The notes under the pieces: model-generated
Told to the model about the DNA's origin: nothing
The model's database searches: none
What the model saw: the letters and a program-made list of their open reading frames with translations, nothing else
Assembly (NCBI GenBank): GCA_005787035.1
Contig: SYCI01000044.1
Location: forward strand, 1-48,503
Direction of reading: 5' to 3'
DNA: 48,503 nt
DNA from: Actinomycetota bacterium
GTDB lineage: Bacteria > Actinomycetota > Acidimicrobiia > Acidimicrobiales > Ilumatobacteraceae
In this document: positions 1-48,503 of the stretch, one piece after another
How positions within the stretch are numbered: the first letter of the stretch is position 1
How the letters are laid out: every line of letters begins with the position of its first letter
Position numbers and translations under genes: made by a program

Positions 1-2
1 CG

Positions 3-677
3 CGCAAAGCGGCGGCTTGCGACGAGACGGCCAAGAGGCTCTCGGACACCTACGGCGGTCAGTGCATTTCGTTGCCGGCCAATCTGGCCGAGATGTCGGG
101 GATCGAGAGTCTCGTGAAGGCTCTCGCCGAACGCGAGAAGAATCTCGACATCCTCGTGAACAACGCTGGTGTTTCGTGGGGGGCTCCGTTGGACGAGTTC
201 CCGGAGACCGGATGGGACAAAGTCTTCGACACCAACGTGAAGGGTGTCTTCTTCCTGACCCAGAAACTCCTGCCTCCGCTGGAGGCGGGCGCGACCAACG
301 ACGATCCTTCACGCGTCATCAACATCGGATCGATCGACGGCATTCGCACTCCGATCTTCGACACTCATTCGTACGGCCCGTCCAAGGCGGCACTTCACAG
401 TCTCACGCGTCAGATGGCGGCCAAATTGGTGAAGCGGAACATCATCATGAACGCGATCGCTCCCGGTCCGTTCCCGACGTGGATGCTCAGTACCGGTGTC
501 GGTACCGGCGGTGACGTCGAGGGCACCGATTGGTCCGTGGTCGGCCGCACCAACCCACGCAAGCGTGTGGGCACACCCGAGGACATCGCCGGATTGGCGA
601 TCTTCCTGAGTTCGCGAGCCGGTGCCTTCACGGTCGGTGAGGTCATCACCTGCGATGGTGGGCTCGTCGTCAGTTAG
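3..677 (+). CDS. SDR family oxidoreductase, 5' end outside the window
   Basis: NAD(P)-dependent short-chain dehydrogenase/reductase acting on an unknown alcohol or ketone. The open frame already runs at the left edge, so the N-terminus with the nucleotide-binding TGxxxGxG motif is missing; a TTG at 72 is internal, not a start. Visible are the structural VNNAG motif, the active-site Ser in NIGSIDG and the YGPSK Tyr/Lys pair, followed by the usual C-terminal RVGTPEDIAG stretch and a GEVITCDGG end. These are classical SDR hallmarks. It lies 73 bp upstream of a co-directional flavin monooxygenase, so both could act on the same hydroxy/keto compound, which is inference from position only. Confidence 0.9.
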   Translation, partial: RKAAACDETAKRLSDTYGGQCISLPANLAEMSGIESLVKALAEREKNLDILVNNAGVSWGAPLDEFPETGWDKVFDTNVKGVFFLTQKLLPPLEAGATNDDPSRVINIGSIDGIRTPIFDTHSYGPSKAALHSLTRQMAAKLVKRNIIMNAIAPGPFPTWMLSTGVGTGGDVEGTDWSVVGRTNPRKRVGTPEDIAGLAIFLSSRAGAFTVGEVITCDGGLVVS

Positions 678-750
678 GCACTCTCGGCGTCGGTCGGCAC
701 GGACCGATCAGCAGTAAGTTCGAATCATCAGCGCAGCGGAAGGAATTGTG

Positions 751-2247
751 ATGGCGACCGAGGAGCACTTCGACGTTCTGGTGGTGGGTGCGGGTATCTC
801 GGGTATCGGCGCGGCCTACCACCTGCAGACCATGTGCCCCGATCGCACGTTCGCGATCCTGGAAGGGCGCAGCGACCTCGGTGGCACGTGGAACCTCTTC
901 AAGTATCCCGGTGTTCGTTCCGACAGCGACATGCACACTCTTGGTTTCAGTTTCAAGCCCTGGACCGATGCCAAGGCGATCGCCGATGGCCCGTCGATCA
1001 TGAACTACTTGCGTGAGACCGTGTCGCAGTTCGGGATCGATTCCAAGATCCGCTTCAACCACTTGGTCACGCGCGCCGAATGGTCGACCGACGACGCGCA
1101 GTGGACGATCTCGGCCACCCGTGCCGACTCCGGCGTGGAGGTTCGCTACACCGCCAGCTATCTGTTCATGTGTTCGGGTTACTACAGCTACAAAGAGGGC
1201 TACACACCGCACTTCGAGGGCCGCGATCGTTTCCGGGGAAGCATCGTGCATCCGCAGGAATGGCCGGCTGATCTCGACTACACCGGGAAGCGAGTCGTGG
1301 TGATCGGCTCCGGAGCAACGGCCATGACCATCGTGCCGGCGATGGCCGACTCGGCCGCCCACGTGACGATGATCCAAAGGTCGCCCACGTACGTGGTCTC
1401 CCGGCCCGACAACGACGCGATTTCCGACGCGCTTCGCAAGTTCCTCCCCGAGAAGATCGCGTACGCAGTCACGCGCAAGAAGAACACCGTGCTCGGCAGC
1501 TTCTTCTACAACCGCACCCGTACGCAACCCGACAAGGTCCGCGCCAAGATCCTCGGTGGCGTGCGCAAGGCACTCGGTCCCGACTACGACGTCGACACGC
1601 ATTTCACTCCGCGTTACGACCCGTGGGATCAGCGCATGTGCCTCATTCCCAACGGCGATCTCTTTCGCGCCATCAACTCCGGGAAAGCTTCGGTGGTCAC
1701 CGACCACATCGACACGTTCACCGAGACCGGGGTGCAGTTGAAGTCCGGACAGATCGTGGAAGCCGATGTCATCATCACGGCCACCGGTCTCAATCTCGTC
1801 ACGGTGGGCGACATGGAGTTCGTGGTCGATGGCGAGGTCGTCGATTTCGCGAAGGTCTGGACCTACCGGGGCATCGCGTATTCCGATGTTCCAAACCTCG
1901 CGTCGACGTTCGGCTACATCAATGCATCGTGGACCTTGCGAGCCGATCTGGTGAGCACCTACGTGTGCCGGTTGCTCAATCACATGCGTTCGGTCGGGGC
2001 CGACATCGCGGTTCCGCGACTTCGCGAGAGCGATCGCAACATGGAGCCGCGTCGGTGGATCGAGGGATTCTCGGCCGGCTACATGGAACGATTCATGGAC
2101 CACATGCCCAAACAGGGTGATCGTGTGCCCTGGACCAACCCGCAACGTTACGAGATCGAGAAGAAGACGATCGGCAAGGCACCCGTCGATGACGGAGTCA
2201 TGCAGTTCACGCGGCGGCGGGTTCGGGAGACGGTGTCGACGCACTGA
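751..2247 (+). CDS. FAD-dependent monooxygenase, Baeyer-Villiger type
   Basis: Flavoprotein monooxygenase that would use FAD, NADPH and O2 to insert oxygen into a ketone. The N-terminus carries the FAD dinucleotide motif VVGAGISGIG, a second nucleotide motif GSGATAMT lies near residue 190, and between them FRGSIVHPQEW (about residue 161) matches the BVMO fingerprint FxGxxxHxxxW exactly. Length (498 aa) fits the family. The ATG at 751 is preceded by AAGGAA at a good distance; a GTG at 748 directly before it is possible. Its last 41 bp overlap the convergent hydroxylase gene. Substrate is unknown; ketones of steroid or terpenoid type are plausible given the neighbours. Confidence 0.92.
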   Translation: MATEEHFDVLVVGAGISGIGAAYHLQTMCPDRTFAILEGRSDLGGTWNLFKYPGVRSDSDMHTLGFSFKPWTDAKAIADGPSIMNYLRETVSQFGIDSKIRFNHLVTRAEWSTDDAQWTISATRADSGVEVRYTASYLFMCSGYYSYKEGYTPHFEGRDRFRGSIVHPQEWPADLDYTGKRVVVIGSGATAMTIVPAMADSAAHVTMIQRSPTYVVSRPDNDAISDALRKFLPEKIAYAVTRKKNTVLGSFFYNRTRTQPDKVRAKILGGVRKALGPDYDVDTHFTPRYDPWDQRMCLIPNGDLFRAINSGKASVVTDHIDTFTETGVQLKSGQIVEADVIITATGLNLVTVGDMEFVVDGEVVDFAKVWTYRGIAYSDVPNLASTFGYINASWTLRADLVSTYVCRLLNHMRSVGADIAVPRLRESDRNMEPRRWIEGFSAGYMERFMDHMPKQGDRVPWTNPQRYEIEKKTIGKAPVDDGVMQFTRRRVRETVSTH

Positions 2248-3157
2248 CGGGCTGCCACCCCGGTCGGTTGAACACGTAGTGCAGACGATCCGACCAGTTG
2301 TCGGATCGCCGGACGTCGCGGGCGATGTCGATCATCTCGTGATAGGCGACTCTGACCGGATTCCGGAAGCGGATGTTCTTGGTGAGGCCGTATCGAACCC
2401 GGCGAACTTCTGGCTCGAACGTGCCGAACATTTGATCCCACAGGATGAGGATTCCGGCGTAGTTCTTGTCGAGGTACTGGGGATTGGCGCCGTGGTGCAC
2501 CCGATGATGTGAAGGTGTGTTGAAGACCGTTTCGATCGGCTCCGGAAGACGGTCGATGGCTTCGGTGTGGATCCAGTACTGGTACAGAAGATTCAGTTGT
2601 GCGGCCCGGGCCGTGGTCTTGAGTGGAATGCCTAGCAGTGGCATCGGGAAGTAGATCCACGACATCAGGAACGGTGACCACGGTTGGCGCAGTGCGGTGG
2701 AGAGGTTGTAGCGCCGTCCGGAATGGTGCGCGACGTGATTGCCCCAGAACAGACGCACCTCGTGCATCCATCGGTGATTCCAGTAATAGAGGAAGTCCCA
2801 GATGATCATGGCTTTCCAGAACGACAGCCGACCGGAACCCCAATTCGTCACACGACGTCGGAAGAGTCGGCGGTTGATCTTGCCGAGAACGGCGTCCATG
2901 GTCAGGCCGATCACGATGTTGCCGGCCAGGAGACCGAGACTCGACGCCGTGTCCTTGGCTTCGTAACCGAGCGGCACCAGCGGATCGGGTCGTGGATCAC
3001 CGTCGTCGACTGGAATCGGTGCGTCGATGTCTTCGAGATCGCGCCGGACCCGCTTCGTGAGTGCACGATGCTCGAGAACCATCGTGATGGCGAAGAGGGG
3101 CAGGGTGAGACGGTCGATCAGATCGATACGACCGAGAGCTCCCTTCGTGCGTGCCAT
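2207..3157 (-). CDS. Sterol desaturase / fatty acid hydroxylase family membrane enzyme
   Basis: Membrane-bound non-haem di-iron oxygenase of the fatty acid hydroxylase superfamily (316 aa). The histidine clusters expected to hold the two irons are visible: HRWMH at 128-132, HVAHH at 141-145, a lone His at 197 and HHRVHH at 217-222, embedded in hydrophobic segments. The substrate (sterol, hopanoid, carotenoid or acyl chain) cannot be told. No Shine-Dalgarno is seen; TAGTCT lies 6 nt before the ATG, and its TAG is the stop codon of the upstream ABC-F gene. The 3' end runs 41 bp into the convergent monooxygenase gene. Confidence 0.9.
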   Translation of the reverse strand: MARTKGALGRIDLIDRLTLPLFAITMVLEHRALTKRVRRDLEDIDAPIPVDDGDPRPDPLVPLGYEAKDTASSLGLLAGNIVIGLTMDAVLGKINRRLFRRRVTNWGSGRLSFWKAMIIWDFLYYWNHRWMHEVRLFWGNHVAHHSGRRYNLSTALRQPWSPFLMSWIYFPMPLLGIPLKTTARAAQLNLLYQYWIHTEAIDRLPEPIETVFNTPSHHRVHHGANPQYLDKNYAGILILWDQMFGTFEPEVRRVRYGLTKNIRFRNPVRVAYHEMIDIARDVRRSDNWSDRLHYVFNRPGWQPVSASTPSPEPAAA

Positions 3158-3163
3158 GGGGAG

Positions 3164-3169
3164 AGACTA
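3164..3169 (-). promoter_or_regulatory. -10-like hexamer TAGTCT, 6 nt before the ATG at 3157
   Basis: TAGTCT followed by CTCCCC and the start codon fits a leaderless promoter. The first three bases are the TAG stop of the ABC-F gene that ends at 3167. Confidence 0.55.
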
Positions 3170-4801
3170 ATTGAGGGGCTTGGCCAGGCGAATCGAGGCC
3201 GTCGTGTGTGGTGCCGCGAGCGCCTTCATGGCCACGTCGAAATCGGGTAGGCCGAACACTTCGCCCTCGTCGGTGATCATGATGAACCGATCGAGGGATT
3301 CGAGGAACGTGCGATCGTGACTCACGGCGACGACGGTTCCCTCGAATCCGTCGAGGGCTTGTTCGAGTGCTTCCGACGACTCGATGTCGAGGTTGTCGGT
3401 CGGTTCGTCGAGGAGAAGCACGTTGTGTCCGTCGAGTTCCAGACACAGGATCTCGAGTCGGGCCTTCTGACCACCCGACAACGTGGGGAACTCCTGCCGT
3501 GCGTTGAGTCGTAATCCGTAACGCGCCAGAGCCCGCATCGATTTCTCTTCGTCGATCAGTCGATCGCGCACGATGTCGATGCTTTGCCGGTCCTGAAACT
3601 CGGGTCGGTTGTTCACCTGGGTGAACATCCCGATCGACGTACGCGGGCCGAATTGGAGCGAACCCGTCTCGACCGACGACTTACCGGCGAGGACGTCGAG
3701 CAGGTGGGTCTTACCGGTGCCGTTGGGTCCGATGAGGCCCACCCGTTCGCCGTGGTAGATCTCGTCGGAGAACGGCAGGAACAGATCGCCGATGCCGACT
3801 CCGTCGATCTTCACGACCCGACGCGCCGCATCGGCACCGCGAAGTCGGACATGGATCTGCTGATCGGGTACGGGCGGTGGTGGTGGACCGGCGGCCACGA
3901 ATTTCTCCCACCGGGTCTCGGCGGCGTTGGCCTTGGTCGCGTTCTTGAAGTTCTGAGCGGCGCGCTGCTTCATGATCTTCATGTGATGGAAGAGGCGACG
4001 TTCTTCGTCGTTCCAACGTTTGAGATCGTCCCCGAGCTGTTCCTGCCGTTTAGCCCGTGCCTCGGGGAACGTCGCGTACGAACCTCCGTGCACCCAGCAT
4101 CCGGATCCCTCCACGACGATGATCTTGGTGGCGACGCGCTCGAGCAACTTGCGGTCGTGGCTCACCATCAGGATCGTCGACTTCGACGAGAGGATCTGGT
4201 CCTCGAGCCAGCCTCGGGTCGGAATGTCGAGGTAGTTGTCGGGTTCGTCGAGGAGCAGCACGTCCGAACCGGACGTGAGCAAGAGGTCGAGGACCAGTCG
4301 CTTTCGTTCGCCACCCGACAATTCGGAGACGAGTCGGGTCGAGAAGTCGTCGATCGGGGTCTTCACACTGCGATCGGCGGCCGCGTGCCATTTGGTCTCG
4401 AGTTCGTAACCACCGAGATCGCCCCAGTCGGCGAGGGCTTCCGCGTAACCCATACCGTCGTCGCTCCCGTCGGCCAGGGCCTTCTCGGCGGCGATGAGTT
4501 TGCGGCCGGCCGCCCGCAGATTGGCCGGCGCGACCTCGATCAGCATCTCGCGCAGAGTGTCGGTCGGATTCGACATTCCGACGTCCTGGGTCATGCTCAA
4601 CCACGAACCATTGACGGTGAATTCACCGTCATCGGCCTCCACCACTCCGGACAGGATGCGGAGAATCGTGCTCTTGCCGACGCCGTTCGCGCCGACGATG
4701 GCCGCGTGCTCCCCGGGGGCCACGCCGAATCCGACGTCGAAGAACAACTGGTCGGCACCGGGCGGCGAGTACGCCAACTCCGAAACGACGATGCTGCTCA
4801 C
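3167..4801 (-). CDS. ABC-F family ATPase
   Basis: Soluble duplicated ATPase without membrane domain; ABC-F proteins act on the ribosome in translation or antibiotic protection. Domain 1 has Walker A GANGVGKST (37-45), LSGGE signature and DEPDNYLD Walker B; domain 2 has GPNGTGKT, LSGGQ and DEPTDNLD. Between them is a charged arm/linker ending in a proline run (PPPPP). Length 544 aa is normal. The start is a GTG lying inside a perfect inverted repeat (4801-4820), without a clear ribosome binding site; GAGAAT sits 6 nt upstream. It begins 29 bp after the MDR reductase stop on the same strand, so it may be the last gene of a unit with the two oxidoreductases. Confidence 0.93.
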   Translation of the reverse strand: MSSIVVSELAYSPPGADQLFFDVGFGVAPGEHAAIVGANGVGKSTILRILSGVVEADDGEFTVNGSWLSMTQDVGMSNPTDTLREMLIEVAPANLRAAGRKLIAAEKALADGSDDGMGYAEALADWGDLGGYELETKWHAAADRSVKTPIDDFSTRLVSELSGGERKRLVLDLLLTSGSDVLLLDEPDNYLDIPTRGWLEDQILSSKSTILMVSHDRKLLERVATKIIVVEGSGCWVHGGSYATFPEARAKRQEQLGDDLKRWNDEERRLFHHMKIMKQRAAQNFKNATKANAAETRWEKFVAAGPPPPPVPDQQIHVRLRGADAARRVVKIDGVGIGDLFLPFSDEIYHGERVGLIGPNGTGKTHLLDVLAGKSSVETGSLQFGPRTSIGMFTQVNNRPEFQDRQSIDIVRDRLIDEEKSMRALARYGLRLNARQEFPTLSGGQKARLEILCLELDGHNVLLLDEPTDNLDIESSEALEQALDGFEGTVVAVSHDRTFLESLDRFIMITDEGEVFGLPDFDVAMKALAAPHTTASIRLAKPLN

Positions 4802-4820
4802 CCGGGCATTCTCGCCCGGG
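4801..4820. repeat. Perfect inverted repeat CCCGGGC-N6-GCCCGGG over the ABC-F start codon
   Basis: Two 7-bp arms pair exactly around ATTCTC. On the minus strand the distal arm contains the first base of the GTG start of the ABC-F gene. In mRNA it would form a GC-only stem just before or at the start codon. No T run follows, so it is not a typical terminator. Confidence 0.6.
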
Positions 4821-4830
4821 GAGACCCGAT

Positions 4831-5835
4831 CTACACCGCGAGAAGGAGCTTTCCGTGATGACCACCGGTCATCAGCATCTGGAGGACGCGCGGGAAGTTC
4901 TCGACGCCACGCTCGATCTGTTCGCGCATCACGAGTTCACCGTTGCGGACCCACTCGGCGAGTTGAGTCTCGGCCTCGGCGTAGCGATCGGAGAAGTGGA
5001 AGACCGCATATCCCTCCATGGTCGCGTGGCGCTCGGCGAGTTTGAGGTAGTTGCGCGGGCCATGGACCGACTCCATGTTCTCGTACTGCGAAATCGCGCC
5101 GCAGATCACGATGCGCGAGAACTCCTTGATCCGCATGAGAACGTCGTCGAGGATCGAACCACCGACGTTGTCGAAGAAGACGTCGATTCCGTTCGGAGCC
5201 AGGGCGTCGAGGCGCGCGGCGACGTCTTCGTTCTTGTAGTCGATGGCGGCCGTGAAGCCGAGTTCCTCGGTGAGGAAGCGGGATTTGTCGGGACCGCCGG
5301 CGATCCCGATCACGTTCGTGGCACCCCGCAGACGGGCGATCTGCCCGGCGAGTGAGCCGACCGCACCGGCGGCCGCGCTCACGACGACGGTCTCTCCGGC
5401 TTTCACTCGGCCGACTTCGATGATCCCGAAGTAGGCGGTGAGTCCGGTGGTGAGGCCGAGGGCACCGAGCCAGACGTTGGGAGGAGCGATCGAGAGGTCG
5501 AGTTTGCGCATGAATCCACCCGGCATGACGGAGTGGGTCTGCGAGCCGAGCGGTCCGAACACGTGGTCACCGGCGACGAGGCCGTCGAAACGACTGTCGA
5601 GCACCACCCCCACGCCGAGCGCGGGTATGGCTCCCCCGATCTGCGCTCCCTGATGGAAGCTGTCCTCGTTCAGGGTGGTGCGGATGAAGGCGTCGATGCC
5701 GAGGTGACCGACCTCGATGAGCACGCAACCATCCGGTAGATCACCGATCTCTTCTTCGACGTAAGTGAAGTTCTCGACCGACACCCGACCCTTGGGCCGC
5801 TCGACGAGAACGATCTTGCGATTGACGAGTCCCAT
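4831..5835 (-). CDS. MDR-family NADP-dependent oxidoreductase
   Basis: Medium-chain reductase of the zinc-free leukotriene B4 dehydrogenase / prostaglandin reductase group, which reduce C=C bonds of enones with NADPH. Visible are the N-terminal GroES-like domain, the cofactor motif SAAAGAVGS near residue 154-161 and an absence of zinc-binding cysteines. 334 aa is the usual length. The ATG at 5835 overlaps the TGA of the upstream SDR by one base (TGATG), which shows translational coupling. The frame stays open far upstream through the SDR gene, but that extension is not coding for this protein. Confidence 0.9.
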   Translation of the reverse strand: MGLVNRKIVLVERPKGRVSVENFTYVEEEIGDLPDGCVLIEVGHLGIDAFIRTTLNEDSFHQGAQIGGAIPALGVGVVLDSRFDGLVAGDHVFGPLGSQTHSVMPGGFMRKLDLSIAPPNVWLGALGLTTGLTAYFGIIEVGRVKAGETVVVSAAAGAVGSLAGQIARLRGATNVIGIAGGPDKSRFLTEELGFTAAIDYKNEDVAARLDALAPNGIDVFFDNVGGSILDDVLMRIKEFSRIVICGAISQYENMESVHGPRNYLKLAERHATMEGYAVFHFSDRYAEAETQLAEWVRNGELVMREQIERGVENFPRVLQMLMTGGHHGKLLLAV

Positions 5836-6602
5836 CAGAGCCCGCCGTCGATGCCGATGATCTGACCCGTGACCCAACTTGATGCCGGTGACACGAAGTA
5901 CAGAACGGCTTGACCGAGGTCGTCGGGCGTGCCGAGTCGGCGCATCGGCATGCGCAACATCTTCTCGAGCTTGGGGAGATCTTCGTCCTCGAGGCGCATG
6001 GCCTTCATCATGATCTCGGTGGGAACCGCCCCGGGCATGATGCAGTTCACGCGAATGCGCGGTCCGAGTTCCTTCGCGTAGGTAGTGGTGAGCGAGTTCA
6101 CCGCTGCCTTGGCCGCCGAGTAGTGACCGCTTCCCATCACGGTGCTGACGGCAGCCTTCGACGAGATGTTCACGATGCGACCGCCGTCGCGCATGAGACG
6201 GGCCGCGGTGTTGGTGCACACCCAGATGGCGGTGACGTTGAGTCGCATGGTCGCGTCCCACTCAGCCGGATCGAGTTGGGTGAGTGGTGTCTGGATCGGC
6301 GAACCACCGGCATTGTTGATCCAGATGTCGAGATGACCGAACTCGCTGATCGCGCGTTGGGCGAGCGCTTCGACGGCGGCGTTGTCGGTGACGTCGGTGG
6401 GCACCGCGATCGCCCGACCACCGCGCGATCTGATGGCGGCGGCGACGCGCTCGACTTCGTCGGCCCGGCGCGCCGCGCACACCACAGCGGCTCCCGCGTC
6501 GGCGAGCGTGTTGGCAATCCCTTCGCCGATGCCGCGTCCGGCTCCGGTCACCACGGCGACGTCGTCGGACAGATCGAAGAGCTTTTCGATGGACTCGTTC
6601 AT
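5835..6602 (-). CDS. SDR family oxidoreductase
   Basis: Classical short-chain dehydrogenase of 255 aa. TGAGRGIG at 19-26 binds the cofactor, NNAG is at 96-99, Ser147/148 with Tyr161 and Lys165 (YSAAK) form the active site, and the end is GQIIGIDGG. It resembles enzymes that oxidise hydroxyacyl-CoA or cyclic alcohols, but the substrate is not readable. The ATG is preceded by GGGGGAAAC, one of the strongest ribosome binding sites in the window. It is translationally coupled to the MDR reductase and divergent from a TetR regulator, which probably controls it. Confidence 0.92.
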   Translation of the reverse strand: MNESIEKLFDLSDDVAVVTGAGRGIGEGIANTLADAGAAVVCAARRADEVERVAAAIRSRGGRAIAVPTDVTDNAAVEALAQRAISEFGHLDIWINNAGGSPIQTPLTQLDPAEWDATMRLNVTAIWVCTNTAARLMRDGGRIVNISSKAAVSTVMGSGHYSAAKAAVNSLTTTYAKELGPRIRVNCIMPGAVPTEIMMKAMRLEDEDLPKLEKMLRMPMRRLGTPDDLGQAVLYFVSPASSWVTGQIIGIDGGL

Positions 6603-6632
6603 GTTTCCCCCTTGGCGGCGAGCCGCTCCGGG

Positions 6633-6657
6633 ATTAAGTTACTTTGAGTAAGTAAGT
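6633..6657. promoter_or_regulatory. AT-rich imperfect palindrome, candidate TetR operator
   Basis: The core TTACT-TTG-AGTAA (6639-6651) is a perfect inverted repeat, and several outer bases also pair. It lies between the divergent SDR and TetR genes. On the minus strand it contains TAACTT (6636-6641), a possible -10 for the SDR gene with a leader of about 27 nt. A regulator bound here would block that promoter. Confidence 0.5.
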
Positions 6658-6721
6658 CTGGGAAGAGGCGCTCGGGTTGACCGGAAGGTGGATCCCGACG
6701 ACTCGATGGGGGATCGCAAGC

Positions 6722-7336
6722 ATGGGGGTAACGGGGGCTCGCCGTCCCGGACGTCCGGCCGGTGGGCAGTTGGTGGTCGACCGCGAGCGCGTCCTCGATG
6801 CCGCCGAACGGGTGATTGCTCGCGAGGGTGCGGGCGTCTCGATCGACGACATCGCCATCGAGGCCGGGGTCACCAAACCCATCGTGTACGACCGGGTCGG
6901 AAGCCGGTCGGAGCTGGCCGACGCTCTGGCCGAACGGTTGGCCGATCGAATGGTCAAGGCCGCCGGCGACACCCTCATGGAGGGCTCGATTTCCGAGGAG
7001 GCCTTGGCCCGGTTCATCGAGGTCAACCTCGTGACCGTCAGCCAGAATCGCGAATTGTTCCTCTATGTCACGGGAGGTTCCACCGAGCAGACGGCCCTCG
7101 GCCGGCTGAAAGTGGCCGAACGCTCGATCGATCCCATGACCTTGGCCATCCGGGCTTGGCGCGACCATTTCGCCGCCGATCCGAAGGTCGCCGACACCTG
7201 GGCGGCGGCCATCGTGGGGGCACTGCAGATGGTCGCCATCTGGTGGACGGCGCAGTCCGAGCGGCCGGCCCGGGAGATCGCCCGGCAGGTCGCTGACCTG
7301 CTCTGGAACGGCCTACCCGGCCGGCCCGAACGGTGA
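6722..7336 (+). CDS. TetR/AcrR family transcriptional regulator
   Basis: Predicted one-component repressor, 204 aa. The N-terminal HTH is clear: helix starting VDRERVLDAAERVIAREG, then the recognition part SIDDIAIEAGVTKPIVYDRVG. The rest is an all-helical ligand domain with no recognisable effector site. I chose ATG 6722 because GGGGGA precedes it by about 9 nt and arginine/glycine-rich TetR N-termini commonly begin this way; an in-frame TTG at 6677 would add 15 residues. Divergent to the SDR/MDR pair and 77 bp before the split-barrel/carotenoid-oxygenase unit, so either or both may be its targets. Confidence 0.9.
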   Translation: MGVTGARRPGRPAGGQLVVDRERVLDAAERVIAREGAGVSIDDIAIEAGVTKPIVYDRVGSRSELADALAERLADRMVKAAGDTLMEGSISEEALARFIEVNLVTVSQNRELFLYVTGGSTEQTALGRLKVAERSIDPMTLAIRAWRDHFAADPKVADTWAAAIVGALQMVAIWWTAQSERPAREIARQVADLLWNGLPGRPER

Positions 7337-7344
7337 TGAGGTCA

Positions 7345-7365
7345 TTATTTACGAGGGGTAGATAA
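7345..7365. promoter_or_regulatory. AT-rich inverted repeat upstream of the carotenoid-oxygenase unit
   Basis: Arms TTATTTAC and GTAGATAA with a 5-bp spacer pair at 7 of 8 positions. It stands out as AT-rich in a GC-rich context, just after the TetR stop codon and before the candidate -10 at 7383. It is a possible operator for the adjacent TetR protein. Confidence 0.4.
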
Positions 7366-7382
7366 GCCCTTGCGTCGGGTGT

Positions 7383-7388
7383 TACTGT
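7383..7388 (+). promoter_or_regulatory. Candidate -10 hexamer TACTGT
   Basis: TACTGT would place a transcript start near 7395 and give a short leader that carries the GGGGGAGG ribosome binding site of the next gene. No convincing -35 is seen. Confidence 0.35.
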
Positions 7389-7413
7389 CGTCACAGATCT
7401 TGGGGGAGGTCTC

Positions 7414-7911
7414 ATGAGTGCTCAGGACAATTACGAGGATCTGACCGAGTGCGCGCTCACACCCGAGCTCGAACACCAACTCGTCTACGGACACGGTGAA
7501 TGCGTGTTCATGTGGGTCAACAGCAAGAACGAACCTTTCGGTGTCGTGATGTCGTACCTACCCAAGGACGGCAAGTTGTGGCTGACTGCGGCCGAGACCC
7601 GTAAGCGCATTCCGGCTTTGCGCCGTAATCCGCGCGCGTCGATCTGCATCAACAGCACCGGCACCCGCATGGGCGGAGGCAAGACCGTCACTTACAAGGG
7701 CACGTGCGTGATCCACGACGATCGGGAGACCAAGGATTGGTTCTACCCCGAGTTCGCCCATCGTCTGCGAGCCGACAACGCAGCCGCCGCCGAAGCCTTC
7801 CGGAAGTTCCTCGATTCACCGCACCGTGTGATCATCGAGTTCACCCCCGATTACTCGCTCAGTTTCGATGCGACGCTCATGTGGGCGCGCTCACCCGAAG
7901 TCGTTCAGTAA
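7414..7911 (+). CDS. Pyridoxamine 5'-phosphate oxidase-like split-barrel protein
   Basis: Predicted FMN- or F420-binding split-barrel protein of 165 aa. The pattern of short beta strands (FGVVMSYLPKDGKLWLTA, then RKIPAL-type helix and NPRASICI strand) fits this superfamily, whose actinobacterial members include F420-dependent reductases and haem-degrading proteins. No motif picks one activity. Strong ribosome binding site GGGGGAGG, 4 nt before the ATG. It is 16 bp upstream of the carotenoid-oxygenase gene and should be co-transcribed, which suggests a redox step on the same substrate. Confidence 0.8.
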   Translation: MSAQDNYEDLTECALTPELEHQLVYGHGECVFMWVNSKNEPFGVVMSYLPKDGKLWLTAAETRKRIPALRRNPRASICINSTGTRMGGGKTVTYKGTCVIHDDRETKDWFYPEFAHRLRADNAAAAEAFRKFLDSPHRVIIEFTPDYSLSFDATLMWARSPEVVQ

Positions 7912-7927
7912 CAGCAAGGAGACAACC

Positions 7928-9268
7928 ATGTCGATGACCGAAGACGTCCCCGTCCATCTCCGCGGAAACGGTGCTCCCGTTTTCGAGGAGCGCACCATCA
8001 CCGATCTGAAGGTGACCGGAAAGATTCCGGTCGAACTCGATGGTCGTTATCTGCGCAACGGGGCCAATCCCACGACTGGCATGAGCGATCACCCGTTCTT
8101 CGGTGACGGCATGATCCACGGTGTCCGCCTGCGCGACGGCAAGGCCGAGTGGTATCGCAACCGCTACGTGCAGACTCCGTTCATCGCCAACCCGGCCCTC
8201 GACATCCTCGATCCGTCGGTCACGCTCGACATGGCGTGTTCGAAGGCCAACACTCATGTGGTCGGCCACGGTGGTCAGATCCTCGCTCTGGAGGAAGGTC
8301 ACTTCCCGTACGTGTTGAACGGTGATCTCGACACCGTCGGACCCACCGACTACGCGGGTCGACTGAAGGGACCATTCACCGCGCACCCCAAGATCTGCCC
8401 CACCACCGGAGAGATGTTGGCTTTCGGTTACGCACCGCTTCCGCCGTACCTCACCTACCTACGCGTGTCGGCCAAGGGTGAGCTCCTGCAGTCCGAGCCC
8501 ATCACCGTGACCGGTCCGACCATGATGCACGACTTCAACATCACCGAGAACTACGTGGTGTTCATGGACCTTCCGGCCGTGTTCAATCTCGACCTCGCGC
8601 TCGAAGGCAAGATGCCGATCCACTGGAGCGATTCGTATCCGGCGCGCCTCGGCGTGATGCCGCGCAACGGCAACGACTCGCAGGTCAAGTGGTACGACAT
8701 CAACCCGTGCTACGTGTTCCATCCGATGAACAGTTACGAAGACGGCGACAAGATCGTTCTCGACGTCGCGCGCTTCGAGCACATCTGGAAGGACAACGAC
8801 ATGGACTTCCCGTCACCGATGTTGTGGCGTTGGGTGATCGACACCAAGACCGGACGCGTGAGCGAAGAGCAGATCGACGATCGTTCGGCCGAGTTCCCGC
8901 GTGTGAACGACGCCGTGATCGGCAAGAAGCATCGCTACGGGTACGAAATGTCGATGGGCAATGCCGGCTTCGGTGAGATCGATGCCGGCGCGATCCTGAA
9001 GTACGACCGGCAGAACAACACCCGTACTTCCATCGAACTCGGTCGTGGCCGAGTGTGCGGTGAAGCGGTGTTCGCTCCGTCGGCGTCGGCCAAGTCGGAG
9101 GACGACGGTTATCTCATGACCTACGTCTACGACGCCGCGGCCGACACCAGCCAGTTCGTGATCTTCGACGCGCTCACCATGGCCGCCGATCCGATCGCCA
9201 CCGTCCAATTGCCCCGGGTGCCCTTTGGCTTCCACGGGAGTTGGGTACCGGCCTCCGTGGCCAACTGA
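7928..9268 (+). CDS. Carotenoid oxygenase family protein (RPE65/CCD/lignostilbene type)
   Basis: Non-haem Fe(II) dioxygenase that cleaves a C=C bond in carotenoids, apocarotenoids or stilbenes. The four iron-binding histidines are all visible: His153 (TAHPK), His201 (MMHDF), His265 (YVFHP) and His436 (GFHGSW). The N-terminus RYLRNGANP is also typical. 446 aa is close to lignostilbene dioxygenase length. ATG 7928 has AAGGAG 6 nt upstream; a frame extension to 7868 overlaps the previous gene and is unlikely. Genes for a substrate-binding lipoprotein and permease follow, so the substrate may be imported; this is inference. Confidence 0.92.
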   Translation: MSMTEDVPVHLRGNGAPVFEERTITDLKVTGKIPVELDGRYLRNGANPTTGMSDHPFFGDGMIHGVRLRDGKAEWYRNRYVQTPFIANPALDILDPSVTLDMACSKANTHVVGHGGQILALEEGHFPYVLNGDLDTVGPTDYAGRLKGPFTAHPKICPTTGEMLAFGYAPLPPYLTYLRVSAKGELLQSEPITVTGPTMMHDFNITENYVVFMDLPAVFNLDLALEGKMPIHWSDSYPARLGVMPRNGNDSQVKWYDINPCYVFHPMNSYEDGDKIVLDVARFEHIWKDNDMDFPSPMLWRWVIDTKTGRVSEEQIDDRSAEFPRVNDAVIGKKHRYGYEMSMGNAGFGEIDAGAILKYDRQNNTRTSIELGRGRVCGEAVFAPSASAKSEDDGYLMTYVYDAAADTSQFVIFDALTMAADPIATVQLPRVPFGFHGSWVPASVAN

Positions 9269-9272
9269 CATC

Positions 9273-9286
9273 GCCGCTCCGGCGGC
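9273..9286 (+). promoter_or_regulatory. Intergenic hairpin with TCCG loop
   Basis: GCCGC and GCGGC pair perfectly around TCCG, closed by C-G, the form of a stable UNCG tetraloop. It sits just after the oxygenase stop and before the ribosome binding site of the binding-protein gene. No T run follows. It could protect mRNA 3' ends or uncouple expression of the two halves. Confidence 0.45.
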
Positions 9287-9305
9287 ACACAACTGAGGGG
9301 GAAAC

Positions 9306-10655
9306 ATGAAGAGATCCATGACGGGGGGGTCACGGGGATCGCGGGCGCGAATCCTTGCGGCACTCATGGCCGGCAGCCTCATCGTCGCCGCGTGCGGTGG
9401 CGATGACGATTCGGCGGGCGACGGGGCCGCGAGCACCGAGGCTCCGACTTCCGATGCACCTGCTGAAAGCATGGCGCCCGGCGACAGTTCGGCACCTGCT
9501 GACAGCGGACTGGCCAGCGATGCGCTTCCGGCACCCAGTGGTGAGGAGATCGTGATCGGTCTCGTCAATACCGAAGGTGGTGCGGGTGGCCTCGACTTCC
9601 CGGACATCCGTCGCTTCCTCGAAGCGGCAGTGGGATATTCGAACGAGCACGGTGGTCTCGGTAATCGTCCGATCAAGATCGAGTCGTGTGTGGTGAAGGG
9701 TGATCCCGAGACCTCGCAGGCCTGCGCGCAGGAACTCGTGGGCAAGGGTGTGGAACTCGTCCTCATCGGTCTCGATCTCTTCATCGACTACAAGACCTAC
9801 GAGGCAGCCGGCGTTCCGGTGATCGGCGTGCTACCGATCATGCCGATGGATTACACGGCCAACGCCTTGTTCCTCACCGGTGGTAATGCCACGTCGCAGT
9901 CAGCTACTGCGGTGTTCGCCCAGGACGTCCTGAACGCGACCAAGGTCTCGATCATCCACGCCGACAACCCGGGCGCGAACTCCACGGCCGCTGGCCTCGA
10001 GGCGTCGCTCGACGTCGCCGGTATCGAGTGGACCGCGGTCAAGGGTGGCAACGACGAAACCGACGCCGGCTTCCAGGGCCTCATGCGTCAGGCGGCCGAC
10101 TTCGGCCCCGACGTGATGGTGTCGCTGTACTCCGACGCCGGTTGCATCGGCACGATGCGCGCTCGCGCGTCGCTCGGCATCGAGACACCGGTCGTGACCA
10201 CGAGCATCTGCGCCGACGCCGATGTGATCGCCGCCGTCGGTGACGACGCCACTGGTTGGTACTTCGCCGGACTGCCCGAGGACAGCGATACTCCCGAGCG
10301 CGCGTTGCTCGCCAAGTTGCTCGCCCCGGTGATGGGTATCTCCGAAGAAGAAGTGACCCCGACCGGACTCGGCCTCGGTGGCCTCGGCTACACGATGTGG
10401 ATGTCGCTCTACGACTACGGCCAGAAGATGGTCGCAGCCGGCACCGAACTCACGGGAGCTTCGCTGTTCGACTTCCTGAAGTCGAGCACCGATCTCTTCT
10501 TGTTCGGTGGTCAGACGCCCATCGCATGCGGCTCGGAAGCCAAGTATCCGGCGGTCTGCTCGTTCGTCTTCCCGTTCGCCATGTACAAGGGTGACGGTGT
10601 CGTCGGACCGGTCGACGGCGTCGATCTCGTCGACAGTCGTCCGCTTCTGCCCTGA
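9306..10655 (+). CDS. Branched-chain amino acid-type ABC transporter substrate-binding lipoprotein
   Basis: Extracytoplasmic solute-binding protein of the LivJ/periplasmic-binding type 1 family, 449 aa. The signal peptide ends in a lipobox IVAAC with Cys30 as the lipidated residue, followed by an Ala/Ser/Pro/Asp-rich tether to about residue 75 (in which GCACCTGCTGA is directly repeated). The binding domain starts at EEIVIGLVNTEGG. Family ligands range from Leu/Ile/Val to aromatic acids and other small molecules, and the ligand here is unknown. GGGGGAAAC directly precedes the ATG. It is followed 43 bp later by its likely permease. Confidence 0.92.
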   Translation: MKRSMTGGSRGSRARILAALMAGSLIVAACGGDDDSAGDGAASTEAPTSDAPAESMAPGDSSAPADSGLASDALPAPSGEEIVIGLVNTEGGAGGLDFPDIRRFLEAAVGYSNEHGGLGNRPIKIESCVVKGDPETSQACAQELVGKGVELVLIGLDLFIDYKTYEAAGVPVIGVLPIMPMDYTANALFLTGGNATSQSATAVFAQDVLNATKVSIIHADNPGANSTAAGLEASLDVAGIEWTAVKGGNDETDAGFQGLMRQAADFGPDVMVSLYSDAGCIGTMRARASLGIETPVVTTSICADADVIAAVGDDATGWYFAGLPEDSDTPERALLAKLLAPVMGISEEEVTPTGLGLGGLGYTMWMSLYDYGQKMVAAGTELTGASLFDFLKSSTDLFLFGGQTPIACGSEAKYPAVCSFVFPFAMYKGDGVVGPVDGVDLVDSRPLLP

Positions 10656-10698
10656 CCGTGCAACCGCTGTCGAGTGACGGAGAACTGAGGGAATCGGC

Positions 10699-12684
10699 AT
10701 GACCGACTACCTCTTCTTTCTGTTGCTCGGCAGCGGCGCGGGGGCGATCATCGCCGCGCTCGGTCTGGGCATGGTGATGACATATCAGGGTTCGGGGGTC
10801 GTCAACTTCTCGGCTGGGGCCATGGCCATGTGGGGTACCTACGTGTACGCCGACCTCCGCAAGGGCGAGTATCCGTTCCCGATCCCGGGTCTTCCCGACC
10901 GCTACCACTTCGGCGAAGACGTCGGGTATCGGTGGGCTTTGCTCCTCGCATTGCTGACCGCGGCGGTGCTCGGTCTGGTGGTTTATCTCTTGATCTTCCG
11001 CCCGCTGCGACAGGCCCCGGCGTTGGCCAAGGTCGTCGCGAGCGTTGGTCTCATCATCTTGTTCATCACGCTCGTCGAGCGCCGGTTCGAAGACATCACC
11101 GGTGGTCTGCGGGTGGACGCGATTCTGCCGCGCGAGCCGGTGACGATCACCGGCGATCTCACCATTCCGCGCGATGGCCTGTGGCTGCTTCTGTTCGTCA
11201 CCATCACGGCTGGCGTGCTGTGGGCCTACAGTAAGTACCTCCGCATCGGCTTGGCCACGCGCGCCGCGGCCGAGAACGAAAAAGGCGCGGTGATGCTGGG
11301 TTACTCACCCGATCTGCTCGCCGGACTCGGCTGGGTGATGTCGTCGGTGGTCACGACCCTCATCGCCATCCTGGCCGCACCGCAGATCCAGTTGACGCCC
11401 ACGATCTTCACGTTCACGTTCCTGATCCCGGCTCTCGGCGCGGCGCTCATCGGCAAGTTCCAGAACTTCTGGCCCACGCTCATCACCGGTGTTCTCATCG
11501 GCATGGGTCAGTCGCTCTGCACGAAGTTGCAGAACGAGATCAGTTGGTTCCCCGAGTACGGGGCACGAGAGGGCATTCCGTTCCTCGTGATCATCATCAC
11601 CATGGTCGTCCTGGGTGAACGTCTCCCCGAACGAGGTTCGGTGTCGAACTGGAAATTGCCTTCGGTACCGCCGGCGCGAGTGACTCCGTTCTCGCTTCTC
11701 ATTCCCACCGGGCTGGCCGTCCTCGGACTCTTCGCTTTCGGCCCGTTGTGGCGGGCCGCACTCATGACCACGGTGATCGCGGCGGTGTTCGCGTTGTCGC
11801 TCGTGGTGCTCACGGGCTTCGGTGGACAGACATCTCTCGCCCAGATGGCCTTTGCCGGTATCGCCGGTTTCTCGTTGTCGAAGCTGGCGACGCAATACGA
11901 CATTCCTTTCCCGATCGCGCCGCTGCTCGCCGCTTTCGGAGCCATGATCTTCGGCCTGATCGTGGGTATTCCGGCGCTCCGAGTGCGGGGAACCAACCTG
12001 GCGATCATCACCTTGGCCGGTGGCGTCACGATCGCCGAATTCGTCTTCAAGAACCCGTCGTTCATCGGCGACATCGCGAGTGGTGGAGCGAAAGTCCCCA
12101 ACCCCAAACTCGGACCATGGGACTTCGGACTTGTCTTCGGTAACAAGGTGTCACGGCCGATCTTCGGTGTGTTCCTCGTGGTGATCTTGATTCTGCTCTG
12201 CATCGCGGTCGCCAACATCCGGCGTTCGGGCTCGGGTCGCGTCATGTTGGCCGTGCGGGGCAACGAACGCGCTGCATCGGCGATCGGTATCAACGTGGTG
12301 CGCGTCAAGATGACCATGTTCGGCTTCTCGTCGTTCATCGCCGGCGTGGGCGGCACGCTCGTTGCTTATCGGTTTGGCTCGGTCTCCGATCTCTCGTACG
12401 GAGTCATGGCATCACTCACCGCCCTGTCGGTCGCGTACCTCGGCGGCATCACGAGCGTGAGCGGCGCCGTCACGGCTGGTATCACGGCGACGGCTGGTGT
12501 GGCGTTCTACGGCATGAACCAGATCATCGGCGGCATGGGTCGATGGGAACCCTTCATCGGAGGCACGCTCCTGATCTTCACTGCCGTGCAGAATCCGGAA
12601 GGTATCGCCGGTGCGATTCGCGCCGGCGCTGCGCAGGCTCGCGCCAAGAAGGCGTTGGCTGCGTCGACGACGTCAGCGGCTTAG
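10699..12684 (+). CDS. Fused LivH-LivM ABC transporter permease
   Basis: Integral membrane protein of 661 aa that joins two branched-chain-type permeases. Residues 1 to about 305 are LivH-like (start GLGMVMTYQGSGVVNFS; cytoplasmic loop AENEKGAVMLGY); after a short linker containing ERLPERGS, residues about 335-640 are LivM-like (LTGFGGQTSLAQMAF; loop RGNERAASAIGI). In most bacteria these are two genes. The ATG has AGGGAAT upstream. No LivG or LivF ATPase gene is found in this window, so the ATPases must be encoded elsewhere. Its TAG shares 4 bp with the stop of the convergent gene. Confidence 0.93.
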   Translation: MTDYLFFLLLGSGAGAIIAALGLGMVMTYQGSGVVNFSAGAMAMWGTYVYADLRKGEYPFPIPGLPDRYHFGEDVGYRWALLLALLTAAVLGLVVYLLIFRPLRQAPALAKVVASVGLIILFITLVERRFEDITGGLRVDAILPREPVTITGDLTIPRDGLWLLLFVTITAGVLWAYSKYLRIGLATRAAAENEKGAVMLGYSPDLLAGLGWVMSSVVTTLIAILAAPQIQLTPTIFTFTFLIPALGAALIGKFQNFWPTLITGVLIGMGQSLCTKLQNEISWFPEYGAREGIPFLVIIITMVVLGERLPERGSVSNWKLPSVPPARVTPFSLLIPTGLAVLGLFAFGPLWRAALMTTVIAAVFALSLVVLTGFGGQTSLAQMAFAGIAGFSLSKLATQYDIPFPIAPLLAAFGAMIFGLIVGIPALRVRGTNLAIITLAGGVTIAEFVFKNPSFIGDIASGGAKVPNPKLGPWDFGLVFGNKVSRPIFGVFLVVILILLCIAVANIRRSGSGRVMLAVRGNERAASAIGINVVRVKMTMFGFSSFIAGVGGTLVAYRFGSVSDLSYGVMASLTALSVAYLGGITSVSGAVTAGITATAGVAFYGMNQIIGGMGRWEPFIGGTLLIFTAVQNPEGIAGAIRAGAAQARAKKALAASTTSAA

Positions 12685-13103
12685 CGTCCGGATCGGGCGC
12701 GCCACGTTTCGTCGGGCCAGAGTTCTCTGATCTCGGTCGTGATGAAATCGCTCGTCCATCGGACCATGTCGGCCCACGGAAACTCGGCGCTCGCCATTTC
12801 GGTGAAGGCCATACCGGCGAGGATGAGTTCGGCGTCCTCGATGTGTATCTCGAAGTCGCGTCCGGGTTGATCGCGATCGGTGGCCGATCCGGGATCCGAC
12901 TCGGTCATGCCCCACGATTCGTCGGGCCATAGTTCCTCGATCCGTGCATCCAGACGGATGATCTCGTCGAGTTTCCAGGACCGCGGACCCCAGCCGGTGT
13001 CCTCACCACCGAAGACCACGAGTTGATCGCTCATGATGCCAAGGATGATGCGTAGCGCCGATGCTGCGTCGCGGGCGAGGAGCATGGTGCGCGGCTCGGA
13101 CAT
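12681..13103 (-). CDS. Hypothetical protein with duplicated ELWPDE(S/T)W motif
   Basis: 140-residue protein with no family I recognise and no signal peptide or membrane segment. It consists of two similar halves: ELWPDESW at 57-64 and ELWPDETW at 127-134, each preceded by a Trp/Asp/Ile-rich helix-like stretch. The duplication is also visible in DNA (12702-12725 against 12912-12935, 22 of 24 identical). CATGAT 6 nt before the ATG at 13103 supports this start; an internal ATG at residue 24 (MSDQLVVFGGED) is an alternative. Codon use is like the neighbours, so I regard it as a real gene. Confidence 0.7.
   Translation of the reverse strand: MSEPRTMLLARDAASALRIILGIMSDQLVVFGGEDTGWGPRSWKLDEIIRLDARIEELWPDESWGMTESDPGSATDRDQPGRDFEIHIEDAELILAGMAFTEMASAEFPWADMVRWTSDFITTEIRELWPDETWRARSGR
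12702..12725. repeat. Copy 1 of 24-bp direct repeat within the hypothetical gene
   Basis: Matches 12912-12935 at 22 of 24 positions; encodes the second ELWPDETW motif (minus strand). Confidence 0.7.
12912..12935. repeat. Copy 2 of 24-bp direct repeat within the hypothetical gene
   Basis: Encodes the first ELWPDESW motif (minus strand), 210 bp from copy 1, i.e. exactly 70 codons. Confidence 0.7.
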
Positions 13104-13109
13104 CGCCCG

Positions 13110-13115
13110 ATCATG
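13110..13115 (-). promoter_or_regulatory. -10-like hexamer CATGAT, 6 nt before the ATG at 13103
   Basis: Deviates at the first base from TANNNT but keeps A2 and T6 and the exact spacing seen for other genes here. Confidence 0.35.
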
Positions 13116-13215
13116 TCAGGACCTCGGTGGGGCCGACCATTCGTCCGTCGTGACAATGGGCCACTCGTCTCGCTGATTCTCAAGAGATCGCGCACGAGCC
13201 TCCTTGGTCACGGGA

Positions 13216-13233
13216 ACCGGACACACATCCGGT
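13216..13233. promoter_or_regulatory. Inverted repeat ACCGGA-N6-TCCGGT before the lipoprotein gene
   Basis: Perfect 6-bp arms around CACACA, ending 1 bp before the GAGGAGG ribosome binding site. It may be an operator or a leader hairpin in front of the lipoprotein/secreted-protein pair. Confidence 0.5.
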
Positions 13234-13245
13234 CGAGGAGGACTC

Positions 13246-13848
13246 ATGAGACATGTTCGTCTGGCTGGTATCGCAGCGGTGATCGGTTCGTTGGCCGTCG
13301 GCTGCGGAGGTCACGAATCGGCGCGTCCGCTGTCGGAAGAAGTTCGGCGCGTCGCGCCGTCGACCTCGGCTCCCACGCCGGCCGTCGCCGACACCGCCGT
13401 CGAAGTGACGAGTCGGGAAGGGATCGAGGGGGCTTTCGCAACCCTGATCGACCGGCGGATTCGGTGCGGGCGGTCACCACACGACTGTGATGTCGATCGG
13501 ATCGCTGTTCCGGGTACCGAGGTCCACCGAAGGCTCGCCGATCTCATGAAGGAGCGAGTCGCCAATCACGTGGTGGCTTCGACGACCGGTTCATTGCGCT
13601 ATCGGATCGAGTCGGTCTCGATGGTCGGCGCCGAGACCGCCGTGGTCCGGGTGTGTTTCACCGACGACACAGTGCTCGTACAACCGATGCCACCGGGCAT
13701 CGGTGAGGTGTTGCCACCGATCGTGGTGGACGACTCGTTGTTCAGCGCTCGGACCGACTGGGACTTGCGTTGGCACGACGATGAATGGCGATGGGCCGAC
13801 GAGCATCCGCTGAATTGGGCAGTCGGGGAGGACCTATGCGCCGTCTGA
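13246..13848 (+). CDS. Putative lipoprotein
   Basis: 200 aa, predicted to be exported and lipidated: basic start MRHVRL, hydrophobic core, lipobox LAVGC with Cys20. The mature part begins with a Ser/Pro/Ala-rich linker and continues into a compact domain with four further cysteines (RRIRCGRSPHDCD region, VRVCFTDD and EDLCAV) and many Trp near the end (WDLRWHDDEWRWADEH). The fold resembles small NTF2-like export domains in general shape, but I cannot assign it. Start at 13246 is fixed by AGGAGG and by the signal peptide. It overlaps the next gene by 13 bp. Confidence 0.8.
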   Translation: MRHVRLAGIAAVIGSLAVGCGGHESARPLSEEVRRVAPSTSAPTPAVADTAVEVTSREGIEGAFATLIDRRIRCGRSPHDCDVDRIAVPGTEVHRRLADLMKERVANHVVASTTGSLRYRIESVSMVGAETAVVRVCFTDDTVLVQPMPPGIGEVLPPIVVDDSLFSARTDWDLRWHDDEWRWADEHPLNWAVGEDLCAV

Positions 13849-14669
13849 TCGCGTTGGTCTCGTGTGTGGTCGTCTGCATGGTCTCTTTCGTGGGTGTCGC
13901 CCATGCGGCCGACGGCGGAACGGGAAGTGGTGGCTCGAACGGCGGGACGATCTGGGCCGGAGTTCAGACAAGTGCGCCTCCGTCGTCGTTGAAAGGTGGT
14001 GGAAGCGCGTGCCGATGGGCTCCCGAGACCGCGTACGACTCGAGTACGGGAACCGGTTCGCGAACACCGATCACCATGCGTCTGAACGGTCTGCGGTATC
14101 GATTGTTCAATCGGACGTGCAACGGTCGGCGGCGGCTCGTCTGGATCCCGCAGTTGTCCGCCCGACAACTCGCGACGCAATCTTCACTTCTCGTGTACGG
14201 CAAGTTGCCCCGACCCGGTTTTCGCTTCGCGCCGTCGGCCGACGACGTGGTCGTGAAAGTGAGGACCTGGATCTGGACCGATCCTTCGGCCTGGAAGCCC
14301 GTCACGGCCACGGCCTGGATCCCGACACCGACCGGAATCATCTGGACGCGCACCACGGCCACGCCGATCACGATGCGCTTCGACACCGATGACGCGGTGT
14401 ATGCGGGTGGTGGACGTGGGAACACGACGTGTCTCGGACCGGGTGTTCCGTGGACACCACTTGCCGGTGACACGACGACCAGTCCGTGTTCGTACGCCTA
14501 TCGACACGCATCGTCGTCACGCCCGAGTGGCCGCTTTCCGGCCACGATGTCGGTCACGTGGGCGATCACCTGGACTTCGAATGTGGGCGCGGGCGGGGTT
14601 CTGCCGCCCTACACCAACTCGGCGAATCTCACCGTCAGAGTGCGGGAACTTCAGGCACTGACGGCGTGA
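13836..14669 (+). CDS. Secreted protein of unknown function
   Basis: 277 aa with a clean Sec signal peptide (MRRLIALVSCVVVCMVSFVG, predicted cleavage after AHA at about residue 24), then a Gly/Ser-rich stretch. The mature protein is rich in Thr, Trp, Ser and Arg and has few acidic residues, with repeated TP-T-WTRT-type strands that suggest a beta-rich surface or wall domain. No catalytic motif is visible. The ATG follows GGGGAGG and lies inside the end of the lipoprotein gene, so the two products are made together and likely work together outside the membrane. The last 35 bp overlap the convergent transporter gene. Confidence 0.8.
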   Translation: MRRLIALVSCVVVCMVSFVGVAHAADGGTGSGGSNGGTIWAGVQTSAPPSSLKGGGSACRWAPETAYDSSTGTGSRTPITMRLNGLRYRLFNRTCNGRRRLVWIPQLSARQLATQSSLLVYGKLPRPGFRFAPSADDVVVKVRTWIWTDPSAWKPVTATAWIPTPTGIIWTRTTATPITMRFDTDDAVYAGGGRGNTTCLGPGVPWTPLAGDTTTSPCSYAYRHASSSRPSGRFPATMSVTWAITWTSNVGAGGVLPPYTNSANLTVRVRELQALTA

Positions 14670-15564
14670 CGTTCGGAACTCGTTGCGACCACACGACGCC
14701 GACGATCACCAAGGCAGCTCCGAGAATCTGCACGGCCACGAGTGTCTCGTCGAGAATCGTGACCGCCCAGATGAGTGTGAGAACGGGTTCGATGGCCGCG
14801 ACGAGTGCGGCCGGGGCGGGTCCGAGGTGTTTCACGCCCAAGAAGAACGTCGTCCCCGACACCACCGTGCTGATCACACCGAGCGCGATCATCGAACTCA
14901 CGTATTTCGCTCCGCTCGGTGCCATGAGCCCACCGTTCGCGATGCTGAGGAGTGCACCGACCACGAAGGCGCCGGTGAAACCCCACGCCGCGGCCACGAA
15001 ACCGTCGCCGGCCGGTTTGGTGTCGTCGGCGTGGGCCATGAGTCGCTCGCTGAACAGGATGTAGCACGCGTAGATGAATGCATTGCCGAGTGTCATGAGC
15101 ATCCCGATCAGCGCGGCGTCGTCGGTGCCCTTCACGACCTCGGGCACCGTGAACGCAATGCCCAGAAGGGTCACGGCGGCCGCCCACCAGATGTGCTTCG
15201 ACGATGGTTTACCGAGCAGCCAGGCACCCAAGGCGACCATGGCCGGGTACGTGTAGCAGATCACGATGTAGAGGGCGCCGGGCATGCGATCGAGGGCGGC
15301 GAACGCCAGATACGCCATGAAACCGAAGGTGACGCCGGCGAGTACTCGTGGCTTCCACTCGACGCCGAGCGGCCGTGGTCCGAAGCCGTTGATTCGTCGT
15401 ACGGCAACCACGACCCATGACACCGGCATGGCGATGGCAAAACGCCAGAAGAGAACGTCGGTCGTGCCCAATTGCTCGAGAACGTTCTTGCCGAACACGG
15501 TGAACAGCGAGTAGGCGAGAGCACTGATCAGCATCCAGAGGATCCCGCGCTGTTTGGCCGACAC
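14635..15564 (-). CDS. EamA/DMT family transporter
   Basis: Inner membrane protein of 309 aa with about ten hydrophobic helices arranged as two EamA repeats (roughly 8-140 and 160-295). The second repeat ends in the typical AALVAAIEPVLTLIWAVTILDE stretch family members show. DMT proteins export or import metabolites such as amino acids, and substrate cannot be read from sequence. The start is GTG without a ribosome binding site; TAGCGT stands 9 nt upstream and includes the TAG stop of the GGDEF gene. Convergent overlap of 35 bp with the secreted-protein gene. Confidence 0.9.
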   Translation of the reverse strand: MSAKQRGILWMLISALAYSLFTVFGKNVLEQLGTTDVLFWRFAIAMPVSWVVVAVRRINGFGPRPLGVEWKPRVLAGVTFGFMAYLAFAALDRMPGALYIVICYTYPAMVALGAWLLGKPSSKHIWWAAAVTLLGIAFTVPEVVKGTDDAALIGMLMTLGNAFIYACYILFSERLMAHADDTKPAGDGFVAAAWGFTGAFVVGALLSIANGGLMAPSGAKYVSSMIALGVISTVVSGTTFFLGVKHLGPAPAALVAAIEPVLTLIWAVTILDETLVAVQILGAALVIVGVVWSQRVPNVTPSVPEVPAL

Positions 15565-15573
15565 AGTGGGAAG

Positions 15574-15579
15574 ACGCTA
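15574..15579 (-). promoter_or_regulatory. -10-like hexamer TAGCGT built on the stop codon of the GGDEF gene
   Basis: Located 9 nt before the GTG at 15564. The TAG is the terminator codon of the upstream gene. Confidence 0.35.
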
Positions 15580-16956
15580 GGCGATCAGGCCGGCGGACAC
15601 CCGTTTCAGTGCATCGTGCATGAGTTCTTCCTCGAGACCGTGGGCCGTGAGCACACTCGCGTGGAGAAAGCCCTGCTGTCGATGGCAGCCGATTTCGCCG
15701 AGAAGTTGTTCGTGGGCCGATGTCTCCACACCAGTCGCCGACAGACCGAGACCGAGATCGCGCGCCAGTCCGGCAACCACACGGACCATGGCGGTGGCAG
15801 TGGGAGATGTGAGCCGACGCGCGTCGACTCGTAGTTCATCGAGGGGGAGATCGGGGACCGAACCCAACGCGGTCGGCGAGCCGGCCACGTCTTCGAGGCA
15901 GACGCGTGCACCGGTATCGCGAAGAGTCCGCAGAATCCGGTCGGCACCTTCGGGATCGTCGACGCGACTGGATTCGTGGAGGTCGATGGTCAGCCGGTTC
16001 GGATCGATTCCGCGGAGAGCCGAAGCGATCTGTCCGTCGCGCCACGCACGAGGTGTGCAACGTTGGGGAATGTTGACCCGGAAGCGGAAGTCGGCCGGCA
16101 GCCCGAGGGCCGTGAGCCGACGAATGATCGGGATCGCCTGCGTCACGACCGACGACGTGATCTTTTCGAGGGTGCTCGGGTCGTCGATGAAGGTGAGGAT
16201 CGTCGCTGCCGAGCGGGGCGAACCATCGGGGCCGATCCAACGCGCGAGGATCTCGGCACCGATGAGTCGACCGTTCTCGACGTCGTACTCGGGTTGGAAG
16301 AACGGCACGATGTCACCGGCGTCGATCGCCGCACGGAGCGTTTGCTCGTCGGCGGTCCGACGATCGAGTTCGTTGCGCATTTCGTTGGTGAACACGTCGA
16401 TGCGTCCACGCCCGTTGCTCTTGGCGCGATGGAGTGCGACGTTGGCGTAGCCGATGATCTCGGTGGCGGACGAGCCGTTCCACGGTCCAGCCGCGATACC
16501 GGTGCTGCTACCGATACGAAGGAGTCGGCCGTTGATCTCGATCGGTTCGACGATGGCGGCAGCGATTCGCTCGGCGATGCGGCGAGGACCAATCGACGAT
16601 TCATGAGCCGGACACACCACGACGAATTCGTCGCCACCGAGACGGGCGGCCAGGGAGTCGTCGGGGATCACTTCGGCGATGCGGTGGCCGACGACCTGCA
16701 GGACCTCGTCACCCGCGGCGTGGCCGAGTGAATCGTTGATCGACTTGAAGCGATCGAGATCGAGATAGAGAACGCTGAAGTCGTGCTCGCGAGTCGTCCG
16801 ATCGGACAGTTGCTCGAGAAGGCCGGCGCGGTTCCAGAGTCCGGTCAGGGAGTCGTGGGTCGCGCGATGGTCGAGACGGCGTTGGCGCGCGACGATCGAA
16901 CCGACTCCGGTGAGCGCGCCCAAACACGCGACTCCGATGAAGAGACCGATCAACAC
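15577..16956 (-). CDS. GGDEF domain protein with degenerate EAL domain
   Basis: 459-aa membrane-anchored protein of cyclic-di-GMP signalling. One hydrophobic segment (residues 2-23) is followed directly by a GGDEF domain with an intact GGDEF motif at 107-111 and no RxxD inhibition site at the usual place. The EAL domain starts near 205: EILARW replaces EALxRW, metal-ligand positions read D335 (IDLHES, usually Glu), E355-D356 (usually DD) and ATGVET at 407-412 (usually AEGVE), and LPLDELRVD has Arg instead of the usual Lys. I infer an active cyclase and a phosphodiesterase-dead EAL that may only bind c-di-GMP. GTG start, weak initiation signals. Confidence 0.9.
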   Translation of the reverse strand: MLIGLFIGVACLGALTGVGSIVARQRRLDHRATHDSLTGLWNRAGLLEQLSDRTTREHDFSVLYLDLDRFKSINDSLGHAAGDEVLQVVGHRIAEVIPDDSLAARLGGDEFVVVCPAHESSIGPRRIAERIAAAIVEPIEINGRLLRIGSSTGIAAGPWNGSSATEIIGYANVALHRAKSNGRGRIDVFTNEMRNELDRRTADEQTLRAAIDAGDIVPFFQPEYDVENGRLIGAEILARWIGPDGSPRSAATILTFIDDPSTLEKITSSVVTQAIPIIRRLTALGLPADFRFRVNIPQRCTPRAWRDGQIASALRGIDPNRLTIDLHESSRVDDPEGADRILRTLRDTGARVCLEDVAGSPTALGSVPDLPLDELRVDARRLTSPTATAMVRVVAGLARDLGLGLSATGVETSAHEQLLGEIGCHRQQGFLHASVLTAHGLEEELMHDALKRVSAGLIA

Positions 16957-16998
16957 GCTGGGGTTATCGGCTGCCCGGGGGCGTGACTTGAGGGATCT

Positions 16999-17877
16999 TC
17001 AGCGGCGACCGAGGCGGGGGATCAGGAGCGGGGTGCGAGCGGTGTACTCGGCCCAGCCCGGCCGCCGCTCGGCGCTGCGCTTCTCCGCCATCGGAATGGA
17101 GGCGGTCAGGAACATGATCGTCATGGCCAGCGCCCCGATGCCCATCCACCACGATCCGGGGTCGGCGGCCACGGCGAACAAGAAGAGTCCCCACCACCAG
17201 AGCATCTCGCCCAGGTAATTGGGGTGTCGCGACCGCGACCACAGGCCGATGTCGAGGACGTCTCCGGGCTGCTTGGTCCGGTTGAAGCGACGCAGATCGA
17301 CGTCGGCGAAGTGTTCGAGTCCGGTTCCGAGGACCGTGACCGCGGCGGCGATCACGTCGAGGGCGCCGAACGACCGACCAGTCGACGTCGCGGCGGCGAC
17401 CATGGGCAGTGAACCGAGGGTCACGACCACGAGCGGGAAGAGATGTACCGAGGTGAGACTCACCAGCCAGCGGGGCATGGGGGTGTCCCGGTAGAGCTTC
17501 TGGTAACGCCAGTCCTCGTGGTGCAGACCGGGCCAGCCGATCGACCAATTGGCGGTGAGTCGGATCCCCCACGCCAGTGCACAGGCCACGACCAACCAAC
17601 GTCGGGTTCCATCACTCGCATCGTTGGCGATCGCGAACCAGATCGCGATGGCCGGGGGCATCACACTCCACCAAGCATCGAACGTGGATCCGTTCCCCAC
17701 GATCTGCGAGGCGATGTAGAGAAACACGACCGACGCTCCGTATCCACCGATGAGGGCGAGGATCGGGGAGTCGGTACCGATGAGCCCGGCGGCCACGATG
17801 CCGAGCGGAACCGCGATCGCGTAGAGGAGGACGATCAGAGCGAACGACCGGGTGCGAGAGCGAGGAGTCGAAGACAT
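16999..17877 (-). CDS. DUF1295 family membrane protein (methyltransferase/steroid-reductase-like fold)
   Basis: 292-aa polytopic protein. The conserved C-terminal block SRHPNYLGEMLWWWG and the end EKRSAERRPGWAEYTARTP are DUF1295 signatures; the fold is related to isoprenylcysteine methyltransferases and steroid 5-alpha-reductases, so the reaction is likely on a lipid, with SAM or NADPH. Start at 17877 is supported by AACAAT exactly 6 nt upstream; a further ATG at 17916 would add 13 residues. It is divergent from a PlsC-like gene and has a paralogue at 18949. Confidence 0.85.
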   Translation of the reverse strand: MSSTPRSRTRSFALIVLLYAIAVPLGIVAAGLIGTDSPILALIGGYGASVVFLYIASQIVGNGSTFDAWWSVMPPAIAIWFAIANDASDGTRRWLVVACALAWGIRLTANWSIGWPGLHHEDWRYQKLYRDTPMPRWLVSLTSVHLFPLVVVTLGSLPMVAAATSTGRSFGALDVIAAAVTVLGTGLEHFADVDLRRFNRTKQPGDVLDIGLWSRSRHPNYLGEMLWWWGLFLFAVAADPGSWWMGIGALAMTIMFLTASIPMAEKRSAERRPGWAEYTARTPLLIPRLGRR

Positions 17878-17883
17878 GACGTC

Positions 17884-17889
17884 ATTGTT
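17884..17889 (-). promoter_or_regulatory. -10-like hexamer AACAAT, 6 nt before the ATG at 17877
   Basis: Spacing matches the leaderless pattern and favours ATG 17877 over 17916. Confidence 0.35.
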
Positions 17890-17951
17890 GCCTTTGGGCA
17901 CCGATGGTGCGTGCATGGAGGACCCCGTCCGACGGGTATCGGTGGAAGGCG

Positions 17952-17957
17952 TACGAT
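17952..17957 (+). promoter_or_regulatory. -10-like hexamer TACGAT, 6 nt before the ATG at 17964
   Basis: Good TANNNT match, no ribosome binding site between it and the start. Divergent partner of the hexamer at 17884. Confidence 0.5.
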
Positions 17958-17963
17958 CGGACC

Positions 17964-18947
17964 ATGAAGCGGCGCCTGATCTCGATCCCGGCGTTGTACG
18001 TCGGTGGTCTGCTGCTCGTGGCCCTGCTTCCCGTGTGGCTACCCGTTGTCGTACTGGTCGATCTCGTCCGCGGACGCCCCCGCCTACCCATCGCACGACT
18101 CCTCGGATTCGCGGTTCTGTGGGCGATCACCGAGATCATCGGGGTGTCGGCGGCGGCGATCTTCTGGATCACCGGTCAGTCGCGTCGGGTGTCGTTGCAC
18201 TTCGCACTTCAGCGTTGGTGGGCGAAGCGTCTCATGTGGGCTCTGCGCCTGACGTGTGGTGTGCGGGTTCAGGTGGAGAACGTGGAGGCCCTCCGCCCGG
18301 GGCCGACGGTTCTGCTCGCGCGTCATGCGAGCCTGGCCGATTCCTTGGTGTCGGCCTACGCGGTCACTTCCGGTGCGCGTCTGCGGCCCCGTTACGTCTT
18401 GAAACGCGAACTCTTGAGTGAACCGTGTCTCGATGTGGTGGGCAATCGTCTACCGAATCACTTCCTCGATCGCGGCGCCAACGATTCGGCGCCGGAACTG
18501 GCCGCCCTCACCGCGCTCACCGCAGAGATGGGTGCCGACGACATCGGAGTGATCTTCCCCGAGGGGACACGAGCGAATCCGGTGAAGCGTGAACGAGCAC
18601 TCGAGAAGATCGCCGCCGCTGATCCGGTCCGGGCCGAGCGACTACGCGTGCTCCGCCACCTTCTCCCGCCCCGACCGGCCGGTGCCGTGGCGATGTTGCG
18701 CGGCTGCCCGACCGCCGACGTGATCCTGGCCTGGCACGTGGGTTTCGAGGGGCTCGACACTTTCGGCGGGATCCTGCGAGCCGTTGGTCGGCCCTTGCGT
18801 CCGGTTCGGTTCGTCGTGCGGCGGGTTCCGCGGCACGAAGTTCCCGATGTCGGGACGGCCGACTCGACATCGTTCGTCGAATGGCTCGATCATCAATGGT
18901 TGCAGATGGACCGCGAAGTCGAAGCGGCGCTCTCGGAAAGGAACTGA
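17964..18947 (+). CDS. PlsC-like acyltransferase
   Basis: 327-aa glycerophospholipid-type acyltransferase. Two hydrophobic N-terminal helices anchor it, then HASLAD (Hx4D catalytic box) and FPEGTR (acyl-acceptor box) follow at the expected separation of about 80 residues. It could acylate lysophosphatidate or another hydroxylated lipid. The ATG at 17964 lies 6 nt after TACGAT. The next gene starts 1 nt after its stop, so it is coupled to the DUF1295 protein, which suggests both modify the same lipid. Confidence 0.88.
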   Translation: MKRRLISIPALYVGGLLLVALLPVWLPVVVLVDLVRGRPRLPIARLLGFAVLWAITEIIGVSAAAIFWITGQSRRVSLHFALQRWWAKRLMWALRLTCGVRVQVENVEALRPGPTVLLARHASLADSLVSAYAVTSGARLRPRYVLKRELLSEPCLDVVGNRLPNHFLDRGANDSAPELAALTALTAEMGADDIGVIFPEGTRANPVKRERALEKIAAADPVRAERLRVLRHLLPPRPAGAVAMLRGCPTADVILAWHVGFEGLDTFGGILRAVGRPLRPVRFVVRRVPRHEVPDVGTADSTSFVEWLDHQWLQMDREVEAALSERN

Positions 18948-18948
18948 C

Positions 18949-19725
18949 ATGGGTGACGTCATGCTCGCTTCAGCGGTGGCGATCCTGATCCTGATGGTCT
19001 CGACGTGGATCGTGAGCGTGATCATCCACAATGCCTCGATCGTCGACATCGTGTGGGGACTCGGGTTCGTGGTGGTTGCGTGGGTGGGGCGCATCGTCGG
19101 TGATGGCAACGATGCGCGTCAGTGGCTCATCACGCTCCTCACGACCTTGTGGGGTCTGCGCCTCGCCGGTTATCTCGCCTGGCGCAACACGGGCCACGGC
19201 GAGGATTTTCGGTATCGAAGCATGCGCAAGCGTTGGGGTTCGCGCTTTCCGGTGGTCAGCCTCGTCACGGTTTTCGGACTTCAGGGAACTCTGATGTGGA
19301 TCGTCTCCCTCGGCGTTCAACTCGGTCAGGCCGATGCAACCCCCGATCTGGGCGTGCTGGCCCTGATCGGTGTTCTCGTGTACGCGGTGGGACTCTTCTT
19401 CGAAGTCATCGGTGACGCTCAACTCACCAAGTTCAAGGCCGATCCGAATTCGGCCGGCAAGGTGATGGACAAAGGCCTGTGGCGCTACACGCGCCATCCC
19501 AACTATTTCGGTGATGCGTGCGTGTGGTGGGGCCTCGCGTTGATCGCCGCCGAGACCGGTGGTGGTGCTTGGGGTCTCATCGGTGCGGCGGTGATGTCGT
19601 TCTTCCTTCGTCGAGTCTCGGGCGTGACCATGCTCGAGCGATCGCTCAAGAAGCGACGCGAGGGATATGCCGAATACATCGCCCGCACGAGCCCCTTCCT
19701 TCCGCGTCCGCCCAAGCGAAGCTGA
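18949..19725 (+). CDS. DUF1295 family membrane protein
   Basis: 258 aa, at least six hydrophobic helices. YTRHPNYFGDACVWWG and the end EGYAEYIARTSPFLP define DUF1295, a lipid-modifying fold related to steroid 5-alpha-reductase and isoprenylcysteine methyltransferase. It is shorter and diverged from the copy at 16999-17877 but has the same C-terminal signature. The ATG follows AAAGGA and sits one base after the acyltransferase stop. Confidence 0.9.
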   Translation: MGDVMLASAVAILILMVSTWIVSVIIHNASIVDIVWGLGFVVVAWVGRIVGDGNDARQWLITLLTTLWGLRLAGYLAWRNTGHGEDFRYRSMRKRWGSRFPVVSLVTVFGLQGTLMWIVSLGVQLGQADATPDLGVLALIGVLVYAVGLFFEVIGDAQLTKFKADPNSAGKVMDKGLWRYTRHPNYFGDACVWWGLALIAAETGGGAWGLIGAAVMSFFLRRVSGVTMLERSLKKRREGYAEYIARTSPFLPRPPKRS

Positions 19726-19745
19726 GTTCGATCGGCTCACTCATC

Positions 19746-19751
19746 TAGGGT
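19746..19751 (+). promoter_or_regulatory. -10-like hexamer TAGGGT, 6 nt before the GTG at 19758
   Basis: Flanked by a small inverted repeat ACTCA (19739-19743) / TGAGT (19751-19755). Confidence 0.5.
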
Positions 19752-19757
19752 GAGTCG

Positions 19758-20405
19758 GTGCCCATCGACGAACGTTCGCCCGATCGGCGTTCGTTCGCTT
19801 TTCGAGCGGTGGCTTTGTTCGTGTCGTTCGCCGTGGTGGCGGTGGGCATCGCGCTCATGGTGTCGTCCCATCTCGGAGTGTCACCGGCCGACATCCTGAG
19901 CACCGGTGGAGCCGAGCGTCTCGGCATCGGCGTGGGCACGATGGGATGGATTTCCGGCGCCCTCTTCACGCTCATCGCGTGGTCGCTGAAACGTCCGCCT
20001 CAGTGGGGAACCCTGTTGGGCGCGGTGTTCGTGGGCTTGTTCGTGAACATCGCGATCGATCTGACCCCCGAGCCAGAGGCGTTGATCGCGCGAATTCCCA
20101 TGCTCCTCATCGGCCTGGTGCTGATCTACACCGCGGTCTCCATCGGTGTCGCCACGACACTCGGCACCGGACCGATGGAACTACTCATGCTCGGTTTGGC
20201 CGACAAGGGAATGAGCGTGCAGGTGGCGCGTTGGGGTCTGGAGGCCGTCATCTTCGTGATCGGCGTGCTGTTGGGTGGCGAACTCGGTGTGGGGACCGTT
20301 CTGTTCGTGGTGCTCACCGGTCCGGTGTTGGCGCGGACGATCCCACCATGTGTCGCGTACATGGGAACGACGGTGATGATGACCCCGAGGGGTCTGGACG
20401 CCTGA
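19758..20405 (+). CDS. YczE/YyaS/YitT-like integral membrane protein
   Basis: 215-aa membrane protein with about five or six helices. The N-terminal pattern ALMVSSHLGVSPADIL and the central TTLGTGPMELLML are typical of YczE-type proteins, whose transport substrate or role is not firmly known. GTG start without ribosome binding site, with TAGGGT 6 nt upstream. The gene stands alone between the DUF1295 gene and a convergent CoA-transferase whose stop is 3 bp away. Confidence 0.82.
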   Translation: MPIDERSPDRRSFAFRAVALFVSFAVVAVGIALMVSSHLGVSPADILSTGGAERLGIGVGTMGWISGALFTLIAWSLKRPPQWGTLLGAVFVGLFVNIAIDLTPEPEALIARIPMLLIGLVLIYTAVSIGVATTLGTGPMELLMLGLADKGMSVQVARWGLEAVIFVIGVLLGGELGVGTVLFVVLTGPVLARTIPPCVAYMGTTVMMTPRGLDA

Positions 20406-20408
20406 CTT

Positions 20409-21683
20409 TCAGCCGCGCGGTAGGCGGCTCGACAACACGCCGGCGCGTTCGAGGTCGTCGATCTCGGCATCACTGAGACCGGCCATCTCGCGGAGTACGG
20501 CGCGATTGTCCTCCCCGCGGTAGCGCGGTTCACCGTGCACACCGACTTCGGCGTCGCGGAAGTGCCACGGTGAATTCGGCACCCGGATGAATCCACCGAT
20601 GCGATCGGGGATCCGGGTGATCGCACCACGGGCGTGGGCCCACTCGGTAGCCGCGAGTTCGCGCACACTTCGCACCACACCCATGGCCAGACCGTGCTGC
20701 GCGCATCGCGCCTCGAACGTCTCGGCGTCGGGCACGGTCCGCGCCCACTGGGTCATCTCCGAACGCAGGACGTCGAAGTGCACGAGTCGGGACTCCACCG
20801 ACCGAAAGCGTGGATCGTCGGCGAGGTGTGGACGGTCCATGATGGCGAGCATGATCTCGAACGTGCCCCGTTCGGCCGGGTGCCCGCTGATCACCACCGT
20901 GGTGCCATCGGCGACCTGCAGGATCGGGTAGTCACCGGGCTGGAACGAACGTATCCAGTTCGGATCGACGGGGCCGTCGAAGAGTTGATCGTGCGCATGC
21001 TCGTTCACGTAGAGCATCGTCTCGGCCATCGAGACATCGATGCGATCACCCCGTCCGGTCTTCTCGCGTCGATACAGGGCGGCGAGGATCGCCGAAGTGG
21101 TTTCGAGCGCGGTGTAGGTATCGGCGTGCGACCATGGGTCGTTCACGTAGTTGCCACTCGATTCGCCCTGCATGCGTGTGAGCCCACTCTCGGCTCCGAT
21201 CACCGTGGCGTACGCCCGTCGGTGCACCCATGGTCCGTCGGCGCCGTAACCGCTGATCGAGGCGTACACGAGGCGCGGATTGGTGGTGGCGAGAACGTCG
21301 TAGCCCAGACCGAGTCGATCCATCACCCCGGCGCGATAGTTCTCGACGAGCACGTCGGCGCGGTCGGCCAGCAACCGGAACACCCGAGCACCTTCGGTGC
21401 TCGAGAGATCGATGCTCATGCACTTCTTGCCGGCGTTCTGTTGCATGAAATAAGTGGCCAGTGAGCCGACTCGCGGACTCGAGAAGCGGGTGAGGTCGCC
21501 GTCGGGTGGTTCGATCTTGACGACATCGGCACCGAAGTCCACGAGCATCCGGCCGCAATGCGGGCCGGCGAGAACACGCGTCAGATCCAGAACCCGGATC
21601 CCGGCAAGGGGCGCCTTCGACTCGTCGGTGGATGGGGTGGCCACGCCTCCCATGATGGTCGGCGGCGATGGTTCGCTCGTCAT
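20409..21683 (-). CDS. Class III CoA-transferase (CaiB/BaiF family)
   Basis: Enzyme that moves CoA between acids via a covalent aspartyl-CoA intermediate. 424 aa; N-terminal LAGIRVLDLTRVLAGP, QQNAGKKCMSIDL and the catalytic Asp188 in HADTYTAL are all in place, followed by GRGDRIDVSM. The start is uncertain: ATG 21683 gives a slightly long N-terminus, ATG 21653 would remove 10 residues, and neither has a ribosome binding site. Divergent from the cyclase-family gene 32 bp away. Likely activates a carboxylic acid for degradation with the neighbouring cyclase/SDR. Confidence 0.9.
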   Translation of the reverse strand: MTSEPSPPTIMGGVATPSTDESKAPLAGIRVLDLTRVLAGPHCGRMLVDFGADVVKIEPPDGDLTRFSSPRVGSLATYFMQQNAGKKCMSIDLSSTEGARVFRLLADRADVLVENYRAGVMDRLGLGYDVLATTNPRLVYASISGYGADGPWVHRRAYATVIGAESGLTRMQGESSGNYVNDPWSHADTYTALETTSAILAALYRREKTGRGDRIDVSMAETMLYVNEHAHDQLFDGPVDPNWIRSFQPGDYPILQVADGTTVVISGHPAERGTFEIMLAIMDRPHLADDPRFRSVESRLVHFDVLRSEMTQWARTVPDAETFEARCAQHGLAMGVVRSVRELAATEWAHARGAITRIPDRIGGFIRVPNSPWHFRDAEVGVHGEPRYRGEDNRAVLREMAGLSDAEIDDLERAGVLSSRLPRG

Positions 21684-21703
21684 CGCACGAGTGAGGAGCG
21701 GTA

Positions 21704-21709
21704 TACGGT
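21704..21709 (+). promoter_or_regulatory. -10-like hexamer TACGGT, 6 nt before the ATG at 21716
   Basis: Lies in the 32-bp gap between divergent genes; no ribosome binding site. Confidence 0.45.
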
Positions 21710-21715
21710 CGCACC

Positions 21716-22741
21716 ATGTCGAGCAACACATCGGGTAACGATCCCGAACTCCCCGATTACGACGATCTCCCACTTCGCGGTGGTCGACGCGCGAGTTGGG
21801 ACATTTGGCCGGAACCGGACGGCCGGTTCTTCGGCAGCCTGAATCTGCTCACTCCCGAACGGATCGTGGCCGCCGCCGGTCTGATCCGGGAAGGTCGCGT
21901 GTTCCCGATGAACTGGAGCATGGGTCTGCCCGATCCACCGCTGTTCGGACGCCAGGCCTTCGGCCACGAAGTGACCGGCGGTGGAACGAGTACGAGTCAT
22001 GACGACGTTCTGCACGGCTGGAACACGCAGTCGAGCAGTCAGTGGGACGGCTTTCGGCACATTCGGAATCACGCGGCGCTGCAAAGCGAGGACGGAAGTG
22101 GTCACTTCGGTGGCGTGGACGACGAAGAACACGGCATCGATCATTGGGCACGCCGCGGTATTGCCGGTCGGGCCGTGCTCGCCGATCTGGGTCGATGGCG
22201 CGAGTCGATCGGACGACCGATTCGCTGCGACGATGCGGACGCGATCGAACCGGCGGAGATCGACGAGTGTCTTCGTGCGCAGGGCACGAGTCGCCAGCCG
22301 GGAGACGTGCTGCTTCTTCGTTTCGGATGGATCGCGTGGTACGAGAAGCAGAGTCGGGCGGTTCGAGAGCGCATCGCCGGAGTCGATTCGTTGCGGACGC
22401 CCGGCTTGCGTTCGGGTGAGGAGCTGGCCCGGGTTCTGTGGAACCTCCGGGTGGCGGCCGTCGGCTGTGACAACCCGGCCGTGGAGGTGTGGCCACCGGG
22501 GGCGGCGACCACTCCCGAACACGAAGCCGAGGTGAGGAGCGATCGGACGCGTCTGCACGAGATCTTCACGCACACCCTGCTGCTGCCCATGCTCGGTATC
22601 CCCCTAGGAGAGATGTGGTATCTCGACGCGCTGGCCGAGCACTGCGCCGCGGTCGGTCGCTACGAATGCTTCTTCGTGTCGGCGCCACTGAACCTCCCCC
22701 GCGGTGTGGCGAGTCCGCCCAATGCACTCGCCATCGTGTGA
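21716..22741 (+). CDS. Cyclase family protein (metal-dependent hydrolase)
   Basis: 341-aa member of the cyclase/kynurenine-formamidase-like family, which hydrolyse amide or lactam/lactone bonds with a bound metal. This is the subfamily in which the usual HxGTHxDxPxH motif reads SSQWDGFRHI (about residue 106 onward); Asp and His ligands are kept. The C-terminal segment RYECFFVSAPLNLPRGVASP matches the family. Starts 6 nt after TACGGT. Followed 28 bp later by an SDR gene on the same strand. Substrate not known. Confidence 0.85.
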   Translation: MSSNTSGNDPELPDYDDLPLRGGRRASWDIWPEPDGRFFGSLNLLTPERIVAAAGLIREGRVFPMNWSMGLPDPPLFGRQAFGHEVTGGGTSTSHDDVLHGWNTQSSSQWDGFRHIRNHAALQSEDGSGHFGGVDDEEHGIDHWARRGIAGRAVLADLGRWRESIGRPIRCDDADAIEPAEIDECLRAQGTSRQPGDVLLLRFGWIAWYEKQSRAVRERIAGVDSLRTPGLRSGEELARVLWNLRVAAVGCDNPAVEVWPPGAATTPEHEAEVRSDRTRLHEIFTHTLLLPMLGIPLGEMWYLDALAEHCAAVGRYECFFVSAPLNLPRGVASPPNALAIV

Positions 22742-22757
22742 GGTGAGTCGCCTGTGA

Positions 22758-22763
22758 CAGGAT
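22758..22763 (+). promoter_or_regulatory. -10-like hexamer CAGGAT, 6 nt before the ATG at 22770
   Basis: First base deviates from TANNNT; spacing is conserved. Confidence 0.35.
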
Positions 22764-22769
22764 CGGGTC

Positions 22770-23612
22770 ATGGCCCGCACAGATTCACCGCTCGCTGACA
22801 ACGTCGCCCTCGTCACCGGAGGTGGGTCCGGTATCGGCCTCGGTTGTGCTCGCGAACTCGTTCTCGACGGCGCGACCGTGGTTCTGGCCGCTCGTAACAC
22901 CGATCGACTCACGGCGGCCGCGGCCGAACTGCGATCGGTGGCGCAGGGAGGAGCGCAGGTGCACACGGTCTCGTGTGACGTGACCGACGAGGACAGTGTG
23001 GCGGCCGCGTGTGCCGCGGCCGCCTCGCATGGTCGCTTCACGATGGTGGTCGCCAACGCCGGTTTCGGAACCGGTGGGCCGATTCATCTGACTCCACTCG
23101 CCGACTGGAACGGAGTGATCGGAACCAATCTGACCGGCGCGTTCCTCACGATCAAGCACTCGGTGTCTCACCTCGCCGCCAACGGCGGTGGATCGATCGT
23201 GGCGATCTCGTCGATTGCCGGTACCGCGACCCATCGGTTCATGACCCCGTACGACGTGTCGAAAGCCGGGCTCGAGATGCTCGTACGCCAGACGGCCGAC
23301 GAACTCGGTTGTCGCAACATCCGGGCCAACGCGGTGCGACCCGGTTTGGTCCCGACCGATGCGACGGCGGCCATGCTCGCCACCGAGGCGATCGTTTCCG
23401 ATTATCTCGAGCAGATGCCGCTCGGTCGTGTGGGTACGACCGAAGACGTCGGACGCCTGGTGCGCTTCCTGCTCGGTCCGGAGAGTTCGTGGATCACCGG
23501 AACGTGCATCAGCATCGATGGTGGGCATCACCTGCGTCGAGGCCCGAACATCGAACCGTTCATGGAGATGGCGCTCGGCGACCTTCGGTATCCGAGCGGC
23601 CCGCCTCAGTGA
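22770..23612 (+). CDS. SDR family oxidoreductase
   Basis: 280-aa classical SDR. TGGGSGIG at 16-23, ANAG at 95-98 (first Asn of NNAG replaced), Ser147, Tyr161 and Lys165 (YDVSK) are visible, with a GTCISIDGG near the end followed by a longer than usual C-terminal tail (HHLRRGPNIEPF). It could oxidise the hydroxyl product of the cyclase-family hydrolase in front. Overlaps the convergent M20 amidohydrolase gene by 7 bp. Confidence 0.9.
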   Translation: MARTDSPLADNVALVTGGGSGIGLGCARELVLDGATVVLAARNTDRLTAAAAELRSVAQGGAQVHTVSCDVTDEDSVAAACAAAASHGRFTMVVANAGFGTGGPIHLTPLADWNGVIGTNLTGAFLTIKHSVSHLAANGGGSIVAISSIAGTATHRFMTPYDVSKAGLEMLVRQTADELGCRNIRANAVRPGLVPTDATAAMLATEAIVSDYLEQMPLGRVGTTEDVGRLVRFLLGPESSWITGTCISIDGGHHLRRGPNIEPFMEMALGDLRYPSGPPQ

Positions 23613-24835
23613 ACGGCTAGATGATTGAGCGCGGCTGCGCTGTAGAGCGCGATGCCGGTCGACATGGCGGCCTCGTCGTAGAACACGCGGTTGGAGTGGT
23701 TTGGCGCGGCGGTGGCCGGATTGCGGTCGTGCGGAGTGGCCCCCAGGAAGACGAGCGCGCCGGGAATGCGTTCGAGCACGACTCCGAAGTCCTCGGCTCC
23801 CATGACGGGAGTGGGAAGTTCGATGAACCGGTCGGCACCGGCGACCGTGCGCACGAGGTCGGCGGCCAAGTTGGCGTAATCCTTGTCGTTGACGGTCACG
23901 TCGTATCCGATCTTGAGATCGACTTCGACGTCGAGACCGTGGGCGGCGGCGATTCCCTCGGCGATCCGACGGATTCCGTCGTGGACCGACTTTCGAGTGG
24001 CTTCACTGATCGCACGGATCGTGCCGCCGATTTCGGCGACCTCGGGACTCACGTTGTAGGCGGTGCCGGCATTCAGGCGGGTGACCGTGACCACCGACGG
24101 ATTGAACACGCTGATACGGCGCGTGATCATGGTCTGCAGTGCTTGCACGATCTCGCAGGCAGCCGGAACCGGATCGAGGGTGCGGTAGGGCTCACTGCCG
24201 TGACCGCCCTTGCCCACCACCCGGATGTCGAACGAATCACTCGACGCCATGAGCGGGCCGGGTCGAGAACTCATGAACCCGGTGGGCAATGACGACGTGG
24301 TGTGGATGGCGAAGGCGCCGGTGATCGGCGACGGTGCTCCGGATCCGAGAGCACCGATGTCGAGGAGACCCTCGTCGATCATGTGCTGCGCGCCGTGGTA
24401 GCCCTCTTCACCCGGCTGGAACATGAAGAGAACGCGTCCGTGGAGTTTGTCGCGGTGTCCGCTCAACAGCCGAGCTGCACCCACGAGCATGGCGACGTGC
24501 GTGTCGTGGCCACACGCGTGCATCGCGCCATCGACCCGCGAACCGAAGTCGAGGCCGGTGTCCTCGGGCATGGGGAGAGCATCCATGTCGCCGCGCAACA
24601 ACATGGTGGGTCCGTCGTGATCCCCTTCGAGAGTCGCGGCGATACCCGACGTCGTCTCGTGGAGGGTGATGCCGAGTGGTAGTCCGTCGAGGGCCTCGAG
24701 GACCTGCTCGCGGGTACGAGGGAGGTGGTTGCCGATCTCGGGCCACTCGTGCAGCGAACGTCGCAACGAGATCGCTCCGCTCTGGAAGTCGAGTGCCTCC
24801 TCGGCGAGTGTGGAGAGGATCGTGGATTCGGACAT
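23606..24835 (-). CDS. M20 family amidohydrolase (hippurate hydrolase/IAA-amino acid hydrolase type)
   Basis: Cytosolic di-metal amidohydrolase of 409 aa that cleaves N-acyl amino acids. Metal and catalytic residues are visible in LLRGDMDALPMPE, ACGHDTHVAML and FQPGEEG, and the dimerisation domain is recognisable by GKGGHGSEPY. No signal peptide. The ATG at 24835 stands 6 nt after TAAGGT with no ribosome binding site. Divergent from the Nudix gene. Confidence 0.93.
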   Translation of the reverse strand: MSESTILSTLAEEALDFQSGAISLRRSLHEWPEIGNHLPRTREQVLEALDGLPLGITLHETTSGIAATLEGDHDGPTMLLRGDMDALPMPEDTGLDFGSRVDGAMHACGHDTHVAMLVGAARLLSGHRDKLHGRVLFMFQPGEEGYHGAQHMIDEGLLDIGALGSGAPSPITGAFAIHTTSSLPTGFMSSRPGPLMASSDSFDIRVVGKGGHGSEPYRTLDPVPAACEIVQALQTMITRRISVFNPSVVTVTRLNAGTAYNVSPEVAEIGGTIRAISEATRKSVHDGIRRIAEGIAAAHGLDVEVDLKIGYDVTVNDKDYANLAADLVRTVAGADRFIELPTPVMGAEDFGVVLERIPGALVFLGATPHDRNPATAAPNHSNRVFYDEAAMSTGIALYSAAALNHLAVH

Positions 24836-24841
24836 GAACCA

Positions 24842-24847
24842 ACCTTA
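24842..24847 (-). promoter_or_regulatory. -10-like hexamer TAAGGT, 6 nt before the ATG at 24835
   Basis: Perfect TANNNT on the minus strand. Confidence 0.5.
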
Positions 24848-24862
24848 GAAGGTGTGAATGCG

Positions 24863-25399
24863 ATGATCGGACGGATGGAGGAAGGGTTGGAGACGGATCG
24901 TGCCGACGAGATGGTCGACCATGTCGACGAGAACGATCGTGTGATCGGTCGGGTCACCCGGGCCGACATGCGAGCGCGAATACTTCGGCATCGGGCCGTC
25001 TTCGTGGCGATCACCGATGGTTCCGGACGACTACTCGTCCACCGGCGATCGACTTCCAAGGACATCTGGCCGGGATGGTGCGACATCGCAGTGGGTGGGG
25101 TCGTGGCCTCCGGTGAGGACTACGTCGCGGCCGCGCATCGCGAGTTGGCCGAGGAGATCGGGGTCGGGCGGGCCGAGTTGTTCGAACTCGACGGCGGACG
25201 GCCACGGATTTTCGACGACGAGTCGGTCTCGCTCATCGGTCGTTGTTTCCAGGTGATCCACACCGGCCCCTTCGTCTTCGCCGACGGCGAGGTCGCCCAC
25301 GCGTGGTGGGTCGATCGGGACGAACTCGAGCAGGTTCGTCGAAGCGAACGATTCCTGCCCGACAGCCTCGCCCTCGTACTCCCACGAATTCGCTGGTGA
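24863..25399 (+). CDS. Nudix hydrolase (IPP-isomerase-like N-terminus)
   Basis: 178-aa Nudix protein. The Nudix box runs from GGVVASGED through AAHRELAEEIGV and is complete. The opening VDENDRVIG...LRHRAVFV and HRRSTSKDIWPGWCDIAVGG are the pattern of the YfcD/MutT-like branch close to isopentenyl diphosphate isomerase, most members of which hydrolyse nucleotide or phosphorylated metabolites of unknown identity. The start is uncertain: ATG 24863 has GAAGG upstream; ATG 24875 or 24911 are alternatives. Confidence 0.88.
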   Translation: MIGRMEEGLETDRADEMVDHVDENDRVIGRVTRADMRARILRHRAVFVAITDGSGRLLVHRRSTSKDIWPGWCDIAVGGVVASGEDYVAAAHRELAEEIGVGRAELFELDGGRPRIFDDESVSLIGRCFQVIHTGPFVFADGEVAHAWWVDRDELEQVRRSERFLPDSLALVLPRIRW

Positions 25400-25468
25400 A
25401 TCGGCGGTTGCACCACGCCGGTGACAACGGTGTCGGCGCTCGGGTGTCACGGAACCGACCTCCCGACC

Positions 25469-25474
25469 TACGCT
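25469..25474 (+). promoter_or_regulatory. -10-like hexamer TACGCT, 6 nt before the GTG at 25481
   Basis: Decides the GTG start of the thiamine-binding gene. Confidence 0.5.
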
Positions 25475-25480
25475 GAGATC

Positions 25481-25714
25481 GTGCTGAGGGTCGAATTCAC
25501 CATCGAGCCATTCGTGGAAGGCCAGCCGGGACGCCATGTCCTGGCCGCCGTCGACGCCGTGCAGGGGCTGGGGGCCAAGGTCGAGTTCGGACCTTTCGGT
25601 TCGGAGTTCGTGGCCGACGACTCCATCGTCGCCGCCGGTGTGTCGGCGCTCATCGCGGCCGCGTATGCGAACGGAGCCACGCACGTGAATCTTCACGTGG
25701 AGCGAGTCGACTGA
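25481..25714 (+). CDS. Thiamine-binding-like small protein (MTH1187/YkoF family)
   Basis: 77-aa single-domain protein. VEFTIEPFVEG, VEFGPFGSEF and ATHVNLHVER show the ferredoxin-like alternation of the DUF77/thiamine-binding family; YkoF of Bacillus has two such domains and binds thiamine or hydroxymethylpyrimidine. Thiamine binding here is inferred only from the family. GTG start set by TACGCT 6 nt upstream. It is fused at stop/start (TGATG) with an HTH regulator, so it may be the ligand-sensing partner of that protein or a vitamin-precursor chaperone. Confidence 0.75.
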   Translation: MLRVEFTIEPFVEGQPGRHVLAAVDAVQGLGAKVEFGPFGSEFVADDSIVAAGVSALIAAAYANGATHVNLHVERVD

Positions 25715-26076
25715 TGGAAGCCTCCGGTCATCCGGCGATCGAGATGATCCGACCACTGCTCGACGCAGTGGGGTGTTCGCTCGTGTCGAGCGCCGATGCC
25801 GAGGCGTCCGACATCCCGTTGGTGCTCGCCGGAGAAGTGCTCGGCGCGGTTCGTCTGCCGGCCCTCCACGGTGCCCTCGATCGACTGATCGACGCCGTCG
25901 AACGCGAGGTCGGTTGTTCGGTCGACGACATGAATCGTGAGCAGAAACAGACGGCGATCCGCTTGCTCGACGAGCGCGGAGCGTTCATTCTGCGTCGGGC
26001 CGTGGAGGACGTCGCCGATGCAATGGGCGTTTCACGGATCACCGTTTACAACTATCTGAACGCCATTCACCGCTGA
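25714..26076 (+). CDS. HTH transcriptional regulator with DauR/YheO-type HTH
   Basis: 120-aa predicted DNA-binding protein. The C-terminal ~55 residues (REQKQTAIRLLDERGAF, then VEDVADAMGVSRITVYNYLN) are a good HTH_22 domain as in DauR/YheO regulators. The N-terminal 65 residues (IPLVLAGEVLGAVRLPAL region) are a short domain in place of the longer PAS-like domain of DauR. The ATG overlaps the stop of the thiamine-binding gene by one base, so both are made in fixed ratio. Confidence 0.82.
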   Translation: MEASGHPAIEMIRPLLDAVGCSLVSSADAEASDIPLVLAGEVLGAVRLPALHGALDRLIDAVEREVGCSVDDMNREQKQTAIRLLDERGAFILRRAVEDVADAMGVSRITVYNYLNAIHR

Positions 26077-26080
26077 AGTG

Positions 26081-26785
26081 ATGAGAGAGTTCGACGTCGT
26101 CGCCTTCGATGCGGACGACACTCTGTGGCACAGCGAGGACGGATTCCGTGCCGCCGAGGAACGCTTCGTCCGACTCCTCACTCCTTTGGCTCCGAAGGGA
26201 ATCGACGTGGCCGAGGCGCTCACCGCAATGGAACGCGCCAACCTCGCGGTCTACGGATATGGTGTGAAGGCCTTCGGGTTGTCGATGATCGAAGCGGCGA
26301 TCGCCGTCGGTCAGGATCGGGTTCCGAGTGCCGTTTTCACCGAGATCATCGACGTCACTCGGGATCTGTTGTTGGCCCCCGTGCGGCTCCTGGCCGATGT
26401 CGCCGAAGTCCTCGAACGAGTGAGCGGACATTACCGGTTGGTTCTCATCACCAAAGGTGACCTGATCCATCAAACCCGCAAAGTGCGGACTAGCGGCCTC
26501 GATCATCATTTCCACCACGTCGAGATCGTGTTGGAGAAGGATCGTGACACGTACCGACAAGTCCTCGATCGCTTGGCCGTCACTCCCGATCGGTTCTGCA
26601 TGATCGGGAACTCGATTCGCAGCGACATTCAGCCCGTTCTCGAAGAAGGTGGACATGCGGTTCACGTGCCGTACCCGTACCTCTGGGAGCTGGAGAAAGT
26701 CGATGTCCTCCCCACGGGGGGACGATTCACCGAACTCGGGTCGTTGAAAGAGCTTCCCGCTTGGCTGGGAATCACGGCACACTGA
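26081..26785 (+). CDS. HAD family hydrolase
   Basis: 234-aa phosphatase-like HAD protein (subfamily I, YjjG-like cap). Motif I FDADDTLW has the nucleophile and acid Asp, motif II LITKGD, and motif III GNSIRSDI with the acidic ligand. The cap lies between about 20 and 85. Phosphate ester substrate is unknown. Starts 4 nt after the HTH gene stop at ATG 26081 (a GTG at 26078 is adjacent), so it belongs to the thiamine-binding/HTH unit; a thiamine- or nucleotide-phosphate phosphatase role is a guess from context. Confidence 0.88.
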   Translation: MREFDVVAFDADDTLWHSEDGFRAAEERFVRLLTPLAPKGIDVAEALTAMERANLAVYGYGVKAFGLSMIEAAIAVGQDRVPSAVFTEIIDVTRDLLLAPVRLLADVAEVLERVSGHYRLVLITKGDLIHQTRKVRTSGLDHHFHHVEIVLEKDRDTYRQVLDRLAVTPDRFCMIGNSIRSDIQPVLEEGGHAVHVPYPYLWELEKVDVLPTGGRFTELGSLKELPAWLGITAH

Positions 26786-26790
26786 GGGGG

Positions 26791-27687
26791 ATGGAATTCG
26801 TGTTTCCGCTGACCCTCACTCCGAGTCCGCTCGACGAGACCACGGCCGGTGACGTGATTTCCAAGCCGCTTCTCGTGGTGATCGTCGTCGTGGGCGCGGT
26901 GGTGGCCAGTCGGGTGACGCACTTCGTGGTCCGACGCGTCGTCCACCGCCTTTCACGTCGGAGCATCGTGCAGCCGAGTCGCTGGTGGCGAACTCGCGCT
27001 CGCTATCAGGAACTCGAATCGGGTCAGGTGGGAGAGAACCGCCGCCAGCAGCGCGCCGACGCCGCGGCGCGCATGATCCATCACCTCTTCGCGGTGATTC
27101 TCTGGATCGGAGTCCTCATCGCGGTCTTCCACATCCTCGAGCTCGATGCCGCCTTCTTCTTGTCGAGTGCGGGTTTCATCGGGGCCGGACTCGCCATCGG
27201 CGGACAACACAAGGTCAACGATTACCTGACCGGACTCTCGGTCCTGCTCGAAGATCGCTACGGGATCGGTGACGAGATCGAAGCGAGTGCCGGCCCGCAA
27301 GGCTCCGTCCGCGGGATCGTGGAGCACATCGGATTCGTCTCGACCCGGATCCGCGACGGAATCAGCACCGTTCATCTTCCGCACAGTGCGTTGGTCACGG
27401 TGCGCAATCACAGTCAGGAGCCGGTGGAAACTCGTCTGGCCATCCAGTTTCCGATCGACGCCGAACGCAGCGAGGTCGCCTCGCGAGCGGCCGAGACGAT
27501 TCGTGAGTTGGCCGGAACACCGAGGCTCACCGACATGGTTCTGGTGGACGACATCGCGGCTGCCACTCCCGGTGAAGGTGTGGATCAACTCGAGGTGAAG
27601 GTCGTGACGGCCCGACCCTTGTCGGCCGCCGAACGCGAAACCCTCGTGCGTCGGACCGAGGAACGGCTCAGTTCACAGGAAACCTGA
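26791..27687 (+). CDS. MscS family mechanosensitive channel
   Basis: 298-aa small-conductance channel-like protein. Two hydrophobic segments (about 28-46 and 103-124) precede the pore helix region GAGLAIGGQHKVNDYLTG, followed by the beta domain start LEDRYGIGDEIE and the typical VEHIGFVSTRIRDGISTVHLPHS. These are MscS hallmarks. A run GAGGGGG abuts the ATG at 26791 and is better spaced for the in-frame GTG at 26800, so the true start may be 3 residues later. It is 5 bp behind the HAD gene. Confidence 0.92.
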   Translation: MEFVFPLTLTPSPLDETTAGDVISKPLLVVIVVVGAVVASRVTHFVVRRVVHRLSRRSIVQPSRWWRTRARYQELESGQVGENRRQQRADAAARMIHHLFAVILWIGVLIAVFHILELDAAFFLSSAGFIGAGLAIGGQHKVNDYLTGLSVLLEDRYGIGDEIEASAGPQGSVRGIVEHIGFVSTRIRDGISTVHLPHSALVTVRNHSQEPVETRLAIQFPIDAERSEVASRAAETIRELAGTPRLTDMVLVDDIAAATPGEGVDQLEVKVVTARPLSAAERETLVRRTEERLSSQET

Positions 27688-27702
27688 ACGATGTCGCCCG
27701 AC

Positions 27703-27708
27703 TAGGGT
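27703..27708 (+). promoter_or_regulatory. -10-like hexamer TAGGGT upstream of the fucosidase gene
   Basis: 20 nt before the ATG at 27729. It would give a ~14 nt leader that starts at the GGGGG ribosome binding site (27716-27720). Confidence 0.4.
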
Positions 27709-27728
27709 GCCGTCCGGGGGTCATCGAG

Positions 27729-29066
27729 ATGTTCGAGCCGAATTTCGAATCACTACGCACGCGTCGACTACCGACTTGGTTCGAGGACGCCAAGCTCGGA
27801 CTCTTCGCACACTGGACGGTCGGGTCGGTGCCCTCGTTCGCACCGATGGGTCGCGATCCGTTCACCTTGGCCCGCGAAGAAGGTGAGGAAGTCGCTTTCA
27901 GCCACACGCCTTATGCCGAGTGGTACTGGAACTCGATCTCGATACCGGGATCACCGGCGGCCGAGTATCACGAGAAGGTCCTCGGGAATCCCGATTACGG
28001 GACGTTCGTCGACAAGTTCCTGACCACTTCGCGCGACTGGGATCCGAACCACTGGCGTGATGTGTTCGCCCGGTCGGGCGCGCAGTACTGCGTCTTCGTC
28101 ACGAAGCATCACGACGGTGTTCTGATGTGGCCCTCGGACGTGCCCAATCCGGTGCACGGGGACAGGTGGCGATCGGAACGGGATCTCGTGGGTGAGTGCG
28201 CGCGAATCACCCGCGAATTGGGGATGCGTTTCGGTGTGTACTACTCGGGTGGTATCGACTGGACGTTCCAAGGTCTCGGTATCAAGGGTTGGTCGAGTCT
28301 CTTCGCGGCGATTCCTCAGGACGACGCCTATCTCGAGTACGCCGATGCGCACTGGCGCGAGCTGATCGAGCGTTACCAACCCGATGTCCTCTGGAACGAC
28401 ATCGGCTACCCGAAGTTCAGTGACGGTGCCATGCCACTGATCGCCGACTTCTACAACCAGAACCCCGATGGTGTCGTGAACGATCGCTTCGACATGATCG
28501 GTGTCATCCAGGGCCGGAGCCACACCGACTTCACCACACCCGAATACACGACCCGGCCGATGGACGCCCACAAGAAGTTCGAGGTGTGTCGGGGTATCGG
28601 CACGAGCTTCGGGTACATGCAGTTCGAGGACGACACCTCCTACCTGCCGATACCCGAACTCGTCACGATGTTCGCGAACATCGTCGCCGATGGCGGCAAT
28701 CTTCTTCTCAACTTCGGCGCCATGCCGGGTGGTTACATCCCCTGGGCCCAGCAACTTCGGATTATTGCCTTGGGCTCATGGTTGGCCGACAACGGAGCCG
28801 CTATTTACGGCAGTCGGCCGTTCGAGCAGTCGACGCTGTCGACCGACGAAGGGCTCGTCGTCCGACTCACCAACGGACGAGACGGTGCGGTGTACGCCAT
28901 GGTGTGCGGTCGACCGACCTCGGCGCGGGTCGTGATCGACGGGCTTCCGGAGGGCGAGGTACATCTCGTTAAGCAGAACGTCCGCGTGACCCGGCGAGGA
29001 AACGTTCTCGAACTTCCGATCCGGCCCGACGACACGCCCGTCTGGACATTGAGAATCGGTCGCTGA
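27729..29066 (+). CDS. Alpha-L-fucosidase (GH29)
   Basis: 445-aa retaining glycosidase predicted to remove alpha-L-fucose. WFEDAKLGLFAHW near the N-terminus, TKHHDG at 125-130 and the nucleophile Asp224 in VLWNDIGYP are GH29 hallmarks. No signal peptide, so it acts in the cytoplasm. C-terminal ~80 residues form the usual beta domain. CCGGGGG ribosome binding site 8 nt before the ATG. It is convergent with the MBL/GH3/sulfatase genes, whose last stop directly abuts its own (TGATCA). Confidence 0.92.
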   Translation: MFEPNFESLRTRRLPTWFEDAKLGLFAHWTVGSVPSFAPMGRDPFTLAREEGEEVAFSHTPYAEWYWNSISIPGSPAAEYHEKVLGNPDYGTFVDKFLTTSRDWDPNHWRDVFARSGAQYCVFVTKHHDGVLMWPSDVPNPVHGDRWRSERDLVGECARITRELGMRFGVYYSGGIDWTFQGLGIKGWSSLFAAIPQDDAYLEYADAHWRELIERYQPDVLWNDIGYPKFSDGAMPLIADFYNQNPDGVVNDRFDMIGVIQGRSHTDFTTPEYTTRPMDAHKKFEVCRGIGTSFGYMQFEDDTSYLPIPELVTMFANIVADGGNLLLNFGAMPGGYIPWAQQLRIIALGSWLADNGAAIYGSRPFEQSTLSTDEGLVVRLTNGRDGAVYAMVCGRPTSARVVIDGLPEGEVHLVKQNVRVTRRGNVLELPIRPDDTPVWTLRIGR

Positions 29067-29852
29067 TCAACCCCGTCCGATGGTGGCGTCCAGCCAGTCA
29101 CCGGGCTTCAACTCGATCAACTTCCTCGAGCGCGTGAGCGACTCACGGAGTCGACGAGGTCCGTTGCCCACGAAGTAGATCGATTTCTGCCACCACTTCA
29201 TGTCGCGTCGCGGATCGGTCGCGGTCGGCACGATGGCTCGGGCCCGACACGTCGCCGCCGCCCGTGCCGACGTACGGAGACCGGCGGTCACCGGCAACAC
29301 CACGGCGGTGACCGAGGAGGTGGGGAGAACCGCAACGTCGACGGTCCCGATCCGCTGAGCGACTTTGGTGGTGGGTTGGTGAGCTTCGAGCCAGATCCGA
29401 CCGGCCACCGAACCCGATTCGTCGATCGCTTCGATCAGATAACCATGGGCGATGAGTCCGAGGGGAAGACCCGGCTTGGTCGGGGTGACTCTGATACCTC
29501 CACCCTCCGGACAATCGAACGAGAACGCATTTCCGACTCGCGCCACATTGGTGTCGGAGCAACCGTTGGCGCGAGCGATCTTGACCGCCGGAGCCGGACC
29601 GAAGATCGGAACATCGCCGAGCAGGCGGAGGGTGTCGGGCCGAGTGTGATCGTTGACCGCAGTGCAGAGAAGTACACCGACGATCCGGCCGGCTTCACGA
29701 CGTAGATCGTCGAGAGTCGTGAAGCCCTCGGGATGACGACGATCGAAAACTCCACCGATCGGTTCGGAAGTCAGCCACGGGTCGATGAGGACGGATCCAC
29801 CCCGCCAGGCGATCTGCCAACTCTGATAATCGTCGAGACGTCGCAGCAACAT
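29067..29852 (-). CDS. MBL-fold hydrolase-like protein with degenerate metal motif
   Basis: 261 aa, resembling UPF0173-type metallo-beta-lactamase-fold hydrolases: WRGGSVLIDPWLTSEP opening, then VLLCTAVNDHTRPDT where other members have HxHxDH. Only the DH pair remains, the first histidines being replaced by Ala/Asn. The later WLEAHQPTTKVAQRIGTVDVAVLP matches the family layout. It may have lost a metal or activity. The ATG overlaps the TGA of the GH3 gene by one base, so it is coupled to the glycosidase. Confidence 0.72.
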   Translation of the reverse strand: MLLRRLDDYQSWQIAWRGGSVLIDPWLTSEPIGGVFDRRHPEGFTTLDDLRREAGRIVGVLLCTAVNDHTRPDTLRLLGDVPIFGPAPAVKIARANGCSDTNVARVGNAFSFDCPEGGGIRVTPTKPGLPLGLIAHGYLIEAIDESGSVAGRIWLEAHQPTTKVAQRIGTVDVAVLPTSSVTAVVLPVTAGLRTSARAAATCRARAIVPTATDPRRDMKWWQKSIYFVGNGPRRLRESLTRSRKLIELKPGDWLDATIGRG

Positions 29853-32413
29853 CAGTCGTTCTCGACGATCGTGACGATGGACGTGGCATCGATCGCCACA
29901 CACGATGATGCGATACGAACTTCGTAGAGTCCGGGTTCGACGCGCCACTGCCCGGGCGCGCGCTCGTTCATCTCGGCGCGTTCGCCGGTGACCTGTGGTT
30001 GGAGGTACGAGCGATAGGTGTCGCCCGGATCCCAGTGCGCGAATGCGCGTGGACCGAGTTCGATCTCGACCTCGGTCGACTCTCCCGGAGCGAGATGGAC
30101 CTTGGCGAACGATTTGAGTTCCTGTTGTGGCCGCGACACTTGGGCGCCGAGTGGTGCCACGTAGACCTGGACCACGTGTGAGCCGACGCGAGCGCCGGTG
30201 TTGGTCACCGGCACCCGGATGGTGAGCGTGTCTCGTGTCGTCATCTCGAAACGATCGAGGTCGGGTTCACCGATCGAGAACGACGTGTACGAGAGTCCGT
30301 GACCGAACGGAAAGCGCACCGGAAGACGACGCGTTTCATACCAACGGTGCCCGATGAGGAGCCCCTCGCCGTAGCGCACCTGTCCGTGCTCTCCCGGGAA
30401 GTTTCCGAACGCGGGTGTGTGCTCGATACACATCGGGATCGTGGTCGGCAGGCGACCACCGGGATCCGAGTCGCCGACGAGTACGTCGGCCACCGCCGAG
30501 CCCATCTCCTGTCCGCCGAACCACACTTGCACGATTGCCGGAACGTCATCGGCCCACGGCATGTCGACCGGTGCGCCCGTGTTCACGAGAACGATCGTTC
30601 GCGGGTTGGCTCGCAGGACCTCGGTGATCAGTTCGTCCTGACGACCCGGGAGTTGCAACGTGGTGCGGTCGTGTCCTTCGCTCTCCCATTCGTCAGTGGT
30701 TCCCACCACCACGACGGCGACATCGCATTCACTCGCGAGATCGGCGGCCCGTCGGACCGGATCGTCGCGCTCGATGTATTGCAGACCGATCTGTGCTCCG
30801 TGAGCCCATTGACGTTCGACGGCCTCACATTCGAGGACGATCTCGTGCGACGTTCCGGCCCGGAGGGAAACGGTGGCTCCGAGTTCTTCGCGAATGAGTC
30901 CGAAAAAGCGATGTCCCGGTGGTGGCATCTGCGTTGCGCCGTCGACCACGAGTTCACCGTCGAGGTACAGGCGGCACGGACTGGTCTCGCTGATCGACAT
31001 GAAGTATTCACCGTCACGTTCGACCGTCAGTCGGCTCGTGGCCCGGAACCGGAAACCGGACACCGGGATGCCCTTGTCCTGACGGGCCACCACGAGGATC
31101 CGACCATCAGGGCGATGAAGTTCGCCGAGAACCGTGTCGTTCGAGCGATCGGTCACGACGAGGTCGAAACCACGACGCCCCGATGGCGCGACGATCGATT
31201 CGCCTTCGATGATCGGTGTCGAGCGGTCGACCGAACACCCCTGCTCGTACCGCACTCGAACCTTCTCGCCGAGTCGTTGGCGGAGTGCATCGATGATCGC
31301 CGTGCGGTGGTGCGGCATGACCTCAGCCGAACCACCGCCCATGATGCGGGTGCGTTCGGCATTGGGTCCGATGACGGCGACCGAGCGCAGTGACTTGGTG
31401 GCGAGTGGGAGGAGAGGGCCCTTGCGTCCGAGTGGCGCGTTTCGCAACAGCACCATCGAGCCACTCGCGGCCCGTCGGGCGATGGCGCGGTGTTCGGGAA
31501 GATCGACCGCCGATGGTTCGGCGGCCGGATCGTCGAGTGCACCCACTCGATCGAAGACGCTGAGAAGTTTGTGCACCGCTCGGTCGAGCAGTGCTTCGTC
31601 GACCCGACCCTCGGTCACGGCAGTACCGAAATGCTTGCCGTAGGCACGCGGTGGTGCCGGCATCTCGAGGTCGAGTCCGGCCCGCGCTCCGCCTTCGGTG
31701 GTGAAACCGGCGAACCAGTCGGTGACCACGAATCCTTCGAATCCCCATTCGCCTCGCAGAAGGTCTTCGATGAGCCATTGGTTCTCGGCGCAGTAGAGAC
31801 CGTTCATGCGGTTGTACGAGGTCATGATGCCGAGCGAACCACCTTCGCGGACGGCGAGTTCGAATGGAAGCAGATACACCTCGCGCAGCGTTCGTTCGTC
31901 GATGACACTGTCGATCGTCATTCGCTCGAACTCGGCGTCGTTGCCGACGAAGTGTTTGACGGTCGTGGCTACTCCTTGGGACTGAACGCCATGGATGTAG
32001 GCGGCGGCGAGCTTGCCCGACAGAAGTGGGTCCTCCGAGTAGCACTCGAAACTGCGACCGAAGAGCGGTGAACGGTGCAGGTTCACGGTGGGGGCGAGAA
32101 GGACCCGCGCGGTCTTCGTGCGCGCTTGATGGCCGATCGCGCGGCCGAGTTCCTCGATGAGTTCGGTGTCGAACGTGGCTCCGAGTGCCGAACCGCACGG
32201 GACGCACAACGTGGCGACCTGATGTCCGAGCCCGGGCGTGAAAGGTCCGCGAGCCCCGGCCGGTCCGTCGGTCACGACGACGGATGGGATTCCGAGGCGT
32301 TCGACTGCGTGGGTCGACCACATGGTCGCACCGGTGGTGAGACTCGCCTTTTCGTCGAGGGTGAGTTCGTCGACGAGTCGAGTCACGTCTCGACGTTCCC
32401 CCGAACCGTTCAT
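29852..32413 (-). CDS. GH3 beta-glucosidase-like glycosidase with PA14 insert
   Basis: 853-aa glycoside hydrolase family 3 protein. Catalytic nucleophile Asp232 lies in FVVTDWFAG; KHFVGND (153-159) and LAPTVNLHRSPLFGR mark the (beta/alpha)8 domain. The second domain has the AASGSMVLLRN start, a PA14-like insertion (RATSRLTVERDGEYFM region) and a C-terminal Fn3-like domain with LTIRVPVTNTGARVG. No signal peptide. Substrate could be beta-glucosides or xylosides. Start at 32413 rather than the open frame to 32473, supported by CACAAT 7 nt upstream and the N-terminus LVDELTLDEKASLTTG. Confidence 0.93.
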   Translation of the reverse strand: MNGSGERRDVTRLVDELTLDEKASLTTGATMWSTHAVERLGIPSVVVTDGPAGARGPFTPGLGHQVATLCVPCGSALGATFDTELIEELGRAIGHQARTKTARVLLAPTVNLHRSPLFGRSFECYSEDPLLSGKLAAAYIHGVQSQGVATTVKHFVGNDAEFERMTIDSVIDERTLREVYLLPFELAVREGGSLGIMTSYNRMNGLYCAENQWLIEDLLRGEWGFEGFVVTDWFAGFTTEGGARAGLDLEMPAPPRAYGKHFGTAVTEGRVDEALLDRAVHKLLSVFDRVGALDDPAAEPSAVDLPEHRAIARRAASGSMVLLRNAPLGRKGPLLPLATKSLRSVAVIGPNAERTRIMGGGSAEVMPHHRTAIIDALRQRLGEKVRVRYEQGCSVDRSTPIIEGESIVAPSGRRGFDLVVTDRSNDTVLGELHRPDGRILVVARQDKGIPVSGFRFRATSRLTVERDGEYFMSISETSPCRLYLDGELVVDGATQMPPPGHRFFGLIREELGATVSLRAGTSHEIVLECEAVERQWAHGAQIGLQYIERDDPVRRAADLASECDVAVVVVGTTDEWESEGHDRTTLQLPGRQDELITEVLRANPRTIVLVNTGAPVDMPWADDVPAIVQVWFGGQEMGSAVADVLVGDSDPGGRLPTTIPMCIEHTPAFGNFPGEHGQVRYGEGLLIGHRWYETRRLPVRFPFGHGLSYTSFSIGEPDLDRFEMTTRDTLTIRVPVTNTGARVGSHVVQVYVAPLGAQVSRPQQELKSFAKVHLAPGESTEVEIELGPRAFAHWDPGDTYRSYLQPQVTGERAEMNERAPGQWRVEPGLYEVRIASSCVAIDATSIVTIVEND

Positions 32414-32420
32414 GCCATCG

Positions 32421-32426
32421 ATTGTG
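32421..32426 (-). promoter_or_regulatory. -10-like hexamer CACAAT, 7 nt before the GH3 ATG
   Basis: The 7-mer CACAATC followed by 6 nt and ATG is identical to the one before the sulfatase gene (34560-34566). Confidence 0.4.
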
Positions 32427-32432
32427 GCAGTT

Positions 32433-33074
32433 CTAGACCCCGAACTTCGCCGTTCGGACGGCCTCGACCGCATCGGCCGGCCCGTCGAGTGCCACGTGAC
32501 TCGCCGATTGGCGTCCGTAGACGAAGAGAACCAACTCGCCGACCGGACCGCTCACGGTGACTTCGGGAGTTCCCTTCTTGGCCACGATCACGGGTCGGCC
32601 ATCGGGGCGGAGGACGAGACCGGCCGGGGCACGACGGGTCATGAGTCGGGCCCCGCGCTTGAGCGCGGTGTACAACGCTTCTTCTTCGGCAGTCGTCAGT
32701 GCACCGGGTTCGCCACCGGGAGTACCGCGCCGGAGGTCTTCCCGGTGGACGAAGTATTCGAGGGTGTTGGTCAGATCGTCGACCGAGCGCAAACGCATCG
32801 GCGACAAGAGAGGAGGTCCCGAACGGATCTTGTCGACGAGCTCTGACCACTCGGATCGGCCGACCGAGCGCTGAACTCGCGCTGCGTATCCGGCGAGGGA
32901 CTTGACGAGGATTCCCACGGCCGCGTCGGGACGGGTTTCCCGGACGATGAGATGGGTCGCGAGATCACGGGCCGTCCACCCGGCACACAAGGTCGGTGCG
33001 TCGGGACCGATTCGTTCGAGTTCGTCGCACAGCGATCGGCGAAGTGTTCGGGCCACGTTGCTGCTCTTGCTCAT
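32433..33074 (-). CDS. TIGR03085 family metal-binding protein
   Basis: 213-aa actinobacterial DinB-like four-helix protein. LCDELERIGPDAPTLCAGW, then ARDLATHLIVRETRPDA are the characteristic opening; these proteins are thought to bind a metal and some relatives use mycothiol. HREDLRR contributes a further His. The ATG at 33074 is preceded by GAGGAG 5 nt away (the GTG at 33080 is less likely). Sits 9 bp downstream of the sulfatase and 19 bp upstream of GH3, all in the same direction. Confidence 0.88.
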   Translation of the reverse strand: MSKSSNVARTLRRSLCDELERIGPDAPTLCAGWTARDLATHLIVRETRPDAAVGILVKSLAGYAARVQRSVGRSEWSELVDKIRSGPPLLSPMRLRSVDDLTNTLEYFVHREDLRRGTPGGEPGALTTAEEEALYTALKRGARLMTRRAPAGLVLRPDGRPVIVAKKGTPEVTVSGPVGELVLFVYGRQSASHVALDGPADAVEAVRTAKFGV

Positions 33075-33083
33075 GATCACTCC

Positions 33084-34553
33084 TCAGTTGCGCCAAGGCA
33101 CGAAATCGGGCCAACGGCCCCGACCACCATCTTCGACCAACAGTCCGGTGTGGGTGCGGTCGGCGTGCCGACTTCGCCACACGAGCATGTCCTGGGTCAT
33201 ACGGAGAATGCGTGCCGGATCGGTGACGGGAGTTCGCCACGTGGGATCGGCACCGATGTCGAAGCACAACCACGACCCGTCGCCGAACTGAACGTAGGCG
33301 GTGTCGAGGGTTCGTCGCACCGCGAGGTGTTGTTGCTCGAGCCGTCGATCCCAGGGCCAGGGATACTCCCCGAAGGGAATGAGGGCGAACCGCCAGTCGA
33401 ACTCCCACGACGCCGCGTCACGCCACCAAGCCGGCTCCTCGCCATCGAGGAAGGGTGTGAGCGGTAGACCGTCGCATTGCAGAGGCACTGCTTGGCCGAG
33501 GGATTCGGCGAGGGTCGGCATCACGTCGACACTTTCGGTGAATCGATCGACGGTTCGACCGCCTCGGCGCCGAGGGTCTCGCCAGATGAGAGGGATGTGA
33601 TGACTCTCTTCGAACCAGCCCGCTTTCTGCACGAGCCCGTGATCACCGAGTTGCTCACCATGATCGGCGGTGACGACCACGATCGTGTCGTCCCACATTC
33701 CGAGATCCTGAAGCGTGCTCACGAGACGTCCGACCTCGTGGTCGACCGCGCTGATCATTCCGTAGTACTGGGCACGTACGTGCCGCATCTCGGAGTCGGT
33801 GGGCGGACGCTTCACCCAGTCGATCGCCATCAGGACATCGTGGAACGGATGCCGATCGTCAGCGGGGGCGATGGGCAGACCCACGTCGTCCGGGTCGTAC
33901 ATCGAGGAGAAGTGACCGGGAGCCGAATACGGCGGGTGGGGGCGGAGATAACTCGCGTGCACGAACCAAGGTTCGTCATCGGCACGGTTCCTGAGGTGGT
34001 CGATGATTCGATCGGTCATGAAGGCCGACAATCCGTGTTCGGCCGGCCGTTCGTTCTCGGTGGCGAGGAGACGTAGGTGTCCTCGACTCACGTCGTGACC
34101 CATCGCGTCGAGATGATCGACCCATGGCTGATGTGGTCCGCTGAGATCGAGCTTCCAGTCCATACCGGGCAGCAGGCCTTCGTAACTCAGCAGTCGCGGG
34201 TCGTCGGGGCCGGTGGCAACGCGTGGATCGATCGACTGGTCGGTGTAACCGAAGAGACAGGGCCGATAACCGGCGCGCCGGGCCAGACGGGCGACGTTGT
34301 CGAAGCGCTCGTCGAGTGGTGTCCCGTTGGCGACGACCCGGTGGTTCATCTGGTACATGCCGGTGTACAGGCCGGCCCGACCGGGTGCACATGGAGTCGA
34401 CTGCGTGTAGTGACGCGTGAAGTGCGTGCCGTGTCGAGCGAGAGCATCGAGGCTGGGAGTGCGCACCACTGGGTGGTCGAGACACGACAAGGAATCGCCG
34501 CGGAACTGATCGAGTGTGATGAAGAGAACGTTCAGGCCGCCGACACCGGACAT
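33084..34553 (-). CDS. Sulfatase (formylglycine-dependent)
   Basis: 489-aa type I sulfatase/alkaline-phosphatase-superfamily hydrolase. Cys55 in CAPGR is the C-x-P-x-R site turned to formylglycine; metal ligands are seen in NVLFITLDQ (Asp15) and in VVTADHGEQLGDHG. No signal peptide is predicted, so it is cytoplasmic. Could act on sulfated sugars or a phosphonate/phosphate monoester. Its position with fucosidase and GH3 suggests a sulfated glycan. ATG 34553 is chosen over TTG 34574 because CACAAT lies 7 nt before it. A maturase gene (sumf1-like) is not seen in the window. Confidence 0.92.
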   Translation of the reverse strand: MSGVGGLNVLFITLDQFRGDSLSCLDHPVVRTPSLDALARHGTHFTRHYTQSTPCAPGRAGLYTGMYQMNHRVVANGTPLDERFDNVARLARRAGYRPCLFGYTDQSIDPRVATGPDDPRLLSYEGLLPGMDWKLDLSGPHQPWVDHLDAMGHDVSRGHLRLLATENERPAEHGLSAFMTDRIIDHLRNRADDEPWFVHASYLRPHPPYSAPGHFSSMYDPDDVGLPIAPADDRHPFHDVLMAIDWVKRPPTDSEMRHVRAQYYGMISAVDHEVGRLVSTLQDLGMWDDTIVVVTADHGEQLGDHGLVQKAGWFEESHHIPLIWRDPRRRGGRTVDRFTESVDVMPTLAESLGQAVPLQCDGLPLTPFLDGEEPAWWRDAASWEFDWRFALIPFGEYPWPWDRRLEQQHLAVRRTLDTAYVQFGDGSWLCFDIGADPTWRTPVTDPARILRMTQDMLVWRSRHADRTHTGLLVEDGGRGRWPDFVPWRN

Positions 34554-34560
34554 GAGGCTG

Positions 34561-34566
34561 ATTGTG
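34561..34566 (-). promoter_or_regulatory. -10-like hexamer CACAAT, 7 nt before the sulfatase ATG
   Basis: Same sequence and spacing as before GH3. Confidence 0.4.
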
Positions 34567-34570
34567 TCAC

Positions 34571-35653
34571 TCAACCGACCGGAACGTACCGGTATTCACC
34601 ATCTGTTTCGATTCGGGTGAATTCTCCGGAGAGGCGCAGGTGCTCGAGATGGGCGAAGGTCTCGCTGTCGGCCATGCCGCCTTGGGCACGCGGTGAGAAC
34701 AGATAACGCGACATGTCCATCACGGTCGCCGGCCGACCGAGATCGTCGGCTGCGTCGCGAAGACGCTGCAGACGTCCGTGATGATGTTCTTTGATCTCCT
34801 TGGCCCGTCCGGCCAGATCGGTGAACGGGTTCCCATGGGCGGGTAGAGCCAACTTGACCTCGTCCCCGAAGGCCGCGACCTTGTCGAGGGACTCGAAGAA
34901 GAGATTGAGCGGATCGAGCGCACGGATGAGTCCGCTGATGTGCGGAGTGATCGTGGGCAACACATGGTCGCCACAGAGCATGAGTCCGGTCTCCGGATCG
35001 AACAGGCAGAGGTGATCGGCGGTGTGACCGGGTGTGTGCACTGCGACCCATTCGCGACGGGCGAACGAGTAGCGCTCGGCGTCGGCCAGACGCACGGTCG
35101 GCCGCGGTAGACGCATGAGTTTGGGCATGCGGCTCATCAACTTGTAGCGAGTCCGACGCTTCCACGGAATCTGGATGCCGGGTCCACCCCAAGGAGTAGG
35201 TTCCCATGGCTTGCGGGCCGGCGGGAGTTCGGCGGCCGACTCGACGTCGATGTCGGGTGGTTCGGTCGGGTCCCAGATCACGCGGAAACGCTCGTGGGTC
35301 ACGATGTCGGCACCCGACTGACTCTGTATCCAGTGCGCGCCACCGAAGTGATCGGGGTGGCTGTGCGTGACGATCACGGTGTGCACCCGCTTGATTGGTA
35401 CGCCGATGGTCCGTAGGTGTTTGGCGATCTGTGCGTAGCTCGACTTGTTGGGCAATCCGGGGTCGACCACGGCCACACCGCGCTCGTCCTCGAGGACGTA
35501 CATGTTGACGTGACCGAGACCAGGGATGTCGATGGGCAATTGCGTTCGCAGAACGCCAGGCGCGAGTTCGTCGATCTGCTCGGTGGCCGGTCGTTGCTCT
35601 TCTTTCAGCGGACGGGGGGCTTCCGATCCGTGCTGGTGAGCAGTCGACGACAC
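34571..35653 (-). CDS. MBL-fold metallo-hydrolase
   Basis: 360-aa metallo-beta-lactamase-fold hydrolase with intact THSHPDHFGG, distal HTPGHTADH and CGDHVLP ligands. Members include lactonases and thioesterases, and the substrate is unknown. An N-terminal charged tail of ~30 residues (HQHGSEAPRPLKEEQRPATE) precedes the fold. GTG start, with TACCCT exactly 6 nt upstream inside the end of orn. The sulfatase follows 17 bp later on the same strand. Confidence 0.9.
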   Translation of the reverse strand: MSSTAHQHGSEAPRPLKEEQRPATEQIDELAPGVLRTQLPIDIPGLGHVNMYVLEDERGVAVVDPGLPNKSSYAQIAKHLRTIGVPIKRVHTVIVTHSHPDHFGGAHWIQSQSGADIVTHERFRVIWDPTEPPDIDVESAAELPPARKPWEPTPWGGPGIQIPWKRRTRYKLMSRMPKLMRLPRPTVRLADAERYSFARREWVAVHTPGHTADHLCLFDPETGLMLCGDHVLPTITPHISGLIRALDPLNLFFESLDKVAAFGDEVKLALPAHGNPFTDLAGRAKEIKEHHHGRLQRLRDAADDLGRPATVMDMSRYLFSPRAQGGMADSETFAHLEHLRLSGEFTRIETDGEYRYVPVG

Positions 35654-35657
35654 GTGG

Positions 35658-36224
35658 TCAGGGTACTTGTGGGCTGCCGCCGGCGACGAATACTCGAGCG
35701 CGGTAGAAGCGCAGTTCTTCGATGCTCTGGCGGATGTCGTCGAGGGCGCGATGCGTTCCGCCCTTGTGGGGCCGGGAGCTGTCGGTGCCCGGGTACCAAC
35801 GCTTCACGAGTTCTTTGATCGTCGAGACGTCGACCGATCGGTAGTGGAGGTGGTTCTCGATGTCGGGCAGATACTTCGCGAGGAATCTCCGGTCGGTCCC
35901 GATCGAGTTACCGCACAGCGGGACGGTTCGGGCCTCGGGTACGTGTTGCTTGATGAATTCGAGGGTGCGCTTTCCGGCTTCGTCGAGGGTGAGGGTCGAC
36001 ACCTTGATGGCCTCGAGCAAACCCGACTTCGTGTGCATGTCGACGACGAAGGGATCCATGGCGGCCAAGACCTCGGCGGGAGCTTGGACAACCAGATCCG
36101 GTCCCTCGGCGACGATGTTGAGTTCGTCGTCGGTGACGATGGTGGCGATCTCGACGATCACCTCTTTCTCGTGATCGAGCCCCGTCATCTCGAGATCCAT
36201 CCACACCAGCACGTCTCCGACCAT
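35658..36224 (-). CDS. orn: Oligoribonuclease
   Basis: 188-aa DEDDh 3'-5' exoribonuclease that degrades di- to pentanucleotides, including pGpG from c-di-GMP turnover. WMDLEMTGLD (Asp10, Glu12), GNSIGTDRRFL and HRALDDI carry the four acids and the catalytic His. Length matches E. coli Orn (181 aa). ATG at 36224 without clear ribosome binding site; divergent from dut by 64 bp. Confidence 0.95.
   Translation of the reverse strand: MVGDVLVWMDLEMTGLDHEKEVIVEIATIVTDDELNIVAEGPDLVVQAPAEVLAAMDPFVVDMHTKSGLLEAIKVSTLTLDEAGKRTLEFIKQHVPEARTVPLCGNSIGTDRRFLAKYLPDIENHLHYRSVDVSTIKELVKRWYPGTDSSRPHKGGTHRALDDIRQSIEELRFYRARVFVAGGSPQVP
35660..35665 (-). promoter_or_regulatory. -10-like hexamer TACCCT, 6 nt before the GTG at 35653
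   Basis: Overlaps the last codons of orn (the T at 35660 is the first base of its TGA), so the downstream MBL gene would start from within orn. Confidence 0.5.
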
Positions 36225-36276
36225 ACGCCATCGATGTGGGATCGCCCCGACACGGATGAGCAGGAGTCGCGTTGTC

Positions 36277-36282
36277 TATCGT
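36277..36282 (+). promoter_or_regulatory. -10-like hexamer TATCGT, 6 nt before the dut ATG
   Basis: Good TANNNT match with exact spacing; no ribosome binding site. Confidence 0.5.
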
Positions 36283-36288
36283 CGGACC

Positions 36289-36756
36289 ATGTCCGAGTCC
36301 GGTGACAACACGACGTGGTCACGTCTGGAGATACCCGTCGTTCGTCTCGATCCCGATCTGCCGCTACCGGTTTACGCGCACGAAGGCGATGCGGGGATCG
36401 ACCTCGTGGCACGGGAGAGCGCCATCGTGCCGGCTGCCGGCGGTCGCGTGTTGATCCCGACCGGAATCGCTCTGGCTCTGCCCAGGGGACATGCGGCCTT
36501 CGTGTTGCCGAGGAGTGGCCTCGCTCTGAAGCACGGTGTCACGGTCGTGAACAGCCCGGGCCTGATCGACTCCGCGTATCGAGGTGAGATCAAGGTGGTG
36601 GTCCTCAATACGGACCCCGGTAGCGATTATGCGATCGCGCGCGGCGACCGCATCGCCCAACTCGTGGTGCAACGAGTCGTCGAGGTGGTGTGGCGCGAAG
36701 TGTCCGAACTCGACGACAACGATCGCGGTGGCGGATTCGGACACAGCGGCCGTTAG
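36289..36756 (+). CDS. dut: dUTP diphosphatase
   Basis: 155-aa trimeric-type dUTPase that hydrolyses dUTP to dUMP and keeps uracil out of DNA. The five motifs are in order: DAGIDLVA, PRSGLALKHG, GLIDSAYRGEI, RGDRIAQLV and the C-terminal RGGGFGHSG. ATG 36289 sits 6 nt after TATCGT. Its TAG shares 4 bp (TTAG) with the stop of the convergent acyltransferase. Confidence 0.95.
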   Translation: MSESGDNTTWSRLEIPVVRLDPDLPLPVYAHEGDAGIDLVARESAIVPAAGGRVLIPTGIALALPRGHAAFVLPRSGLALKHGVTVVNSPGLIDSAYRGEIKVVVLNTDPGSDYAIARGDRIAQLVVQRVVEVVWREVSELDDNDRGGGFGHSGR

Positions 36757-37490
36757 GCCGCATTCATCGATTCGAGTTCGGCGGCGATCACCGATCGGAC
36801 CTTCTCCCGCAACTCCGGGATGTCGGCTTCGGTGAGACCGTCGGTGGAGATCGGTTCGAGCACGCGTACTTCGGCGTGTGCGTCACCGAGTCGCCAGTCG
36901 TGCTTGTTGAGTGCGGTACGAGTGCCGTGCACCGCGAGCGGAAGGATCGGCGCTTGGGCCTCGATCGCGAGCCGGAAGGCTCCGTCCTTGAACGAACCGA
37001 GCGTGCCGTCGGCCGAGCGTGTGCCCTCGGGGAAGATCATGACCGAAACCCGCTTCTTGAGGCGGTCGTGGCAGGCCTTCATGGCGGCGGCGCCACTCGC
37101 CCGATCACCGCGCACCACACGGATGTCACCGGCCATGCGCATCATCCAGCCGACGGCCGGGAACTTGAAGAATGTCTCTTTCGAGAGCCACTTCATCTCG
37201 ATCGGGAGGTGGCTGATGAGAAGGATGTCGACGAAGCTCTCGTGATTGGCCACGACCACGTACGGACGACGCTTGTCGGACGGAAGGTTTCCACTCGTGC
37301 GGAACTTCCACATCGGCGTGAGCACCTGATGGGCGACCGTGAGTTTGCGGAACAGATATCCGGCTGCGTAGCGGCCACGATCGAAGGGGAGGGTGACCAA
37401 CCACGTGACGAACACGAGTGGCAACCACACGATGATGATGACGACGAGGGCCGTCCAACTCCAGATGCTGAGCAGACTCCGTCGCAACAT
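36753..37490 (-). CDS. 1-acyl-sn-glycerol-3-phosphate acyltransferase (PlsC family)
   Basis: 245 aa with one or two N-terminal membrane helices, the NHESFVD catalytic box and FPEGTRS acceptor box about 70 residues apart. This is closer to canonical PlsC than the copy at 17964 and would make phosphatidic acid. ATG 37490 is chosen as the N-terminus MLRRSLLSIW leads directly into the helix; TTG 37511 would add 7 residues. No ribosome binding site is visible. Confidence 0.9.
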   Translation of the reverse strand: MLRRSLLSIWSWTALVVIIIVWLPLVFVTWLVTLPFDRGRYAAGYLFRKLTVAHQVLTPMWKFRTSGNLPSDKRRPYVVVANHESFVDILLISHLPIEMKWLSKETFFKFPAVGWMMRMAGDIRVVRGDRASGAAAMKACHDRLKKRVSVMIFPEGTRSADGTLGSFKDGAFRLAIEAQAPILPLAVHGTRTALNKHDWRLGDAHAEVRVLEPISTDGLTEADIPELREKVRSVIAAELESMNAA

Positions 37491-37530
37491 GGGGGGCAGT
37501 CTTCCACACAAGTCGTCCCGACGGTTGGCG

Positions 37531-37536
37531 TAGCGT
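37531..37536 (+). promoter_or_regulatory. -10-like hexamer TAGCGT, 7 nt before the cdd ATG
   Basis: TANNNT match; spacing one longer than most. Confidence 0.45.
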
Positions 37537-37543
37537 TGTCGCC

Positions 37544-37981
37544 ATGAGCGGATTCGAGGAGTTTCCCCGTGAACATCGAGTGGCGGAGTTGTTCGCGGCC
37601 GCTCGTTCGGTGCAGGAACGTGCCTATGCCCCTTATTCGCATTTTCCGGTCGGGGCGGCGATTCTCACTCCCGAAGGGAACATCCACGTCGGTTGCAATG
37701 TCGAGAACGCCGCCTATCCGGTCGGGAGTTGTGCCGAAGCGGGGGCGATTGCGGCCATGGTGGCAGCCGGTGACCTCCGTATCGCGGTGTTGCTGACGAT
37801 CTGTGACGGTGACGAAGTCGGTACGTGTTGCGGTGGCTGTCGGCAACGAGTGCGCGAATTCGGGAGCCTCGACACTCCGATCTATGCCTGCGGACCCGAA
37901 GGTGTGCGGGCCACGTTCACGATGGCCGAACTCCTCCCGGTCTCCTTCGGTCCCGACAATCTGCGCGGCTTCGTCCGATGA
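37544..37981 (+). CDS. cdd: Cytidine deaminase
   Basis: 145-aa tetrameric-type deaminase converting (deoxy)cytidine to (deoxy)uridine. Zinc ligand Cys63 and proton shuttle Glu65 are in SCAEAGAI; the second zinc pair is Cys96 and Cys99 in TCCGGCRQ. The residue before Cys96 is Cys95, where the family usually has Pro. ATG lies 7 nt after TAGCGT. Overlaps deoC by 4 bp (ATGA), so pyrimidine deamination and deoxyribose-phosphate breakdown are coupled. Confidence 0.94.
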   Translation: MSGFEEFPREHRVAELFAAARSVQERAYAPYSHFPVGAAILTPEGNIHVGCNVENAAYPVGSCAEAGAIAAMVAAGDLRIAVLLTICDGDEVGTCCGGCRQRVREFGSLDTPIYACGPEGVRATFTMAELLPVSFGPDNLRGFVR

Positions 37982-38709
37982 CCGATCGCGGTTCGGTCGC
38001 CCGTCGTGCGCTCGGGCTGCTCGACCTGACCGACCTTTCAGACGATTGCACCGTCGAATCGGTGTCCGACCTCTGCCGACGCGCGGTCAGTCCTCATGGC
38101 CACGTCGCGGCGGTGTGCGTGTGGCCACGTTTCGTTCGTTCGGCCAAAGAGGCGTTGGCGGGAACTCCGGTACGCGTGGCCACGGTGGTGAATTTTCCGT
38201 CCGGGGACGAGGGCATCGACGACGTCGTGACCATGACGCGCCGGGCGATCGACGATGGCGCCGATGAGATCGATGTCGTGATTCCGTATCGGGCGGTACT
38301 GACCGGGGACGAGGCCCGCGCCGTCGGGATGCTCAGGGCTGTTCGACGAGTCGCGTCTCATCCGATTCTTCTGAAGGTGATCCTCGAAACCGGTGAGTTG
38401 CCCGACGATGCGACGATCGCCCGCTGTTCACGTCTGGCCATCGCCGCCGGTACCGATTTCATCAAGACCTCGACGGGCAAGACCAAGATCTCGGCGACAG
38501 TGGAAGCCGTGGCGACGATGCTCTCGGTGATCGCGAAAACGCCTCGAACGGTCGGCATCAAACCATCGGGCGGCATCAAGTCGTTGGACGATGCGGCGCG
38601 CTACCTCGCCGTTGCCGATCGGATCATGGGAACCGATTGGGTGAGCCCGTCGACTTTCCGTTTCGGCGCGAGTGGCTTGCTCGGCGGGATCCTCGACGAA
38701 CTGTCGTAG
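37978..38709 (+). CDS. deoC: Deoxyribose-phosphate aldolase
   Basis: 243-aa class I aldolase splitting deoxyribose 5-phosphate into glyceraldehyde 3-phosphate and acetaldehyde. Schiff-base Lys163 in GTDFIKTSTGK, Asp99 in DEIDVVIP and the second Lys in GIKPSGGIK are present. The ATG overlaps the cdd stop. Its own TAG stop begins the -10-like hexamer TAGTCT of the next gene. Confidence 0.95.
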   Translation: MTDRGSVARRALGLLDLTDLSDDCTVESVSDLCRRAVSPHGHVAAVCVWPRFVRSAKEALAGTPVRVATVVNFPSGDEGIDDVVTMTRRAIDDGADEIDVVIPYRAVLTGDEARAVGMLRAVRRVASHPILLKVILETGELPDDATIARCSRLAIAAGTDFIKTSTGKTKISATVEAVATMLSVIAKTPRTVGIKPSGGIKSLDDAARYLAVADRIMGTDWVSPSTFRFGASGLLGGILDELS

Positions 38710-38712
38710 TCT
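38707..38712 (+). promoter_or_regulatory. -10-like hexamer TAGTCT, 6 nt before the ATG at 38719, built on the deoC stop
   Basis: First three bases are the deoC TAG stop codon. No ribosome binding site. Confidence 0.5.
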
Positions 38713-38718
38713 GCGTTC

Positions 38719-39897
38719 ATGGCGAACGGCGCCGCGCCCTTCCTGACTTCGAAACTGCAAGGCTTCGGCTCGACGATCTTCGCCGAGATGACGGCATTGG
38801 CCACGGCCACGGGCTCGATCAATCTCGGACAGGGTTTCCCCGACTACGACGGTCCGCAGGAAGTGTTGGAGGCCGCGATCGACGCGATCCGCTCGGGACG
38901 TAATCAGTATCCACCCGGATCGGGTGTCCCCGAACTGCGCGCGGCCATCGCCGAGCACCAGGAGCGATTCTGGGGTCTCCGCTACGACCCGGACACCGAG
39001 ATCTTGGTGACGGCCGGGGCCACCGAGGCACTGGCCGGCGCGTTGCTCGGAATTCTTGAAACTGGTGACGAGGTCGCGCTCCTGGAACCCATGTACGACA
39101 GTTACCAAGCGTGTATCGCCTTGGCCGGCGCCATCACGCGTCCGGTGACTCTTCGTCCACCGACCTACGCCTTCGATCCGGACGAGCTTCGTGCGGCCAT
39201 CACCCCCCGAACTCGTGTGTTGCTCCTCAACACCCCGCACAACCCGACCGGTGTGGTCCTCGATCTCGAACAACTACGCGTCATCGCCGACTTGGCGATT
39301 CGTCACGACCTCATCGTCATCTCCGATGAGGTGTACGAACATCTGACCTACGACGGCATCCGTCATCACTCGATCGCCGAATTGCCCGGGATGCGCGAAC
39401 GGACCCTCGTGGTTTCGAGTGGCGGCAAGACCTTCAACACCACCGGCTGGAAGGTCGGCTGGTTGTGCGGACCGAGCGAACTGGTGGCGGCCGCGCGAGC
39501 GGCCAAGCAGTTCCTCACCTACGTTTCGTCAGGCCCCTTCCAGCCGGCGATCGCGGTCGGTCTACGTCTGCCCGATGCGTACTTCACCGAACTCGCCGCC
39601 GATCTGCAGACGAAGCGCGACCGGCTGATGAGTGGTCTTCGGGAGGCCGGCTTCGAGGTGTTCGGCCCCGCGGGAACCTATTTCGTCACCGTCGACATCC
39701 GTCCGCTGGCTCCTGATGGGGATGGTTATGCCTTCTGTCGTTCGCTTCCCGAGCGTTGCGGCGTGGTCGGCATACCGAACGTCGTGTTCTACGACCGTGC
39801 TCGTCATCACGAAGGCCGACACCTGGTTCGTTTCGCGTTCTGCAAACGCCTCGAATCGATCGACGAAGCGGTCACCCGTCTGAAGGCGTTGTCGTGA
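38719..39897 (+). CDS. Class I/II aminotransferase, glutamine/methionine transaminase-like
   Basis: 392-aa PLP enzyme. INLGQGFPDYDGP opening, NTPHNPTG, ISDEVYEHL and the PLP lysine in SSGGKTFNTTGWK are of the YbdL / glutamine transaminase K / KAT type, which transaminate Gln or Met with broad keto acids. The gene ends in a GTGA overlap with an omega-amidase, a known functional pairing (Gln transaminase produces alpha-ketoglutaramate, which omega-amidase clears). That context is my main reason for the call. DapC-like succinyldiaminopimelate transaminase is an alternative. Confidence 0.88.
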   Translation: MANGAAPFLTSKLQGFGSTIFAEMTALATATGSINLGQGFPDYDGPQEVLEAAIDAIRSGRNQYPPGSGVPELRAAIAEHQERFWGLRYDPDTEILVTAGATEALAGALLGILETGDEVALLEPMYDSYQACIALAGAITRPVTLRPPTYAFDPDELRAAITPRTRVLLLNTPHNPTGVVLDLEQLRVIADLAIRHDLIVISDEVYEHLTYDGIRHHSIAELPGMRERTLVVSSGGKTFNTTGWKVGWLCGPSELVAAARAAKQFLTYVSSGPFQPAIAVGLRLPDAYFTELAADLQTKRDRLMSGLREAGFEVFGPAGTYFVTVDIRPLAPDGDGYAFCRSLPERCGVVGIPNVVFYDRARHHEGRHLVRFAFCKRLESIDEAVTRLKALS

Positions 39898-40667
39898 AGA
39901 TCGCTGCCGTTCAACACGACATCGTGTGGTGCGATCGCGCGCGCAACTTCGAACGGCTAGCCCCGATGGTCGCCCAGGCGGCGGCCGATGGCGCCGATCT
40001 CGTTCTGCTCTCGGAGACGTTCTCGACGGGTTTCGCCGTCGACTCGGCCGACTTCGCGGAGGTCGAGAACGGGCCGTCGTCGGAGTTCCTACGTCGATGT
40101 GCGAGCGAGTTCGGGGTGTGGGTGGGTGGCTCGTGTCCGGAGCTTCCGGCCGATTCCGACCCCACCGATCGTCGACCGGCGAACACTTTCGTTCTCTCCG
40201 GACCGGATGGCACCTCGCATCGTTACCGCAAGATCCATCCGTTCACGTTCGGTGGTGAGGATCGTCATGTCCGCCCGGGCTCCGATCTCGTGACCGTGTC
40301 GATCGGTGGTCTGCGCGTCGGACTCTTCGTGTGTTACGACCTGCGATTCGCCGACGAGTTCTGGCAGCAGGCGCAGCAAACCGACGTCTTCTTGATTCCG
40401 GCGAACTGGCCGTCGTCGCGGCGTGAGCACTGGATGACCCTCCTGCGCGCGCGGGCCATCGAAAATCAGACGTACGTGGTCGGTTGCAACCGCGTGGGTG
40501 AAGGTGGCGGTCTCCACTACGGCGGGGACAGTTGCATCATCGATCCGTTCGGCGAAGTTCTCGCGGTACGCACCGACGGCGAGGGAATCCTGATGGCTGA
40601 AGTGACGAGTGAGCACGTCGCGTCGATCAGGGACCGCTTCCGTTTTCTTCCTGATCGCCGATCGTGA
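39894..40667 (+). CDS. Carbon-nitrogen hydrolase, omega-amidase-like
   Basis: 257-aa nitrilase-superfamily enzyme. Catalytic triad Glu41 (LSETFSTGF), Lys113 (YRKIHPF) and Cys147 (FVCYDLRF) is complete; FRFLPDRR at the end is typical of YafV/NIT2. The GTG start overlaps the aminotransferase stop. Likely converts alpha-ketoglutaramate or alpha-ketosuccinamate to the keto acid plus ammonia. Its stop abuts that of the GNAT gene (TGATCA). Confidence 0.9.
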   Translation: MKIAAVQHDIVWCDRARNFERLAPMVAQAAADGADLVLLSETFSTGFAVDSADFAEVENGPSSEFLRRCASEFGVWVGGSCPELPADSDPTDRRPANTFVLSGPDGTSHRYRKIHPFTFGGEDRHVRPGSDLVTVSIGGLRVGLFVCYDLRFADEFWQQAQQTDVFLIPANWPSSRREHWMTLLRARAIENQTYVVGCNRVGEGGGLHYGGDSCIIDPFGEVLAVRTDGEGILMAEVTSEHVASIRDRFRFLPDRRS

Positions 40668-41141
40668 TCAGCGCAGACGCTTCACCATCAAACTGACGAT
40701 CTTGCCCGGTCGCGTCTCGAGTTGGTCGACCTCGACGAATCCCTCGCGCGCGTGGAACCGAAGCGAGCCTTCGTTGAGCGGCTTGACGTTGACCTCGAGT
40801 GTGAACCACTCGGCGGTGGTTCGTCGTTCGACCTCGCGGTAGAGGAGCGGGCCGATTCCGCGTCGTTGATGCGATTCGCTCACCGCGACGCGGTCGAGAT
40901 AGGTGAAGTCGTCGTAGTTGTCGCAGAAGTACAGATAGTTGGGACTGTCGTACGAGGTTCCGGGCGGAAGCACCATGCAGAAGCCCCGGATCTCGTCGTC
41001 GGCGGCCACGAGCGCGATCGTGCACATGTGGAAGATCTCCTCGATGCTCGACCGGGTCTCCGTTCCGACCGCGGGAACGTTCGCCTGATTGATGGCCCAC
41101 ACGGTGTCGAGATCGGTGTGGACCATGTCGCGGATGTGCAC
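40668..41141 (-). CDS. GNAT family N-acetyltransferase
   Basis: 157-aa acetyl-CoA-dependent transferase. DRVAVSESHQRRGIGPLLY is motif A with the QRRGIG pyrophosphate loop; the end SLRFHAREGFVEVDQ is motif B. The acceptor is unknown. I choose GTG 41141 (start of protein: V/M-HIRDMVHTDLDTVW) because TACATT lies exactly 6 nt before it; a GTG at 41162 would place this hexamer inside the coding sequence, and the extra 7 residues look non-domain. Confidence 0.85.
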   Translation of the reverse strand: MHIRDMVHTDLDTVWAINQANVPAVGTETRSSIEEIFHMCTIALVAADDEIRGFCMVLPPGTSYDSPNYLYFCDNYDDFTYLDRVAVSESHQRRGIGPLLYREVERRTTAEWFTLEVNVKPLNEGSLRFHAREGFVEVDQLETRPGKIVSLMVKRLR

Positions 41142-41147
41142 GACTCG

Positions 41148-41153
41148 AATGTA
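41148..41153 (-). promoter_or_regulatory. -10-like hexamer TACATT, 6 nt before the GTG at 41141
   Basis: Back to back with the forward hexamer at 41185; decides the GNAT start. Confidence 0.45.
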
Positions 41154-41184
41154 ACGGTTCACGGAGAGTCGAGATCGCCCGAAC

Positions 41185-41190
41185 TAATCT
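41185..41190 (+). promoter_or_regulatory. -10-like hexamer TAATCT, 6 nt before the GTG at 41197
   Basis: Close to consensus TANNNT; no ribosome binding site for the ABC gene. Confidence 0.5.
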
Positions 41191-41196
41191 CAGGCG

Positions 41197-42126
41197 GTGA
41201 CTTCCGAGCCCGTGATCGTCGGTGAGAACCTCGTCAAACGCTTCGGCGACTTCGAGGCGGTCCGCGGCATCGACATCCGGATCGAGCGCGGCGAGTCGTT
41301 CGGATTCCTCGGCCCGAACGGCGCGGGCAAGTCGAGCACGATGCGGATGATCGGTTGCGTCTCGCCGGTGAGCAGTGGTTCGTTGCGTATCTTCGGACTC
41401 GATCCGGCGTCGCACGGTGCCGAGATTCGTGCCCGGATTGGGGTGGTTCCCCAACTCGACAACCTCGACACCGAACTCAAGCTCATCGACAACTTGGTCG
41501 TCTACGGGCGTTACTTCGACATTCCTCGCAAGGAGTGCCTACGCAGGAGCGAGGAACTCCTCGATTTCGTCCAACTCGCCGATCGGCGCAACGACATCGT
41601 CGAGACCTTGAGTGGGGGAATGAAACGGCGCCTCACGATCGCCCGCAGTCTGATCAACCAGCCCGAGTTGTTGCTCCTCGACGAACCGACGACCGGTCTC
41701 GACCCGCAGGCGCGACACATCCTGTGGGATCGCCTCTACCGACTCAAACAACAAGGTGTCACGCTCGTCCTCACGACTCACTACATGGACGAAGCCGAAC
41801 AGCTCTGCGATCGGCTGGTCGTGATGGACGGTGGACGGATCGTGGCCGAAGGAGCGCCCCGACAGCTGATCGTCGATCACTCCAGCCGTGAAGTTCTCGA
41901 GCTCCGATTTCCGGCCGGGACTAACGCTGATTTCGAGAGTGCTCTGGCCGACATCGGTGATCGGCGTGAGGTTTTGCCCGATCGCGTTCTGATCTACGGC
42001 CACGACGGCGACGAACTTCTCCGGCTCGTTCACGCGCGCGATCTGCATCCCGAGAGCGCCCTGGTCCGCCGCAGCACGCTCGAAGACGTCTTCCTGCGCC
42101 TCACCGGTCGTTCGTTGGTGGAGTGA
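41197..42126 (+). CDS. ABC-2 type exporter, ATP-binding subunit (DrrA/NodI-like)
   Basis: 309-aa ATPase. Walker A GPNGAGKSS, Q-loop region VVPQLDNLD, signature LSGGM, Walker B LLLDEPTTGLD and switch His in LTTHYMDEA are all present. The ~80-residue C-terminal extension is typical for DrrA/NodI. GTG start 6 nt after TAATCT. The two following genes are ABC-2 permeases with overlapping starts, so the complex is probably one ATPase dimer with a heterodimeric membrane part. Substrate is likely amphipathic (lipid, drug or glycolipid). Confidence 0.93.
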   Translation: MTSEPVIVGENLVKRFGDFEAVRGIDIRIERGESFGFLGPNGAGKSSTMRMIGCVSPVSSGSLRIFGLDPASHGAEIRARIGVVPQLDNLDTELKLIDNLVVYGRYFDIPRKECLRRSEELLDFVQLADRRNDIVETLSGGMKRRLTIARSLINQPELLLLDEPTTGLDPQARHILWDRLYRLKQQGVTLVLTTHYMDEAEQLCDRLVVMDGGRIVAEGAPRQLIVDHSSREVLELRFPAGTNADFESALADIGDRREVLPDRVLIYGHDGDELLRLVHARDLHPESALVRRSTLEDVFLRLTGRSLVE

Positions 42127-42908
42127 TGTCGACTCTGCCGTCGGTCCGGGTGTGGGAGAGCCATCTGTACGTGATGCGTCGGATCTGGAAGACCGACGTG
42201 TTGCTCAATCTGCTGCAGCCCGTGCTGTTCATCCTCGGCATGGGACTCGGTGTCGGTTCGTTGGTCGATCGGAGAGTCGAATCCGCTTCGACCCTCGGCG
42301 ACGTTCCGTATCTCACCTTCCTCGGCCCGGGCCTCATGGCGACGACGGCCATGATGATCGGCGCGTTCGAAGCACTCTGGCCCCTGCTCGGCGGATTCAA
42401 GTGGGGAGGATCGTTCGAGGCCATGGCGGCCACCGAACTCACGCCCCAACAAGTGGTGCGCGGTGAGGTCCTGTGGTGGACCACGCGATGCGGCATCTCG
42501 GTTCTCGGTGTGGCCGTGGTCCTGCTGTGCATCCCCGAAACCCGATCGATCGGCATCGTTTGGGCCGTACCGGTGGCCACCGCCTGTGGCGTCGCCTTCG
42601 CCGCTCTGACCGGCAGCTGGACCTCCACCCGTGAGTTCGACAACTCGTTCTCGAACATCTCGCGGCTCGTCATCACACCGCTGTTCCTCTTCGGTGGTGC
42701 GTTCTATCCGGTGTCGTCGCTACCGGATGCCATCGAACCCATCGCGTACGTGACGCCGCTCTGGCACGCAGTCGAACTCTGCCGCGATCTGTCGCTGCAT
42801 CGCGCCGGTTGGGGCGAGTCGCTGGTGCACGTGTCGGTTCTCGTGGGATTCATCGTCGTGGGCTGGATCATGTGTCAACGCAACTTCGCGAAGAGGCTTC
42901 ATCGATGA
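42126..42908 (+). CDS. ABC-2 type transporter permease 1 (NodJ-like)
   Basis: 260-aa membrane protein with six predicted helices, NodJ/DrrB-type, with the late motif TPLFLFGGAFYPVSSLPDA and TPLWHAVEL near the end. ATG 42126 shares one base with the ATPase stop; the GTG at 42123 would give a 4-bp overlap. Works with the ATPase before and permease after. Confidence 0.9.
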   Translation: MSTLPSVRVWESHLYVMRRIWKTDVLLNLLQPVLFILGMGLGVGSLVDRRVESASTLGDVPYLTFLGPGLMATTAMMIGAFEALWPLLGGFKWGGSFEAMAATELTPQQVVRGEVLWWTTRCGISVLGVAVVLLCIPETRSIGIVWAVPVATACGVAFAALTGSWTSTREFDNSFSNISRLVITPLFLFGGAFYPVSSLPDAIEPIAYVTPLWHAVELCRDLSLHRAGWGESLVHVSVLVGFIVVGWIMCQRNFAKRLHR

Positions 42909-43711
42909 GTGAGACCGCACTCGTCTGGCGCGTCGTGCCGCCGTCGATGCGGGCGACCCATCGCTCGTTGCGGCTGATCGAGCGCAGTATCACCGTTTAT
43001 CGCCGGACCCCAATGGTCCTGATTTCGGGCTTCTTCGAGCCACTCTTCTATCTCTTCTCGATTCGCGTCGGCTTCGGCGCGCTGGTGGGTGACATCGAAT
43101 TCGCCGGCCGGTCGCTGGGCTACGCGGAATTCGTCGCACCGGCCCTCATGGCCAGCGCGGCCATGAACGGTGCGATCTTCGACAGCACCATGAACATCTT
43201 CTTCAAGCTGAAGTACGAGCGGGTGTACGAAGCGGTTCTCGCCACGCCGGTCAGCAGCACCGACGTGGCGGCGGGGGAGATCGGTTGGGCGGTGCTTCGC
43301 GGGTTCATCTACTCGACATCGTTCATGGTGTGCATCGTGGCGCTCGGCATGGCCGAGTCGGGCTGGATCATCTTGAGCCTGCCGATCTGCATGCTCATCG
43401 GTTTCGCGTTTTCGGCCGCCGGCATGGCGTTCACGACGTTCATGCGTTCATGGAACGATTTCGAATGGGTACAGGCGGTGACCATGCCCATGTTCCTCTT
43501 CTCGGCGACGTTCTACCCGCTGTCGTCGTACGGTGACTGGGGTTGGGTCGTGCAGATCAGCCCGCTGTATCACGGAGCCGCGCTCGTGCGAATGGCGAGT
43601 CTGGGCGACGCCTCGTGGGGCGTCGTGGTGCACGTGGGGTATCTTTTGGTGCTGTCGGTGGGCGGTTTGGTCGTGGCCGCACGACGAATCGACAAGTTGT
43701 TGCTGAAGTAG
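42905..43711 (+). CDS. ABC-2 type transporter permease 2 (NodJ-like)
   Basis: 268-aa permease of the same family as the gene in front: MPMFLFSATFYPLSSYGD and SPLYHGAALVR occupy the positions of its counterpart motifs. Starts at an ATGA overlap with permease 1. The two permeases have diverged, which suggests a heterodimer. Confidence 0.9.
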   Translation: MSETALVWRVVPPSMRATHRSLRLIERSITVYRRTPMVLISGFFEPLFYLFSIRVGFGALVGDIEFAGRSLGYAEFVAPALMASAAMNGAIFDSTMNIFFKLKYERVYEAVLATPVSSTDVAAGEIGWAVLRGFIYSTSFMVCIVALGMAESGWIILSLPICMLIGFAFSAAGMAFTTFMRSWNDFEWVQAVTMPMFLFSATFYPLSSYGDWGWVVQISPLYHGAALVRMASLGDASWGVVVHVGYLLVLSVGGLVVAARRIDKLLLK

Positions 43712-43715
43712 GTCG

Positions 43716-43721
43716 TAACCT
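43716..43721 (+). promoter_or_regulatory. -10-like hexamer TAACCT, 6 nt before the msrA ATG
   Basis: TANNNT with exact spacing. A separate promoter makes msrA independent of the exporter operon. Confidence 0.5.
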
Positions 43722-43727
43722 GCCTCC

Positions 43728-44378
43728 ATGTTGTTCGCCAAGAAAAACCTCGACCTGGTGACCCCCGACAAGGCACTGCCCGGTCGAACCGACCAAACCA
43801 TGCCGGTGCCGACCGAACATCACGTTCTGGGCACGCCACTCGTCGGTCCTTGGTCTGCCGGTCTCGAGTCGGCGGTGTTCGGTATGGGTTGCTTCTGGGG
43901 GGCCGAACGCAAGTTCTGGCAGACCCCCGGCGTGCACTCGACCGCGGTGGGCTACTCGGGTGGTTACACACCGAACTGCACCTACGAGGAGTGCTGCTCG
44001 GGTCTCACTGGTCATGCCGAAGTCGTCCTCGTCGTGTTCGATCCGAAGGTCGTCTCGTACGACGATCTCTTGCGCGTGTTCTGGGAGAACCACGATCCGA
44101 CACAAGGGATGCGGCAGGGCAACGATCTCGGGACGCAGTATCGCAGCACGATCTACACCACCAGCGACGCGCAACTCGCGGCGGCGCGGGCGTCGGCGGT
44201 CGTGTTCCAGGAACGTCTGACCGCGGCCGGTTATCCGACCATCACGACCGAGATCGCTCCGGCCGGCGCGTTCTATTACGCCGAGCCGTACCACCAGCAG
44301 TACCTGTCGAAGAACCCCAACGGATATTGCGGGATCGGCGGTACTGGTGTGTCCTGCCCGATCGGCACCAACGCCTAG
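43728..44378 (+). CDS. msrA: Peptide-methionine (S)-S-oxide reductase
   Basis: 216-aa MsrA that repairs methionine sulfoxide. Catalytic Cys55 lies in [28 protein letters not shown] and QYRSTIY follow as expected; the C-terminus [16 protein letters not shown] holds the two resolving cysteines of the E. coli type. The first ~45 residues match the long MsrA N-terminal extension. Shares a CTAG (4 bp) stop overlap with the convergent deoxyribosyltransferase gene. Confidence 0.95.
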
Positions 44379-44812
44379 CGGTTGGCGGCGAGCCAGACCT
44401 TCAGCGACGATTCGAGTTCCTCGAGGGAACGTACGAGTTCGTTCATCGAGCACTGCATCATGAGGTTCACGACTTCGTTGGGAGCCGGGAAACGGGCTCG
44501 CCAGTCGGTGAACAGTCCGATCGAGTACTTGCCGAGACCGTAGGCGTAGCCCAATTCCCACGCTGTGCCGTCGTCGGTGGTGATGCCATTGAGATTGGCC
44601 ACGATCACGTCGCAGCGATCGATGCCGCCCTTGTCGTTCTCGAAGATCTGGCCGACGTTGTGCGCGGTCTTGGGCGGATTGTCGCGGTGGGGCAGAAAAG
44701 TGTCGAATCCGCACGAGCGAACGAGGGCGTCGACTTTCTCGATGAACCAACGCTCACCTTCGTCGAAGAGTGGGCCGGCCACGTAGACGTAGGGCTTGTT
44801 CGTCGCATTCAT
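44375..44812 (-). CDS. Nucleoside 2-deoxyribosyltransferase family protein
   Basis: 145 aa. [12 protein letters not shown] at the N-terminus, [10 protein letters not shown] and the catalytic Glu86 in [11 protein letters not shown] are the family signature; members transfer deoxyribose between bases or hydrolyse N-glycosidic bonds of nucleotides. The ATG overlaps the CoA-transferase stop by 4 bp (ATGA). This coupling to acyl-CoA genes is unusual; a link to nucleotide salvage (cdd, deoC, dut) 6-8 kb away is possible. Confidence 0.88.
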
Positions 44813-45936
44813 CGTTCCCAACCTTTCGCACGTATCTCGTCGCCATCGGCGTCCTTGGCCCGACCTTCGTGGCGCAGGACTCCCGGCGTACGCGACAGCT
44901 TGGCGATCAGATTCTGCATCGGGGTATCGCCGACTCGGACGATGGCCTGTCGAGCGAGGTAGTGAGGATCGCGAGCGATGTCGGCCATGTCGAGAATCGG
45001 GCCGCTCGCCGCCTCGGCGTCTTCGAAGATCCGGAGCACTTCTTCCTGGGAGCGAACCGCGCACCAATCGCGCATCCGCTCCTCGAGTTCTTCGCGATGG
45101 CGGGTTCGGCCCTCGAACGACGTGAACCGAGGGTCGTCGCCGACTCCGAGAATCTCCATCACTCGTGTGGCCACCGAGTCGGACGACGCGGAGATCCCGA
45201 CCCAACGACCGTCGGCGCACTGATAGGCACCGCGTGGAACCGTGTAGGGGAGACCGGAGCCGAGACGGGGTTGGAGTTCACCGCTCAGTGCGTAGAGCGA
45301 AGCGACCGGACCCATCACGTGGAAGATGCTCTCGAGAAGGCTCACGTCGACCACTTGGCCGACTCGTGAGTGCACGGCGACCATGGTGGCGAAGGCGGCG
45401 ACGAGTGCCGTGAGTTCATCGGTGAGCGCGATGGCCGGCAGCATCGGCGGTCCGTCGGCTGGTCCGTTCACGGCCGCGAACCCCGACATGGATTCGGCGA
45501 TGGATGCGAAGCCCGGGCGTTGCGCGTACGGACCGTCCTGACCGAAGCCGCTGACCCTCGTGATCACGAGGCGGGCGTTGAGTTCGTGCAAGCGATCGGG
45601 ACCGAGTCCGAGACGTTCGAGGGTCCCGGGCCGGAAGTTCTCCACGAGCACGTCGGCCTGCGACACGAGATCGAGAAACGTCGCCCGGTCGTCGTCGTCC
45701 TTGAGGTCGAGGGCGATCGTCCGCTTGTTGCGGTTGGAGAGTTTCCACCACAGACCGACCCCGTCGCGGGGGTCCTTCCACGCCATGTTGCGGAGGCTGT
45801 CGCCCGTGTCGGGACGCTCGACCTTGATCACGTCGGCACCGAAATCGGCGAGATAGCGCGCGCAGTTGGGTCCGGCGATCACGGTGGAGATGTCGATCAC
45901 CCGGAGGTCGTGGAGCGGCCCGTTCTGTTCGGTCAC
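44809..45936 (-). CDS. Class III CoA-transferase (CaiB/BaiF family)
   Basis: 375 aa. LRVIDISTVIAGPNCARYLADFG-type opening, NRNKRTIALDLK, catalytic Asp173 in LTDELTALVAAF and the aligned GQVVDVSLLESIF all fit. GTG at 45936 overlaps the aminotransferase stop (GTGA), so I prefer it over TTG 45963. Forms a coupled three-gene unit aminotransferase / CoA-transferase / deoxyribosyltransferase. A plausible job is CoA activation of the keto or derived acid from the aminotransferase, but this is inference. Confidence 0.92.
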   Translation of the reverse strand: MTEQNGPLHDLRVIDISTVIAGPNCARYLADFGADVIKVERPDTGDSLRNMAWKDPRDGVGLWWKLSNRNKRTIALDLKDDDDRATFLDLVSQADVLVENFRPGTLERLGLGPDRLHELNARLVITRVSGFGQDGPYAQRPGFASIAESMSGFAAVNGPADGPPMLPAIALTDELTALVAAFATMVAVHSRVGQVVDVSLLESIFHVMGPVASLYALSGELQPRLGSGLPYTVPRGAYQCADGRWVGISASSDSVATRVMEILGVGDDPRFTSFEGRTRHREELEERMRDWCAVRSQEEVLRIFEDAEAASGPILDMADIARDPHYLARQAIVRVGDTPMQNLIAKLSRTPGVLRHEGRAKDADGDEIRAKGWER

Positions 45937-47093
45937 GGATGCCAGCCTGCCAGCAGTTCGCAAGCCCGAGCGATGTGTGATCGCTCACCGGCGTAGGAGA
46001 ACCGAACGAAACGATGACCGCGGCCGAGATCGAAGTCGAGGCCGGGTGTGGTGGCCACCCCGATGTCCTCGAGCCAACGGCCGCACAGGTCCATCGAGTC
46101 GTCGGTCAGATGCGAGACATCGGCGTAGACGTAGAACGCTCCGTCGGCCGACGCGAAGCGGTCGATTCCAGCGGCGTGCAAACCATCGATCAGAAGTCGG
46201 CGGCTCTCGGCATAACGACGAACGTGACCGTCGAGTTCTTCGGTGCAGTCGAAGGCGGCCAGGCCGGCGATCTGACTGATGTGCGGCGCGCAGATGTAGA
46301 GGTTCTGCTGGAGCCGTTCGACTTCGTCGCGCAGATGGTCGGGGACGATCATCCAACCGAGTCGCCACCCGGTCATCGAGAAGTACTTCGAGAAAGAGTT
46401 GATGATGATCGCCCGGTCGGTGTGGCCCGCGAAGGACTCCGCGGTCGTCTCGTACGTGATGCCGTGGTAGATCTCGTCGGCCACCAGCTGGATTCCGTGC
46501 TGGTCGCAATGGGCGACGAGAGAACTCACGGTGGCGGCATCGAGCGCCGTTCCGGTCGGATTGGAGGGGGAGGCCACCACCAATCCGTCGAGGGGCCCGG
46601 CTTCGTTCAGTTGCGCGAGAGTCGGCGCCCAGCCCGTCTCGGGTCCGACCGGAATCGACACGGGCGTGATGCCGAGCGCGATCAGCGTGTTGCGGTAACA
46701 CGGATACCCCGGTTCGAGCACCGCCACCCGATCACCGGCGTCGAAGGCAGCGAGGAAGGCAAGGGTGAATCCGGCCGAGGCTCCTCCCACGATCATGATG
46801 CGTTCGGGTGCGACCGTCGCGGCGTAGTTGTGGAAGTAGTGCTGCGCGATGCGGTGCGAGAGTTCGGGGAGGCCGGGAGCGTTCGTGTAACCGAGGCTGT
46901 CGCCGCGTTCGAGTGCCTCGATCACTGCACGACGGGCGCCGAGGGGTGCGCCGGTACTGGGCTGACCCACCTGCAGGTACTTGACCTCGTGACCCTGACG
47001 GGCCCATTCGGTCGCGCGGGCCGACATCGCCATGGCGTGGAACGGAGGCACTTGCGCGGCGCGCCAGGCCGCGGTCAACTGACGATCATTCAT
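45933..47093 (-). CDS. Class I/II aminotransferase
   Basis: 386-aa PLP enzyme. MSARATEWARQGHEVKYL opening, SPSNPTGTALD, VADEIYHGI and PLP lysine in NSFSKYFSMTGWRLGW are standard for aspartate/aromatic-type transaminases. Paralogue of the enzyme at 38719 but of another subgroup. Start ATG 47093 lacks a ribosome binding site and a clear -10. First gene of the coupled minus-strand unit. Confidence 0.92.
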   Translation of the reverse strand: MNDRQLTAAWRAAQVPPFHAMAMSARATEWARQGHEVKYLQVGQPSTGAPLGARRAVIEALERGDSLGYTNAPGLPELSHRIAQHYFHNYAATVAPERIMIVGGASAGFTLAFLAAFDAGDRVAVLEPGYPCYRNTLIALGITPVSIPVGPETGWAPTLAQLNEAGPLDGLVVASPSNPTGTALDAATVSSLVAHCDQHGIQLVADEIYHGITYETTAESFAGHTDRAIIINSFSKYFSMTGWRLGWMIVPDHLRDEVERLQQNLYICAPHISQIAGLAAFDCTEELDGHVRRYAESRRLLIDGLHAAGIDRFASADGAFYVYADVSHLTDDSMDLCGRWLEDIGVATTPGLDFDLGRGHRFVRFSYAGERSHIARACELLAGWHP

Positions 47094-47163
47094 CGGTCGG
47101 CCCGGTGCCGTTCGTCTTCGGCCGCTCGTTCACGACACCAACGGTAGTGGGCCGAGGTTCGGT

Positions 47164-47169
47164 TACCTT
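47164..47169 (+). promoter_or_regulatory. -10-like hexamer TACCTT, 7 nt before the GTG at 47177
   Basis: Supports the GTG start of the channel-like gene. Confidence 0.4.
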
Positions 47170-47176
47170 CGGGTGC

Positions 47177-47809
47177 GTGGCGTCCTCACATCGACTCGGC
47201 CCGTCCACCGCACGGGTGATCGAGTGGTCGGTTCTGGTGGCCGCGTTGGCTTCCATTCCCGGCGTGTATCTGCATGCCTCCAAAGGATCCGCTCATGACT
47301 GGGGGGTAATCCTCGGCTGGGTGATCTGGATCGTGTTCGCCGTGGAGGTCGTGGTGATGACCGTTGCGTCTCACGATCGCCGGAGTTGGTTGCGTTCCCA
47401 CCAATTCGAACTTTTCGTGACGGTCACGTCTTTTCCGCTGTTTCTCGATCTGCCCGGAGTTCGCGAACTCATCGGCGTTGCACCCGTCCTCGGCACGGTG
47501 AAGTTCCTGAAGGCCCTCAAGATCCTGAAACTGGCCAAGGTGTTCCGTCTGTTGCACGCTTCATCACTCACCGGATGGCTCGTCCGACTCGCATCGGCCC
47601 TCTTGGCTCTGGTGGTGCTCGGACTCGTCGGAGCGATGGCCACCGAGAAGAAGGTGCCCACACCTGCGCACGGTGTGGCGAGGCTCGGTGACGAGATCGC
47701 CCGTGTGTTCGACACGTCGGGGGAGATCGTCACCATCGCCCTCGTGGTGGGCGCGATCGGAGCCGTGGAGTGGTGGGCGTGGCGTGGACGGCGGACGTCA
47801 GCAAGCTGA
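47177..47809 (+). CDS. Voltage-sensor-like membrane protein lacking a pore filter
   Basis: 210 aa. Hydrophobic segments at about 17-33, 43-63, 76-92, 109-126, 134-153 and 183-202 match the S1-S5 plan of voltage-gated ion channels. Segment 109-124 (KFLKALKILKLAKVFR) has a basic residue at every third position: Lys109, 112, 115, 118, 121 and Arg124, as in an S4 sensor, and Glu57 in the second helix could be a counter-charge. The TVGYG-like selectivity filter and P-loop are absent; a short polar loop takes their place. GTG start set by TACCTT 7 nt upstream. Function unknown. Confidence 0.75.
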   Translation: MASSHRLGPSTARVIEWSVLVAALASIPGVYLHASKGSAHDWGVILGWVIWIVFAVEVVVMTVASHDRRSWLRSHQFELFVTVTSFPLFLDLPGVRELIGVAPVLGTVKFLKALKILKLAKVFRLLHASSLTGWLVRLASALLALVVLGLVGAMATEKKVPTPAHGVARLGDEIARVFDTSGEIVTIALVVGAIGAVEWWAWRGRRTSAS

Positions 47810-47836
47810 CGTCGTGTTCTCGTCAGTGAAGTGGCG

Positions 47837-48022
47837 TTACCAAGGACGACTGCGGCGGGCGACGATCGGTGGTGACCACCAGCGACCACTGAACCGCCAC
47901 GACGAGCGCCGTGCGGAATCAGCGGACTCGATCACGACCGGTCGCGGCCAGAGGGCCTCGATCGCCGCGGCAATGGCCACGGCTTCTTCGTCGTTCGGAA
48001 CGGGTGTGATCGAGGTCGACAT
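47837..48022 (-). CDS. Acyl-CoA carboxylase epsilon subunit
   Basis: 61-aa protein of the actinobacterial ACC-epsilon family, which stabilises the carboxylase beta/alpha complex. Small N-terminal helix region EEAVAIAAAIEALWP and a Trp/Ser/Arg C-terminus (SSWRFSGRWW) fit the family. The ATG lies 2 bp after the stop of the beta subunit gene. Identity rests on the position and the C-terminal pattern, as the family is short and variable. Confidence 0.8.
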   Translation of the reverse strand: MSTSITPVPNDEEAVAIAAAIEALWPRPVVIESADSARRSSWRFSGRWWSPPIVARRSRPW

Positions 48023-48024
48023 GA

Positions 48025-48503
48025 TCAGAGCGGCATGTTGCCGTGCTTGCGCCGGGGGAGTTCTTCGCGCTTGCTGCGAAGCATCTTGAATCCGGCGATC
48101 ACCTTCTGCCGGGTCTCGGCCGGGTCGATCACATCGTCGATGTAACCGCGCTCGGCCGCCGCGTACGGGTTGGCGTACTTCTCGGTGTACTCGGCGATCA
48201 GTTCGGCCCGACGCGACACCGGGTCGGCCGCCTGCTGGATCTCGCGGCGGTACACGATCTCGACGGCACCGTTGGGTCCCATGACGGCGAGTTCGGCGGT
48301 GGGCCATGCGTAGGCGAGATCGCTACCGATCGACTTCGAGTCCATCACCACGTACGCGCCGCCGTAGGCCTTGCGGGTGATGATCTGGATTCGCGGCACT
48401 GTGGCTTCGCAGTACGCGTAGAGCAACTTCGCGCCGGGGCGGATGATCCCGCCGTATTCCTGGTCGACACCGGGAAGGAATCCGGGAACGTCGACGAAGG
48501 TGA
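48025..48503 (-). CDS. Acyl-CoA (acetyl/propionyl) carboxylase beta subunit, 5' end outside the window
   Basis: Carboxyltransferase subunit that moves CO2 from biotin to acyl-CoA. The window holds the last ~158 residues in frame from 48501: [61 protein letters not shown] and the C-terminal [17 protein letters not shown], all typical of AccD/PccB. The C-terminus HGNMPL is standard. A TTG at 48426 is internal. Followed by the epsilon subunit. Confidence 0.95.

Follow-up and report, generated by a model that had tools for sequence, protein, structure and literature searches.

Putative −10 elements adjoining start codons, and their sharing of bases with upstream stop codons, in an Ilumatobacteraceae-related MAG

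The hexamer TANNNT, which stands a short and nearly fixed distance before many start codons in the genome of an apparently uncultured actinobacterium, is very probably the −10 element of the main promoter of this lineage, a promoter that lacks a −35 box and gives rise to leaderless transcripts. Roughly three genes in ten would carry this minimal promoter, with the predicted 5′ end of the mRNA on the start codon. The window that we analysed, a stretch of 48,503 nt, belongs to a MAG related to Ilumatobacteraceae. A first-pass annotation of this DNA had read hexamers of this type, placed 6–7 nt before 19 start codons, as a sign of leaderless transcription; the results below support this reading as real, strong and correctly interpreted, for what would be a known kind of promoter. 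The part worth following is the fusion of the hexamer to the stop codon of the preceding gene.

In the mechanism that we propose, the hexamer would be the −10 element of a housekeeping-type promoter that works without a −35 box. RNA polymerase would open the DNA at T(−12)A(−11)NNNT(−7), and transcription would start on the purine of the ATG or GTG codon, 7 (sometimes 8–10) nt after the last T and preferably after a C. The mRNA would begin with the start codon and be translated without a Shine-Dalgarno (SD) site. Leaderless genes would lie mostly at divergent starts or at short gaps behind another gene, and overlapping genes would use SD-like sites. Four features can be read from the DNA itself: where the putative −10 element stands, its conservation, the missing −35 box and the depletion of the hexamer within genes. 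What we infer from mycobacteria, other actinobacteria and Deinococcus is that the element acts as a promoter, where exactly its transcripts start, which sigma factor it uses and that they are translated without a leader.

Spacing of the hexamer before start codons

Each of the 19 positions listed in the first-pass annotation is an ATG or GTG that lies in frame within an open frame, and its tally of 15 cases at spacing 6 and 4 at spacing 7 (nucleotides between hexamer and start codon) is correct for hexamers that are "TANNNT-like". Exact TANNNT is present at 14 of the 19, in 12 cases at spacing 6 and in two at spacing 7 (37544 and 47177). The remaining five have NANNNT (at spacing 6, CATGAT before 13103, AACAAT before 17877 and CAGGAT before 22770; at spacing 7, CACAAT before both 32413 and 34553), and because NANNNT is frequent by chance, these five cases are individually weak. 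A Pfam scan of the 19 listed proteins and one neighbour placed 15 of the 19 above the family's curated cut-off, mostly as ordinary enzymes; 13103, 19758 and 25481 had no family at E <= 0.001, and 47177 had only matches below the cut-off. The putative −10 elements of the window are as follows.

17952..17957, + strand: TACGAT, spacing 6 before ATG 17964, acyltransferase (Pfam PF01553); the element singled out in the first-pass annotation
17884..17889, − strand: variant AACAAT, spacing 6 before ATG 17877, DUF1295 gene, divergent to 17964
3164..3169, − strand: TAGTCT, spacing 6 before ATG 3157
38707..38712, + strand: TAGTCT, spacing 6 before ATG 38719, aminotransferase; the TAG of the upstream stop provides the TA
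15574..15579, − strand: TAGCGT, spacing 9 before GTG 15564; a stop fusion is also found before the matching gene in locus L185 of G019
35660..35665, − strand: TACCCT, spacing 6 before GTG 35653; the TGA stop of the gene upstream begins with the last T of the hexamer
36277..36282, + strand: TATCGT, spacing 6 before ATG 36289, dUTPase
19746..19751, + strand: TAGGGT, spacing 6 before GTG 19758; motif-blind caller, 19809
21704..21709, + strand: TACGGT, spacing 6 before ATG 21716, cyclase
24842..24847, − strand: TAAGGT, spacing 6 before ATG 24835, peptidase M20
25469..25474, + strand: TACGCT, spacing 6 before GTG 25481, without Pfam family; motif-blind caller, 25430
37531..37536, + strand: TAGCGT, spacing 7 before ATG 37544, cytidine deaminase
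41148..41153, − strand: TACATT, spacing 6 before GTG 41141, GNAT, divergent partner of 41197; motif-blind caller, 41162
41185..41190, + strand: TAATCT, spacing 6 before GTG 41197, ABC transporter
43716..43721, + strand: TAACCT, spacing 6 before ATG 43728, methionine sulfoxide reductase
47164..47169, + strand: TACCTT, spacing 7 before GTG 47177; motif-blind caller, 47216
13110..13115, − strand: variant CATGAT, spacing 6 before ATG 13103
22758..22763, + strand: variant CAGGAT, spacing 6 before ATG 22770, SDR
32421..32426, − strand: variant CACAAT, spacing 7 before ATG 32413, GH3
34561..34566, − strand: variant CACAAT, spacing 7 before ATG 34553, sulfatase
36220..36225, − strand: TATGGT, possible and uncertain, spacing 7 before an alternative GTG 36212 of an exonuclease gene, whose called start is ATG 36224

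Since some of the listed starts had been chosen with the motif in mind, we wrote a gene caller that is blind to it and uses codon log-odds and a start-codon prior only. This caller gave the same start for 14 of the 19 and another one at 17877, 19758, 25481, 41141 and 47177. With motif-blind starts, TANNNT at spacing 6 or 7 was found in 10 of the 49 genes of the window, which exceeds the maximum of 3 (mean 0.32) obtained with 1000 dinucleotide shuffles, the comparison with shuffled upstream regions that the annotation had proposed. The motif had also changed three of its gene calls. The call at 34553 is identical to that of the motif-blind caller, and the call at 17877 is supported by relatives, in 14 of 18 of which the divergent frame begins 6 nt after CAAGAT, CATGAT or CAAAAT, with no such start in the other 4; the search pattern of this count was picked after the AACAAT of the window was known, and the N-termini were taken as homologous on visual inspection. 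At 41141 the evidence is divided, as exact TACATT stands at spacing 6 but the motif-blind caller prefers 41162.

The counts were extended to a sample of the same MAG (G000: the window and 60 further stretches; 661,655 bases, 657 genes), in which 609 genes had a called start and 60 nt upstream; starts running off a stretch were left out everywhere. TANNNT was present at spacings 6, 7, 8 and 9 before 73, 32, 18 and 11 of these 609 motif-blind starts, and any other spacing between 0 and 29 had 0–3 cases; internal ATG and GTG codons (n = 9254) predict only 0.0–0.5 per spacing. A sharp peak by offset, which the annotation had named as the deciding test, is thus seen with motif-blind starts and has an abrupt edge. 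Its claim of a strict spacing of 6–7 nt holds for the peak, but a real tail reaches 8–9, so the spacing is less strict than claimed. In 20 contigs added later (154 kb with 143 genes, called with an unchanged codon model) the counts at spacings 6, 7, 8 and 9 were 21, 6, 3 and 5, with 0 or 1 at other spacings from 0 to 24. When any in-frame ATG or GTG between −90 and +60 relative to the called start was allowed, 181 of 631 genes had TANNNT at spacings 6–9, compared with 4, 18, 7 and 17 of the same genes for four sets of wrong spacings; the corresponding numbers in the later contigs were 46 of 151 versus 1, 0 and 3. TTG was absent from the 134 motif-bearing starts, and it made up 8 of the 609 called starts overall, being penalised by the caller, so that its absence is a weak argument; in 40 Acidimicrobiia-type loci, 2 of 99 were TTG.

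The suggestion that starts might be annotated by rule was borne out on both strands of the sample, where TANNNT-N6-RTG marked an in-frame gene 5′ end at 96 of 109 sites (73 called starts, 13 in-frame upstream of the call and 10 in-frame near the 5′ end). The same was true of 56 of 69 sites at spacing 7, 24 of 32 at spacing 8 and 16 of 27 at spacing 9. At spacings 3–5 and 10–13 there were 10–24 TANNNT-RTG sites each, mostly away from gene 5′ ends. The rule is practicable for annotating starts in a group of actinobacteria that is represented here mostly by MAGs. The accompanying statement that such genes have no SD site proved broadly right, in that an SD-like 4-mer precedes 12 of the 105 genes with TANNNT at spacing 6 or 7 in the genome sample.

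Evidence for a −10 element and competing explanations

No column exceeded 0.04 bits in a −35 search covering 45 to 5 nt before the putative −10 element in 310 aligned cases, whose starts had been refined with the help of the motif. A hidden −35 box was also ruled out in the 134 cases of the genome sample, where TTG, TTGA, TTGAC and others were flat by spacer length. The base at −1 was C in 112 of the 134 motif genes and in 49% of 468 genes without the motif; C at −1 was also found in 45 of 61 cases in G019 and 33 of 35 in the later contigs, and was weaker in G035 (13 of 25) and Naasia (17 of 27).

Within coding DNA the hexamer is strongly depleted. In codon phase 0 of the sense strand, TANNNT occurred 90 times versus 527 expected after synonymous shuffling (ratio 0.17), and on the antisense strand 26 times versus 349 expected (ratio 0.07). 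The sense controls TANNNA, TANNNC and TANNNG gave ratios of 1.11–1.12, and the same T placed one codon further gave 0.96; the antisense controls were 1.03–1.14 for other bases and 0.86 for one codon further. The phase-0 controls TA..T and TA....T were dropped in favour of these third-position controls, as their bases are (nearly) fixed by the amino acids, which makes a ratio of about 1 trivial. An avoidance restricted to spacing 6 inside genes was ruled out, the hexamer being avoided at all spacings from 0 to 20. The sense and antisense ratios elsewhere were 0.19 and 0.10 in G019, 0.37 and 0.30 in Naasia and 0.67 and 0.71 in alphaproteobacterial loci, the depletion being less specific in the last two, where controls were below 1 too (for instance TANNNA at 0.56 and 0.75, and the T shifted by one codon at 0.76 and 0.75). 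Because TANNNT is avoided on both strands, the signal appears to act on DNA, and its purging from coding DNA fits what is expected of a promoter that would need no −35 box. In M. tuberculosis, according to passages of PMC3898074 and PMC10653884, a −10 element is sufficient without a −35 box; the latter also describes the −10 hexamer as rare in genes in all three frames, a likeness to the present case, in which the depletion is quantified by synonymous shuffles, on both strands and in another lineage.

Two explanations would dispense with the promoter altogether. One could argue that starts were picked because TANNNT happened to be nearby, and the 5 of 19 listed starts that differ from those of the motif-blind caller speak for such a selection; we regard this as next to impossible, given that the peak is obtained from motif-blind starts alone, be it in the window, in the genome sample or in the later contigs, counts that refute an artefact of start choice, and that internal ATG and GTG codons and wrong spacings yield little. 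Alternatively, TANNNT might lie within a longer 5′ leader and guide the ribosome at the RNA level, transcription starting further upstream. The movement of the motif together with the start codon between species is what this explanation would predict, yet it is highly improbable in our judgement: the hexamer is purged from the antisense strand of genes as well, which is absent from the gene's own mRNA; it is almost missing before overlapping genes, where a signal for the ribosome would still be needed; and a C precedes the start codon, as it does before a purine at a transcript start.

A third possibility concerns part of the cases and keeps the promoter. If transcription began at a fixed point 7 nt after the last T, only spacing 6 would be leaderless, and spacings 7–9 would give leaders of 1–3 nt. 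We consider this doubtful, though it deserves some weight: 61 of the 134 cases are at spacings 7–9, a larger share of starts is ATG at spacings 8–9 (23 of 29) than at spacing 6 (37 of 73), and C at −1 becomes less frequent with distance (88% at spacings 6 and 7, 72% at spacing 8, 64% at spacing 9). Against it, the C at −1 tracks the start codon and not the −10 element at spacings 7–9, which points to a transcript start that moves along with the codon. In the spacing-9 class, a look for unusual codons at spacing 6 showed none that recurred consistently.

The annotation had noted that leaderless transcripts are known in actinobacteria, and passages of PMC3160421, PMC3898074, PMC4633059 and PMC12340547 do describe them there, in mycobacteria and in Deinococcus. 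In mycobacteria (Cortes 2013, PMC3898074; Shell 2015, PMC4633059), as here, excerpts report TANNNT, no conserved −35 box and C as the commonest base at −1; among genes for which a primary transcript start is given, 26% are leaderless there, and ATG or GTG is needed at +1. The mycobacterial cases have mapped 5′ ends and reporters, whereas the present one is known from its sequence. The −10 elements adjoining ORFs in Deinococcus-Thermus, as presented in parts of PMC12340547, are likewise TANNNT, mostly without a classical −35 box and at about 30% of ORFs; they belong to another phylum, and their promoter activity was demonstrated with reporters.

Conservation and distribution among relatives

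At the acyltransferase gene (17964), TANNNT stands 6 nt (16 cases) or 7 nt (2 cases) before the same ATG in 18 of 18 same-genus relatives, with the start set by alignment (18 of 25 matching relatives were taken; same genus, match from residue 1, except one G022 match at a contig end). Over the 19 sequences A−11 is identical in all, and T−12 and T−7 are identical in 17, the exceptions being the rows of spacing 7; positions −8, −4, −3 and −2 vary freely. Two further counts took any in-frame motif start over a range of codons, so that some chance matches are possible among them: for the aminotransferase, 34 of 38 related loci (of 40 of Acidimicrobiia type, L107 and L108 being left out) had TANNNT 6–8 nt ahead of an in-frame start, the start codon moving from −8 to +4 codons, and for the dUTPase it was at spacing 6 or 7 in 29 of 30 loci (own included; cut from 55 genomes with a match), 28 of them at exactly 6, with starts moving from −7 to +11 codons.

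A gene that we take to be cysS has TANNNT at spacing 6 (8 genomes) or 8 (13 genomes) in 21 of 21 genomes, made up of 20 of 60 matching relatives and the MAG itself. On its other side lies a divergent gene, presumably for a valyl-tRNA-synthetase-like protein, whose start has TANNNT in 19 of the 21. In 17 of 17 same-genus genomes, own included (L044 274–311; L257–L271, L273), the two genes are 36–50 bp apart, and the gap has TANNNT on each strand, 6–8 nt from its own start codon.

The best matches of the window's aminotransferase are in MAGs titled Acidimicrobiales, Ilumatobacteraceae, Acidimicrobiaceae or Actinomycetota, followed by Microbacteriaceae and others and then by Acetobacteraceae, a placement of the window by similarity that refers to this one protein; a 16S search in the MAG gave no match. 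Of 80 aminotransferase loci, 40 of Acidimicrobiia type, 10 from other actinobacteria and 21 alphaproteobacterial were used, and nine were left out (L086, L106, L110, L113, L114, L116, L118, L119 and L120). L086 is a MAG titled Bifidobacterium breve, whose aminotransferase (65% identity) ranks among those of Acidimicrobiia-type MAGs; the label is possibly wrong. The peak at spacings 6–9 was also present in the 40 Acidimicrobiia-type loci. At spacings 6, 7, 8 and 9 we counted 30, 20, 3 and 8 in G019 (same genus, 342 genes), 13, 8, 0 and 4 in G035 (same family, 160 genes) and 15, 7, 3 and 2 in Naasia, another actinobacterium (360 genes). The 21 alphaproteobacterial loci, with 1, 0, 4 and 2 of 213 genes, showed no peak at 6–7. 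G038 (same order, 75% GC; L202–L211), with 3, 2, 0 and 0, was almost without a peak, and since only 5 of its 138 genes have the hexamer, the feature does not hold throughout the order.

The closest description is that of TA-led genes in Actinobacteria and Deinococcus-Thermus (Zheng et al. 2011, PMC3160421), in passages of which the first T of TANNNT lies about 12 bp before the start and the promoter adjoins the start codon, as here. The present case differs from these passages in its Ilumatobacteraceae-like lineage, the tail to spacing 9 and the bases shared with upstream stops. The string "acidimicrobi" is absent from the main text of PMC3160421, and a literature search, with the genome list of Zheng 2011 outside what was covered, found no account of leaderless promoters for Acidimicrobiia; SD usage for this class is given in part of PMC10783764.

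Gene context and fusion to upstream stop codons

Among genes overlapping the one upstream (n = 110), the motif was present before 2%, compared with 28% of 87 genes behind a gap of 13–39 nt, 10% of 42 genes behind a co-directional gap of at least 100 nt and 37% of 204 divergent starts. SD-like 4-mers were present at 49%, 29%, 36% and 16% of these four classes, respectively, and at 12% of internal codons. The opposite behaviour of the two signals suggests two start systems in the genome, split by gene position, and promoter-bearing genes would be separable from overlapping SD-led genes by sequence alone. The rarity of the motif behind long co-directional gaps suggests that leadered promoters also exist; the 10% of 42 long-gap genes is fewer than a simple rule based on the first gene of a unit predicts, and counts against such a rule.

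In the 82 co-directional cases of G000, G019 and G035 with an upstream stop at offsets from −40 to +12, the stop fell exactly on the TA of the putative −10 element in 23 (18 TAG, 5 TAA), and at any other offset in 4 or fewer each; 16 of the 23 are at a motif-blind start. Because a TAG or TAA stop provides TA for free, the spike alone could reflect opportunity, and a motif-free test was therefore used. In motif-blind pairs with gaps of 9–12 nt, TAG or TAA made up 18 of 33 upstream stops, compared with 92 of the 671 stops at the remaining gaps (Fisher p = 1.2e-7), and at gap 9 the T completing the hexamer was present behind 8 of 9 TAG/TAA stops. The same test gave 4 of 5 versus 7 of 85 in the later contigs (p = 6e-4) and 1 of 2 versus 34 of 249 in Naasia, too few to inform. 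Of the single data sets, only G000 gave a significant T6 test of stop fusion by itself (p = 9e-6), and the 40 Acidimicrobiia-type loci gave a weak one (p = 0.046); with the small numbers of G000b, G019, G035, Naasia, G038, the ten other-actinobacteria loci and the alphaproteobacterial loci it was not significant.

Fused junctions common to G000 and G019 occur before three genes, recognised by their N-termini, with the upstream genes outside the comparison. At the aminotransferase junction, in nine genomes with a recognisable upstream gene, the TAG stop provides the TA in the window and L069, the T of TGA is the last base of the putative −10 element in L062–L064, and the stop lies 11–20 nt before it in L065–L068; in 26 further aminotransferase loci the upstream gene had no match. 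It is likely that a fused tandem pair represents two transcription units joined by a 9-nt spacer and not an operon, and that from one related species to another such fusions arise, shift (with the T of TGA taking the place of the final T in the −10 element) and are lost. Tight tandem genes need not be operons, as many would have their own promoter just after, or inside, the previous stop, and stop-codon usage would thereby be linked to transcription of the next gene, a link that is directly testable. A literature search found no description of a stop codon serving as the TA of the next gene's −10 element. In parts of PMC2784483, stops overlap the SD site of the next gene, which is similar in that the stop doubles as a start signal and stop usage is biased at certain gaps; that overlap involves a ribosome site, whereas the one proposed here involves a promoter −10 element.

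Stops 1–6 nt before a leaderless −10 candidate were absent from G000, G019 and G035, though offsets −7 to −13 have 1–4 each; the later contigs have one upstream stop at offset −4.

No single peak was found in the distance between divergent starts. Seven divergent pairs (3 in G000, 2 in G019 and 2 in G035) have start codons 17–23 bp apart and TANNNT overlapping on opposite strands; in six the start was moved from the motif-blind call, and the seventh, in L039, has a partner of 68 aa. Bidirectional promoters, as described in part of PMC10268837, have opposite-strand −10 elements that share bases and transcript starts 7–25 bp apart. The few divergent pairs here whose putative −10 elements share bases may resemble these symmetrical −10 elements, with the difference that both of their predicted transcripts would begin on start codons. 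A possible start of the exonuclease gene at GTG 36212 instead of ATG 36224 would make the dUTPase/exonuclease pair of the window leaderless on both sides. At L039:18297-18315, the divergent start codons are 17 bp apart, the predicted transcript starts are 18 bp apart, and both putative −10 elements are contained in one heptamer, TAGCGTA; one of the two genes encodes 68 aa.
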